A stretch of DNA of 64,000 nt from Cliona cf. orientalis (taxonomy: Eukaryota; Porifera; Demospongiae; Clionaida; Clionaidae). Below the pieces are notes generated by a model. It made no database searches. It saw only the letters and a list, made by a program, of their open reading frames with translations, and was not told where the DNA came from. Within the stretch, counting starts at the first letter, position 1. Each line of letters starts with the position of its first letter. The stretch is taken from positions 6,879,000 to 6,942,999 of the forward strand of contig OZ005691.1 in the NCBI GenBank assembly GCA_963930775.1, written 5' to 3'. A program made the translations under genes and the position numbers. Below, piece by piece: positions 1-64,000 of this stretch.

Positions 1-3000
1 GGCATGGCACCCCAGACTACAGCAGCATGTCGGTCAGTTGCATGAGTCTGAGAAGCTACCACTAGAGTGAAGTTATCGTAGACTGCTAGTAGTCCAATGA
101 TGTTAATCTTAGTAGTGTACCATGACCATCATGAGTCCAAATACCGATAGCCAGGGGACAAGCCTCCAACCTCACCATCATGCTCAGGGATGCCTGGCAT
201 AGCCGACTCTGGCTCCAAGGCTTGCTGGCATGGTCTGGCCATTACTCATCTTGCCAGTTTCATACGATATATACATTTACCTTTGCCTTCAGATTGTCTG
301 CCAAGTTGTCATAAGATTGTGTACAGTGCAGTGCGAGAACATATTGAATCAGTGGTATCCGCTTCCCCGTATACCCAAACCGGTGGATTGGAATATTCGA
401 AGCTGTACAACTAAAGCACAAAACCCTCAGCACGTTGCATGGCGTTATATTAGCTGCATCGACAGTACAATAATTATTTTAGTAGCTTTGTCCTCGGCAC
501 TTTACCCAAATTTCAATGTTATACACAGAAAAGGGAATAAAAGGGCTGGAGACGAGACTAGTGGTATACTTGCACAGCAGTATTGTTCAAGGTTCAACGG
601 CTGACAGCAACGACCACCCTGGTGTTGTATCGAACTCGGCACTGTGGTCCCAACATCAGGTCAGCTTTCCTCACAGTAGCCTCCTTAAGGACACTAACCA
701 GCTTCTTCATAACATTTTGAAGCACATGGTGCAAAACCAATGGCGCAAGTGCACTGAGCAATATTGTATGTCCAATATTATCGCTGCAAGTTGCTCACTT
801 GGGTCCAAGCACTGGATGCATGCATGCATACAAGCTTAGCTAGCCAGAGAATCAAAGGGTACCACAAGAATGCACATGGCATGGCAGCTAAACGTACATA
901 CCCTTAGAGTTGAAAAGAAGCCACTGTCACCAGATTCATCCCTCGAAAGCTCACCAGTGAACTGAGCTAGGAAGGTGGTGGTGGTGGTGGTGGTGACAAG
1001 TGTTTTTGCAACTGTGCCTAAAGTGTATGTGCTGAGGAATGATGGGTACATACCGTATAGCATGTGATACACAACGTTCTATTTATATGTAAAATCATGC
1101 TACCACTAGCTAACTAGGAAAAAATTAAAACCCAAACCCAAACCCATGCAATACTGCTCAGTGAACTTCAGTCTTGCACCAGTGTTTACATCATAGTCCT
1201 TCAAGATGTTTTGAAGAAGCTAGCTAATGTCCCCAAGAATCGGAGGCTATAATATTGGGAAGTCGACTTGATATCGGCGCTATACCTATGGGGTATGGAG
1301 CCAGTATGATACACCACATCAGGGTTGTTGCTCCTGTGAGCTGCTGAACACTGCTACATGTATGCAAGTATAGCGTCAGCCTAATTAATGTTCTAGTAGC
1401 CTCGCCCGTAGCCCTTTACCCTGCAGCACTGAAATGTATAGCCAATACCATGCAACACACCAAGGATTTTGTACTTGAAAGAGCTCTAGTCAACTCAGTT
1501 GCTCATAGGGGGTGGTCTGGGGGCATGCTTCTCCAACAATCTTTGTGAGACTATTTTTTGTGGCTTCTGAGATGATGTACTATAATTTTTTAATACGATA
1601 GTTGGCAATTTTCGGGGGGAGGGGGAGGATAGTCAGGAGAAGTAATCCCTTATCCCCAATCCTCTAATTTACAATATTGTACTTTGATGTTTCTATGAGC
1701 ACATTAAGTTTGTGGAAGTGCACTCCAGAAACCTTTTGGAGATTTCACTATGAAAAAGAGCTGATCCTCATCATCATGACTTGGCAAAAAAATGCTATCA
1801 AGCCTAGCTTTGAAATCTGGAATCAAAAGGAAGTCTCTAATTCAGATAATCGTTGCTTTTAGCTCACAGTTGATATCCTATAGTCGTGTCAAGAACCATT
1901 GGTGCATTTTTTATTGAGAACGAGTCAAATCGTGGCATGGCATATTTACATGTACATGTATATGCTGTTTTGAGTGAGAACGCTTGTCAAGTCATAAATT
2001 GGTTCTGCACAGTCTGCAGGTTACCAAGCCTAGCATGTGTGATGGTAGTCATTCTATGAGTCTGTCCATATGTCTGTCATACCGACTAGGGGTGGTATAA
2101 TATTATTAAAAAAAAAGGCTTTTACAGATATGTATTGTGTGAAATACACTGAGAATATTTAAATTCAGGAGATTATTTGCCTACCTATAATATGTGTCAA
2201 TAGGTGTGGCCAAATACTGTAGCATTAAAATTTTGGGGCCTTTAATATCATCATGAGAAGAAATTTTTAATTTTCATCTTGACAGTGCTGTTTACTTCCT
2301 AAGATGCCTCTATAGATATTGAGATTTGGTAATTTCTGTGTGGACTTTGATGACAATGAGGTACCATAGTGCAATTACACCTTCCCCTCGTGCATAAGCC
2401 TCCCCTGCACCTTTTGCTCAAATTCCTGCATAGATAGTTTATCTCATGTACATGTATAAGCTCCCCTTCTCTGACTATGAAAAGTAGATACTATAGTCTA
2501 CAAGGCAATAAAATCATAAGCTACGTACAGCTAGCACATTTAATTTATGTATCATAAATTTATGCCATAATTACTTTGTTGTTTTTCTCGAGTTTTATCT
2601 ATCAAACTGCCAGAGAAAGTGCCGAGATTGCATTCCCATCTGCCGTTCGTTGGTCAGAAATGGTCATCATACAGAACTGTCACTATCCCGTATGTAAGCC
2701 ACTTTCCACTTTTACCCAATGCTAGTAACAATGTTACCTGCAGAAGGGGGATAATCGTGGTATCTACGGTACTATAGGGCAAAATCCTGGGTGCAAATGC
2801 TGAGCATGTCCAGTACAGTGCATGTACATGTATGTACCGCAAGTTTCTCATACGGATCAAAGCACATCAATATTGAATGCAACTGAGAGTCAAAGGAATA
2901 ACCACAAGAGTGCACATTGCATGTGATTGTGTAATATTCAGTATTATCGTACATGTTGAATTTTGACCTATAATATGCGAAGTGCATGGGTGGCAACACG

Positions 3001-3197
3001 TATGATATTTTTCCCGTATCAGTCATGTTCGTCACATGCAAAAGCCATATACAGTCATGTTCGTCACATGATCGCCATGTATGCAATTTGAAACGTTGAA
3101 CCGTGGTTGAATATTGAGGGATATTCACTCGCACAGAGTGAGTTGCTGCTATCATTACTTTGGCTTGAATTTTGTTGCCTGAGTTAGATAAAATAGC

Positions 3198-3387
3198 TAC
3201 CTTAAATTGCGAATATTTCATACCTAAAATATTTCATGCGATAATTTTTTCATGTTAAATACTCTTTGGACAAGACTCTGTACTGCATTATCGTTAATAT
3301 TGCGCATGTATTTTCGTGCGTTTAATTTTCGCATAAGCCAGGCTATCTGAAAATATTTTAACAATGAAATATTCGTGATTTATGGTA
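3198..3387. repeat. Dispersed foldback repeat (family 'cataagccaggct')
   Basis: Imperfect inverted repeat. It begins taccttaaattgcgaatat and ends atattcgtgatttatggta, with an internal 'cgcataagccaggctat' word. The same family occurs at 7269-7873 (interrupted by another element) and at 52998-53140. Short open frames crossing it on the minus strand are repeat-derived, not genes. Confidence 0.7.
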
Positions 3388-3550
3388 ATTATAATTAGGT
3401 ATCGCTGCACTTATGTACTTAGCTATACGCCTTAGTCTTCAGTACCTGAAAAGGCACCTGCCATCACCAAAACTAACCCAGTAGTCCCTTCTCAGCTTTG
3501 CCGCTTGAGCTACTAAAGCTCTAGTACAGAATAGACTTCTTAAATATACC

Positions 3551-3688
3551 TTATTGCCCTAGTAGAACAACGATACCTCGGAAATATCACTCATTCATCA
3601 TCTTTTGCATTGCTTCACACTCGTAACAATACTCGGCAATGAACTCTTGATATTTCCCAGTATCGTCGTCGTCGTACTATGGCAATAA
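3551..3688. repeat. Foldback element of about 138 bp
   Basis: The outer arms ttattgccctagtagaac (left) and gtactatggcaataa (right) are inverted copies. They continue inward through cgatacctcggaaatatca and its imperfect inverted match near 3650-3672. The minus strand of the right arm reads as a deceptively protein-like stretch with DDDD and a stop, but it is explained by the repeat. Confidence 0.7.
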
Positions 3689-3742
3689 GTACATGTATGT
3701 CACATGTGCGATACGGCAGTAGTACCATGTCACAGTTTATAG

Positions 3743-6700
3743 CATGCACAGGGAGCCAAGAAGCTTATCTGCCAGTGTGGGTAATTATATTTTTGTACAC
3801 TAAAGTTGTACTCACATAGGCGAACGATGCTACTAAGTGATTGTAATTCTAATACATGTAGTTGCTGCATATGTACATATTATGTACGTGGATCCTTGCA
3901 TTTCTTGTTGGTAGCTTTGTGACGTGCCATTACTCTCAAAGAGACTCGATCTGTTATTCACTATCAGAGAATTTCCAGCAAATTTTGAAGGATTCCAACC
4001 AGTACGTCACTCCTACATGTATATAATATATAATCATGACCAAGTTACATGTGTATGTATTATAAAACAATAGTCTTTAGATCTTGCATGGAAGGCTTCC
4101 AGAGAACTGAAAGAGTACAAAGGTTTTATTGAGGTGCTTCAATTTGTATTGGCAATGGGTAACTATCTGAATGATGGCTCTCGACAAGGTGGGGCATATG
4201 GATTCAAACTTGCCACTCTTCCTAAGGTGTGTTTGCCATCTATTTAGAATTTTATGTGCATAATCAAGTATTTGTACTAGCTGGAGTAGTTCACTATGAT
4301 AACTGTTTTTGTCCAAGACAGCTAGCCAATAAAGCTTCTATTAGGTGACATGTAAGGGTTATAAATTAGCTAGCCTTGTACCCAGGCCCTTCAAGAGGAG
4401 GAGAAAAGGCCTGGTACACACTGCGTGCACATGCACTGGAATCTCCATAGCGACCGGTCACAATATCATAGTGATCATGTGTGGGTTTGGGTTCTGCATG
4501 ACGTATATACAGTTCTATGGACGATAAACTGGGAGTATACGGTAGTATCCAATATAAATTAGCCTATTACCATTGTTGTCAAAAGTAGTATAGATTTGGG
4601 CGGGTGAAGATGTATTTTTGTGTTAATTAAACCATAATATTGTATTGCTGGTGCCAATTTTCTAGCTGGCTGAATGTTGTGGTCAAGACAGAAAAGTTAG
4701 TCTTCTACACTACCTCATTCATCAATTACATTCTCACCGTCCTGTGTTACTCCAATTGCCACAAGAAATGCAACACACAGCCAAAGCCTCAGAGAGTATG
4801 TGCTCTTTATTATGCATATTGCATAATATACATGATGTACCACTGTAATTATACTGTGTATAGTACCTATGTATACAGTAGGGAGTCAAATAAAAATTTA
4901 CATAGTGTGTATATGCCCTACCCTGCGTATGGTTGCATACTACATGTATGGTTATGCTACATAATCTTTTTTTCTACTTCGACTGTACATCTACAACTTT
5001 TTTTTGCTTGTCTACAGTTTCCATTACTGGTATTCTTGCTGAACTTGAAGGTGTGTTGAATAAACATTATTATCCATGTACATAATATGTTATACATACA
5101 GGGCCAGGGATTTATGGCAGTAAACTGACCAGAGTCCCACGTGCCTGATTGGCTAAAAGTGATGCGTACCATAGCCTAGAAAGAGAGTCACACATTAAAA
5201 TAAACCAGCAAAGAAACAGTCGATGACGGATGGCTTGAGTCATGGAACCATGGTTAATTGAATCAACCAGTGCTTCAGCTTTCCGTGAATAGATAGCTTC
5301 TAGTTTCACTGTTCAACAAACTCGTTGAATAGCTAATAGGTCAATGCTATCTAGACTGTGGACTAGCAGCTAGTTCAGTCGTTCAGTTCGTTAACTGTTG
5401 AACTTGCCACATAGCAACTGCCAGATCGAGCGATAGCTAATTGGTTCCTGATTAGCATCAATTAGTGTGCGTGTCTGATATCTCCTGTATTGTATGCACA
5501 CAGTCAGTGGTATGCAATAGGGGACAAATTTATAGCCATAATTCCCTTGTACAGTGTACATACATGTATATAGCCTTGAGGGGACAAATTATGACAATAA
5601 ATTCCTACCCCAGCCTATGCAGGAAGTACATGCATATACTGTATAGCCGGAAAATTTGGAGGGGAATTAAATTTGGCAGTTTTGGCAGTCAATATTACAA
5701 CTGCCAAATTAAAATCCGCCAAATTTTCCTACTCGCATATATACGTATGGTGATCCCGTACCGAACCGCCAAATTTAAATCCGCCAATATTCTTGCAATA
5801 GCGATTTTGGCCACAACCGCCAAACTTAATTCCTGCCAATATTTCTGGCTATACGGTAAGATATGCTGTTCTAATTTTGTAACTGCAAATTTACACTTGT
5901 GCCTGTACAAGACAATTGCCATGAACACTGTGGCTATTCAAACTGAATCACAGAAATTTTAGCTAGTCACTGTCCCATATGGCTCAAAGGACCGTTTAAG
6001 TAGCCTCGTCCCCAGGTGCCCCGATCTTTTCAACTGCACACGAGAAAGAGGGGGAGCCTGGTAAAACTTATCATGTGCGTGACGTCAGATGGAACTGACT
6101 TCAGACACTTATAAAATCCTCAGGCTTCGCCTTTGGGATTTTATATTAGTGTCTTCAGTATTCTAAATCCTGTAGATCCCTTGGCTTCAGTGTCTAAATA
6201 TTAGTTAGACACTGTTTAGGAGGTTTCTATGTGATTTAGAAGACCGAAGGACTCTATATAGAATCCCGAGCAAAGCGAGAGTTCTATGAGAGCCCTGAGG
6301 TCTTCTAAATCACATAGAAACTGACTAAACAGTGTCTAACAAGTTTAGATCATATAGTTTTGTATTGCTAAGAGCCAGAGGGCAAAACTTGTAGGTGACT
6401 ATGAAAATCTTGTAGGTGACTATGAGAAGCTTGTAGGTGACTATGAGATATAGATACCTGTCAGTAGCCAATCAAATTGCAGTATTTGTTACATGCAGGT
6501 ATGATCTAAGGTTTGATAAGTGATTTATCAACCTCATATGAGAAATCTGATTGGTCAGAATTTACAACTATGGTACAAATATTAGTTAGACACTGTTTAG
6601 GAGGTTCCTATGTGATTTAGAAGACCGAAGGACTCTATATAGAATCCCGAGCGAAGCGAGGGTTCTATGAGAGCCCTGAGGTCTTCTAAATCACATAGAA

Positions 6701-9700
6701 ACCGACTAAACAGTGTCTAACAAGTTTAGATCATATAGTTTTGTATTGCTAAGAGCCAGAGGGCAAAACTTGTAGGTGACTATGAAAATCTTGTAGGTGA
6801 CTATGAGATATAGATACCTGTCAGTAGCCAATCAAATTGCAGTATTTGTTACAGCTATGATCTAATTTGATTGGACACTCTAGAGGTCTCTATTTCTTAT
6901 AGAGACCTACAATATAGTCAAGGGCAAAGAAAGATGCACAGTGCAACAGTAGCAGATCAACTACCACGGTTACAGTTGCTATAATATTCTAAATCAGTTA
7001 GAGATCTCGTTCGTCCAATGGTCTCTACGATTGTGTAAATAGCAGCCCTAACCTGTTGTTCTCTGGCAGTGAGCCTCAGCGGCATTGCTGTACTTTGTGT
7101 AGGAGGGGCTAGCATGCGAGACTAATGCTTGACAGAGTAATGGTACAAATGCAGCCATGCCTCTCATTAACTTCTTCTAGCTGACCACGGCAGACTTGAA
7201 AGAAGGTTGTTTCAGGCCAAGTAACGATCTGTTCAGGGAGCGAATTTTAGAGGTCAGTAAATTTACTGATACTGTAAATCGTGAATATTTTGTATCTAAA
7301 ATATTTCGTGCGATAACTTTTCGCGTTAATAATTTTCGGATAAGCAACCCTGTACCACCAAAAGTAGATAGTAAAGAGAAGAAGAGAGTGTCCAATGCGC
7401 TATATGCTCCATATAACATGTTTGCTTTGAGTAACGTGACTTCCCGCCTTGCGCACGTGACTAGCTAGCCCTAGGGACTAAATACTTGGTTTTCGGTAAA
7501 ATTGTGAAAAATAGAGGCGTTTTTGTGAGTTTTGTGCTAGAATCTTCATGAACGCTCGTTTTATATTGTTATCTGCTAGCATTTTTAGTTGAAATCGCGC
7601 TTGTGTTATCTTGCACTCGAGGCTACACCCATGATGTACCATTTGAATCGAGCGCTCTCATTGGTCAAATTTTGGATTCCTGGCGCATGACTTTCCGCAA
7701 ACATCTTACACAGAGCATACCCAGGGCGTTGGACACTCTCTTCTCTCTCTTATTATCTACTCTTAGTACCACATTATTGTTAATATTGCGCATGTATTTT
7801 TGTGCTTTTAATTTTTGCACAAGCCAGGCTGTCCGAAAATATTTTAACAACAAAATATTCGCGATTTACGGTAATATAGAGCTGAGTACTCGATCGTGAT
7901 CGATTGTAGTCTCGTCCCCAGATCCCACCCTCAATCGAGGCCTTGGATGCGCTGGAAACGGAGCGTGTGCCACTGACGTTGGTCACATGACTTCACCATG
8001 GCAATTAACGCTATATGAGCATGCACATATATGACAAATGGCGTATCAAAGATGACCAAGTATGCAAAATGCGCTGTATAAACTCACAATTTACTAACTG
8101 TCATGACACAAAAATAGTGTGCCATGGACATACGCTCAATAAAATGGACCGGAGTGGATTTTGAAAAACGTGCGATTTTCTGGTAAAGGTCGTCAATCAC
8201 TCCATATATAATATATGTTATGAGAATTCGTAAAATGATAATTTCTTACGTTAGATTGGATCATACGTTGTATTCGATCAACTACGGTATGGCATATCTG
8301 GGTCATCCCTACTTACAAAGTGTACCGACTATATGATTCCCTGGATACGTGTGTTAGATAACTCTAGATCTACATACTAATTGATTTTCAAGTCTCAGAA
8401 AGGCTCCATTGAGGCCCTGAATTTTCTCATAATTACCTCGTAGATTACACCATAGGTTTTATCATAGACTAGCTATACCTCCTAACCACAGAAACTGCTA
8501 CTGGGGATATGAATATAATACTTAACCATGCCCCCCTAATTAGTACGTTCCTGCACTACATGTATATACGTAGCCTTCTGACAAAAAGGGCCAAATAGCA
8601 TCCACCCCAAATTTTTTCTGGATATAACCATCCCTATTATCTGCATGTTGGCATGTACTTGTACCTATCCCCCCGTCTAGTGATGCAGAAAGAACTTGAT
8701 AAGATAGAGCGCTTTGCCAGTGAAGTGACGGAAAAGTCCAAAATGAGCAAAGCCTCAGCAGACAATTTACTGGCAAGTGTAAAGGTAAACTTAATGTGTA
8801 GAGTAAATGTTCATAATTATACATTTATGGCATTGATTATAGGAATTTGTATCAAGGTATCGAGAACAGTTTCATGAATTAGACAAGAGAGGTCAAGAAA
8901 TGGATGAAACATACAGAGATTTACTGGTAATGCCTAATTTGAATTTCATATGTACATGCAGTTATATGAAGGGTTTTTTGTAGTCACAGTTTGGAGAGCC
9001 TCGTAGCACTGACTCTGAAGACTTTTTCTCCACAATTGCAAAATTTATAAATCAATTTAAAAAAATTTCTCTCGAACTCTACCCACCTAGCAAACCAACA
9101 CAAAGGTAGGTAAATGATTATGCAGTTCTACATGCCGACATGTATGCAAGTATAAACATGGCTGTTTAATACCCGATTATTCTTAATCCAAGAATTGTCA
9201 AAGACATTGAAGAGTGTAAACCTGGAGGAGTTGAAGATACCGATGCTGTCTCTACTATTAAACCAAGCTTGGATAATGTTTGTCCAATAAAAGATACAAT
9301 CCAAAAGAAACCACTGTCCAATAATTCACCATCACTGGTACTTATACAAGCATTCATATACATGTATACTCTTGTGCAAAGCTAGATTTAAGAAAAAAAA
9401 TGGGGGCTTTTAGAGTAAGGGGATGTGAGCATTCATAGCACGCTAGCCTTCCTGTGTATGCATGTAGTCAATCCCTTAGTGACAGACATCCCAATTATAC
9501 TCTCACCAATGGTCCTGGGTTACGTCTCCTATACTTTCTGTATGTTTTGACCCTTGAAATGTTGCATATCTATAATTATTATAGCACAAACAGACACAAG
9601 GCTCCTAACTCAGATTCAAAAACTTATTTTAGGTAGACAGATCAGTTACCGTATACGGAGAAATTTTCACCAGGAGAAAAATTTCGCCAATTTCACCACC

Positions 9701-12700
9701 TGCTCTCATTTGCAAAAATTTTATCCCACTAACTTTTTGTCCTGTATTAAATAATGGTTAGACACCGAGGACAAGGGATCTACAGTATTTAGCATCCCGA
9801 TGGCCCCGAGCTGTGACACCCGAGCATAGCGAGGGTGTTACTAAGGGGACAGAGGGATGCTAATTAAATACTGTGGATCCCATTGGCCGAGGTGAGCTAC
9901 GTAAGTTATTTAGAGTTTTACAACTGTTGCTAGAGTAGTACAGCTATTTGCCTTGGAGCTCTCATAATACCATGGATCCTATTGGCCAAAATTTACAAGT
10001 AACTAAGCTACTTAGTTACCTCCTATTGACCAATCAGATTACAGGAAAATGGGCAGTAAAATTCTAAAGATTGCGTAGACTGCATTGGCAAAATTTTTCT
10101 ACAATACAAAGATACCTGGGGTTGGCGAAATTTTTCACATATACGGTAGTAGAGGATTAGCTACTATACACAACATATTCTAATTACCATAGTGTCCCAG
10201 GCAAGTGCCCACTTCCAGGTAAGCGCCCATGTACTGCATTTTAAGGGGCCACTGTAGCAGCTTTTATTGCCGAGCGCATTAGTGCGAGGCATTGGATCAC
10301 GGATAGTGGGCCAGAGATTGGCAGCTAGCGTTGTATGTATGTCCGTCACGCTTTTGGAATGCAATTACCTTTTTTGGTAAAGATCATTCTTTCTGGTAAA
10401 GATCGCTTGGTGTTCAGAAACTTGTGCCACATTGCGCTCAAAAATGAGGCACAGAAAGGCTGCGTGGAGGACTTGGAGGACGTACTTTCGTGCTAGAGCG
10501 GCAGCCAGGAAGCTAAGTAAACAAAGAGACTCTGAAATAGTTTTGGAAGAATAGTTTGGGGATGTCCAGTTATGTAAGATAAGATTTAGCCCCTTGCCTC
10601 TGTCTTCTCTGGTCGTCCCCAGGCCCTTTCTTCTCCTCAGAGTCAAAATCTATCTGAAACATAGCCTACCTTTCTGAAGAATCATAGTGACACTGGCCCT
10701 GATGGGCCCATACTGATGTAGTAGCAGCCCTGTACTGTCCCAAGTCCAAAATTATAGACTGTAGCCTTCACAGACTATAGCTTAGTACTAGTAGAGTCTG
10801 TGCCAGCTATGAAGAGTAACTCAAGCATGCTCACTCATTCATTTGCTCGCGCGAGGCACTATTTGCACCATGTGTCCTAGTATAAATGTATGGAATTTTG
10901 ATCCCAGGTAAGCGCCCCTGTGGGCCAAAATCGTGAGTTATGTTTAAGCACCCATAGGCACTTACCCAGAACACTGCTGGTATATCCCCAGTAGCAATTT
11001 ACTTTTCTGTAATTGTGAGATAATTATGGTATAATAGCCGGAAAATTTAGTGGAAATTAAATTTGCCTCAACCAGCAACAACAAAAACTTTGGTAAATTT
11101 TAATTTGGCATGTAGCCACACCCTGAATTTTGTGCCTTCGTGTGCGTGCTTTTTTGATCAACAGTAGCAGTTTGTACATTCCTATGGTTAGGCCACATCG
11201 ATTAAATTTCATGTTTCTTGGATCTGCCTACTGTCTTTTTGGAGATTTCCAAATTTAGAAGCCTGAGTAAGCCTAGACAGTTAGTTGACCATATGTTTTC
11301 TGCCCATGCACAATTACTATCCCATTTAAACTGCAAACATATGTACATTTGTACGACATTCAATTGTTGAAGTTGTTGGTTACCATTAATTTTAGCTATG
11401 TTATCAATCTCAATGCTCAGCAGAGAACAAAGTGTTCAGTTAAACTTGGCGAGCTCTTCAACTAGTTCAAATAACAGTAGCCTGAAATTTACTTGCAAAT
11501 ACATTCTTATTCAAGGAATTGCATTAGTTTTGTGAGTCACCTTTTTGCAATCACATTGCGACAAATTGTGACCTGCTATGAGAAATGGGACCGTTCGCGG
11601 TAGTAGACTGAGTATGAAACACAACCAATTTTATCATGACAATGACCAACTTGCTTTCTACAAATGTAGTATAGTAAATATACTTGTATCAGAGTATTGA
11701 CACCAACATACAGCGGATACAGCTTATTATTATTCCCTACACACTATTACAAGCTACATACGACAAAACATGAATTCCAAATGGTCCCTTTTCTCAGAGC
11801 TGGTCACAATTGTCATCATTAATGCTTTTATCAACACTACATATGGATATCATACTATGTGACTAGCCTAGTACTTCAACTTGAAATTAGAGGGCATCCA
11901 GCACGACCTTTTTCACCAGACCCTTTCTTGCAGGTACAAGAAGAAAGCTATGCTCATGCACCCCAAGATTTGTACATGTACTTGTTTTGTTGAGAGGGGT
12001 ATAAATCGTGAAAGCAATAATAATTATATTGACTTGTATATCATCATTTTTCTAGCAGTCAGTAATCGGCAATCTCCAAAAATGGCAATCAAAATTTATT
12101 CAATACATACACCTTAGTTGTAGTACAACCCTTCCTCACAGATGCAGAATATTATGAGCATGACATCAAGTTGTGTATTTACTGGAGTTGGTGTATAAGT
12201 AGGTTACGTTGAGGTGACAGATTATTTGCAGATATATTTTTCCGTGATTTTGGCATAAAACACATTTTGTTGGTACTAAGTTGTATGCAGAAATGGTACA
12301 GGGTTGACAAATTCTTCTATATAGTGTATATGTAGCCAATATTGGTGGGTAGATAATCCGCAGAAAATTAATATCAAGACAGTAGTACCCGCAATAATAG
12401 TAATAGTCCATTACAATAATATTATCATGTATATGTACATTAATTTTTAGCATGTATGCTGTTCATGTACTTGTGTCCCTGCAGGCACCAAATAAATCTT
12501 CCTTGACAAGAACAGTTCGCAGTGTCAAGTTAAAACCAAAGGATGGTTTTCTTGAAAAACAGACTAAAGATGGAAGAAGATGGCAGAAGAGATTCTTTGA
12601 ATTGGAAGCTGGCAAACTTCACTATTATGAAAGCAAAGGAGGAAAGTATAGTGACACAATTAGACTGACAAGTACCACTCCTGTCAATATTGGATCAGAT

Positions 12701-12820
12701 AAAAGGATAATAGAGATTAGGACTGAGGCTCGTGTGTGGTGTTTGAGAGCTGAATCAGAAGTGAGTGCCTCAGAATGGTTCTCAACTCTAAAAACACATA
12801 GTCAAGGAACAAATAGATAA
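3743..12820 (+). CDS. Formin, C-terminal part of FH2 plus C-terminal PH domain (partial at 5' end)
   Basis: Formins nucleate and processively elongate unbranched actin filaments through a dimeric FH2 domain in the cytoplasm. Exons: 3743-3780 (probable), 3915-4005, 4081-4226, 4666-4795, 5018-5050, 8681-8784, 8843-8926, 8984-9105, 9193-9337 and 12485-12820. All junction phases agree; from 3915 the exons sum to 396 codons plus the stop TAA. FH2 hallmarks are GNYLN, then GFKLATLPKLAE, then VSLLHYLIHQL, and near its end SQFGEPRSTDSEDFF followed by FINQFKK. A linker of about 48 residues follows. The last exon is a PH domain: KPKDGFLEK at the first strand, RWQKRFFELE, LHYYES, and the C-terminal helix with the invariant Trp (ASEWFSTLK). 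The N-terminal GBD/FH3, FH1 and the first part of FH2 are not visible. The donor of exon 3915-4005 is a weak GTCACT chosen to keep phase. FH2 followed by PH fits the PH-domain-containing formins (PHCF) described from invertebrates, rather than the usual vertebrate DAD-type tail. Two introns are only 57-58 bp; two others exceed 3 kb and hold MITEs. Confidence 0.92.
4371..4536. repeat. Degenerate foldback element of the 'CCTCGTCCCCAGG' family
   Basis: It starts tagccttgtacccaggccct and continues aagaggaggagaaaaggcctgg. The interior gttctatggacgataaact matches, in inverted order, the interior of the better preserved copy at 20976-21253. The 3' arm is not clear. It lies in a formin intron (4227-4665). 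Confidence 0.55.
5637..5858. mobile_element. MITE with TIR 'tactgtatagccggaaa' and GCCAAATT arrays
   Basis: Ends are tactgtatagccggaaaat (left) and tttctggctatacggta (right). Both halves carry repeated words of the type ccgccaaatt / aatttggc. A second copy of the family with the same ends is at 33886-34062. Open frames on both strands simply read the arrays. It lies in the 3.6-kb formin intron 5051-8680. Confidence 0.8.
6103..6155. repeat. Small foldback
   Basis: Inverted arms gacacttataaaatcc and ggattttatattagtgtc surround a short spacer. It sits immediately upstream of the 6204 foldback family in the formin intron. Confidence 0.6.
6204..6870. repeat. Tandem duplication carrying two copies of a foldback element
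   Basis: A unit of about 381 bp is present twice in direct orientation. Each unit has a foldback (6204-6340 and 6585-6721) beginning gttagacactgtttagga and ending with its inverse, with a centre around 'gaatcccgagc(a/g)aagcgag'. Each is followed by the same flank containing the short repeat cttgtaggtgactatga (three copies in unit 1, two in unit 2). Dispersed copies of the foldback occur at 48374-48503 and 54464-54589. Confidence 0.85.
7269..7873. mobile_element. Foldback repeat interrupted by a second, different foldback element (7352-7770)
   Basis: The outer family ('cacaagccaggct', also at 3198-3387 and 52998-53140) runs from tactgtaaatcgtgaatat to attcgcgatttacggta. Inserted in its middle is an element with ends accaaaagtagatagtaaag and ctctcttattatctactctt, whose sister copy is at 43877-44295. 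The nesting gives a relative age: the inner family was active after the outer copy had landed. Confidence 0.75.
8385..8475. repeat. Dispersed repeat ('ttttctcataattacctcgtag' family)
   Basis: The words cctgaattttctcataatta and gattacaccataggtttt recur at 59425-59510 in the same orientation and at about 50535-50640 inverted. No coding content is seen. Confidence 0.7.
9647..10148. mobile_element. TACCGTA-type MITE interrupted by another foldback (9751-10070)
   Basis: The outer ends are taccgtatacggagaaattt and gcgaaatttttcacatatacggta. The inserted element 9751-10070 has the inner palindrome cccgagctgtgacacccgag next to cgagggtgttact. Its sister copy, in opposite orientation, is the outer element at 47141-48256. 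It lies in the 3.1-kb formin intron 9338-12484. Confidence 0.75.
10185..10982. mobile_element. MITE of the 'gtaagcgccca' family
   Basis: Left end taccatagtgtcccaggcaa followed by gtgcccacttccaggtaagc; right end cacttacccagaacactgctggta. The subterminal word (g)taagcgccc(a) is the one that defines 18324-18914 and 42662-42844. An open frame on the minus strand at 10365-10646 resembles nothing I know. Confidence 0.65.
10983..12484. other. Formin intron, nothing recognised
   Basis: AT-rich intronic DNA. It carries scattered tacatgta words and a fragment tatagccggaaaatttagtg near 11034 that recalls the end of the 5637-5858 MITE family. No exon or RNA gene was recognised. Confidence 0.5.
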
Positions 12821-12986
12821 CAGTAGTCTTGTGAATTCTGTAATATACACATCAGACAGTTTTAACCAAATTGTGATGATTTGTACACTATTTTTAAAAA
12901 GATTTTTAACATGTGCTTGACAACCTTACACTACTCTAACCATCAAACTGTTATTCACAACCTATAGGTAGATAATATTGTAGCTG

Positions 12987-15900
12987 CTAGTATGTGGTTC
13001 CTTCTGGAGGCTGGGGAAGTTTCATGTTTTCTTTTGCTGCCATTGCCCTATAAATACAACAAAATGAGTATAATCCCACATAAATAACAAGCAGGATATT
13101 ATACACTTATACTTGTGTACACAACTGCATTCAGCAATTACATAATAACAGGGACAAATGTAATTAGCATTTAGCATAATAGGCTCAATTTGAAGGTGTG
13201 GTTTGATTTTGACCACATGTACTAGCTAGCTCTGAACCTGTTTTTGTCAAGTTCTTTCTCAAGAATTAAAGAATATACAGACCTCTGATATGATTACACT
13301 ATATTATACAACGAAAATTATTTTTCAGAAAATCATTTTTCTGGATCTACAAGTTCAGAAAGCCCATGATTGGTCAAAATTGCAGTGCCGTGCACACAAA
13401 CAATGGTGGCCATAGAAATGCATTGTTGAATGAACGGCACAAAGTGCCGCGCATTTCGACAGGCCTGCTCAGCAGGCCACCGATCCTTGAGTGAAGCGAG
13501 AGACAAGGTCTGTTCTTCGTCATAGCCTGGTGGTACACGTAGATTCAACACAGCAAAAACATCGCCATTGCAATGGTGAGTTTGAGCAGCTGCATGCTGT
13601 TGACTTCCATGGAAGGGTGACATACATGTATGTACAGCTAGGGAGATGATACTGTTGAGATTATTATACATGTATGTGAGCTTTAACACTGTAAGTAACT
13701 CGTGCATATTAGCTACATTATTCCATGACTGTGACATCAAACATGCTGTTTGATACAGATACACCATTCATTGCAATAATATAACAAGTATAAAAACAAT
13801 GAAATTGAAGGATGAAGTAGGGATGGCAGGGTTAACAGTACACAAACGAGATTTATAGTGAGAATCACATTCACTATACATCCCTATGCTTGCTTTTTTC
13901 GATTATCATGCGCCTGTTGATGGTGACCCATTGGTGCTATATCCTTAGTTTGAATCTTCTATATATGCATAATTCATCTTATCTGCTACACTCATAGAAA
14001 GGGTGGGGGTTAATCAGCTTCAATCATCACATTACTGCCTGGTTAGTTAATTTCTGCACCTACTCAAAAAGCAAGCATAGGGATTTATAGTGAATGTGAT
14101 TATCACTACAAATCTTGTTTGTATACATGTACTTCTTGATCCTTCCATCCTTATTTCATCCTTCAATTTCATTAAAAATCGATGGCTTGGTGTGGTCTGC
14201 AAATTATGAGAAATCTTAGCCAATATTGGAAAACAGCCTTTGGATTACAATGAAACGAAAGTTGTAACTGTTGAGAGTGGTGCTATGCAGCTTCTTGTGT
14301 GGGGTGCCCCACCAAAAATGAGATGCAGATAGTATTTACATTGCCCCTGCATTGTGGCAAGTGGTGAAGGATTACATAATACTATTGACTATAGGTGCAG
14401 GTATCAAAGGGCATCTTAATTAGGGCGGCACCTATATACATGCGTATCTAAAACATACATGTACATGTAACTATACGGTAGTTAAATACAATGTAAATGT
14501 ACCTTTTAAGCTCTGAAAGAACTGTCTTGATGGTAAAATTCCTTTGCCATCGGGACAAGACTGGAAATAATTTTCTGTCAACCTGAAGCAAGGTGTACAA
14601 AGCAGTTATATCTTTGACCAGAAAAAAATTTACAGGAAATTCATGAGTGACCTGCTATGAGAAAAGGGGTTACTTGGAGTACAGATGGAACAAAATCAAT
14701 TTTTTATCACGATAGTGACTTGTAGTATGAGCATATAATTTTTACACTCGGCGCATGCATGAGAGGTACGGTAGTTATTCTGTGTGAGTGTGTGTGTCTG
14801 TTACCACGCTAGTTGCTACATATACATACCAAATGGTATTTTCAAGATATGAATTGAGTGGATTTCGCTGAAAACACTATTTAAAAGTTCTGGCGACATT
14901 TGATGACCACTGCCGCCTTCTTTGCTTCTTGACAAGCTCTCAATCGCTGAAAGAGACAGCGATTGCTTCATTTCAAAAATAGTGTGTAGATCTAGCAATA
15001 GTTGTCCGTTGATAGCACTCCTCATCCACTGTACAGGAGAACACCTCGACGGGTGGGTGATGTTCCCTCGAATCACCCCCCTGGTGTTGGTCTCACAGCT
15101 TTGTCATCATTGCCTAGTGGGACTGCCATGATAGTGGGCTTGGAGGCTCCTCATGATACTGGTCTCTTGAATCTCTGCTGCCTCAACCTCAGCTGGGTCT
15201 GTAGTTAACTTGGGCAAGGACAACTCCAGCCCACATAGTGGAGCTCCTGCACTCAGTGTGGGTAATAGTCTCCCTGCTCCTTTTCCTTCTATTGGAACTA
15301 GGAAGGGGACTGATATTAATGTTAGGATTGGCTGCCTCAATGTTAGGAGAATTAAAGTGAATCACAATTATGCTTGTAATCTTCTGAATAATCTTGATTT
15401 CTTGCAATTTCAGAACATTGGCTTCATAATTTTGATCTGCACCAGTTGAATATATTGCATGATAAATTTTGTGTCTCTGCCTCTTCCACTACCACTGCGG
15501 AAGATCCACTGCTATGTGCTCCCGTCATATCAGGGGAAGTGGTGGAGTAGCCCTCTTCTAGTGCAAATCTCTGAGCAATTTTATTTAAAAAGGCTACCTG
15601 AGTTTTCTAATGACAGATTTGTAACAGTTCAGGTGCTTTCCCTAATTAGCCTTTTTTGCATTATTGCTTCATATATGTACCTACCCTACTGTTCTGCCTG
15701 TACAGATGGGTTCAAAGAAGCCCTTGATTACGCTGACGCCAACATCAACCAGCTCTCATACAAGAATGATGTAAATTTTATGGGTGATTTGAACACAAAT
15801 CTGGGGTCCTCTGGCCGTCTGCTGGCTTCTACAACCGCTAACAAACAAGGCAGGATCTTGCTGCATTACTTGCACAAGTGGAAATATGCCTCAGTCCATC

Positions 15901-18900
15901 TCCACACCTGCTCTACTCCACACTCTCACACCTATCATAGTGAGGCTCATGGCGGTGTTACATGTAACTAGTACTATTTGTCACATCCTGTCTCCCCTAC
16001 ACCTCGAGGCTGCCTTTCGAGCATTGCTGAGGAAATCTCAAAGGGACCATACAGAGACTCCATTGGTCAATTTCCGACCAAAGTAGCTGCTGGCATGGAC
16101 AAACTGAGCTATACATGGTCAAAAACGTGTCCAGATATATTGACGACCTTTACCAAATAACGTTCAGTGTCCATTTGCTTCCAATTAGAGTACGCTACAC
16201 ATGAACGTTGGCTATGCGTGTTGACTATAGCCATGAAAGAGTCGAGGAGCTGAAGCTGAAGAAGGCTTAGTCTCTAAAAAGTGATGATTGGGACGAGTGG
16301 TTGAAGGCAGTGAGTGATCCATCTTCAATTTCTCCAGGTGGCATTGAACAGTGTTCAGTTTATTTATAATGTTGATACTATTATGTAACGTATGTGTATG
16401 TCTGTGCATATTTGTATCATGACCGATCAAATCATGTAATGATTGGACAAATGTCCTACCATTCAATAAAAATTATTTCGTGGTCTGTAATGATGGCGAC
16501 TAACCAATGAGAGTGATTGTTTCAGAGCACCCTTATATACACAGGTTTTATACAGGATTTTTCCCGGGGGGGGGGGGGGGGGGGGGGAATAGAATCGATG
16601 GTAATACTATCACGGCGTGCTTAGCACGCCCAGACTAGGGGGGTCTGGGGGCATGCCCCCCCCCAGGAAAATTTTTAATTTTATAATCTCTGAGACTGCT
16701 TCTGGTGGCTTCTGAGACCACATCTCTGTTACTGCACATTTTCACCTTTTTCATGACATATATCGTGGGCATAGCCACCCATTGATCAAAATTTGCACTT
16801 GGTTTGTGGGATGTATCTGTGGCATAATCAGCACATGCTCTGTCATCAACATATATGTACCCATGCAAGCTTGCAAAAGTCCAGTTTATCAGTAAGGCAA
16901 TAGTTGATTTTAGTCAGTTGGTAGAGAATTTTCAATGTGTTGTGCATTAAGTTATCAATGGCTGTTATTAACAAATAGTATTACTATAATATATGGCGGT
17001 TTCAGGGGGGGGGGGAAGCAAGTCAGGGGGGAATCCCATGGTTCTCCCCCTCTAAATAAAACACTGTATACATGTAGATGTACAAGTAGCAATAATGCTA
17101 AATAGCTTGCTCATACCAATGCATAGTGACAAAAAAGAGAGAGAGTAGTGTACATACCGTAAAATCTGGTTAACATGCAACCACACATGCGCTAATAAGC
17201 ACATGCGCTCAATACAGACGATACCATTCAATCATGAGTTGTACAAGGCTAGAACTAGTTTATACCAACCTATTTCGGATAGCCAGCTACATGAGATTGG
17301 CTATACTCAACACTGCGATGTTCCACTGAGACGGATTCGGATTTGACTTTCAAAGCGAGTCTCACTGAAGAAGTAGTCCATGGTTTTCTTCCACCGATGG
17401 CTTCTGATCATACTCCCATGAACTATTTCAGAGCTTATTCCAAGAATCACTGTGCTCATAACTTGTGATTGAGCGTTCGAACGTGCTGGGACCAAAACTT
17501 CACTCTCTATTAAGCGCACATTGTCTAATAGGCGCATATTCCCTTATCACCGAGAGTGATAAGCGCATGACTAGACTTTATGGTATTAATGTACATTGTA
17601 TATACACTATCTGCAGGGGGCTTATGTATGCATGCATGCATGCATGAGGGTATGAAACAGTACGTATATGTTTGCCATATACAGGGAGGGATCAAGGAAA
17701 ACTTACTTCTCCAGAGGGATTAACTCCAGGGAGATTAATTCTTGTGAGGAATCGAATCGTCGGTGGATCATCAGGGTAGTTCTTACCACACTCAAGCTTT
17801 AGACTGAATATACGTCCTTCACAAGTACACTGCAAAAATTGGGATAAGGATGAGGGAGCAGTTTTTGGTCCACAATACACTAGCAAGTCTACATATACGT
17901 ATAACAGTTAGGATAAAATATATTATACACTATATTATCATGATTGTCCCACCCATATAATTTGGAGCGAGCCTGAGCAAGCCCCCAATACAAAAGAGAA
18001 AGGAAGTGGTATACAGCAGTGGTACATGTAAAAAAAACGTTGCCTTTTCCGCTGCCGTCCATACCGCTTGCAAAACGGAGTAGGAACGGATTGCAAACGC
18101 AGACTATATAGCACCCTTCGTTCCGTTCCATTCATTTCCTGCAATTGTGTACTGGACTAGGCAGCAAGCTCTGTACTGTGGTATGGGTGCTTGTACCGTA
18201 TCCTCCCGAAAATAAGCCCCCTTCGAAATAAGCCCCCTCCCCTCTTTGACCCTCAAGTTCTTGCACAGGTAAGTTTGCCTCGATTATAAGCCCCCCTCCC
18301 ACCAAGTAGACTGCACACGTACGTACCGTAGTCTCCCGCGTAAGCGCCCACTCCCGGGTAAGCGCCCAGGTAACTGTTTTGCCCAGTCGAATGGTAAGCG
18401 CCCACTCCCGGGTAAGCGCCCAGGTAGGCTGCACCTAGATCAACATGGCAAGCGCCCATCAAGAAAAATTTACAAGATCACTGCCTCTATATAGCAATAA
18501 CAATATCAAACTCTAACGCAGTCGATGGGTCCGAAGATCACTTCATTCGAGAAGAAATCTCGAGGGATCTCGAGGACGGCGACGATGAAGCCGATCAGGA
18601 GGGTGCTGGCGAAGATGACAATATCGACGATCTCGATCCCTTCTCTGATTCAGATGACTAGCTAACTTTCTCTGGCAGCTTGTGTAGTTTAAAACCTTTC
18701 TCTTTTATGTATTAAAGCAAAAAACATGCAAGCGTGCGCTCTAAATAGAGCGCTTACCACGAGTCTAGCTTACTGCCACGCCCACAAAAATAGCCCCGCC
18801 TATTTCAATTTTTGCACATGGTAAGCGCCCAGTACACCGGGTAAGCGCCCAGTATGGCGAAATCAGCGAGTTATGGTAGAGCGCCCATGGGCGCTTACCC

Positions 18901-21629
18901 GGGAGACTACGGTATATACGCGCGCGCGAGCGCGTACGTACGTAACCCCGCCACTCTTTTAAAGAAAAATTCTGGATATTTCCCGCGGTACGTGACCAAC
19001 GATGGTGTCATCCTTCCACACGGCGACTGCAAATGGATCGTGATCGTTGTTGCTTTCACAGAGGGGGGCTTATATTCGAGGGAAAATGTATATTCGAAAA
19101 TAAGCCCCCTCCCCAGTCTAGGTCATGTCTACTGCTGAAAAAGGGGGGGCTTATTTTCGGGAGGATACGGTACTACTGGAAGCACTCTGTAACTGGTAGG
19201 GCGGGCTACCTAACCATAGTTTACAGTAGGTCTAGTCATTCAAGCAGTGATGGGATGTGTTTATCTTGTTAGAGGTCAAATCACTGGTGGCCATTCCACA
19301 CCCAGGCTACATCTAGCTTTACAAGTGCCTAGTGGGCCAGCCCAGCTTCCCGTTCTATACCGTGGAACGTAACAAATGGACGGCAACGGCCCCCCCCCCA
19401 ACATTCTAGGAAGGGGGGTAGAGCCCCCTTTGTTCTCCAGCCCAGTATCGTTACAACACAGATTTCTAAACATTTACCAGGCCTGATTATGAGCAAATAT
19501 GCCACAATAGCTGCCAAATCTCGACTTACAGTTCATTTTTCACCGATAAACTTGTGATAGCAGCCTCAATTGTACAAAAATGGGCGTGGTTTGACACAAA
19601 GTGTGGGCATGGTTGTAAATTTTTCGCGCACGCTTAGCGCACAATTGGATATTCAGCTCCTTCAACCTTCAATATCTTCCTACGCCTATGGTATGGACGG
19701 CAGCACAGCCAGAGGATCACTAGAAGGTTGGACACGATCATGTGTGCATAAAAAGTGGGTGTGTTGCACCATATGTACATGTAGCACTGTACAAAATGTA
19801 AGTCACGATCTAAAGCCTTGATGACAGTTTTGAATGTGAAAGCAAGTTAAAGTCCATGAGAAAAGAAGATCCAGCACCATACCCCGCTTGTCCACCCCAC
19901 CTACTTGTTGCAAATCAAGAAAACTCGTTTCTCAGAATGGTAACACCAGAAATAGTATTTGTCAATTACAGTCGGCTTCTTTCGCTGTTATTTAACATTA
20001 GATCTACACGATTCATCTCCGTTCCAGCTTCAGATTTGGCCATAATCTACAAACGCAAACATTTTAGCTACCAGCTACACTCGTAAATGGCATTCTTTTC
20101 GAATGCATGGCAACATTATTGCACACCAAGATCATGTGACTCTAGCGTAAATGTGCATCGTGTCCAACCTCCTCTGATCTGGACGGCAGCAGAAATGGCA
20201 ACATTTTTTATCGCTACTGTATACATGTACATATGTATATACATAATACTTGTATGTTTGTGGGGTGATCATTAATTTTCAGCGAGGAGAGAGTTAAAAT
20301 TTGAACGTGTGAGATAATGGTCATCAAGTGCATACACGGACTGCACGAGATCTGAATGATAACTCAGGCACTGAGATGACCTGTACAGCATAGGCAAAGC
20401 AAGGTGAGTGCTGGACCACTGTGACAAGGCTTAAGTCCATAATTAACATCACTGGTAGATCTACATGTACTTCCATGAGCATGAAGGTGACTGGATGCAG
20501 GCTTGTCCTACGATGGCTGATATGTAGACTGGAGTACACACCATGCTATCATTGGACTACTAGGCTAAGCAATGTATGATATTTGCACTCTCGTGATAAA
20601 GCTCTCAGGCCCATGCTATTAGTCTAATGCAACTGACTGATATGCTGTTATAGTTTTGGGGTACCACTGCAAGCCCCATGCCGTTGTGCTTTCAAAGAAA
20701 TCTTATGATTTCACGAAGACTCACCCTGCACAGATGATTTTCATCACAACTAGTATTATATCATATAGGCGGGATTTAGTGTACCCCTCACACTAAATCC
20801 TGCCTATTTACATGTACGTGGGTTGACCACTGTTTTTTAGCATACCTATAAATTTTTGTATCTGCCCATGTATATATAGGAGGGAGTTAGTGTCCTAAAT
20901 CCCTCCTATGCTCGTACTACAAGTATAAAAAATTTTTAAAAATTGAAGGATGAAGTAGGAATCGATGGTAGGGCTAAGTCTCATTCCCAGGCCCTTCTAG
21001 AGGAGGAGAAATTCAAGGGCCTGGTACACACTGTATGCGCATGCGCCAGCGTCCCTAGAAAAATGTAGAGTAATCGGATACTATCGTATAATTTCCGTTT
21101 ATCGTCCATAGAACTGTACGTCATGCAGAATCCATGAACGATCACTATGGTAACACAACCGGTCGCTATGGAGACCGCAGCGCATGCGCATGCAGTGTGT
21201 ACCAGACCCCTTCTCCTCTTAGCCTCCTCTTGAAGGACCTGAGAACGAGGCTATGGCAAGGCCAAAAGGTACATATTTGTACGGATAATCACATCCATTA
21301 TACATCCGCTTTGGGGGGGGGTGTTGGATGAACCCTTAAGCTTGCAATTAATATAAAAAACCCTCTGGTCTGAGCAAAAGATTCAACATACTGATACATT
21401 AATACTAAATTGCTTGAATACCCGTGGAGGTCCAATAATCATTCCATTCCAATGAGTTAAAGTCATGTCATCAGCATCTTCTAGACCCCAACTGATGGTA
21501 CCATCACCACCTCCCTTCTGGCCATCCTCAAGTTCTTCGAGGAGACGAAAGTTTCTAGGAACTGCAGAATTTCATACGTGCCGCCCAGTTTGTTAACACG
21601 TCTACGGTCTTACCTACACAAGTTGTCAT
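12987..21629 (-). CDS. UBE2V: Ubiquitin E2 variant (UEV), UBE2V1/UBE2V2 (Mms2) orthologue, complete
   Basis: UEVs are catalytically dead E2-like proteins that pair with Ubc13/UBE2N to build K63-linked ubiquitin chains in DNA-damage tolerance and immune-type signalling. Exons on the minus strand: 21629-21614 (start ATG, MTTCV), 21561-21422, 17829-17707, 14582-14503 and 13047-12987 (stop TAG). They total 420 nt, 139 aa, against about 145 for vertebrate UBE2V2, and every junction is in phase. Diagnostic stretches in order are [15 protein letters not shown] with the Ubc13-contacting Phe, [76 protein letters not shown], and the signature tail [14 protein letters not shown]. The region where an active E2 has its catalytic Cys has none, as expected for a UEV. 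Introns are 52 bp, 3.6 kb, 3.1 kb and 1.5 kb; the long ones hold a LINE relic and nested MITEs. Its stop is 166 bp from the stop of the convergent formin, so the 3' UTRs probably overlap. Confidence 0.97.
13345..13560. repeat. Dispersed repeat with 'gcctgctcagcaggc' palindrome
   Basis: It begins acaagttcagaaagcccatg and contains cgcatttcgacaggcctgct followed by a 'gagtgaagcgagag' motif. Related copies are at 36022-36205 (same orientation) and 56245-56665 (inverted). The long minus-strand open frame across 13333-13767 reads this repeat and is not a gene. Confidence 0.75.
13799..14173. mobile_element. Foldback MITE of about 375 bp
   Basis: The outer arms are aatgaaattgaaggatgaag and its inverse ending caatttcatt. 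An inner pair, gtgagaatcacattcacta and tagtgaatgtgattatcac, together with aagcaagcatagggat, completes a long inverted repeat. A partial related end (ttgaaggatgaagtagga) is at about 20944. It lies in a UBE2V intron. Confidence 0.8.
15190..16360 (+). mobile_element. Decayed LINE-type retroelement, endonuclease (EEP/APE-like) region
   Basis: Three-frame reading gives a broken endonuclease. It opens with [14 protein letters not shown] (start of a LINE AP endonuclease), passes through [11 protein letters not shown] and then [14 protein letters not shown], and reaches [12 protein letters not shown], the family GDxN motif, followed by [12 protein letters not shown] further stretch near 16250-16340 reads [17 protein letters not shown], like the linker after the endonuclease in LINEs. 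Stops and frame changes interrupt it, no reverse transcriptase core is visible, and it lies antisense in a UBE2V intron. Clade (CR1-, RTE- or L2-like) cannot be assigned by eye. Confidence 0.65.
16566..16587 (+). repeat. G homopolymer, 22 nt
   Basis: An uninterrupted run of G, followed within 80 bp by gggggggtctgggggcatg and a C run. It is one of four long G runs in the window (also 38160-38181, 49937-49953, 50458-50481). Confidence 0.95.
17155..17585. mobile_element. TACCGTA-type MITE with 'gcgcataa' subterminal words
   Basis: Left end taccgtaaaatctggttaac followed by catgcgctaataagcacatg; right end cgagagtgataagcgcatga through ctttatggta. It lies in the 3.1-kb UBE2V intron 14583-17706 and is about 431 bp. 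Confidence 0.7.
18324..18914. mobile_element. TACCGTA-type element, 'gtaagcgccca' family, nested
   Basis: Left end taccgtagtctcccgcgtaa, right end ttacccgggagactacggta. The word taagcgccca is repeated at least four times inside the left end and three times inside the right. The interior contains a short acidic coding relic at 18515-18661. It shares only the terminal TACCGTA with the element that contains it. Confidence 0.88.
18515..18661 (+). pseudogene. Acidic C-terminal coding relic, possibly transposase-derived
   Basis: An open stretch of 48 codons ends in [23 protein letters not shown], then runs of D and E, closing with [12 protein letters not shown] short acidic tail of this type is common at the C-terminus of Tc1/pogo-type DDE transposases. 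Its position between TIRs suggests that the MITE kept the 3' end of its parent's transposase gene. No catalytic domain is present. The family link is inference. Confidence 0.4.
19173..20765. other. UBE2V intron, nothing recognised
   Basis: Short open frames only. I saw no exon with family similarity and no clear inverted repeat. A G/C-run block lies at about 19389-19425. Confidence 0.45.
20766..20908. repeat. Two small neighbouring palindromes
   Basis: Arms aggcgggatttagtgt and acactaaatcctgcct form 20766-20807; arms aggagggagttagtgtc and ctaaatccctcct form 20878-20908. The pair share the core 'ggRatttagtgt' and look like two copies of one very short foldback. Confidence 0.7.
20976..21253. 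mobile_element. Foldback MITE of the 'CCTCGTCCCCAGG' family
   Basis: Left arm aagtctcattcccaggccct then tctagaggaggagaa; right arm ttctcctcttagcctcctct through ctgagaacgaggct. The interior contains an inverted pair gcgcatgcgcca / gcgcatgcgcat. Relatives are at 4371-4536, 22581-22877, 28528-28877 and 36687-37002. Confidence 0.8.
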
Positions 21630-22580
21630 TGATTACAAAGTTAAACTTCAATCACACATGCACAATAATTATTACGGAAGGTATAAAATTTAAATTATAG
21701 AGCGCAATAATAATTATGCCTACGAGGTCGAGTCGCGCAGTTTGTCCAGGGACCATACACGCGTATTCAATTTTGGTTCCGCGCGGTGAGATTGGCCGCG
21801 TCCAATCAGATTGCAGAACGGTGCCACGTCATCAAGAAAAGATTGCGATGCTTCACCGTGTACTTTGCACTTCACTTGTAGGAGATGGCTACATGTAGTT
21901 GTTGGACAGCGAAACTGACATTCAGCAAGCGATCATCGAAACTATCCCACGTTTGAATCATGCTAGTGTCTGTGAAGTTTAGGCGAAAGTGGTAAGCTAC
22001 ATTTTAGCCAGTAAGAATGTGTTTATCTCTCTTAGTCTACCAGGAGAAATTTTTTTCCTGTTTTTGAAAGCTTACCGCCGTCCTTTTGGGTACAAATCAG
22101 GCAACGAGACAAGCATAGCACTCGGACTCCACTGTCAAGGATCCTGCTGGCGCCATAGCCTACGGTAGGTGCTTTTCAAACACTTTGCGCGAATAATAAT
22201 ATTAAACAGTGATTGCGCCATCGCTATAATGACATTCATTGTGCCTGTGTCAGAATACGTCACGTACGTATGGAACCAAAATTGAATACGCGTTTCACCA
22301 GACTCTTTTTCCGCGTGCGATAAAGAGGCTGGGCACGAGACTAGTCGATCCGAGGGCGGAATGTGCGAGCATTAATTTTTATTATCGCGAATTATATTTT
22401 TTTTGCTGACTCAGGAGCTGGGTTGCGTGGGCGTATACCATTATTATAATACCGTAAAGTCATGCTATCACAACCTTCAATGTCATTTACGCCCATCAAA
22501 TCACCTGCCCAGATGTCTTCCTTACGCACGAAACGACGCAGAATTTTCATTTGCGGAGAACTGTCACAAATAATAATAAT

Positions 22581-22877
22581 AGTCTCGTCCCCAGACTCTC
22601 CAGTGCGCGAGTAGAGAGAGGTACGGTCTGGAACATAACCCCGGGCGGAAGTGTCCCGAAGGCAGAAATTCCGCGACAGGTGTTGATTGGCCACAATACA
22701 GGGTGTTAAACCACTATAATACTCGAGCGAATGGACTCAAACGTGCCCAAACGTGCTGCATGCACTGCTCGTGCGCGTGCTTGTGCGCAACATTCCTTTG
22801 GGACACTTTCGCCCGGGGTTATGTTCCAGACCCTCCTTCTCTCTTCTCGTGCACTGGAGGGTCTGGAGACGAGACTA
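22581..22877. mobile_element. Foldback MITE, 'agtctcgtccccagac' ends
   Basis: Left arm agtctcgtccccagactctc through ggaacataaccccgggcgga; right arm the inverse (cgcccggggttatgttccag, ending tctggagacgagact). Arms are about 90 bp. Open frames on both strands here mirror the inverted repeat. Confidence 0.85.
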
Positions 22878-23142
22878 CCGTCACAATAAGCGCATGCGCT
22901 TATCACATTAGACTGGTTTTGGCCCCTCCCACTGCCAGCACGTTCGATCGCTCAATGACAATTATTACAGAGGCTTGTGATCACCAAGCACTACGTGTTT
23001 TCGTATGATCGGAAGCCATCGCACCGTGGAAACCTTGGGCGCTCGCTTCGGTCAAGGTTAAGTCCCCGGAGATGCACGTATTGAACAGTCGTTGCAATAC
23101 CAAGAATTTCTTTCTCCTGAATAATCATTACCCAGTATGTCA

Positions 23143-23772
23143 TTTCTTGGCTGCTCATCATGTGACAACGGAGCAGCAATAGTGCGGTATCGAAATAGAG
23201 TATCGCGAGGCAGCAACATTTGGACACCTACGAGTGCATCTTATAGTAGACGACGCTACGGCGACTAATCGATCACCTAGCGCACGCGCGCCTTTGTACT
23301 ATGCTGTTGGCGCTGCTGTGTTCACACTGCCGTCTTGCTCACTATCGGAAGTGGAGGCGAACAAACATGCCGCTGGGAATCCACTAGGGAAACACGGCAC
23401 TTTTTGTAGTCTCCGGGTTATAGGACTTGGCAAAAATAATTTTGGACCGCTGGGGATATGTCACTGGCACTGAAATACACCCGATTAATCACCAGGTGTC
23501 TGGACTAACTAGGAGATACCGTAAAAACGTTATCAGCTAGAAGTGCTGCTCACCGAGCCTCGAACGGCTGACAGTTCGTCTCCACTTCCGATAGCTAAAT
23601 ACGTCGGGGCATGTTACAAGGGCGCGCGTGCGCTAGGACGATTAGTCGCCATAGTGTCGTCTACGTCCAAATGTTGCTGCCTCGCGATGGTGGCTATACG
23701 GGTTTTCGATACCGCACTATTAATGCTAGTGAGATCAGCGTTGTCACATATGATGAGCTGCCAAGAAATGAG
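23143..23772. repeat. Large inverted repeat, arms of about 170 bp
   Basis: The left arm contains gctgctcatcatgtgacaac, cgaggcagcaacatttggac and gcgactaatcgatcacctag. The right arm contains their inverses (ctaggacgattagtcgccat, gtccaaatgttgctgcctcg, gttgtcacatatgatgagct). The arms have diverged, so this is an older foldback element or an inverted duplication. Confidence 0.8.
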
Positions 23773-25696
23773 ACAACCTTGCAAAATGGGTGATGAATTC
23801 ATGATCGTGCAACTTTTATTTGCTTCCTGTAGAGTAATAGTTATCGTTCGATCCGGATAGCCGATCAACACTCTTGACCTTGAGCGGTTCCATAGCAGAG
23901 GAGGTCGGACATGCATAGTGCAATACATAAAGACAAAAATCTTTGAATTATGGGATAATACTTTGTCAGTGAGTCCATAATGATGAAACATCGCATCCTG
24001 GCCTATTGTGATCATCAAAATAGTGTTACTTGTATGATGGGGTGCATATTTACAATATTTACAATAATATATTCTATTGCAATCCATGTAATATGTAAAA
24101 GAGCTCAAAGGTATCCCATGGTTGATTTTCTCACGGGGCACAGGTTGGGCACACACATCTCTTCTGAACATAGACTAACTGGCCAAGTTTTATTCCCCAA
24201 TTCCAAAAATTTCTCATTATGTATGAGACCTTGTCCAACCTCCTCTGGTTCCATAGAAGGCTTGACAACTACAGTTGATAGAGAAAATGCTCAAGCAGCC
24301 ACAAAGACGGTGCGAGGACTCTCAGCACCAAAAGCTAGACAGCACATAGCTGATTATCACCCAAGAGTGCTACATAGTGTGAAAGATAAGTGGGACAAGT
24401 GCTAGCTCCTGGCGTTGAACTTGCTTATATGTGACTGTATCTGACAAAACCCGGCATATGGGATCCGCGCGCTATTCACGCAATGCGCATTTTTAGTAGT
24501 ACATGTCAAAATAAGCCTTCATTTTGACCTACCTACTCTGTATAGCTGCCGTACACGGAGCCCGTTGCTATGGGCGCTAATTAGGATTCTCTACCTAGAT
24601 ACAGCTAGATTCATCGAACTACTGCACGTTCGCTAACCTCTTGGACAATTGGCTGTCGTCAACAACTCTTGCTCGATCTTTACGTTCATTTCACCTAGGT
24701 CCATTTAATTTCACGCGTAGTATGCGGAAACGCCATACGCGTGCATAGCAACGCTAATTTCTCGATTATTGGGGGTGTGACGCGATCGCAAACAAAGCGC
24801 TGTATCTCCACAACGAAGGGCACAGTCGGTCTGAAAGGTTAACTCTGGAACCTCTCTACTTAAATGAGCGCTTTAGAGTAGCATGCACAAAAGCGGTCGG
24901 CAAACTGGCGGATGCAGTGGACAGTCCATGTGTGGGGCTTGACCGCGCGCAACGTATTTGCTGACTCGGCGGGTTGAGCATGGTTGCGTATCCGTTTAGC
25001 ATACCGCCGTATACTGCCGGTATCAAGATCGTACGCTGTAACCACCATAACACGGATGACAGTTCGGGCATTTCCCATAGTGAGTAATAGAGCATACGGC
25101 AAACCGCAAATGAAAACTGCGTCAAAGCTTTCGTGACACTGGAGTAAGCTGAAACTTCAGCTTCATAATAGTAGCGATTACAGACCTCCAAGGGCCTGCA
25201 GTAGATCGTGAATATCAGCTCTGGCTAGGAGTACACTCATGAAACAAATTGCATAGATAGCTCAATGAAAAAGCTATCTACCGAGGCCTTAACCTTGCAA
25301 ATCGGTCCCGCGGAATCGCCGCTAGCTTCATTTTTGCAGTTTCTATGGAGAAAGTATAGGTGGGCGTGGCTTCGTAACGGTTTTGCCTACGATCGCGTTA
25401 CAAGCGCCGTTGGATAGAGCTCGTGGAGAGCTACCTTCTGATACTCGAACATTGATATCCCACTGGGAGAAGTTCCGCGGAAAAACCGGTGAAATCTGGA
25501 GGTCTGTAATCGCTAATAATACCTTGTTACCTTGTTACTCGCGAAAATATCTAGATGCTACCCGTCACTCGTAATCTATACCAAACCCGAACCCCGCCCC
25601 TTCACGTGACCAAATTTAACAGCAAATGAGCGCTCGAGCTAGCTGCGGCCTCTTCCATTAGCTGAGCATTTATTAGAAAGGTCCATCCTTGCAGCC

Positions 25697-28600
25697 ATGT
25701 CTTTATACGAAGGTCTGGAAGTAGAAACAGCACCCATTCCTGAAATTTCAATCAGAAGTAGTGCAGACCCCTCTTCAACCAGCAATTCGAATGATGTTTC
25801 GGAAAATAAGAATATCAGTAAGTGTCATGCAGACCTAATGTACCATGCGAGGTCACTAGATATCGCACATCACCCAGATTGACTACACAAGTAGACCTGC
25901 GTTGATTTTAAAAATTAATATTGACTTGAAGTGCAGTGGCTTGGTTCACGTGCACACACGACCATGTGATGATGGGACTTCCCTACCAGGGGGACTAAAC
26001 TAGTACTATATGTGAAGGAGAGGATGTGGTGGCTGCTGAGTTGTTCTGCTGGAATTCACGACATATTTCAGTTTGTACATATACAGTAAATTTCGCCAGG
26101 AGAAAAGTTTTGCTAAAATAGTATAACGATTGCATATACACAGGTAGGATATGGCGACCTTTACGTATACCGCATATGTTTATCAATTTTTGTCCAGTGA
26201 AAATTTCCGTATACAGTATTGCACATGTAGCACACTTGCCAATCCTTTCAATAGGCATGTGTTATTAGCCTGGGTACAAGGGGCTGATATCTCGAGTGGC
26301 GTTATTGTATGTAATAGATATCGCATGGTAGGCAGTGTATTATGAATTATAAAGCCAGTGACCCCAAGGGGGAGGGGCTTTATAATCCATAATGCACATG
26401 CCTACTATGCGACATCTGATCTATATCTGATTGGTCAGTTTCTTAGTGGTGGTGCTTAGCTGGTAGGAAGTTAATTGTTGGCTGACTTATTTTTAGTGCA
26501 GTGCACTATAGTGTTCACAGGGGATTATAATTGCCTGGGGGAGGTCAATATTACACCCCTGTTACCTAGGATACAAGGATATATTATAGCAGGTAATTTT
26601 TAAGGGTGTAATTTTTGCGGGATAATCCCTGAAATTTGATTTCTTACTTGCTAGCACTATAGATCGATCCATGTACAGTAGGTCGACCATGATATATTGC
26701 TGTCTATAATAATATATTATTATTATTTTTATTTTTATTTTATGATTTGTGCGAGTAAACTACCATCCATGGATGCATGAAATTAATATTGGACCTACAT
26801 GTAAGCACAATTATGTAATACTGGTGTATAATGAGCACGTGGATAGTATATGGACATTATTTCTCCAGTGTAGTATGTTTTCATAATATGGTGACAGAGA
26901 TCATACATACCGTACATGTATGCAGCACTTTCTTTTATCGGTAATTATAACTAGAGGCACATTTTCTGTTTCGTGCATATATTTTGTTGAGTGTATTAAA
27001 GTTGTTGGGTGCTGCCTTTTATTGCAAATATTAATTAATGATCGATACTGTATGACGTAATTACCCCGTGTGCATGGAGGGGGTAAAGCAATCAGTTTGT
27101 CTGTTGTCTGTCGGCATAAAAATCAGAAAATCTCAATATTTAAGCAAATGTATGGTCAATAAATGGGAAAAATGACAGCGAAAAAACACCTCCTGCCTCT
27201 TTCTTAACCATAGGCAATCGCCAGGGGAGCTACAAGTCGTGCGACTAGTACCTGTGAACTAAGGAGTCTACTGTGCATGCTTGAGCTTCACTTCAGCCTG
27301 CTTCTAGCACATCTTTATTGTGATCATGGATCTCAGAAGGGAACGAAAGAGATATTGCTTAAACTTCAAAGAATAGAGGCCTCCAACTTCTAAGAAGAGT
27401 TATCAGTGATATTGCGGGATATGTGCTCTACGAGCTCTAATTTTTGAGGGTGTTGATTTTCGTGAAAAGTCTCTGAAAGCCCTCAGAATCAATTTTTGTG
27501 CTTTTTAGTTTCGTGACAGCAACCCAGTTTAAATCAATTCTGCAAAGAAACTTGGACAAATACATGTAGCTTGAGATAGAAGGGTGTACATGTAGTACCG
27601 TACCCATTCTAATTAAGGCGCCTCTAATAAACACGCACCTACACCGGAATCCTAATTTTCGTGCTCTAACTATGCGTCATGCAGCCATGCCAATTATTTT
27701 TTCCAGACGTATTCTAATTAGAGCAGTACCGGTATACTTACAGCCGACAATACCTCGATAGTACTGAGTATCCCATATGGAGTACTGGAAGCTATGTTCT
27801 CCACACTTTCGCTCTAATTACAACGTGCCTCTCTAAAAGATGTGCCACCTGGATCAGAATGTTAATTTCCGGGCTCTAATTATGCGCCACCCAAAATCGG
27901 TAATTATTTTTTAGTGCCGCGTTAATTAAATCGGATACGGTAGTGAGCTAGCACTGAAAACAGTTGGCTCCGCTTCCATGATATTTCACTGTGCCCCTCA
28001 TATATATATTGAGACCCATTCATGTACATGTACATGTATTTACTGTAGGCATTAATTTTTATAGGTGAAAAATTTGTGACTGCCAAGTGAACCACGGAAA
28101 TGAGCACCCCACAAAAATATATATATCAGCCATATAGTATACATGCACATATATTTCAATAATATTATAGTAGGGTTTTTCTCTTAAGGTGGCTGGTCAT
28201 CTGGACTAAAATTGATGGCTTCTCAGCTTCAAAGAAACAGGAAGGCACAAAGGGCAGCACAGCATCAGGTTAGCAGGGATTAATATAATTATTAGTGTAC
28301 ATGTAGATGGGGTGGAACCAATACATACATGTATTATTACAGAATGAATTATGCAATAACTTATTTGTGTACATGTACATGTATGTGGTCTCAGAAACCA
28401 CCAGAAACTGTCATGTAAATTTCTAATTTTTCCTGGGCCTATACCCCCTAATTTGGGAATGCTACCATACACTGCATATACTTGTGAATTTTGGACGACA
28501 AGACAATGATGTAACCTACATACATGTTAGCCTCGTCCCCAAGCTCTCTTGGGGGAGGAGAAAAGAGAGCCTCGTAACGACTGCGTGCCATGTGCCAAAA

Positions 28601-31600
28601 TCTTCGTATACTATCTGTGGACTACTTGATCGTATACTACTAGTCAAGCGCAAAAGTCGCCCAAGCACTCGAAAAGTATCTTGCCATCAGCTAGTGATGG
28701 TGTCTGGGAGACTTAAATGAGGTAAATCACTCAAACGTTGATTTTTATCCCCTCGAAAGGCCGTTTTGTTGTGAAAACTGGCTTACCATGTTTTGTTAAG
28801 GGTTCGCGCATGCGCATGCAGTCGTTACCAGGCTCTCTTTTCCCAGCCTTCCCCAAGAGAGCCCGGGGACAAGGCTACATGTACGTACATGTACATGTAT
28901 GTTGCTTTATAAATATATTATGGAATAAAAAAATATAACCTTTGAGCCTTTAGCTCACATCTCCTCTGATGGGCATGTGTTCGTATAAAATTAATATGTA
29001 TGTACTATAGCTTGAATATGATTCTGTAGTTTACATATAATATAATGTAAGCAAGTATTGTACGAAGTTTTATATCTATAATTAATTCATGTATATAGAA
29101 ACCAAGACCACAGCCACCTACTGCTGTATTGGAGGCATCAAATTTACAGGTGCGTATGCATGTTGGTTATTGATATAATAATATTATTATTATGTTTTAG
29201 CTATTGCAATGTGCCGAGGATTTTGCACTATAGTGCTTCATTTTTTTGGGCACAAAGATTATTTTCATGAAAATACATGTAAGATTTGGTCTCCAGAATT
29301 AATTTTCATGGCTCTAAATTTTGTGGCTCTTGATGATCACACTTGCCATGCACTGTTCGCCATCATTGAGTAAATCTAGCTACCATTAATTGACTCATTG
29401 AAGAACAGAGATTTTGCAGTTTATACTGTGTTTAATGGTCACAGACACTCAACAGGTTTTACAGACAGATGCCATGCATTTTGATCATGATCATGTGCAC
29501 GCTCGCGACAACTTTTACGACCTTCACCTACTGTGGCAAATTTTCATGGGGTGCTAACGTTACGAAAATAACAAATTAGCAAAAAGTGGCTGCCAGATTT
29601 CAATTGGTTATATCACAAGTGACACTTATTTACTAAAAACAGCCCTTACATGTACATCATGGCACAATACCTTGAATAATCTAGAAAAAGTGATTCCCAC
29701 AAAGAAGATCGAAGAATGAAACAGAAGAGGATATCACCAAAGCAATCACGCCTTGATACCGTACATCAGAGTTAGCGAGAATATCTGCTTTAAGGTACTA
29801 TTACGTACGTAACTGCGTGCAATCTGTATTAGTTGTGGTTACTCGCTACAACTACAGTAACCAGAACTGTACACTATACAGCACAGTGTTGCTTGGCTTT
29901 ACACATTTGCAACATGCAGACTAGTAATCAATGGTTGTATGAGAAAGGCTCAATAATTCTAGCTGGGCCAGCAGCGGAAGGTAAGAGGTCAATGAGCTAG
30001 GGAGACGGGTGAAGGTCGGCCACACCAGATTAGCAACTACAATAGTCATCATCTGGCTAGATTGATCTACCATTTGCCAGTACCAGGAGTAGTGAAAGTA
30101 GCTCAAGCGGCAGACAGACATCGATCATCTACATATACATGCAATGTAGCAGCGCGTACCGCGAGTACTGTGTTCTATTCCTCAATATGTTTTGGAGTGT
30201 GTACGTGACAATATTTGTGTATGTGTGTGATTTATTATGACGCTAGTTCATGTATTAGATCTAAATTTTGTAATAATTGCATGGCGCAGTTTTAACTATT
30301 GGATAGCCATTATTATTGAATACTGTGATGAGTCGTCTAATGTACATCTAGGTGTGAAGGATGCCCTAGCTGGTTTACACTTAAAAGCAGAAATTAGGTA
30401 GTGGTCAGTATTGGTGGGTTTTTGATAGACCTCCATCCTGTTTGTGAGGGTGGAAAGATCCCTTATTACCTAGCTGTACTATTATATGCACATCTAGAAA
30501 TGGGAGTGTATTTCCTGATTCAACTTCCATTGTCGAATATATTTTGATGGTGGGTCTGGGGATCGAGTTCAGGAACTCATCCAGGGTTGCTTCCCATGCA
30601 TACATATACATACATGTAGTGTGAATAATATGTTATATCCACTTACGTACATGTATCTAACTCAGAAGGATGATTTCATTTCTGCTGACTCTAGAGCCAT
30701 TTCTGTAAAGAACTTGGGCAATAAAGATGTACCGTATAGCACAAAATTTTCGCTGGATAAAAATTTCGCTCAATGCTCATGCTTTGTATTGGCACAAAAA
30801 TTTCGCCGAATTTAATTTCGCCCACAGTGCGAGTTGCTCACCAGGAAGTAGTGGGTGGAGCTCTCGAATGAACACGCCATGCCCAAATATCTGGTACCGT
30901 ATTCGCACGCGCGCGATCCTCAGCACACGGTCGATCTCCCTGTACGTCCCTCGCTTCTTACTTCCCTTAGTCTTCGCTTGCTGCACACCGTTCACAGCAG
31001 CGTTGGCCTCTGTGATGGCGGAAGGAGATAGCTCCGCCGATAGGGGTCCGGAAAGATCGGGTAAAACCCGAGGAGCAGCGCAGAAGTAGGATAGTAGTGA
31101 CATCCGGCTAGACTGCAGATTGAGAAAGATGGGGTTTGAATACCAGCTGATTGTCGATCATGAGGCACTACTAGTACAGCTTGGCAGCCACGTGTAAAAA
31201 CCTGTGCGTGTAAAAATTTCAGCGTGACAAAATTTTCACTGGGTAAAATAATTCGCCGAGAAAATTTTCGCCCACGACGCGCCTGGGCGAAAAAGGCGAA
31301 AATTTTCTCCAGGCGAAAATTTCCGGCTATACGGTATATTGAGGATATATGGATGACAGGGGAGATCCCATGTAGCTGCGCTACAGAAAAAAATTAATAG
31401 GCAATTTTTTATGGTACAAAATTTTGCGTTTTTGTGGATAGGTTAGGTGGTGCGAAAATATAAGAACAATGAAATTTTAATGGGCAGACATGCAGCTGTA
31501 CTGTACCACTATTATTTGATGTGGGTGTGGTCTCAATGTGGAGAAGACATGAAAATTAAAACTACAAAAATATCTTTTGAAGGCTTAACATGCATGCAAT

Positions 31601-34600
31601 TTCATGAAATTTTGCACTATAGCGAAAATTTCCTACTATACGGTAGGTCATCTTGAGGCAGATTCTAGTTCATCACTGATTAGATTAGTCTGTTCTGGTG
31701 AGAGCCTCTTCAACTGGAGTGATTCTAGTTGACCAGTATTGCTACTGCCTTCAAAGTATACAAAACTGTATACAGTACCAGTATAATTATTAACCCTCAC
31801 CGCAAAGCGTAGGCAGAGGGTTACTGCAATCGTTTGGCGATTTTTGTCTGTCCGTCCGTTTGTCCGTCTGTTTGTTTGTCCGTCCGTCCGTCCGTATGGT
31901 AAGGATCGTCTGAGAGAAAGTACGCATCTGAGGATTACCAGGCATCAAGGAAGAGTGGTCACGTTTCTGTGCCTTGCTGGTCAGTTGTCAATGCAGTGAC
32001 AGTGTAAACAGGCAGTGGCTCTCAAGTGCATAATTCAGTTTAAGTAGTCACAGAGGCTTTCAGTTAATATAGTGACATAGGCAGGTGGTGCCTTCCCCCT
32101 ATGCCTATATCGTGCACTGACTCTGAAGAAAACTGGAGTACCTCAGGTGCAGGGTATGTATATGGTAGTATGTATCTAGTTCAATACTCCTGATATTGAC
32201 ACGCGGCAGGCATACACACTGAGATAATATGCTATAGATCTACATGACGTTGTGCATGAGTCATGCATGCGTGTAGTGGTGAGGGTTCTGCACTCCTGTG
32301 CATTCATTATAATATGGTGTGTACATGCACAAGTATGTTGGCTATAGCCTCACCCCCACATGTGCGATACACACTTAGTGATATACATGTATATGTACAG
32401 TGTATGCCTAGGAGGGTGTTTAATATTCTTCTGACTTCTTGTACATGTACATATACATGAACATAATACCTTGCTTGTTCTCTTAGGAACTAGGGCCTTA
32501 ATCACTTGATCGCTCCTTCATATTTTGATCCCTTAATTTTTATCAGAAATCAAGCTTGATGGCTTGATTGATCCAAAATTCAGTGTTGATATAATAAATT
32601 ATATTTCATGGAAGTAATCACCCACTTTTTGTAGCACACCACTTGCTTCATGATGCCTCAAAAGAATACGTAGCACTATTGAATAATACATGTATTGTGC
32701 ACACATACTTAGTCTACATAATTTTGTAGGGTGTTAATTTTTAGTTTCATGATTCACTTGACAGTCATGAAATTTTCCACCCATGAAAAATGCCTCTACA
32801 GTAATACGTGCACTAGCACATCATAAAGGGTGTGGCAAAAATGTTGAAGCATATCCAGTTGTTCTTAGTGCTAGCAAATGTTTGTTTTTCTCGGTATTTC
32901 TTGCCGGAACTGTAGTGTTCAAACTTCTCTGCTAGCTGAAACTAGCATAGTGACAAAGAACTTGTGTGAGATCCATGAGGCTACATGTACATGTACATCA
33001 TGCATTGAGACCATGTGTTGATTACATCATCCATGTATCGTTGGCACAGTATTGTGATGTTAACTAGACTAGGTTGCTGTCACGAAATAAAATTCTCCCT
33101 GACTTTCCATAAAAATTAGCATCCCCAAGGTTTGCCACCATACAATATACATGTAATACATGTAATGTGTGTTACATATACTGCACTGTGTTAGATGTTG
33201 AATGATTTGGTGGCCACCGAGCTGATTGGCTCAGTATTTCGGATGGCCAACTGTTATACACATGTACATTGTACATTGTTCACTGGTTATGATTTCTATC
33301 TGGTTTTTGTGTTAATTTAGTGACAGTGTTCATTTCAGGTGAAGGCTCCTGGTCTATTTGTTACGACGAATGTCAAACCATCTGATCTCCATGGAGATGA
33401 TTTGGCTGTGGAAATTGAAGATGAGTATGATCCTCTATTGCCCAATAGCTATGAGCAAGTGTTAAAGGAGAGGAGGGCAGAGAGAGAAAAACAAAGAGAA
33501 GAAGAAGTACGTACATACATGTACATGTACATATAAATTGTATTACTAGTGTCATGTAGGGCCTATTTGGGGCGAGCCTGAGCTCGAGACATCTACACGT
33601 ATTGGCAGGAGCAGATAGTATACGTAGGACAGCAGACAATGAAAAAAAAAAACCCATCAAAACTGAAGCTGCTGCGCTGGCAGACAGTGATGGTGATTCT
33701 TAAGCTGGTCATCCTGGCATATATAGCTCCAAGTTAGGCCAAGCAAATTCTCTGGCAGGTCTGCCTGCAGCAAATGTATTAACTGTGTAGCTAAGCTTTG
33801 GATCCCAATCTTTTCTTTAAGCTTTAATAGAGTAGCATCAAGTTTCTCTGCATCCATAGATTATATTACATGTACATGTATAATCTACCGTATAGCAGGA
33901 AATATTGGCGGGCATTAAATTTGGCGGTTGAGCCCAAAATCGCTATTGCAAGAATATTGGCGGATTTCAATTTGGCGGTTCGGTATTTTAATTTGGCGGT
34001 TGTAATATAGACCGCCAAACCGCCAAATTTAATTCCCCGCCAGATTTTCCGGCTATACGGTATGCTGCATCCCAGTGCCTGACAGTGAGCCTAGTTTTCC
34101 CCTCCACTGGATAGTAAGGTGCCATTCTATTCTAGCAAACATTTCTTTATGAGCTACATGTACATGTACTTGTAGTTTTTGTTCCTGCTTGCTGTCGCTG
34201 ACTAATCATAATTTCTCTGAGCTGAGTTTTCGAGACCACTACACGAGTGTGTAAATTTACAATTTGCTAAATTTGAGTGGCCGGTGGCCCAGGCATGAGA
34301 ATGTGCAATAGAATATTTCACACTTGCGTATGTCCATAGAAGTCATTCAGCTGTTGCTAAAATTCATGTACAACATGTAGTAGCCTTGTTCCCAGGCCCT
34401 CCCAGCTTTCTGTATTACATCCTTGGCTTATAGTTAAGTTGTATTTGACATATTGCACAGTGATAGTACATCTGTACATATAGAAGAATTAAGTATTGAG
34501 TGGCAGAAATGCTAGCAGACTAGATGCACACCTACAGTTTTTCTAAGTATATGGAACACTGGATACAGGGATGCACAGTCCTTGGTGCTTTATGGTTTCC

Positions 34601-37600
34601 ACCTATGTTACATGTACATGGATTCAAGCGACTCTATTGGACACTAAAATTCATGCACACACATGCATTTACGTATCATGTATGAAGTGACATCGTTCTC
34701 AGCTGCTATATATCTGCATATAATAGACGAAGATTCTCTGCGGACAATCTTCGTTTATTTCAATTTCATTCATAAGTGCTAACAGCTACAGAGAATCTTT
34801 GTTTATTTTAATTTTATTTATCATGTACATGTACATGTACAACTGCATGAATAGCGTAAGCGTCGTCGTGAAGAACGTGATAAAGAAAGACGGAAAAGAA
34901 GAAGAAGAAGATCTGATGGAAGTAGTAGTGGTAGTGATGATGACAGCAGAGTTCGTGTATCTACCATAAAAAGGAAAGGTAAAAGACGCATTGTACATAC
35001 CGTACTTCCTCTAAAAGTTCGGCCCTTCTGATTATTGCTGAATGATTGCAAATAGTCTCTAATTTTTGGCAAAGGTCGTCGTGCGTATATACTATAAATG
35101 GAATAGAACATGCATGCGGATGGATTGTTGAATATTAACCTCTAAAAATTCAGTGAAGCTCAAGCAATATTGTTGTTTTCATGCCAAATTGTTAAAAGAA
35201 ATGTGGTAATTAATTTTATAGTTTTGCTGATCGGATGTGTACGTAGAAATTATAATACTGCATGGCAGCTACAGCATCCATGTACATTAGTTAAGTGCTC
35301 TTGGGAATGGCAAGTCTTGATAAAGGCATGACATTGTACATATATATAATATCCACTTGTATTAGTCCCAAGGGTGTCTGGATTAGAGGGGTTCCATGCA
35401 CTGTATATGTCTACATGTACATGTTGTAGCTAAAGCACAATACATCTCAAATAATCATGTGATGGGAACAAAATTTAATTGCATGTATATTGACGTACAT
35501 GTACTCCACGAAATGTTACAGATTCAGCTGCTATTCCTCCCCCTTCCTCTCTCTCTTCTACTGCTAATGACTACGAACCTAAATTGGAAGACCAGGGTGA
35601 AAAAGGTAGATTTGAAACATACTGTTTTTCATTCCTATTATACATGTTGTATCTGAATGATATCATTTTCAGTTGTTAGATCTGCTTTGGAAGAACTCAG
35701 CCGAACCAAGGCCCAGAAGGCAAACCCATTTGCCAAGCCAAAAATGTAATAATTATTATAATATTATGTTTAATTTATGCTTTGCACTTTTGGATGAATT
35801 GTAATTGATTTGTTCTTTTAGGGTGGGAAGTTCTGTTGCATCAAAAATAATGTCCAAGTATGGATGGGAAGAAGGAAAAGGTACCAAATATAATGTATTT
35901 GTACATTTCATGTTGCAATACAAGTATGTACATGTATGTTGTGTTATACTAGATACAACGAAAAACATTTTCAGTTTCATATATAGCCTGTGTCATCCCT
36001 GAGGGCACAAAATACATGTATGTGCTCTGCCACAAGTTCAGAAAGCTCATGGTTGGTCAGAATTGTAGCGCTGTGTGCACAAACGAGGGTGGCATTCTCG
36101 AACGAACGGCGTGAAGCTCTGTGCATTTCGAGAAGGCCTGCTCAGCAGGCTATCGAGCCTCAAGCGAAGTTAGAGGCAAGGTCTGTTTATTGTCATACTC
36201 TATGGCAGGTAATTTGCTAATATTCATAGGAAGTCAGAGAAGCTAGGCCCTTAGAATTAATTTTCGTGGTTTTAAATTTTGTGATAGCATCCCACACACA
36301 CGCTTGATCTCGCTCGCAATTTTTGTTACTAAGCCACAACTGCATGCAGAGACATGGAAAATAGTATGAGAAAGAATATTAGTGTTGAAGACGCCATTAG
36401 CTGGATGACGGTATTGATTTTCAAGAGTGAAAATTTCACAACTGCCAAGTCAACCATGAAAATAGCGAAAATTAGCACCCCAGTTTGTCCTGAAAAGAGA
36501 TTTTGCATCTACATGTACATACCGTATCCTCCCGAAAATAATTAAGTCTCCTTTTCAGTGCACGGTAGACATGCACTACGCGATATGAATATACATGTAT
36601 CCAGCAGATGGTTTGCTTCCTCGCTTGTACAATAGTTGTCTGACCATCGTCGATCAACTCTGCAATACTGGCAGTTAGGCTATTGCTAGTCTCATGGAGC
36701 CAGACCCTTACGCAGGGAAAGAGGGTCTGGTGACTTGCTATACACGGAGTTAATGCAATAATTGGCCGGTTTACCTGAAGTTTATATTGCATGGTGTGCA
36801 CTTGCCTATTATTTCAAAGAGTGCCCGATGTTTAATGACAATGTGGGATTATTGCGGAGGCGTGTGACTATGGTAATACAGAAAAGCTGCATCCTGATTG
36901 GTGCCGGTATGTACATCCCGGCACAACAACTCAATGTACATGTATAGCAAGTCACCGGATCCTCTCCCCCCATGTCACGTAAGGTTCTGGCTCCATGAGA
37001 TTGGGCTACTGTCACCTCCAAGGAACTTTTTCCATGCTATACCGTTCAGATTATGAATAACGGCGTTCCTGTCGATCTTTAGTCATTAATGATGCAATTA
37101 TGGTAGGGGCAGGGGCTTATAAATAAGGCAAAATACCTTTGCAGGAATTTGGGGGGCAAACAGAGGGAAGGGGCTTATTTTGGGAGAAAATGTTCTGGAC
37201 CATGAAGTGATGATCTGCACATCTCCTAAAATGTTTCTTAGGTGGTGGGAACACTAGCTAATAGCTTTTACTTAATTCCTGTGCTTTGCACGGGAGGTGG
37301 CACATCCCACACCCACCCTTAGGCTACCAAGGTGGTCTATTAGTCCGACTCTTCCTCCCTTCCCCCCCCCCCTCCCCCAAAGTTTTGGGCAAGATATGCT
37401 ACATTTTATATAATTCCTGTACATCTACATTGCAAAATTCATTACATTTTAGTCTTAGCTGTACCAATTGCAAGCCTAAGTCTGGGTGAAGACCCCATGC
37501 CAGCCGTCACCTCCAGCGTGATGCAGCTACATGTACATGTACATGTATTCCCCAAAGGAAATCAGTGAGAAGATGTGGTTGCAGAACATGCAATAGATGT

Positions 37601-40600
37601 TAAGATACCGAGGTTCTTGGTTGGGTAATAGATACTAATCCACATAGCAAGGCAAGAATATTATTTCTGTACCCTCGCGAAAGAGGGCCCATGGGTGGTG
37701 CACCTTACATTGGGCCAAGATTGGGGGATGGGCCGATATTTGAGGTATCAGTACTGTGTTTAGACGCGAAAGAGCGCTCAGGTAAGTTACCCATGCTAGC
37801 TTCATAATTTGAATAGCAGCAGCGGCTACTATTGATTTCAGCCTTATTCAAGCATGGTTACCAATCCAGAGCAAGGGCGGCCGTGATACTTCACCGTGTG
37901 TCGTTGAGTGCAGCCCTATTAAGTGGGCGTGGCTATGATCGCTAGCCCATGTACGCTCATTTATTTCTGCTGAAACGTGGCATAAAGCTAGCTAGGCTTA
38001 GTTTTACAGCTGTTTAGCACGTTACTTATCGATCTTACATAGACTATTCAAAGTTCAGTCCTCATAAACCAGCCATTTGAGCTACATTTTCAAGGGTTGC
38101 TACACATGGGCGCATATTCGAGTAAACACTATACCTTAGCAGGAAATTGAGCCCAAAGTGGGGGGGGGGGGGGGGGGGGGGCCGACATTCCGTAGTGGGC
38201 CCTCTTTTGCGAGGGTACGGTATTATTCTATTTTGCCAGTGTTGGTGTAACAAGAATGAGTGTACTTGCTATGCAGATTAGTATGCAATAGATGTGTTGC
38301 TGACTCAATCCATCGCACGGAATTCAATTACATCCCTATCCAATTCTGGCTTCAACATGCACATCAATATAGTGTATATAATCATGCATCACAAAGCCTA
38401 TGTAGGACAAACAATCAACATGGTGGACTGCGGATCAATAAACACCTGGCTATGGTCAAAAGCTTCAAACATGGAATTGAAATATCATTTTAACGGATAC
38501 AATTCTTCCATTAACAACCTAGTGTGGGCCCTAATTGATAAAGTAGATGATAAATTCACAAAGAGAGACGCTGAAGCCTAACTGCAGAAACTAAAGACAC
38601 TATGGATCAGGAAAATGTGTTCTATGCAACCCTGGGGAATGAACTACTTGTACATGTATATGTACATGTTTGTAGAGATTGACACTGAAGTCAGAACATA
38701 CCGTGTAAAGTAATACCGACTTTATAATTGTGTGATATGTGCTTGCATATGTTTCCACCTGTGGCCCTACTGACTTATAAATCATTACTTTTTAAATAGC
38801 TACTAAGCCTAAGTCTGGGTAAATTTCCAGCTCAAGTATGAATGAATGAATGAATGAAGGATCAAACTGTTGGTAACCTGAGAGTATGGTACTTTTGCAA
38901 TAGGCACTATTATGCAACTTTTAGTGCTATTGATGCAGATACATGTAGCACGCACTGCAAGGTCTAGAAAGTATGAGCTCGAGTGTATTGTTGGATTACT
39001 AGTGTGCTATGCTGTCATGCTAATCACCGTGTTATCTAGCACAGACGCTGGTTTTCAAGTGCAAAATCAGCAAGAAACTATGGGCTTAAATCCTAGGTGC
39101 ACTAAAAGTTGATATTACACCCCACGGCCCCATGTATGCGGATGGGTAAGGGTCGTCAACGACGTGCTGAGTTTGTGTACACATGGGGTTAAAATCAAGT
39201 AACCTCATTGCATTATAGTTATAGGCTGTCTAGATGGCTAGTGCGCCTATTTTCTAGTAGTTAAACCAGGAAGAAAGTACAGTATACACTTATTTCTAAA
39301 TATGCGCTTAATTCCTTGATGCACTTAGAACCCGCGCCTACAGTAATTAATTTGGCCTCCTTTCTGAAGAAATCCATGCACCTACTATTTGTTTCTCTGA
39401 TTTGTATATCTTCGTTCATATCATTACAGTTGCTTCCCCTAGCTTGTTGGCTGCCAGTACAGCTGGTGTACACATAATAATATTGTGTACTTTCCTAGGT
39501 TATTATGCATAAATCTTGAATCACGTTGCCTGAGTGAAGTATAGACTTGCAGCATAACTGAAAGTAGATTGTAATTTGCCTTAATTATATAAGCTTGTGG
39601 AGTGTGTACTAAATTCCCTACTTTTTCCTGTTCTAGTCCTAATCTCCTTACCATTTAACTTATTGTTTAGCACACTTGAGGGTAGCCTTGAACCCATGGT
39701 GGCTCACTTTCTAGAGAAAGAGAGCCTGCACTGTCTGCGCATGCATCAAAACTCCCAGAAATCCTGGGAATTTGTATTTCTATCCATTTATAACGATCAT
39801 CATAATATGTTGGCTGTGGCTTGTACTAAGGATGCTTATATGAACCTTGATTTCAGAAATATGCCTGAAATTGTCTACATTGTATGTTGGTCATGGTTTG
39901 GACTAAGGATGCTTGTTGTGGTAAATCTAGCTATATATGCCATACATTCAAGCGAGGAACTTCGGGGATCAGTATAGCTAGTAGAAAGTGAGCATTTTGC
40001 AGATAAACTTTCAAAAATCAATTGTATAGGTGGGTGGGGCATGTATGGAGAAACCTTTTGTTGGTACTTCTCAAACTGCAAAGTTCATGAAAGTTTTCTC
40101 CCTTGAAAGTTTCCTGCTGTACGGTAGCATTTAAGCGAGCAACGTTGACAGAGAAACAATAAGAAACTGCATGTATGAGAAGGAGTTCCACTCACTTTTA
40201 GTGAAAATTTGGTGGTGAATAAAACACAGGCAGTTGCCCAACAGTGAAATAAGTACTCACTGCTTCCACATATTAAACCCAACTCTCTTGCCGCATGACT
40301 GGGCTGTCCTTTAAGTTCATTCAGGTTCGGCTGATCCACACCAATCATCAGAGTTTAGCTGTACATGTACATGTACGTAGGTACATTTGAATGCCAGCGC
40401 TGGCCATGGAAGCAAGTAATCCCATTGTTGGTGGCCAATAATACAGCTGTCTTCGATCATGAACCATAACTCGGAGCTTGTGTGCACATTCTTATTACTC
40501 TATTATCTATGGCTGCATATTGCACTACAAGTACATGTAACTCTAGGCTGTGTAGATGGCTAGAAGACATGTATTTCCTAGGTCCACTTAAAATCTATTT

Positions 40601-43600
40601 TATGGGCTACTCTGTAGACTTCAACTGTCAAAAATTTTGAGCCTGACTGTCACAGTGGCTGTTATAATGCTTAGTTCAACATAATCTCAATTGGAACTAC
40701 GGTTTAGTAAACTCTCAAATGTTTGTGTATGCGAAGATAGCTGGGCTTGGTGGTGAAATTCTTTACTATTATAGTAGTACATTGCAACTATGATACATTA
40801 TTTGCTATAATATATTTTTGTTTTAGGACTTGGAAAAGCTTCTCAGGGAATCAGTACTGCTTTATCAGTTGAAAAAACCAGCAAACGAGGGGGAAAGATT
40901 GTCAATATTGCTGCAGAGCAAGGTATATTACTATATATAGTACATGTATTGAGCGTCAACCCCATACACATTCACGTAATTATGAAACCCAGTAGATGAT
41001 GCTGTAGGCACTTGTGTTGTTATGCACATGCACTTATACATGCAACTCGTGGCAGCAAAGAAATATGCGTTTGGCAAAAACACGTGCTTAAATAAAAGGC
41101 TGGTCTAAAATGAGGTACATGTAGGCTGGATGGGCATAATGGTGCAAAATCAAAAATGATGGGAAAAGTGAAGAGAGCATGTTTCTCAGGTCTCTCCTCT
41201 CCAGCAGGTACTAGGTATGTACGCCTAACAGAGAGCAATAAACCAGCACAATGTTATGCACTCTTGGTGTCTACAGTAAGGGACAATCATACAAGGTATA
41301 GGAATGAGGTTGCCACATCAGTGGGAATTGAGAAAGTACACATATCTATAAGAAAGCCATATGTGTTGAGCTAGACATCAATCTGAGATATACATTTAGG
41401 CCATAATAATAATATTAATTATTTTTGGTATACCATATAGCTGAAGAAAATCTTAGCTAATTTTACCACCTACAGTACACAACTTAACCCTCACTTGTGT
41501 GCAACTTGCACGGGTGGAGCGAGTGCTTGTGAGATGGCAACCTTTATCCCATTAGCGAAAATTTAATTCACTAAAATTTAATATTGCTGTATTGCAAAGA
41601 TAGCTGGGCTTGGAGAATCGTTCCACTTCAGCGAAATTCTACTTTGTAGCTTTAAGAGCACGATATTTTATAATGCATTTATGTGCATGCATGTTACAGT
41701 AGTGTACATGTAGATGTGGTGTTGAATGCAGGGAAAATTCCTTTCTGTAAGTAATAACCTATGTAGAACCTATACATTTTCAATAGCACTTTCGTATAAT
41801 ACTGCCTACTTGATTAGGTGTACCAAATACCTCAACATGGTTTATGGTCACTTTTAAGGCCAGAGCTAGATTGATTGAGTTAGCTAATGATTATAGGATA
41901 GTGTATTGATTATGGTTTCTGTACAGGATAGTGTAATGGACATTAATGTACAAATTGCATTCCAAAACATGCAAACCTATACATTCAGTTCAACATGCAT
42001 AATTCAATGCCTCACACTAAGGTGCTCAGTAATTCAATAGAATTATGTAAGTTGTACATTATTAAAATTTAGAGCAATTATTAGAGGAGGAGAAAAGGAA
42101 GGCACAGTCGATGGCAGAGCTGATGAAAAATCCGAGCAAAGTAATCTTGCTTCAGGTTAGAATAATTTTAAGACTTGCATATGAACTATAGTAGTAAAAT
42201 TAATATTCATGTGACACAATGCTACACAGTGCAGCGTCATGAAAGTTGCAACTCTCTCTTTACTGTACCAGTGTTTTACTTGGGGGGCGTCTTGCTATAT
42301 CCCACACCTTATGATAACGATTGGACATTTTCCGGACAAATAGCCAGTATGTCCTGCCATTCACTTGATTATCCGGACCCTTTTTCCTTTCAATCAATAC
42401 AGCGTTCAATAGCGCAGTTTAAGCACTAATGTCTGACTACCATCCTGTTTACTGGCTTAGGCTGCACTGTAGTAGCTCTCGCTGTGTCAACTAGGGTTTT
42501 GGAGGAATGTCTCAGCAGCTGCATACTAGTATACATCTGTGAGCTACATGCATCTACATCATTGGAGATTACACAACATACACTTGTACCTGCTACAGCA
42601 TTGATAGTTGGATGAAAAAAATTCAAAATTAATATAGACCTGTAAGTCAACATAATAATATTACCGTAGTGTCTTGGGCAAGCACCCACTCCTGGGTAAG
42701 CATCCATGTACCGCATTTCAAGATGTCAATATAGCAGCTTCTATACAAAAGTGTGCAATTTATATCCCGGATAAGCGTCCATGTGCACCAAAATCGCTGG
42801 TTATGTTTATGCACCTATGGCTGCTTCTCTGGGACACTGTAGTATGTACAATAATAACTATTTTATACTAACATCATGCTATAATTAATAAACTTATATG
42901 TCTTCTAATACTGATTGATTGCCAAGATCATTGACACAATAATATTGTTTGTTGGGCTGGACCGCATATTGGGGCTTGCCATGGAATCAGAACGATTGAG
43001 CCATTTGAAGGGTCATACCACTGTATCACTCTCCCTTTCGATTTGCTGCTGAGCTCCATGGAGACTCTACAAGAGCATACATGTAAGCTTAAGTTGCATA
43101 TATACAACAAGTGCATACATGTACATACTGCTGCAGCTCTCACCTCTGTGCAGACATACATGTATGCAAACGTAGGCTGAGGCTGGTTTCACTTCAATTA
43201 ATTATTCATATTACGTTCGTGGGCCTTACCAAGCAATTCAAAGCATAATGGAGCAAGTTAGATGATTTCAACAGATTTGTCGTGCTTATGTGAGTTGCTT
43301 AGATGCCTAGATCTCAAGATCTGGCAATTTTCGTGCTGATGACAGATAGACTGACTGACAAACCGATTGCTTCATATACCCATTGCTGCGCATATGCGCA
43401 GGGTAAATATTGTCAATGATACAGCTTCCGAATTAAGAACACCTGTTATACGGACGTCCATCAACAGTCCCAAATGTTTGGCCGAAGAAACATGTACTTA
43501 TCTGACCTCTGAACTAAGGATACCTCTCTATTCCATGTTACGGATGCATGGTCCAGCCTCAAACGGTCACATTGCATAGTTTACGAACTCCATAATATTA

Positions 43601-46600
43601 TGATCAAGGCCATGCTCCTGTACATGATTGTGAGCGCCAGCACTTCAGTTCCACATAGATCATTAGGGAAAATGGTTGATTTATAATGCCGATATAGATA
43701 TTTATCTAATAGGCATCAATTTGGCCTTATTTTGCTTACCTAAGTAGTTTTGGTGATGCAGGGAAGTGCCACTAATTGGGGGTGTGGCTTGCAAGACTAC
43801 GCATACTTGGAAGTAACCTCTGAGCAAAGGACACCTCTATAGCTTAATTGGTAGGGTCCCAGTGGTGTTCGTATAGTACTAAGAGTAGATAACAAGGAGA
43901 GAGAAGAAAGTGTCCAATGCGCTATATGCTCTGTATACATGTAAGATGTCTGCAGAGAGTTACGTACCAGGAATTCGAAAATTGACCAATGAGAGCGTCC
44001 GATTCAAATGGTATGTTGTGGGCATGGCCTCAAGTGCAAGCTAATGTGAGTGCGATTTCGACTGAAAATGCTAGCAGATCAACAAGCGTTCATGAGGAAT
44101 CTAGCACAAAACCCACAAAAAATGCCTTTATTCTTCGCAGTCCTAAGAAAAATCAAGTATTTAGCCCTTAGGACTTATCACGTGTGCAAGGTGGGAATTA
44201 AGTCACGTTCTCGATGCAAATTAATATCTTGTATGGAGCATATAGCGTGTTGACACTCAATCTCTTCTCTCTCCTTGTTATTCACTCTTGGTAGTATGGA
44301 TGTTCTACTATAATAGATGACTGGAAGCAGTCTTTATCAGGGCCAGGAACGCATTAATGGAGGGCATAGCTAAAAATTTGTGCGCAGTTGATGTAGCTAA
44401 ATTCTGAATATTCCACTGAGCTTCAATTAACTTCTTGTCCAAAGCTCATACGAAAGTCTTGACAAATTTAGTTGCATATTGCTGGTTAGGCCGCCACCGC
44501 CTGCATATATAACTGGTAAAAACACTCATATACATGTAGAGATTATTTGGTGGTGCACTTTAATTAGAGTGACCTCATGTGTTGAAGTTTGTGAGCTATA
44601 AATGTATGTGACAGTTTGTATTTTCCACGGTGCAAGAGCTCTTGTTCTATGGACTATGCATCTTTGCACGGAGGAATTCGTTGTGTTTTTCAAGTGACTA
44701 ATTACAATGCAGTACTGCTTTAATTGTACAAGGCTATATTCAATGCTCCTGTGGATCCGATCACGTGCTATGTTTTTCTGGCTGCATGTGTTTGTAGACA
44801 TTGCCGCCTGCCCGCGTTGATATTTTATATTTCATTGGATGAGAAACAGAATATTAAATTGCTATGGCCTTAGCACCATGCACAGTACATCATTTAACCT
44901 ATTGCGTGGGCGATTTATGCTCCTTTCCTTTCTCTCTGAATTCCCCATCATTGCAGTGGAACTATGCAGACACTCTTAGGACCCAGTACAAGTGGCCAGG
45001 TTATCAAGGTGTTCTAGGCCTCTAGCTTTAATTGTTATCTGGGATTATATATATTGTTTGGCTTACAAGTAAAGGAACGATTTTAGCGTACTTGTAGCGC
45101 TGTAGCTAGGCTTTGGTTCTTGCTGTTTTTTTAAGGTTACGGGATAGTATTCGACGCGCAATTTATAAATGATTGCGCATGGACAAAGTTCACGTATGTT
45201 TTAATGCGGTTTAGTCGGAAATGCGAACGAACGGCGACCATTTCCAGATGTAAACAAAGTCCAAATTTCTGCGTCAACTTTTGAAGACCAGAGACTCGAA
45301 CGAACTGACTTCGCTGTCGTTCTCGATAGTCCATCGATCGGAGCAGGGCCAAGTATGCCTCTTTTTTGAAAATTCTAAGATGGTAAGTCGTCAGACAAGG
45401 TTTTATCCTGGAGGGCCGCCATTAAGCGAGTCACATGGCAGCTGAGCAGTAAGTTTTTATGTTCACTTTCTGTCCGTATAACTCTATCGTTTTGTTTGTA
45501 TGTCATTACATAGAGGCTGTTTACCTTGGCAAAAATTGACGCAGGAAATTGCAATACTTACCCACACTTGCAGACAGACAGTGGCAGGTCTGCTTTTCGT
45601 TTTTGTGGACCACAGTCAAGGCACAGGTAAGTAGCTCTCCTGATGCCTGCCCCATGCAAAGAACGTGGACAAAAACTGGAATATAACTGTCTCATTTATT
45701 ATTCATGTGAACTTTGACCGTGCGTGGGCGGAACACTATCCCGTAACCTTAAAAGAACATGTAAATACCGTAGACGCCAGTTTTTAAGTGCATGAACCTA
45801 TTGCAAATTGCACAGTCAGCAAGAAAGTATGCGCTTAAGATGCTCTAAAATATCAGTACGAAATTGACCATATCCCACATATACACTTGTCAATGACGTG
45901 CAGAGTTTACGTGCACATTGAGTCAAGATCAAGAAACCTATTTAGAAACGACGATCAGGAAAGACTTGATAATACAGAAAAGCAGCTCATTGTATTATAT
46001 ATGGCTCTAGGCTATCTAGATGGCAGGTGTGCAAGTAGTTTAATTGCAGGGTAACTCCCTGGTATACTACTTCCATGACTGAGCCCGCTGGTCTGTGACC
46101 AGAGTTAAGTGTTGGTGGAAGCCCCTGAGCAGTGAGCTGTCTGCAGGACCTCCACCCTGCCGCTTAGCCACCAGACGGGGGGACAAGAGGAGTTCTCCAG
46201 TCCCCACGATCCCGGTGTGGCAGGAGGCGCCTCCTAACGCTGAAGGCTTGGGGTCCATAACACCAGGGGGAGTGGCGTCACTACCCCCGCATCCAGCACG
46301 ACTGCAAAGGGCTAATCACGCCGAGCGAGTCGGCGGAGAGGACAAATAGGGACAAACAAACAAACGGACAAACAACACACACAAACAAGATACACATAAT
46401 AAATTCGTGGAGGGCGGGTGGGCGACGAAGAATGCAGTTCCGCAGTCCTTCTTGCCACAGCTACACTGAGTTCTTACTCAACTTAACGCACTCTCCAGTT
46501 ACGCTTGCGGCAGCTTAAATACCCTGGGATCTTTGCAGCCCTGTCACCGGTTTCAGGGGTGTCTATGCTTGTACTATTATTGTTATTATTGATGAACAGT

Positions 46601-49600
46601 ACGATGTTTATTGATACCGCCGTGTATGTTTTGACGCCTGCTAATTACACGTAGACGCGTGGCGCTTCATGCATTGGCCCTGCGCGCGCATGCGTAATTC
46701 GCCTGCTCGCGCAGGGCGGGGACTTCCTGCGCAATTAACCTGCTTTAAATGTCACCATTAAAACCTCATTAAACCCCTGCGCCTATGGTAGCTCAATAAT
46801 CTGATTATGAAGTGACATTATTCTCAGTTGCTATCTACATGAAACAAACAAGATTCTTTGCGGAAAACTTAACTGTTCGGTAAAACTTGCCGACGTTTCA
46901 ACTAGATGCTCTTGAAACGTCGGCAATTAAGTTTTTCCAAACAGTTAAGTTGTCTGCAAAGAATCTTCGTTTGTTTCAATTGATCTGTGATTAAAATTAA
47001 TTATTAACAGAATATGGTGGGACCTGGAGATGTGGATGAGGATCTGCAACCTGAAGTTGCCGAAGAATGTGCCAAATATGGAGAAGTGGAACGGTGCCTA
47101 ATATTTGAGGTGTGTACTGTTGCTATAATATCTGCATGCATTTAGAATTTTACTGCCACTTCCCTGTAATCTGATTGATCAATAGGAGGTAACTAAGTAG
47201 CTTAGTTACTTGTAGGTTTTACTTAGTTACTTGTAAATATTGACCATTATAGACTACGTAAACGGGATTGGAAACTGCTCACGTGAGCAATAGAACGTGT
47301 ACGCGCACTCCGTGTTATGGTTTGCATTCTTGGATAGACACGTTGCTATGACAATTTGAGCAAAAAATGGCCGAAAATGGCGACCGCAGTGCACTTATCG
47401 ATTAATAGCAGCGAAATAACAGTTGTTTCGAACTTGAACAAGGCTTATTCTAATGAAGGAGTCCCTACTCTAAACGTGGCCAGCGAAGTTGAATTTCCGA
47501 AGTCTCTCTGGTCTACGCTACAGTCTCACAAAGTCCAAGAAGCAAAAATGGCCGATTTTTGGGCCTTTTCACGGCCTGCTCACTCACAGAAGACAGCGCA
47601 TCAAGTGTCAAAACTGTGACAAGTAAGACAGCGCATCCCAAAATGGTGGCAAGGGCAAAGCCACTGCACCGACACACTGAAATAAACAGTTTTCAACAGT
47701 TCTTGATCAGCCATTTTTGCTTCTTGGACCGTTGTGGGACTGTAGCGTACACCAGGGAGACTTCGGAAATTCAACTTCGCTGGCCACGTTTAGAGTAGGG
47801 ACTCCTTCATTAGAATAAGCCTTGTTCAAGTTCGAAACTACTGTTATCTCGCTGCTATTAATCGATAAGTGCACTGCAGTCGCCATTTTCGGTCATTTTT
47901 TGCTCAAATTGTCATAGCAACGGGTCTATCCAAGAATGCAAACCATAACACGGAGTGCGCATACGCGTATACGTACGTTCTATTGCTCACGTGAGCAGTT
48001 TCCAATCCCGTTTACGTAGTCTATAATATCTATGCTATTACATAGGATCCATGGTATTATGAGAGCTCCAAGGCAAATTGCTGTACTTCTATAGCAACAG
48101 TTGTAAAACTCTTAGCTCACCTCGGCCAATGGGATCCACAGTATTTAGCATCCCTCTGTCCCCTTAGTGACACCCTTGCTACGCTCGGGTATCACAGCTC
48201 GGGGCCATCAGGATGCTAAATACAGTAGATCCCTTGGCCTTGGTGTCTAACTATTATTTAGATCATAGCTGTAACAAATACTGCAATTTGATTGGCTACT
48301 GATAGGTATCTACATGTATGTCTCATAATCACCTACAAGCTTAATTGTCATAGTCACCTAAAAGTTTTGCCATGTTAGACACTGTTTAGTCAGTTTCTAT
48401 GTGATTTAGAAGACCTCGGGGCTTTCATAGAACCCTCGCTTTGCTTGGGATTCTATATAAAGTCCTTTGGTCTTCTAAATCACATAGAAACCTCCAAAAC
48501 AGTAATATGTGATTATTATGAATGCCGCAGCCATACCGGTAGTGCATTAGTGCCGACAATATGAGGTGAATACTCACTTTTCATGATACATGTAGCTTGT
48601 ATCATCATTAATTTTCCTACTACTATATTATACATATAGCTACTCCCCTTGTTTGTATCTTGTTCTGGATCTTATACCCTGAACTACCAGTATGGCCAAA
48701 TCTGGAGCTGAAATAGAGCCGAATTATGTACATGTACATGTAGATCTAATGTTCTAATAGTGAAACGAACCTACACTGTACTACAATGGACAAGAAGAAT
48801 GTTTTCTCAATTTGCATGAAGTTTGAGGACTGGACTGGCAGGATTTTCATTCATGCTTGCTTACATGTAAAACCGTCTTGCAGATTTTAGATCGCGACTT
48901 GCATGTAGATTTGTATAGTGTTATGTATGGGGCAAACACATCCACTTTTTGCGCACAGAATATGATTGTGTCTAGGCAGTACATATAATATTATACCATC
49001 GATCCCTATATATTACTGTTATAGTATAGACTAGCAGAGTGACTGAGGGGTGTGGTCTCTCGGCTCCATGAAGTGTGCAAGTTTATGTAAGGACAGGAGG
49101 TTCACTCCAATATCTAAGATCTGTGAAGTAGGAAAGGCCTAATTAGCTGCTTGTAAACCAAAATTAATAGGAAACTTGAGGCCATGGCCAATATTGTGGT
49201 GACAGTTGAAAATGGCAAGAACTGATCCTCGTATACATCTACTAGTGCATTACAATGCATGGGGTATGTAAATATTGCATTTGTATGTAGGGCTATATTT
49301 ATTAGCTACTAGTCACTCACAATACTACCAATCCCCATTAATTTTACCTTTAGAAATGTTATATTTCTAAATGTTATAATTGGCTCCGATTTCTTTGTAG
49401 ATTCCTCATGGAGTTCCACCAGAAGAAGCAGTAAGAATATTTGTTGCATTCAATAGAATGGAAGCGGCAATTAAGGGTATGATCATGAGTGATTGTGTAT
49501 GTATAGTACTCGGTACTCCTTAGCAAGAGTAGTCTCTCGGGTAAGCACCCAGGGGCATAACTCGTAATTTTGGCCTGCATGGGCACTTCCCCGTACATGC

Positions 49601-52120
49601 ACGGTAGAATCCCACGATTATGCTGCCCCCCTCCCTTTCTCCATACTAGCATTGGGGAGGAGGCTTATTTACAGCATCATGACCTTTCTGTTACCGACTA
49701 ACGAATGCCATGTAGGCGCGATCTCTACACTTCCTCTGGCTGTTTGATGGCAAAAAAATGATGAAGTAAGGCATATTATAATATCACTCACACGTAACTA
49801 GTATGCTAGCTGTAGCTACTTTTTATTGGCTTATGGTCTAACTTTTATAGGGGCTTATATGCCAGATAAAACGACCTACATGTATATGTACATGTGTATG
49901 TAGGAACTTGATCTGAAGTGCGGACAGGTTATACTCGGGGGGGGGGGGGGGGGCAATTGTGGGATTCTGCAGTACATTTATTATAATTAGGCCTGGGCCA
50001 AGTATTCGTAAATAATTTTTTGAATAATAGGCAGCTTAAAGAAGTTGAATACTGGACTTTTCAACTGCTCAAGGAAGTAGTGTGCATACACAATGTGTAC
50101 TTAAAATAGAAAACTTTGTGTCATGTGACATGAGTCTGTGACCAAATGGAGGAAGCACTTGAGCAAACAGCTCAGATAACTAGTCGTCGATCATTTTTGG
50201 GAGTGCTAAAACTTCCTTTAGCCTCAGAACTTACAATAAAGAGAAAATTTTCACATGATCCAGCACTTGTTGGCCAAAATGTACATGTACATTCTGGTCA
50301 TATTCATGGTTCATTTACGTTTCGTCAGCTTTTTTAAGAATAATGGGTAACTTTTCTTCAATAATGGGGTAGATAAGTACATGTAAAGAATAATTATTTG
50401 AATAATGGGCAAATTAAAAGAATATTTGGCCTATGCCTAAATATAATACGTTTGTACGGGGGGGGGGGGGGGGGGGGGGGGAGGGGGGGTATATGTCCAT
50501 AGGCTTCATCACAATATTATATCTCCAGTAGTAATTTATTTTGTGGTGTAATCTATAATGAAACCTATGGTATAATCTGTAAGGTACGATAATTATGAGA
50601 AAATTTAGGGCCTTGATGGAGACTTGAAATCGGTCAATATGTTTACAGTAGAGTATGTATCTGGTGAATACCTTATAAACTGTGTGCTACTTTCTCTGAC
50701 AAGTATGTCTTGTGATGCGTGAATGAGTGTGCAGGCCAGCTTTATTAAATTGGGTTATGAATAACATAGTATGGCATGCATACAGTATATACCGTATTTC
50801 CTCGATCAGACGCCGCGGCTACTATTAATTTCGAGCTTTGCTGGAGTGCGGCTACTACTGAATCGAGGGCGGCTCTTATTCGAGGGCGGCTTTTATCAGG
50901 GACTATACATTATCTTTCAGATGAACTGGAAACGCGCGCGCCGCCCTATTACAAAGTACACATTTCCGTTTCTGCAATCATCGTTACGGGTAAAAAATAT
51001 CGCGAGCGGTAAGAAGCTACAAAGGCTGCTTGGAAACACCAATGGTGGTCGACCTGACAACGGAGTCAGCGTCTGTGAGGGCGTCTATAGTAGACCATAG
51101 TCGTAATACAACGTGCTGAAAGCCATTTTGTGGTGAGTGTGCTTCTGAGTGCGCTCTCTATGAGTGAAAAAGTTCAGTATGGCTACTTTTTATGTCCTGG
51201 CAATACTTGGTGCTGGATTAGCTCAGAAAGTGAAGCTCTCATAGGATTCTACACAGCGCGAGTAGTAAGCCCCAATCTTGCTTTACTGGGTGCACATATT
51301 CTTTTGAGCTGGAAGGTACTCTAGGAGCACGAGACCCCCCAAGTTTAAAAATTTACTTGACAAAGATGGACACCTTTTGTGCTGGATAATCTCACGAACT
51401 AAAACAGACATGAGCATTATTCAAACGTAAAAAGTAAGTTTACCCGTTGCTTCACTGGGTAAACAACATTTGGTGTGCTAAACATTATGTAAGAGTTTCC
51501 TACAAGCCTTCATAGAAGTACTAGACGGCCATATTGACTGTCTTGGCACCCTAGTACAGTACAGTAGCAATACTTCCGGGTACACTTCCGGGCGTAACGA
51601 TGATTGTAGAATTTTCGCGAGTGTAATAATGTAGCGTTTCCAGTCCATCTGAAAGATAATGTATAGTCCCTGCCTTTATTAATTTGAAGCAACACCTCTT
51701 AGTGATATTAACACAATAGACTCGATTTTTCGGGACTGATTTTCGAATGTTCGAGATAGATGATCGATGAATAAGCAGCAGAACCAAGCCAAGGACGTTT
51801 TCTGCCATGTTCTTGCCTCGAACTAACGATCGTTCATGGCTTGCTATTGTGGCCATGCCCACTTAATTGTGTTCGCACATGCGTGCGGCTACTATTCGAG
51901 GGCGGCTACTATTTCCGCAGAGCTCCAAGTGCGGCTATTATTCGAGGGCGGCCTTTATTCGAGGAAATACGGTACCCTAGGCATGAAATACTCTTCTCTG
52001 TCTACAGCTGTTATAGATCTGAATGGAAGATTCTTTGGTGGTCGAATTGTCAAGGCATCTTTTTTCTCTGAAGAACGCTTCTCAAGTTATGATTTGGCAC
52101 CTAGGGACAAGACATTGTAA
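25697..52120 (+). CDS. RBM17: RBM17 / SPF45 splicing factor, complete
   Basis: SPF45 is a nuclear U2-associated protein that acts in the second step of splicing and in alternative 3' splice-site choice. Exons: 25697-25817, 28189-28268, 29099-29149, 33339-33506, 34855-34978, 35522-35605, 35673-35745, 35822-35880, 40827-40922, 42073-42155, 47011-47109, 49401-49476 and 52008-52120. All 12 junctions are in phase and give 408 aa (human 401). The N-terminus MSLYEGLEVET matches the family. A conserved block with DEYDPLLPNSYEQVLKERR ends near residue 140. A basic stretch rich in R/K followed by SSSGSDDDS lies at about 141-170. The G-patch is about 235-283 (SKYGWEEGKGLGKASQGIS, then SVEKTSKRGGKIV). 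The C-terminal UHM/RRM is about 305-398 (KVILLQNMVGPGDVDEDL, AKYGEVERCLIFE) and its ligand-binding RXF motif is R379-F380-F381 (LNGRFFGGRIVKA). Introns range from 67-76 bp to about 4.9 kb and contain most of the MITEs of the window. The gene converges with the RNF213-like gene. Confidence 0.97.
26311..26421. repeat. Foldback element in RBM17 intron 1
   Basis: Arms atatcgcatggtaggcag, then tattatgaattataaagcc, are matched by ggctttataatccataat, then gcctactatgcgacat. The tip is ccaagggggagg. Confidence 0.8.
27060..27125. repeat. 'gtttgtctgt' dispersed repeat fragment
   Basis: The words accccgtgtgcatggagggg and aatcagtttgtctgttgtct resemble the block at 31793-31930 and the TCTG-containing blocks at 14752-14815, 43330-43400 (inverted) and 60232-60310. 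Confidence 0.5.
27596..27942. mobile_element. TACCGTA-type MITE, 'attctaattaa' family
   Basis: Ends taccgtacccattctaatta and ttaattaaatcggatacggta. Words of the type ctctaattatgcgc / gctctaactatgcgtca are repeated inside. It is 347 bp and lies in RBM17 intron 1. Confidence 0.8.
28528..28877. mobile_element. Foldback MITE of the 'CCTCGTCCCCA' family
   Basis: Left arm tagcctcgtccccaagctct through gcctcgtaacgactgcgtg; right arm gcatgcagtcgttaccaggc through gagcccggggacaaggcta. Arms are about 70 bp with an unrelated centre. It lies in RBM17 intron 2. Confidence 0.82.
30405..30590 (-). pseudogene. Fragment of a Penelope-like element reverse transcriptase
   Basis: On the minus strand the open stretch reads LDEFLNSIPRPTIKIYSTME, then VESGNTLPFLDVHI, then GSFHPHKQ. 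The combination FLNS-x(n)-I-x-TMEVE-x(n)-LPFLDV followed by G-S is typical of the Penelope-like RT just before its 'RKPTHT' segment. The reading frame degrades immediately afterwards (the 'RKPT' position is not in frame) and nothing else of the RT is present nearby. It is a decayed insertion in RBM17 intron 3. Confidence 0.6.
30730..31336. mobile_element. TACCGTA-type MITE, 'aaattttcgcc' family
   Basis: Ends taccgtatagcacaaaattt and gaaaatttccggctatacggta. Words aaaatttcgcc / ggcgaaaattt are arrayed inside both ends (at least three at each). The 607-bp centre is GC-richer and contains short open frames with no recognisable product. Related fragments are at 26080-26225 and 31380-31646. Confidence 0.8.
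31793..31930. repeat. Repeat block with (TCCG)n / (TCTG)n
   Basis: It starts taaccctcaccgcaaagcgt, contains gttactgcaatcgtttggcg, then gtctgtccgtccgtttgtcc and a tccgtccgtccgt run. Smaller relatives are at 27060-27125, 14752-14815 and 60232-60310. It may be a SINE-type family; no clear pol III boxes were identified. Confidence 0.55.
31931..33338. other. RBM17 intron, nothing recognised
   Basis: AT-rich intronic DNA with tacatgta words (for example 32440-32460 and 32983-32998). No exon and no convincing inverted repeat. Confidence 0.5.
33886..34062. mobile_element. TACCGTA-type MITE, 'aatttggcggtt' family
   Basis: Ends taccgtatagcaggaaatat and ccagattttccggctatacggta. Between them is an almost continuous array of ttggcggtt / accgccaaa words. 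The same element in diverged form is at 5637-5858. It is 177 bp and lies in an RBM17 intron. Confidence 0.88.
34720..34820. repeat. Foldback with 'gaagattctctgcgga' arms
   Basis: The words agacgaagattctctgcgga, caatcttcgtttatttcaat and agagaatctttgtttatttt resemble the arms of the larger foldback at 46841-46980, and the preceding 'gaagtgacatcgttctcagctgctat' flank also recurs there. It ends about 35 bp before RBM17 exon 5. Confidence 0.65.
36022..36205. repeat. Dispersed repeat with 'gcctgctcagcaggc' palindrome
   Basis: It begins cacaagttcagaaagctcat and contains gcatttcgagaaggcctgct followed by agcctcaagcgaagttagag. Same family as 13345-13560 and 56245-56665. Confidence 0.75.
36527..37187. 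mobile_element. TACCGTA-type 'aataagcccc' element with a nested foldback (36687-37002)
   Basis: Left end taccgtatcctcccgaaaat; the right side carries aggggcttataaataaggc and ggggcttattttgggagaa but has lost the terminal TACGGTA. Inside lies an element with ends ctagtctcatggagccagac and ttctggctccatgagatt, a member of the CCTCGTCCCCAGG-like group. The nesting order matches 18194-19172, where the same outer family also hosts a younger element. Confidence 0.65.
37670..38222. mobile_element. TIR element 'taccctcgcgaaagagggccc'
   Basis: Left end taccctcgcgaaagagggcc; right end the inverse (gggccctcttttgcgagggta) followed by cggta. It contains the 22-nt G run 38160-38181 just inside the right end, and a stretch with cgctcaggtaagttacccat. 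Confidence 0.78.
38236..38650 (+). pseudogene. GIY-YIG endonuclease relic of a retroelement
   Basis: Reading with frame changes gives INIVYIIMHHKAYVGQTINM, then in the next frame RINKHLAMVKSFKHGIE, then KRDAEA, a stop, and LQKLKTLWIRKMCSMQPWGM followed by N. The order Y-I / YVGQT / R-N-x-H / E-x-x-W-I / P-x-G-x-N is the GIY-YIG pattern found at the C-terminus of Penelope-like elements and some other retroelements. Stops and a frameshift make it non-functional. It may share origin with the RT fragment at 30405-30590, which lies on the opposite strand 8 kb away. It sits in an RBM17 intron. Confidence 0.55.
38651..42072. other. RBM17 introns around exon 9, little recognised
   Basis: Apart from exon 9 (40827-40922) there is only dispersed material. 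A (gaat)n run lies at 38838-38855. A block at 39075-39260 (cctaggtgcactaaaagttg, gtctagatggctagtgcgcc) has words shared with 40540-40590 and 45890-46040. The end of a TIR-like element (ctgctgtacggta) is at about 40115. Confidence 0.5.
42662..42844. mobile_element. Small TACCGTA-type MITE of the 'gtaagcgccca' family
   Basis: Left end taccgtagtgtcttgggcaa then gcacccactcctgggtaagc; right end tgcttctctgggacactgta. It is a 183-bp diverged relative of 18324-18914 and 10185-10982. Confidence 0.75.
43877..44295. mobile_element. Foldback MITE, sister of the nested element at 7352-7770
   Basis: Left arm actaagagtagataacaagg then agtgtccaatgcgctatatg; right arm catatagcgtgttgacactc through gttattcactcttggta. 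The centre, with tgctagcagatcaacaagcg, matches the centre of the 7352-7770 copy in inverted order. It lies in the RBM17 intron 42156-47010. Confidence 0.82.
45131..45752. mobile_element. TIR element 'ttaaggttacgggatagt'
   Basis: Ends ttaaggttacgggatagtat and acactatcccgtaaccttaa. The 622-bp interior has no recognisable coding region. Only one copy is present in the window. It has a flanking-type TTAA end rather than TACCGTA. Confidence 0.8.
46074..46420. other. GC-rich block, possibly the end of a retroelement
   Basis: A sharply GC-richer stretch (caggacctccaccctgccgc, cccccgcatccagcacgact) is followed by a purine-rich tail of repeated (gga)caaacaaac words. An open frame of 63 codons on the minus strand has no family I recognise. 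The abrupt composition and the simple tail suggest an inserted retroelement end, but no protein domain supports this. Confidence 0.35.
46841..46980. mobile_element. Foldback MITE, 140 bp
   Basis: Nested arms gaaacaaacaagattctttg, cttaactgttcggtaaaact and gccgacgtttcaa are matched by ttgaaacgtcggc, gtttttccaaacagttaag and caaagaatcttcgtttgttt. A degenerate relative is at 34720-34820. It ends 30 bp before RBM17 exon 11. Confidence 0.85.
47141..48256. mobile_element. Foldback element split by a large nested foldback (47246-48027)
   Basis: The outer element is the inverted copy of 9751-10070: ggtaactaagtagcttagtt on one side, gatccatggtattatgagag and ggatgctaaatacagtagat on the other. The insert begins attatagactacgtaaacgg and ends ccgtttacgtagtctataat. 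It has arms of about 330 bp joined by a short spacer, and open frames on both strands mirror each other. It lies directly downstream of RBM17 exon 11. Confidence 0.85.
48374..48503. repeat. Foldback of the 'gttagacactgttta' family
   Basis: Arms gttagacactgtttagtcag and ctccaaaacag enclose a centre agaccctcgctttgcttggg-like. The preceding flank (gatcatagctgtaacaaata) is the inverted flank of the 6204-6870 copies. Confidence 0.8.
49937..50490. repeat. Two long G runs in an RBM17 intron
   Basis: Seventeen G at 49937-49953 and 24 G at 50458-50481, the latter followed after one A by seven more G. The sequence between is AT-rich with no gene. Possible G-quadruplex formers; run lengths are also easily mis-sequenced. 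Confidence 0.9.
50790..51974. mobile_element. TACCGTA-type element, 'ttcgagggcggct' family, 1.19 kb
   Basis: Left end taccgtatttcctcgatcag; right end ggcctttattcgaggaaatacggta. Words gcggctactat and ttcgagggcggc are repeated several times inside both ends. An inner inverted pair (tatacattatctttcagatg / catctgaaagataatgtata) lies at about 50904 and 51645. It is inserted about 33 bp upstream of the last RBM17 exon. Confidence 0.85.
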
Positions 52121-52401
52121 CTGTAGATGTACATGTCAAGACATGCTCAATTATTATTATGTAACTGCATAGTTCCAAGCAGTAGACTGTACTTACTGTC
52201 AATAATATTCACTATGATGAATGTGCCAAATTGCACTATTCAATACCCTTACTGGCCACATAATAATTATTACTAAGCTTATTTCAGAAAGTAATTATTG
52301 CTATTAGGGATGTACTTTCCAACATGCATGTTATCATTAATAATTTACAAACAGATCTATATCCAATGAATATCTCTTCATACTTATGTGTTACAAGAAA
52401 T

Positions 52402-52407
52402 AATAAA
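52402..52407 (+). terminator. Putative poly(A) signal AATAAA of RBM17
   Basis: AATAAA lies 282 nt after the RBM17 stop codon and only about 80 bp from the stop codon of the convergent gene, so the RBM17 transcript end is squeezed between the two genes. Confidence 0.5.
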
Positions 52408-52486
52408 TCTTTACAGGTATAATAATAATGTTATTAATATCATAGTAGGTTCAACACACCAAGTTATATAGCTATACAAATCAAAT

Positions 52487-55400
52487 TTATGAGGGGATTT
52501 CTGCGGTCAGCTTCTTGAACTTTGTCCGGATGAGCCGGACATGAACACCTGTGTCAACTCCAAGCTCTCTCATCACCTCGTCACTTGCACTCAACAACAA
52601 CTGCACATCAATTTTATTCTCACCAAATCTTGAAGCAAACTGTCTAAATTGTTTGTTGTCTTCCAAAAATTTCACTACTTCTTCCACAGATTGCTGGCTA
52701 GGAATGTCCTTTATCCCCGAAATATACTGACGAAAGTATACTGAAATTTTGAGTCGATCAATAGCACTGACAATACCCATGTCTTGCAGTTCGTTGTCTG
52801 GTAGTTGAATGAGAAGTTCTCCATTGATCTCGAACTCCTCGAAGATAGTAGCATATTGCTCCAATTTCACATGCTGCAGAAACTTCACAATATCTTCAAC
52901 TGACAACTGCTTGGCCATCTCCAGTTCATTTTCATCTAATGTCAAAACAAACAATTCAGGCATGACCATTCTGTTTGTACCAGCACAGTTTGCAAAGTAC
53001 GTAAATTGCAAATATTCTTTTTTTGAATAAACGACCCTGTACTCCATTATCATTAATTTTGCGCATAATATAATTATTTTCACATGTCTAGTTTCCACAT
53101 AAGCCAGGCTATAATAAAGAAATACTTGAGATTTACGGTATTAACTATTTTCAGTCTAGATATGAATTTCACGTCTATTTCATATTGCCTCTTTCTACAG
53201 GGAACTTACCCAGCTTTGTTACCAGTTTTGGTTGTGTATCAGCCACATTCTCCTTTGTTCCTACAAAACAATGTTCAAGAAAAATGCTGTAAAGTATGAA
53301 TAAAATCATTAAAATTCTAGGTAAATGAACTGTTAGCATGCAAAACGCAGTGAAGTGACAACTGAACAACTCAACACACTTGAAAAGGATATCCAATCTT
53401 GATACGTGCTTTCAGGATAAAATTAGTACAATGTCGTGTATGGAGAGAGGGTCTGGTTATGTAGGATCATTGGGGATCCATCCACATGATCTAATAGTCT
53501 TTGCAAAGTATCCCAAGCTATGAAAATTAGCTAAGCAAAGCCAACCTTGGTGTATGATATCATTGCGTTCTGCAATCTGATTGGTGCACTAAGATTGTGG
53601 GCATTGATCCACAAATTAGGCAGTATCCTAGACCCTCCCTCCATGAGTTCAAAAAGTAGTCAAGCATTGGGATTTACTTCTGCTCTACTGACTTGAGCTC
53701 ATCACGAAATGTACGGAGGGCAGCAACAGCCACTCATAAGCTACTATTAGGGCCCAATTGGATGTTTATAATAACATTTGCTGTTTGTGTGTACACTACC
53801 AGGTTCAGATGGAGTTGGGTCTTGAGATGGAGCTGCAGCAGCACCTTCATCTTCATCCATAAGTTCTAACATATTGATCTCTGAACTGTAGTGAATGAGC
53901 TCGTTCACCATCTTGGATGAATGAGGGGTTTCTTCAGGAGTTTTTACTACTGGTGAAGATGGACCGTTACTGTAAACATAGCCTTTACGTCTGAAGTGTG
54001 GCAATCTACGATCCCACAGGTCATCAACAAAGTCACTCCACCTTTCCTCCTCTGGTTCAGGAATAGCCATATCTGAACGAACAACTGATTGCATCTGTGA
54101 AATTAACCTGCAGAAATAATTTGACAGAGCCATTTCAAATTACAGTTTCTGGGCCTGCATATAGCTACATATACATGTAGTCTTGGTTTTGTGACAATCA
54201 CCTGGTCTTTATGCATTACTCGCCACCTACATGTATATTATTGTACATGTGGAATAAGTATCATAATTTATACCACAGGCACACAACATTCCACTCAGGG
54301 CACTACGGAGCTTTAGATCATAGCTGTAACAAATACAGTGATCTGATTGGTTGAACTGCAGTATCTATCCTTCATAGTAAATTGTGTTAGCCTATGGCTA
54401 GTTTGTTGCTAGGCAATTGTTTATATACAAAGCTTTTGGGCATTGTTACTAGGATCTAAAGTAGTTAGACACTGTTGAGTCGGTTTCTACATACCTCAGG
54501 GCTCAGTAGAACCCTCGCTTTGCTCGGGATTCCACACAGAGCCCTTCGGTCTTCTAAATCACGTAGAAACCTCCTAAACAGTGTCTAACTATTATATAGT
54601 CATGCTCTCAAGATGTGTGCTATACATTACATATACAGCACTATAGTACAACCTTGATTATTCAAACTAGAAATCAACATAAATGCGGGAGGGTCAAAGT
54701 ACAAATTGCAATCACGTGGTCGATTTGCACTTGCACAGTGAACCTCCATTGCGCAGCTGCCTAGCGGGAATCAGCTGCTGTGATGGCTACCAAGTCTATA
54801 AGTAAAAATACGAGCATATTGTTCTTTCAATCGAGGATAAAATTAAATGCTGGATAAGTCATTTACATATTTTTGCATGCATGATTGAATTCATGGGTGT
54901 GGCCAACATTTTCTATGTTTATCCAAACTTTCGAATTATCCTTGTGGCCAAGGGGTTTTGGTAGTCGAGGTTGGACTGTAGTGATGATCATCTTGACTGC
55001 AGTCACAGATTTGGACACGGCACTTGTGGCCTGTGCCCGTATCAATACACTGTGGCCAAGTATTCAGGGGAATGTTTTATCCCATATACGTACATAAGTA
55101 GTTCTACAATCTACGGTCAGTACATGTAGACAGGAAGTTCAAATCTTAGACCAAAAGGACACACTGTTGTCTTGTGCCGACAATGGAAACTTTCCTATCT
55201 ATGGTATGCGCGCATATCAATAATCACTATATTATAATACACGTATGTGTCACGGTATTGACATAGGAAAAGTGAACTAAAAGGAGAGATACGTATAATA
55301 CAATTATTACGCTTAAAGATCTCTTGCATGACAGTGTACCTTCTAAGGAATAATCGAAGAGATACGTAGTGTTCCAAGAAAACACCATCAGGAATTGCTG

Positions 55401-58400
55401 AGAGTAGCTTGCTTTCTGTATCACATATTTGAAGTTTCTTCAAGTAGCTGGTGATAGATCTCTATAATACATCAGATTCATGTGTACGTTAAAAATACAA
55501 GATATGCAAATAGCACATGTAGCACCTGTGGTTTTTCAACTAGTGTCTTGATAATACTAGGTTCAAGGTTTATAAGGAGATCAACAAATGTTCTCAATTC
55601 TTTCAGCAGATCATCAGGATTACCTATTGTTCGGTTATCATAAAGCAAGTGACAGATGATACAGAATGCTTACCCTCATATTCTTCTGGAATTTGTCGCA
55701 TTAGGTCCTCATCAGGCAAGCTCATTTGCATTTTAGCAGCAAAAGGCAGCGAGCAGAAGTCATACCAACCTTCTTCAGCCCACTGTACGAACAGCTGTAA
55801 TGTCTGGAAGAGCCTGCTCAATGTGAGCAACTTCAGGCATTCGTGCTGAGTTTGGCTTAGGCTAAATTTAAAACATAATAATACAATATCATACCAATAC
55901 CAATGCACTTACCTATGAATTCCAATCTCATGAAATACATCCCTACTGACATCCAGTGGATCATACTCATACAATTGCACCAAAAACTCAGGCAAGCTTT
56001 GCACCTCCAATTGTGAAAGATTTTCACTTACATCAACAGATAACTATAAGCAAGCAAAATTGATCATCTATTATTGTACATCAATCATGACATTCTACCT
56101 CTTTGATTAAATGTCCAATGGTAGTTCTTAGTCCACTGATCACTTCCATGATACCATGATAATTAGCACAGTGAAATTCATACACCAGTTGCTTTCTGAA
56201 ATCTTCATCTAAGGGTACCTATAGCCAACATAATATAATGGTCTGGTGGTAGATGCAACGTTTGAGCGGAGTGAGAACGCCGCCATTACACGGTGAGTTT
56301 GAGCAGCTGCTGCAGTGAGGGGTGTGGTCTGCACCATAATAGCAAAGTTTGATGCTGCTTTTATCTGTGCATGCGTACTGTACAAACTGGCACAGCATGC
56401 TGTTAGTAGTGTTCAGTCACATTATCCCATGATTGTGACATTAAACATACTTGTTTTAAACTAGTCATTAAAGAGCAAACATCACCTCTCGCTTCGCTCG
56501 AGGCTCGGTGGCCTGCCAAGCAGGCCTGTCGAAACATGCGGCGCTTGCGCCGCTCGCTTGAGCTCGAGAATGCATCTCTATGGCCCCTAGGCCCTGGCAA
56601 CCTTGTTTGTGCACACGGCACAACAATTCTGACCAATCGTAGGCCTTCTGAACTTGTAGAAGAGTGCATCTTTTACAATATTTTCGTTGTATATAGTATA
56701 ATCAACAACATGCAATAAATTGTAAAAAAAATAGGGATGGTGGTGCACAAACACATGTACTACCGGTAACAGCGATGTACGTACCTTGTTTGCTATTAAA
56801 AACTAGTTAGCTAGAGCCCTCTAGAGCACATACCCCAGCAGTATGGATTGATGTACTTGTCAACAACCTCAAGTCACTTACATACACTAGGCTACTTTTA
56901 TGCATGAGCAGAAACACATGTACTGCAGTAGGCGTGGTCAATGGTCATGCAACAAAGAAGCACTATTCGTGGGCTGTCCCAATCATCTACTGAAGCCAGT
57001 TAATAATTTTTTCGCCAAACTTGTGCTTACATCTCAAAGTCTAGCAATTATTGTGCTATGTGTATAGAGCAAGAACTGAAAGCTTATTATAAGCGCATCT
57101 ATTTTGCTGGCCTAAACACTCGCTGCATTTCGCGTATAATTGCTTATGTGACCCTTGACCTTGATACCTGTATGGTTGCTTGCTAGCCCAGGATTCCAGG
57201 CTTTTCGAGTTAGTCGAAATTATGAAGGCTACTGTAGTTTTTTAAAACAGTGAGCGCCATTTTGAGCTGGTTGGAGTGCAGCAACGTGCAATATGAATGA
57301 TTGTGCAATTGGCCACGCCCCTTAAATGTGCCCGTGAATGCACATGGGTGCTCTCACATATGTAGCTATTTTAGTTAGGCACACCTTGCTACTTAGCGCA
57401 GGTTTTCTTCCTGTGGAGACATAAGCACATGTGCTTAATAGTGGGAAAATGTGGTATATGGGTGTCCCTACTAATGGAGTACAGTATGTACATGTATGTA
57501 CACTAGTTAATAAATCATGGGCACAAGGGATGTATAGAATTCATTGCATCAAAGAAGCGCCCTGAGTGCAATATTAATAAGTGCCATGCATCCCGAGTGC
57601 ATGATATAACTAATTTTCAGGTATATTCCAAAGGAAAGACAAGCTCACCTTACTCAAAACAGACACACAAAGCTGCTCTGAGTCAATGTCAATCAAACTT
57701 GACACAACCATTGATAAAATTTCACCATAGATAATAATATCCCCCACATACATCCTAGAAACAAAAGCTACATGCTACGCAGTAAGCTTAGCTTGGTATA
57801 TGTGTATGACTCGCAATCAATCGACGGCTCTACCCATCGCTTCGAACCACTTAGTGCTTCGATTTTCTACCACTTTCCCACCGTACGCTTCATTATTACG
57901 GTTTTACAGAGCCCTAAGAGTCACCGAGGACTGGCTAATTCTTTGATCTTTAGCAATATTCTTGCCTGAGGCTTGCTTTGCAGTTGGTGCAATATGACTT
58001 TGCAGTTAGTACAATATGGCAACAACGTAGAAATGGGATATAAATTTAACAAGCTGGTCTCCTTCCACACCACATACGTTGAAAATAAAAGGTGGCTAGG
58101 GTACAATTAACAGGATTCCAAAATACTAACCTTAAACTTATCAGGTAGTTTGGCAGCAATACCCTCCAAGTCCAATGCATGGTCCCTAAGGCTACATAAA
58201 AAATATCACACCGAGTGGTAAACCAAGATACACAAAGTATAAAGATAAGCTTACGATATGTGCAATGAAGGCCTGGATCTATCTTCTTTAAATGTAAATG
58301 GAACTCTCAATGTAGAAATTGAGGAAGTGTCAATAAGTGGCATCCCAGCAATACAAAACTCCATCACATCTTCCTGCAGTTTAGGAGTGTCTACAAGTAG

Positions 58401-61400
58401 AGACAGCTGAGCAGGCAAGTGACTGTAGGGTGAGTCAAAATTCTCTTCACTCTTAGCAGGAAGTGGAAGATGACAGTGTCCATTAATGAGAGAAGACAGG
58501 TCTCTGTGACTAAATACACACAAAGATATCCAGAATGAGTACTAGCTATACTGGCTAGCACACAACCCTCATTTTTACTAGCTAGCCCTCGCTACACATC
58601 ATAACATAAACATAATGACCAACGCATCATAGCTAGTATGTTTGGTGTTATATATTGTGCTTGTAGGTCTAGTGAAACTACTGTAGCATCTAATAAATTT
58701 AATACAACTTATTCTCTCAGACTTTGGACGATATCACCACTGAAGTGGCATTCATGGCCAATACCGTAATTCGTGAAATTTTCGTTATTAAAAAACTTGT
58801 CGCTTGCGCAAAGTAACGAAAATTTTTTTACGTGAAAATACTTTACCTGCACTAATTTATACAGCAAATAGATGGCATGCGCTTGAAGTTGACAAAAATA
58901 TTTGTTACGCGAAATTTCTAACACAAAATTTTGCAAATGAAACTAACACAAATTACGATATTTTTGCATGCACATTAATTTTATGCTTTGTGTACAATTA
59001 TAATGGAACACTTGACCATATCCCCAGTAGCTAAATATAGTTGTAATGGTGCATATCGTAGGATATCAATATAGTGTGTACAAAGTTTACATTGATGCCC
59101 AGTGCCTCAATCGCAGAGATGGAGTCAGAGACAGAGTTTGGACCGCAAGTTTCGATGCTTTAATCACAGAGACAAATTTGACAGCACAGTATTCGAACTT
59201 CAGATTGGTTGTGGAATGGCACGCTGCATGCATGATGCATCAGGTCTGTGTATTAATATTATAGCGCAATGCTAGCTTTATTTATCCACGGGATTACGTA
59301 AGCCAAGAGAACGCATAAAGTTCGGCCACCCGTACTTGTCAGAGAAGGTGACATGCAGCTTGTAAAGTACTCGCTGGATACACATGTAAGATACTCCACA
59401 TATTATACCGATTTTCAGGTCCCCGACTCCATCGAGACCCTAAATTTTCTCAAAATTATCTCATAGATTACACCACAGGTTTCATAATAGGCTACACCAT
59501 AATTACCACATGCTAGGGGCAAATGTTGGTCATTCAGCCCTAAGTGAGTAAATTCTAATGTTGAGTGAAATAATGGTACATTGCACAAATATCATACTAT
59601 AGGTAAGTGCGCCATACTGATAGGTCTGAGGGAAATAGGCATAGCAGTTTGGCTAACAATACCGCAATCAGCACGATTCTGTGCAACTACATGTAAGATG
59701 TAGATAAGGAGTTTATACGTTCTGAGTTTAGAATTGTTCACACAGTTCAGATACAATAGGATAATGCATGCAGGAAGTGATCATCCACATACTTGGCAGT
59801 TTTTTTGCTATTAAAAACATACTTTTTGGACTTTCCAATAAGAATGTAGTGTTGAATAAATTCCATAACATTGAGCTTAGGAACTGATTCTGGACAATAG
59901 CTTTCACGGAGAGGAGAGCTACGCAAGTTCTCCATGATTGTAGCCACAAACTGATTCAAAAATACAACCTGTGCAAAAGTGGGAGGATATTTACACAATA
60001 ATCAGTGCACAATTCAAGTTATAACCATGCGTACCACGTCACATATTACTGCATATAGTAGATCATTGCTTGATTCATTCTCCGTGGAATAGGACAAAAG
60101 ATGTAGAAGTGGTGTATCATCACCCAGGCTACTAGGATGTTTAGTGTTAGTACATCCTGTTAGCTCAACATAAGCATTGAATGTCCCTGCAATAGCAATC
60201 ATTACACATAATACTTTTTATAATGAAACCTCGGCGCATGCATGCACCGTAGTGTTGGGGTAATCATTGCATTTGTGTGTGTGTCTGTCTGTCTGTCTGT
60301 CTGTTACCACGAAATCTGCTGCCTACCTCGTTTATACACAGAAAACAAAGTGTTATAGTCTAGGAGTGGTGTTTTCAAGGATTTAGTCAATGGTTTCCTT
60401 TCAACTCGAAGGGTATGGTAATTAGCAACAGATCCAACAAGACAACCAGCTCATCACTGATCGTAGCACACTGGCAGATAGGCTTCTTGGCTTTGCTGTG
60501 CATGCTATAAGCTGCTGACACAGTCAGCACTGTATGCACATGTGATACTGCTGCCTACTATGCAATCGTGTGCAACGTGCACGCATTCTTGTGGTCACTC
60601 CTTTGACTCTGGCTAGGCCATACGCAATATTGATGTGCTTGATCCCTGTGACATGATGTGAGCAAATTGCAGTAATAAATATGACAGGCAGTACTGCTCA
60701 GTGCACTTCTGCGTTGCGCTGAGGGTTTCATACTATAGTACTTTATAAATATTTGTGGTTTGATACTAAGTTTATGGGATCACCATACATGCATGTACAC
60801 ACTGTATACATATAGTGGGGAATTTTCGAGGGGTCCATGTTTGCAGATAATAGACTGACCATAAAAATTAAACCTGTGAAAAAAGTATGATTATATAGTG
60901 CATTATAATGCTTGGTCACACGTAGCAGCGAAATTAAACGCTAAAGATTGCCTATCTGCTAGAATTGAACCCCTCAAGTTTCCTGCTATAATTAAAGTTC
61001 TATCTAATTCCGAGCATTCAAAACCTGTTACAGTAAGCACTACACTGCATGCTCTCTGCTGGATATATCGGTTACCAACATAATGGCTGTACTTACTCTT
61101 AAGCTTATCATAGTGTGCTGTATCATGATGAGGGATGTACTTAGGTGTCACTTTTGCTAATCGGCCAAGAGTAATAGCTGCAGCTTCATCGTATGTTACA
61201 GCATAAGTGAGCTCAGTGTGCAAACACTGGTAGAGTTCAACAACATCAGGGAGAAGATCCACTCCCAGCCTTAATCGTGGATACTGAAGAACAAATTGAC
61301 ATAATGGGTACTCTGGACCGCTGGGATCAGCACTGCTTGTGTTGGATAGGACTCTAAGAGTAAGAGCTTTCACATCAGGAAACCATGGATAGCGGCTGTT

Positions 61401-64000
61401 GAGATGCCTGAGAAAAGTAATCATAGATAATAATAATAATTGTACTCTACAATTGCTCTATTTATACTCACATTATGCTCTTCATTACAGAAAGTTGAGT
61501 AACTTCATTGTGCTTTGCGAACTGTAGAAATAATTGACTTTCATAAATATAAAGACAACATCTTTCTAACTATACGATGGATTCAGTGTGCTTACAAGTC
61601 ACTCAGGTGCCTAGGTCTCAAGAAGTGGAAATTTTGTGCTCACAATTACGATGACGACGACATACTAGGTAGAGAGACTTGTAAGATAAAGTGTATAGCT
61701 ATACACTTTATCTTACACTTGTAAGATAAAGTGTATAGCTATACACTTTATCTTACAAGTCTCTCTACCTAGTATGTCGTCGTCATCGTAATTGTGAGCA
61801 CAAAATTTCCACTTCTTGAGACCTAGGCACCTGAGTGACTTGTAAGCACACTGAATCCATCGAATTCGGTGAAATCTGGCTTCAGTATGCTTTGAATAGT
61901 CCACGAGCGTTACAAATAGTGCCTTTTTATTGACTACCACAACCATGCCTATCGATAGTGCCTACTCAATGCACAATGCATGCAGGCCATATGCTTTCCG
62001 CTCATGTGGAAAACTAGTACACTGGTATTATGGTAAAGATTGTTGAAATAATGTTGGTAAATTATATGCTGCTAGCCCAGGCTGCTATCCGCCAACTGAA
62101 AGGTGAAGCCAAATCAGAATGCAAGATACATGTAGCTAACCAAGTGTAAGTAGTAGGAGTCCATATCTTCCTAGGTCTGGGGCAAAGAGAGGATGGTTTT
62201 TGGAATATCATCACTGGACCCTTGCAACTATGCCTCACATGTAGCATTTTCACTATTCTTATCAAATTCACAAAATTTAACCATGCACATAAAAGTTTCC
62301 AGAATTGCAGTATCGTAACCTGTACAGATTGTGCAATATGCACGTGGTATATGCTCTATAGAGCTCTAGTTATGTTAACTAACTTCACTGTTTAGCGTCA
62401 GTACTTTTTCTATCTCCCATGACACAATTAGGAATGAAACATTATGTTGGTAAGATTCCCCTGTTGTATACACAATAATCAGTCCCTTCTAATGCACTTT
62501 TGGTGATACCTTAAGATAGATTTATAGCAATAATCAAATGGCCCTTCAACCATAAAAATTCATAAGCAGTACGTCTTGCTTCCATGCATTACAATTACAT
62601 GTACATATACATACATTCACTTTCAGTGCATTCCATTGTGGTAAGAAGATATGACTGTGCCAAGTCTGTTCATAGTTGTCCAACTCAGCCTGTGTATGAA
62701 GCTTCCCACAGAGAGGTGAAGTTGACGTCACATCATGCTGTATCATAACAATTATACATTATCCTAGCACTGCATACATGTACATGTATATGGAATATGG
62801 GCCCACGTCGTCTATTGTTTGCTCAATTTGCCTCACTTTGCCATTGAAGCACATATGTACATGTAAACTGTAGAAGATCGTTAGCTTGACTGATCCAGTG
62901 ATCAAACACCCAAGTTGGGAATAATACATGCACGTAAATCAAAACATGCTAATTCCTAGGTGCATTAAAAAATCCATACCTACATGGAATTACGTATCCA
63001 TGATTATTACAATGGAATTACGCATCCATAATACCATTACATTGATTCTATCAACAAACCTCAAGAAGGTTGGTTAGACATCCACGGACAAACAATAATC
63101 TCTCTTCCTCGGAAATGTTCAACCCATCCTTCAGTAGCTTCCACATTGTGAACATCTGGGTAGCACAGTATCGTCGAAGAGGCTCTTCTTCAGATATCAT
63201 CTTTCCAGACAGTTTCTGTTCCACATCCTTTTGAGTAAGCAGTGCAACTGAGAATCCACAGAAGCTACTCCACAAGATCAAATAAAGCGATTGAATATTA
63301 AGAGTGCCTCTTGTAGCATGTTTTATATAATCATGGCGGCCAAAAAATCCATCCAATGAAAGTTTAACACCAGTATCGTAGAATTTAGTATCAGGGCCAA
63401 CAGGTACATCATACTACAAAAAGTTGGCAGAGTAAAATAAATGTACAAGCAATAAAGTAAAATATAGCATTACCATAAATCCTGCTAAGAAAGTGTTTGT
63501 GAGTTCGTCAGGAGTGAACATGCTATACCACAGATGGGTAGACTGAGGCTGACAACCCAGGGTGATGGCAATCATGTATACAAGAGTTGCTCTCAGATCA
63601 GCATCCGACTGAGCTGCTTAAATAATATTACATAATCAACAGAGTATATGCAGTATTGATGTTATGACTGACATTCATGGTCACTGTTGGGTGGACAGAA
63701 CAGTGCAAATAGAGGATCACCATCAGAAGTACCCTTAACCATTTCTTCTGGATCTACAAAGCAAAGGAGCAACCAGATGCAGTGAGGACCAAGCCGTCTT
63801 GCAAAACTGTCACTAGTAATTGCTTTTGCCAAGTGCTGAGAAGGTCTCTGTTTACATGATAATAATTAGAGAAAAGCAAAAAAAAACTTGGATGATTAGC
63901 TCACTTTCTTCACAAAAAAGTCATTGTATGTTGCAAGCCATAAGGCCATCTTGAAACATGCACTTTTGTTCATTGCTAAGGTTTTTCCAGATGTGACTAC
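52487..64000 (-). CDS. RNF213-like giant E3 ligase, C-terminal part with tandem SAM domains (partial; 5' end outside window)
   Basis: Exons (minus strand): 64000-63905, 63847-63673, 63616-63474, 63413-63060, 62737-62615, 62319-62239, 61521-61472, 61407-61097, 60186-60035, 59968-59823, 58509-58255, 58191-58131, 57754-57649, 56218-56099, 56043-55913, 55861-55674, 55623-55526, 55461-55340, 54107-53800, 53260-53210 and 52935-52487 (stop TAA); about 1,170 codons. All junctions are in phase except 58131/57754, which is off by two bases. The helical body recalls the C-terminal region of RNF213: LLPDVVELYQCLHTELTYAV, then DDTPLLHLLSY with SNDLLYAVICDV, then VMEFIQHYILIGK, then SAIPDGVFLEHYVSLRLFL. 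RNF213 is a cytosolic AAA+ RING/RZ-finger ligase of immune and lipid-droplet biology; its AAA and RING parts would lie upstream of this window. This family call rests on remembered motif order and is moderate. The last exon encodes two SAM domains (LSVEDIVKFLQHVKLEQYAT..., and QSVEEVVKFLEDNKQFRQFA...), joined by an acidic, low-complexity exon (54107-53800). Many introns are only 49-66 bp. Confidence 0.68.
52998..53140. repeat. Foldback repeat (family 'cataagccaggct') in an RNF213-like intron
   Basis: It runs from tacgtaaattgcaaatattc to cttgagatttacggta and includes cacataagccaggctata. It sits directly upstream of the acceptor of the tandem-SAM exon, and makes the open frame of that exon look longer than the true exon. 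Confidence 0.7.
54464..54589. repeat. Foldback of the 'gttagacactgtt' family
   Basis: Arms gttagacactgttgagtcgg and cctcctaaacagtgtctaac; centre with ccctcgctttgctcgggatt. Its flank at 54315-54345 (gatcatagctgtaacaaata) is again shared with the other copies. It lies in the intron 54108-55339. Confidence 0.8.
56245..56665. repeat. Dispersed repeat with 'gcctgccaagcaggc' palindrome, inverted copy
   Basis: It contains ctcgcttcgctcgaggctcg, gcctgccaagcaggcctgtc, gcggcgcttgcgccgc and ends caatcgtaggccttctgaac. It is the inverted, longest member of the family at 13345-13560 and 36022-36205. Open frames on both strands come from the repeat. Confidence 0.75.
59425..59510. repeat. Dispersed repeat ('ttttctcaaaattatctcatag' family)
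   Basis: The words accctaaattttctcaaaat and agattacaccacaggtttca match 8385-8475, and inverted 50535-50640. Confidence 0.7.
60232..60310. repeat. (TG)n(TCTG)n repeat block
   Basis: It contains cgcatgcatgcaccgtagtg, then gtgtgtgtgtctgtctgtct and gttaccacg. The block at 14752-14815 has the same order of words (cgcatgcatgagaggtacgg, gtgtgtgtgtctgttaccac), so it is an interspersed repeat with an internal microsatellite. Confidence 0.6.
61575..61862. repeat. Perfect palindrome: 142-bp arms, 4-nt loop
   Basis: The left arm starts cgatggattcagtgtgctta and the right arm ends with its exact inverse; I compared the two arms base by base and found no mismatch. The loop is actt. Within each arm a smaller palindrome gataaagtgtatag / ctatacactttatc borders the loop. 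It lies in the RNF213-like intron 61522-62238. There is no TACCGTA end and no other copy in the window. Confidence 0.93.

Follow-up and report, generated by a model that had tools for sequence, protein, structure and literature searches.

The minus strand of the window (the whole stretch of DNA analysed, 64,000 nucleotides, C3:6879000-6942999) carries the 3' part of a gene in which an RNF213-type AAA+ motor is fused to a C-terminal tail of two SAM domains, with no recognisable RING or RZ finger in the parts scanned. The arrangement of conserved body, linker and tandem SAM is well supported at the level of sequence, and of the four close paralogs detected in the genome three keep the SAM fusion (the window copy and copies A and B), whereas copy D shows no SAM within about 4 kb. 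On balance we favour reading the product as a giant AAA+ protein of the RNF213 family, devoid of a detectable RING or RZ, in which an acidic linker leads to a SARM1-like tandem SAM tail that would drive self-assembly. To our knowledge vertebrate RNF213 has no SAM domain, and no description of an RNF213-SAM fusion was found in the PMC literature, judged by titles and the beginnings of abstracts. A tandem SAM tail on an RNF213-type motor unites two modules of immune type, the RNF213 motor and the SARM1-like SAM, in one polypeptide.

The 3' end of the gene and its paralogous copies

Eight exons, from 56218 down to 52487 (Table 1), join into one open frame whose sole stop is the last codon, and each of the seven introns between them is bounded by GT..AG. 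The linker exon ends in phase 1, the microexon runs from phase 1 to phase 1 and the SAM exon is entered in phase 1; the preliminary description, which had proposed in-phase splice junctions leading from the C-terminal body into the SAM exon, is borne out in this respect. The gene extends past the window edge, with conserved blocks as far as about 108 kb in window coordinates (C3 ~6987165). Mechanical gene models, stop included, amount to 5,563 codons for the window copy, 5,897 for A and 5,278 for B; the gene predictor bypasses the 53800/53260/53210/52935 junctions and mis-splices AAA3 in the window model, and its model of copy A takes in a segment resembling an embedded 7TM receptor. What is said here of the 3' end is based on direct exon joining and on the paralogs, rather than on these models.

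Table 1. Features of the 3' end of the gene (positions in the window)
Feature	Position	Strand	Remarks
3' part of RNF213-like gene within window	52487..64000	-	colinear blocks with two paralogous loci; RNF213 match
C-terminal body exon (VPLDEDFRKQLVYEFHCANYHGIMEVISGLRTTIGHLIKE)	56099..56218	-	61% identity to A and B over 31 residues
C-terminal body exon	55913..56043	-	junction joining; paralog blocks
C-terminal body exon	55674..55861	-	junction joining; paralog blocks
C-terminal body exon	55526..55623	-	junction joining
C-terminal body exon, 122 nt	55340..55461	-	same 122 nt in A and B
End of conserved body (RWSDFVDDLWDRRLPHFRRKGYVYSNG) and acidic linker	53800..54107	-	counterparts in A and B; shortened in D
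Linker microexon, 51 nt, symmetric phase 1	53210..53260	-	72 nt in A, absent in B
Last exon, tandem SAM domains	52487..52935	-	449 nt, entry phase 1, stop codon 52489-52487
SAM1 (exon translation residues 12-65)	52742..52903	-	Pfam SAM_1; genome-wide SAM search, C3:6931741-6931902
SAM2 (~residues 81-145)	52502..52696	-	helices of AlphaFold2 model; second Pfam stretch

The genome (217 Mb in 149 contigs) was searched with the SAM pair, and three places matching over most of the length of the pair were found: the window, C3:1014713-1015105 on the minus strand (copy A) and C3:1130417-1130809 on the plus strand (copy B). The SAM pairs of A and B are each 31% identical to that of the window, and their loci share its contig at a distance of some 5.8 Mb. 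Once weak blocks had been trimmed, 44 colinear translated blocks were shared by the window copy with A and 46 with B (the untrimmed chains, of 52 and 48 respectively, have a last block that falls beyond the gene), the final blocks running in the order body, linker, SAM in all three copies, a recurrence that goes beyond chance. The SAM exon is 449 nt long and is entered in phase 1 in every one of the three; in copy A the order is linker, 72-nt microexon and SAM exon, in copy B linker and SAM exon, with phase 1 in both. Between A and B, dN/dS is approximately 0.11 (0.024/0.223) in the linker exon and 0.24 (0.047/0.196) in the SAM exon, and protein identity is 94% and 91% respectively.

These paralogs bear directly on an alternative raised in the preliminary description, namely that the SAM exon belongs to a gene of its own with a start upstream of 52935; the RNF213-like gene would then close with the linker exon, and a small SAM gene would follow it. 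The window copy taken by itself offers such a gene some room, having an open frame that continues upstream of the SAM-exon acceptor and contains ATG codons, and a weak linker-exon donor (GTAGTG) beyond which read-through reaches a stop at 53747. However, copy A has no methionine from the upstream stop to residue 121 of its SAM exon, and the first methionine of copy B is residue 44 of the exon, within SAM1, so that a separate SAM gene would need an upstream exon regardless. Furthermore, the donor after the linker is a consensus GTAAGT in both A and B, and phase 1 is retained in the three copies. On this paralog evidence (methionine absence, phase and colinear order) a separate SAM gene was ruled out as very unlikely. 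Poly(A)-like hexamers were uninformative, the five tried giving one TATAAA between 53800 and 52935 and zero matches in 52001-52490, past the SAM stop.

Copy D (C3:5201733 region), which was found by the AAA search, has colinear body exons and a shortened linker followed by GTAAGT. A profile built from the SAMs of the window, A and B copies, which matches A at E 2e-83 by construction, finds no SAM in D within about 4 kb past the linker, and hence the tail would appear to be dispensable in at least one copy. Over 235 residues chosen from four body blocks, D stands closer to A, at 69%, than to the window copy, at 49%, and so the SAM tail probably predates the split of the copies and was lost in D, where a SAM exon might still lie farther away.

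Several other features of these loci were observed. A block of about 125 aa at the N-terminus, at 108166-107783 in extended window coordinates, is common to the window copy, A and B; it gave no Pfam match over the cut-off and no convincing PDB match (best E 0.044). Copies A and B stand head to head (C3:1005001-1137000), and the first conserved blocks of the two are approximately 30 kb apart. Within the span of copy A (C3:1023001-1033000) there are open reading frames with 7tm_3 and ANF_receptor domains (class C GPCR-like), situated between conserved blocks and apparently intronic, and fragments resembling the class C GPCR-like frame of A also occur within the span of copy B. Convergent with the SAM exon of the window, an open frame on the plus strand at 51827-52120 ends TAVIDLNGRFFGGRIVKASFFSEERFSSYDLAPRDKTL; we take it to resemble the C-terminal RRM end of a splicing-factor gene.

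The tandem SAM domains

The final exon had been described as holding two consecutive SAM-type domains, and Pfam confirms this: hmmscan of the minus strand frame gives SAM_1 at E 1e-13 and SAM_2 at E 2e-13, with two stretches each, and the translation of the last exon alone gives SAM_1 at E 2.7e-17. In the PDB sequence search the best match to the pair is the tandem SAM of human SARM1 (6qwv, E 3.5e-6, followed by 6o0s and 6o0t), extending from residue 15 to residues 140-142. SARM1 is a protein of nerve degeneration whose SAMs form rings. Like the octamerisation module of SARM1/TIR-1, the window protein has two SAMs in tandem. In the alignment of the two, residues L442, I461 and L514 of SARM1 (our own residue numbering) are each paired with the same amino acid in the window protein (L, I, L), and L531 is paired with T; these four SARM1 residues are presumably octamer contacts. 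Unlike SARM1, the window protein has no C-terminal TIR NADase domain after the SAMs (none was found in Pfam scans of 52001-64000, and the gene stops directly after SAM2), and the Pfam scans, as far as they covered the 3' part of the gene, gave no ARM repeats.

The best AlphaFold2 model of SAM1-2, made with three aligned sequences, has pLDDT 87.2 and pTM 0.82, with the other four models at 39-46. When this model was submitted to Foldseek the first 17 rows were SARM1, with a best E of 1.5e-3, TM of approximately 0.35-0.40 and an rmsd of about 10-11 Å over some 140 columns, and in the predicted model the orientation of the two SAMs to each other differs from that in SARM1. The tandem SAMs of liprin fit the whole model better than SARM1, with 138 residues aligned at 3.7 Å. 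The VIA-align rows lie mostly over SAM1 and are uninformative on other folds for SAM2.

The SAM pair could alternatively serve for heterotypic docking, with another SAM protein or a membrane receptor as partner, rather than for self-assembly. Its predicted packing is nearer to liprin than to SARM1, SAM1 alone also matches the SAMs of neurabin, liprin-beta, ANKS6 and aveugle in the PDB sequence search, and potential partners are at hand in the 45 SAM matches listed genome-wide at E<=0.001 (88 candidates were scored). Across both domains, however, SARM1/TIR-1 proteins are the only matches below E 1e-3, and we consider docking rather unlikely as the function of the tail.

The AAA+ core and the search for ligase fingers

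For an exon of 469 aa at 76745-78151 (extended window coordinates), nine of the ten PDB rows are RNF213 chains from mouse or human, with E values between 5.4e-27 and 1.6e-26. The best of them (mouse, E 5.4e-27) cover query residues 33-455, with human chains scoring similarly, and the matched region of RNF213 is one that we take to be AAA3/AAA4. The AAA3/AAA4 core has P-loops and Walker B motifs, and a Walker A motif, GETGVGKT, is found just upstream of the exon. In copy B the Walker B motif of AAA4 reads FIDAAD as against FMDEAG, and the AAA4 site of this copy may be disabled.

Outside the motor no such likeness was detected. Two profiles, one made from the C-terminal body and one from the post-AAA exon, with which an E3 shell and C-terminal domain were sought, gave no RNF213 match at E<=10, and a 2,329-aa stretch of copy B gave none at E<=1; the single row returned for this stretch, MxiC at E 0.015, was taken as chance. 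PDB sequence searches with one minus strand frame of 52001-63998 and with the 438-aa open reading frame after AAA4 gave no match, and structure prediction for the post-AAA exon reached a pLDDT of 37. Since the E3 shell and the C-terminal body lack a sequence match to solved RNF213, the protein owes its family name to the motor; the family assignment made in the preliminary description holds for the AAA+ core and is unsupported as regards the ligase.

Three-frame Pfam scans covering 52001-64000 of the window, L009 and L010, and L022, L023 and L028 of copy A turned up no zinc finger, RING and RZ included, although a RING split by introns could escape scans of this kind. A genome-wide search for RZ (PF20173) found eight places, none of which belongs to the window gene or to copies A, B or D, and its success elsewhere serves as a control of its sensitivity. 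The C-x-x-C motif is absent from the A and B models and occurs once in the window model, at a dubious exon end; RING spacing has no match in any of the three models, and a looser six-frame RING pattern gives 8, 1 and 1 scattered matches in the loci of the window copy, A and B respectively, none within the models. The description of the protein as a giant E3 is thus unsupported, no RING or RZ finger having been found in the scanned parts of the gene.

The protein might conceivably be a divergent ligase lacking zinc fingers, in which a zinc-free active site would still transfer ubiquitin and the SAM tail would merely add assembly. Conservation of the C-terminal body among paralogs amounts to 39% identity over 270 columns, the window model has a weak phmmer match to an open reading frame of an RZ locus on C5 (E 0.0005, in a three-protein set and as one of many such queries), and RNF213 devoid of its RING still autoubiquitylates (PMC7311170). 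In human RNF213, however, bacterial ubiquitylation needs the RZ finger, of which C4516 and H4537 are the predicted nucleophile and base (PMC11549300). With C-x-x-C missing from the A and B models and the RZ matches of the genome located elsewhere, we regard continued ligase activity as improbable.

A putative assembling motor and its relatives in the genome

With vertebrate RNF213 (mysterin), a giant AAA+ E3 ligase, the window protein has the AAA3/AAA4 region in common; it differs in its tandem SAM end, in a C-terminal body unmatched by sequence and in having no detected RING or RZ. The self-assembly that we favour is suggested by analogy. The SAM1-2 of SARM1 forms octamers in isolation (PMC7688312), and the SAM pair of the window protein may likewise drive assembly of the AAA+ motor into a ring or chain. 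The self-assembled motor could then cover a target membrane or microbe with a dense coat or scaffold, independently of ubiquitin and powered by the AAA+ ring, and might have a role in immunity. In the excerpts of PMC11549300 that concern coating, growth of the RNF213 coat is cooperative and proceeds from rare starts, AAA+ activity is required for each of the three pathogens tested while the need for the RZ finger is confined to the bacteria, and it is suggested that monomers may oligomerise within the coat.

A bolder reading, which we put forward tentatively and think more doubtful than not, is that this RNF213 lineage swapped its ligase fingers for a SARM1-like SAM ring-former and became a ligase-free, self-polymerising AAA+ coat protein. 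If true, coat formation would be the core function of RNF213 and ubiquitylation an addition to it. The same excerpts (PMC11549300) do not settle by what means ubiquitin promotes RNF213 coats, or whether monomers oligomerise in them. A natural relative of RNF213 that apparently lacks both ligase fingers and bears SAMs in the style of an octamer-former would offer a direct test of whether assembly and AAA+ activity are enough for coating.

The genome also contains other RNF213-type genes. The AAA search returned 20 matches at 10 gene places, comprising the window copy, A, B and D and six places on C5 and C7, where the best matches are 34-39% identical. Two RNF213-type loci, C5:4559713/4551674 and C7:822830/831196, carry an RZ finger some 7.5 kb downstream of the AAA exon on the same strand; their AAA exons show 37% and 39% identity respectively to that of the window copy. 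Of two exons of the C7 RZ locus, one matches solved RNF213 (E 1.5e-11) and the other gave no RNF213 match. The window copy has a similar AAA exon but differs from these genes in having no detected RZ and in bearing the SAM tail; among the 45 SAM matches listed (E<=0.001) none is near the six C5/C7 places. The RNF213-type family is therefore expanded in this genome, with six AAA exons outside the SAM clade, two of which have a detected RZ nearby. Four further RZ matches occur within 27 kb at C10:8595543-8622319, in open reading frames of 629-2002 aa, and we assume that the RZ loci on C10, C18 and C2 may be ZNFX1-type genes.
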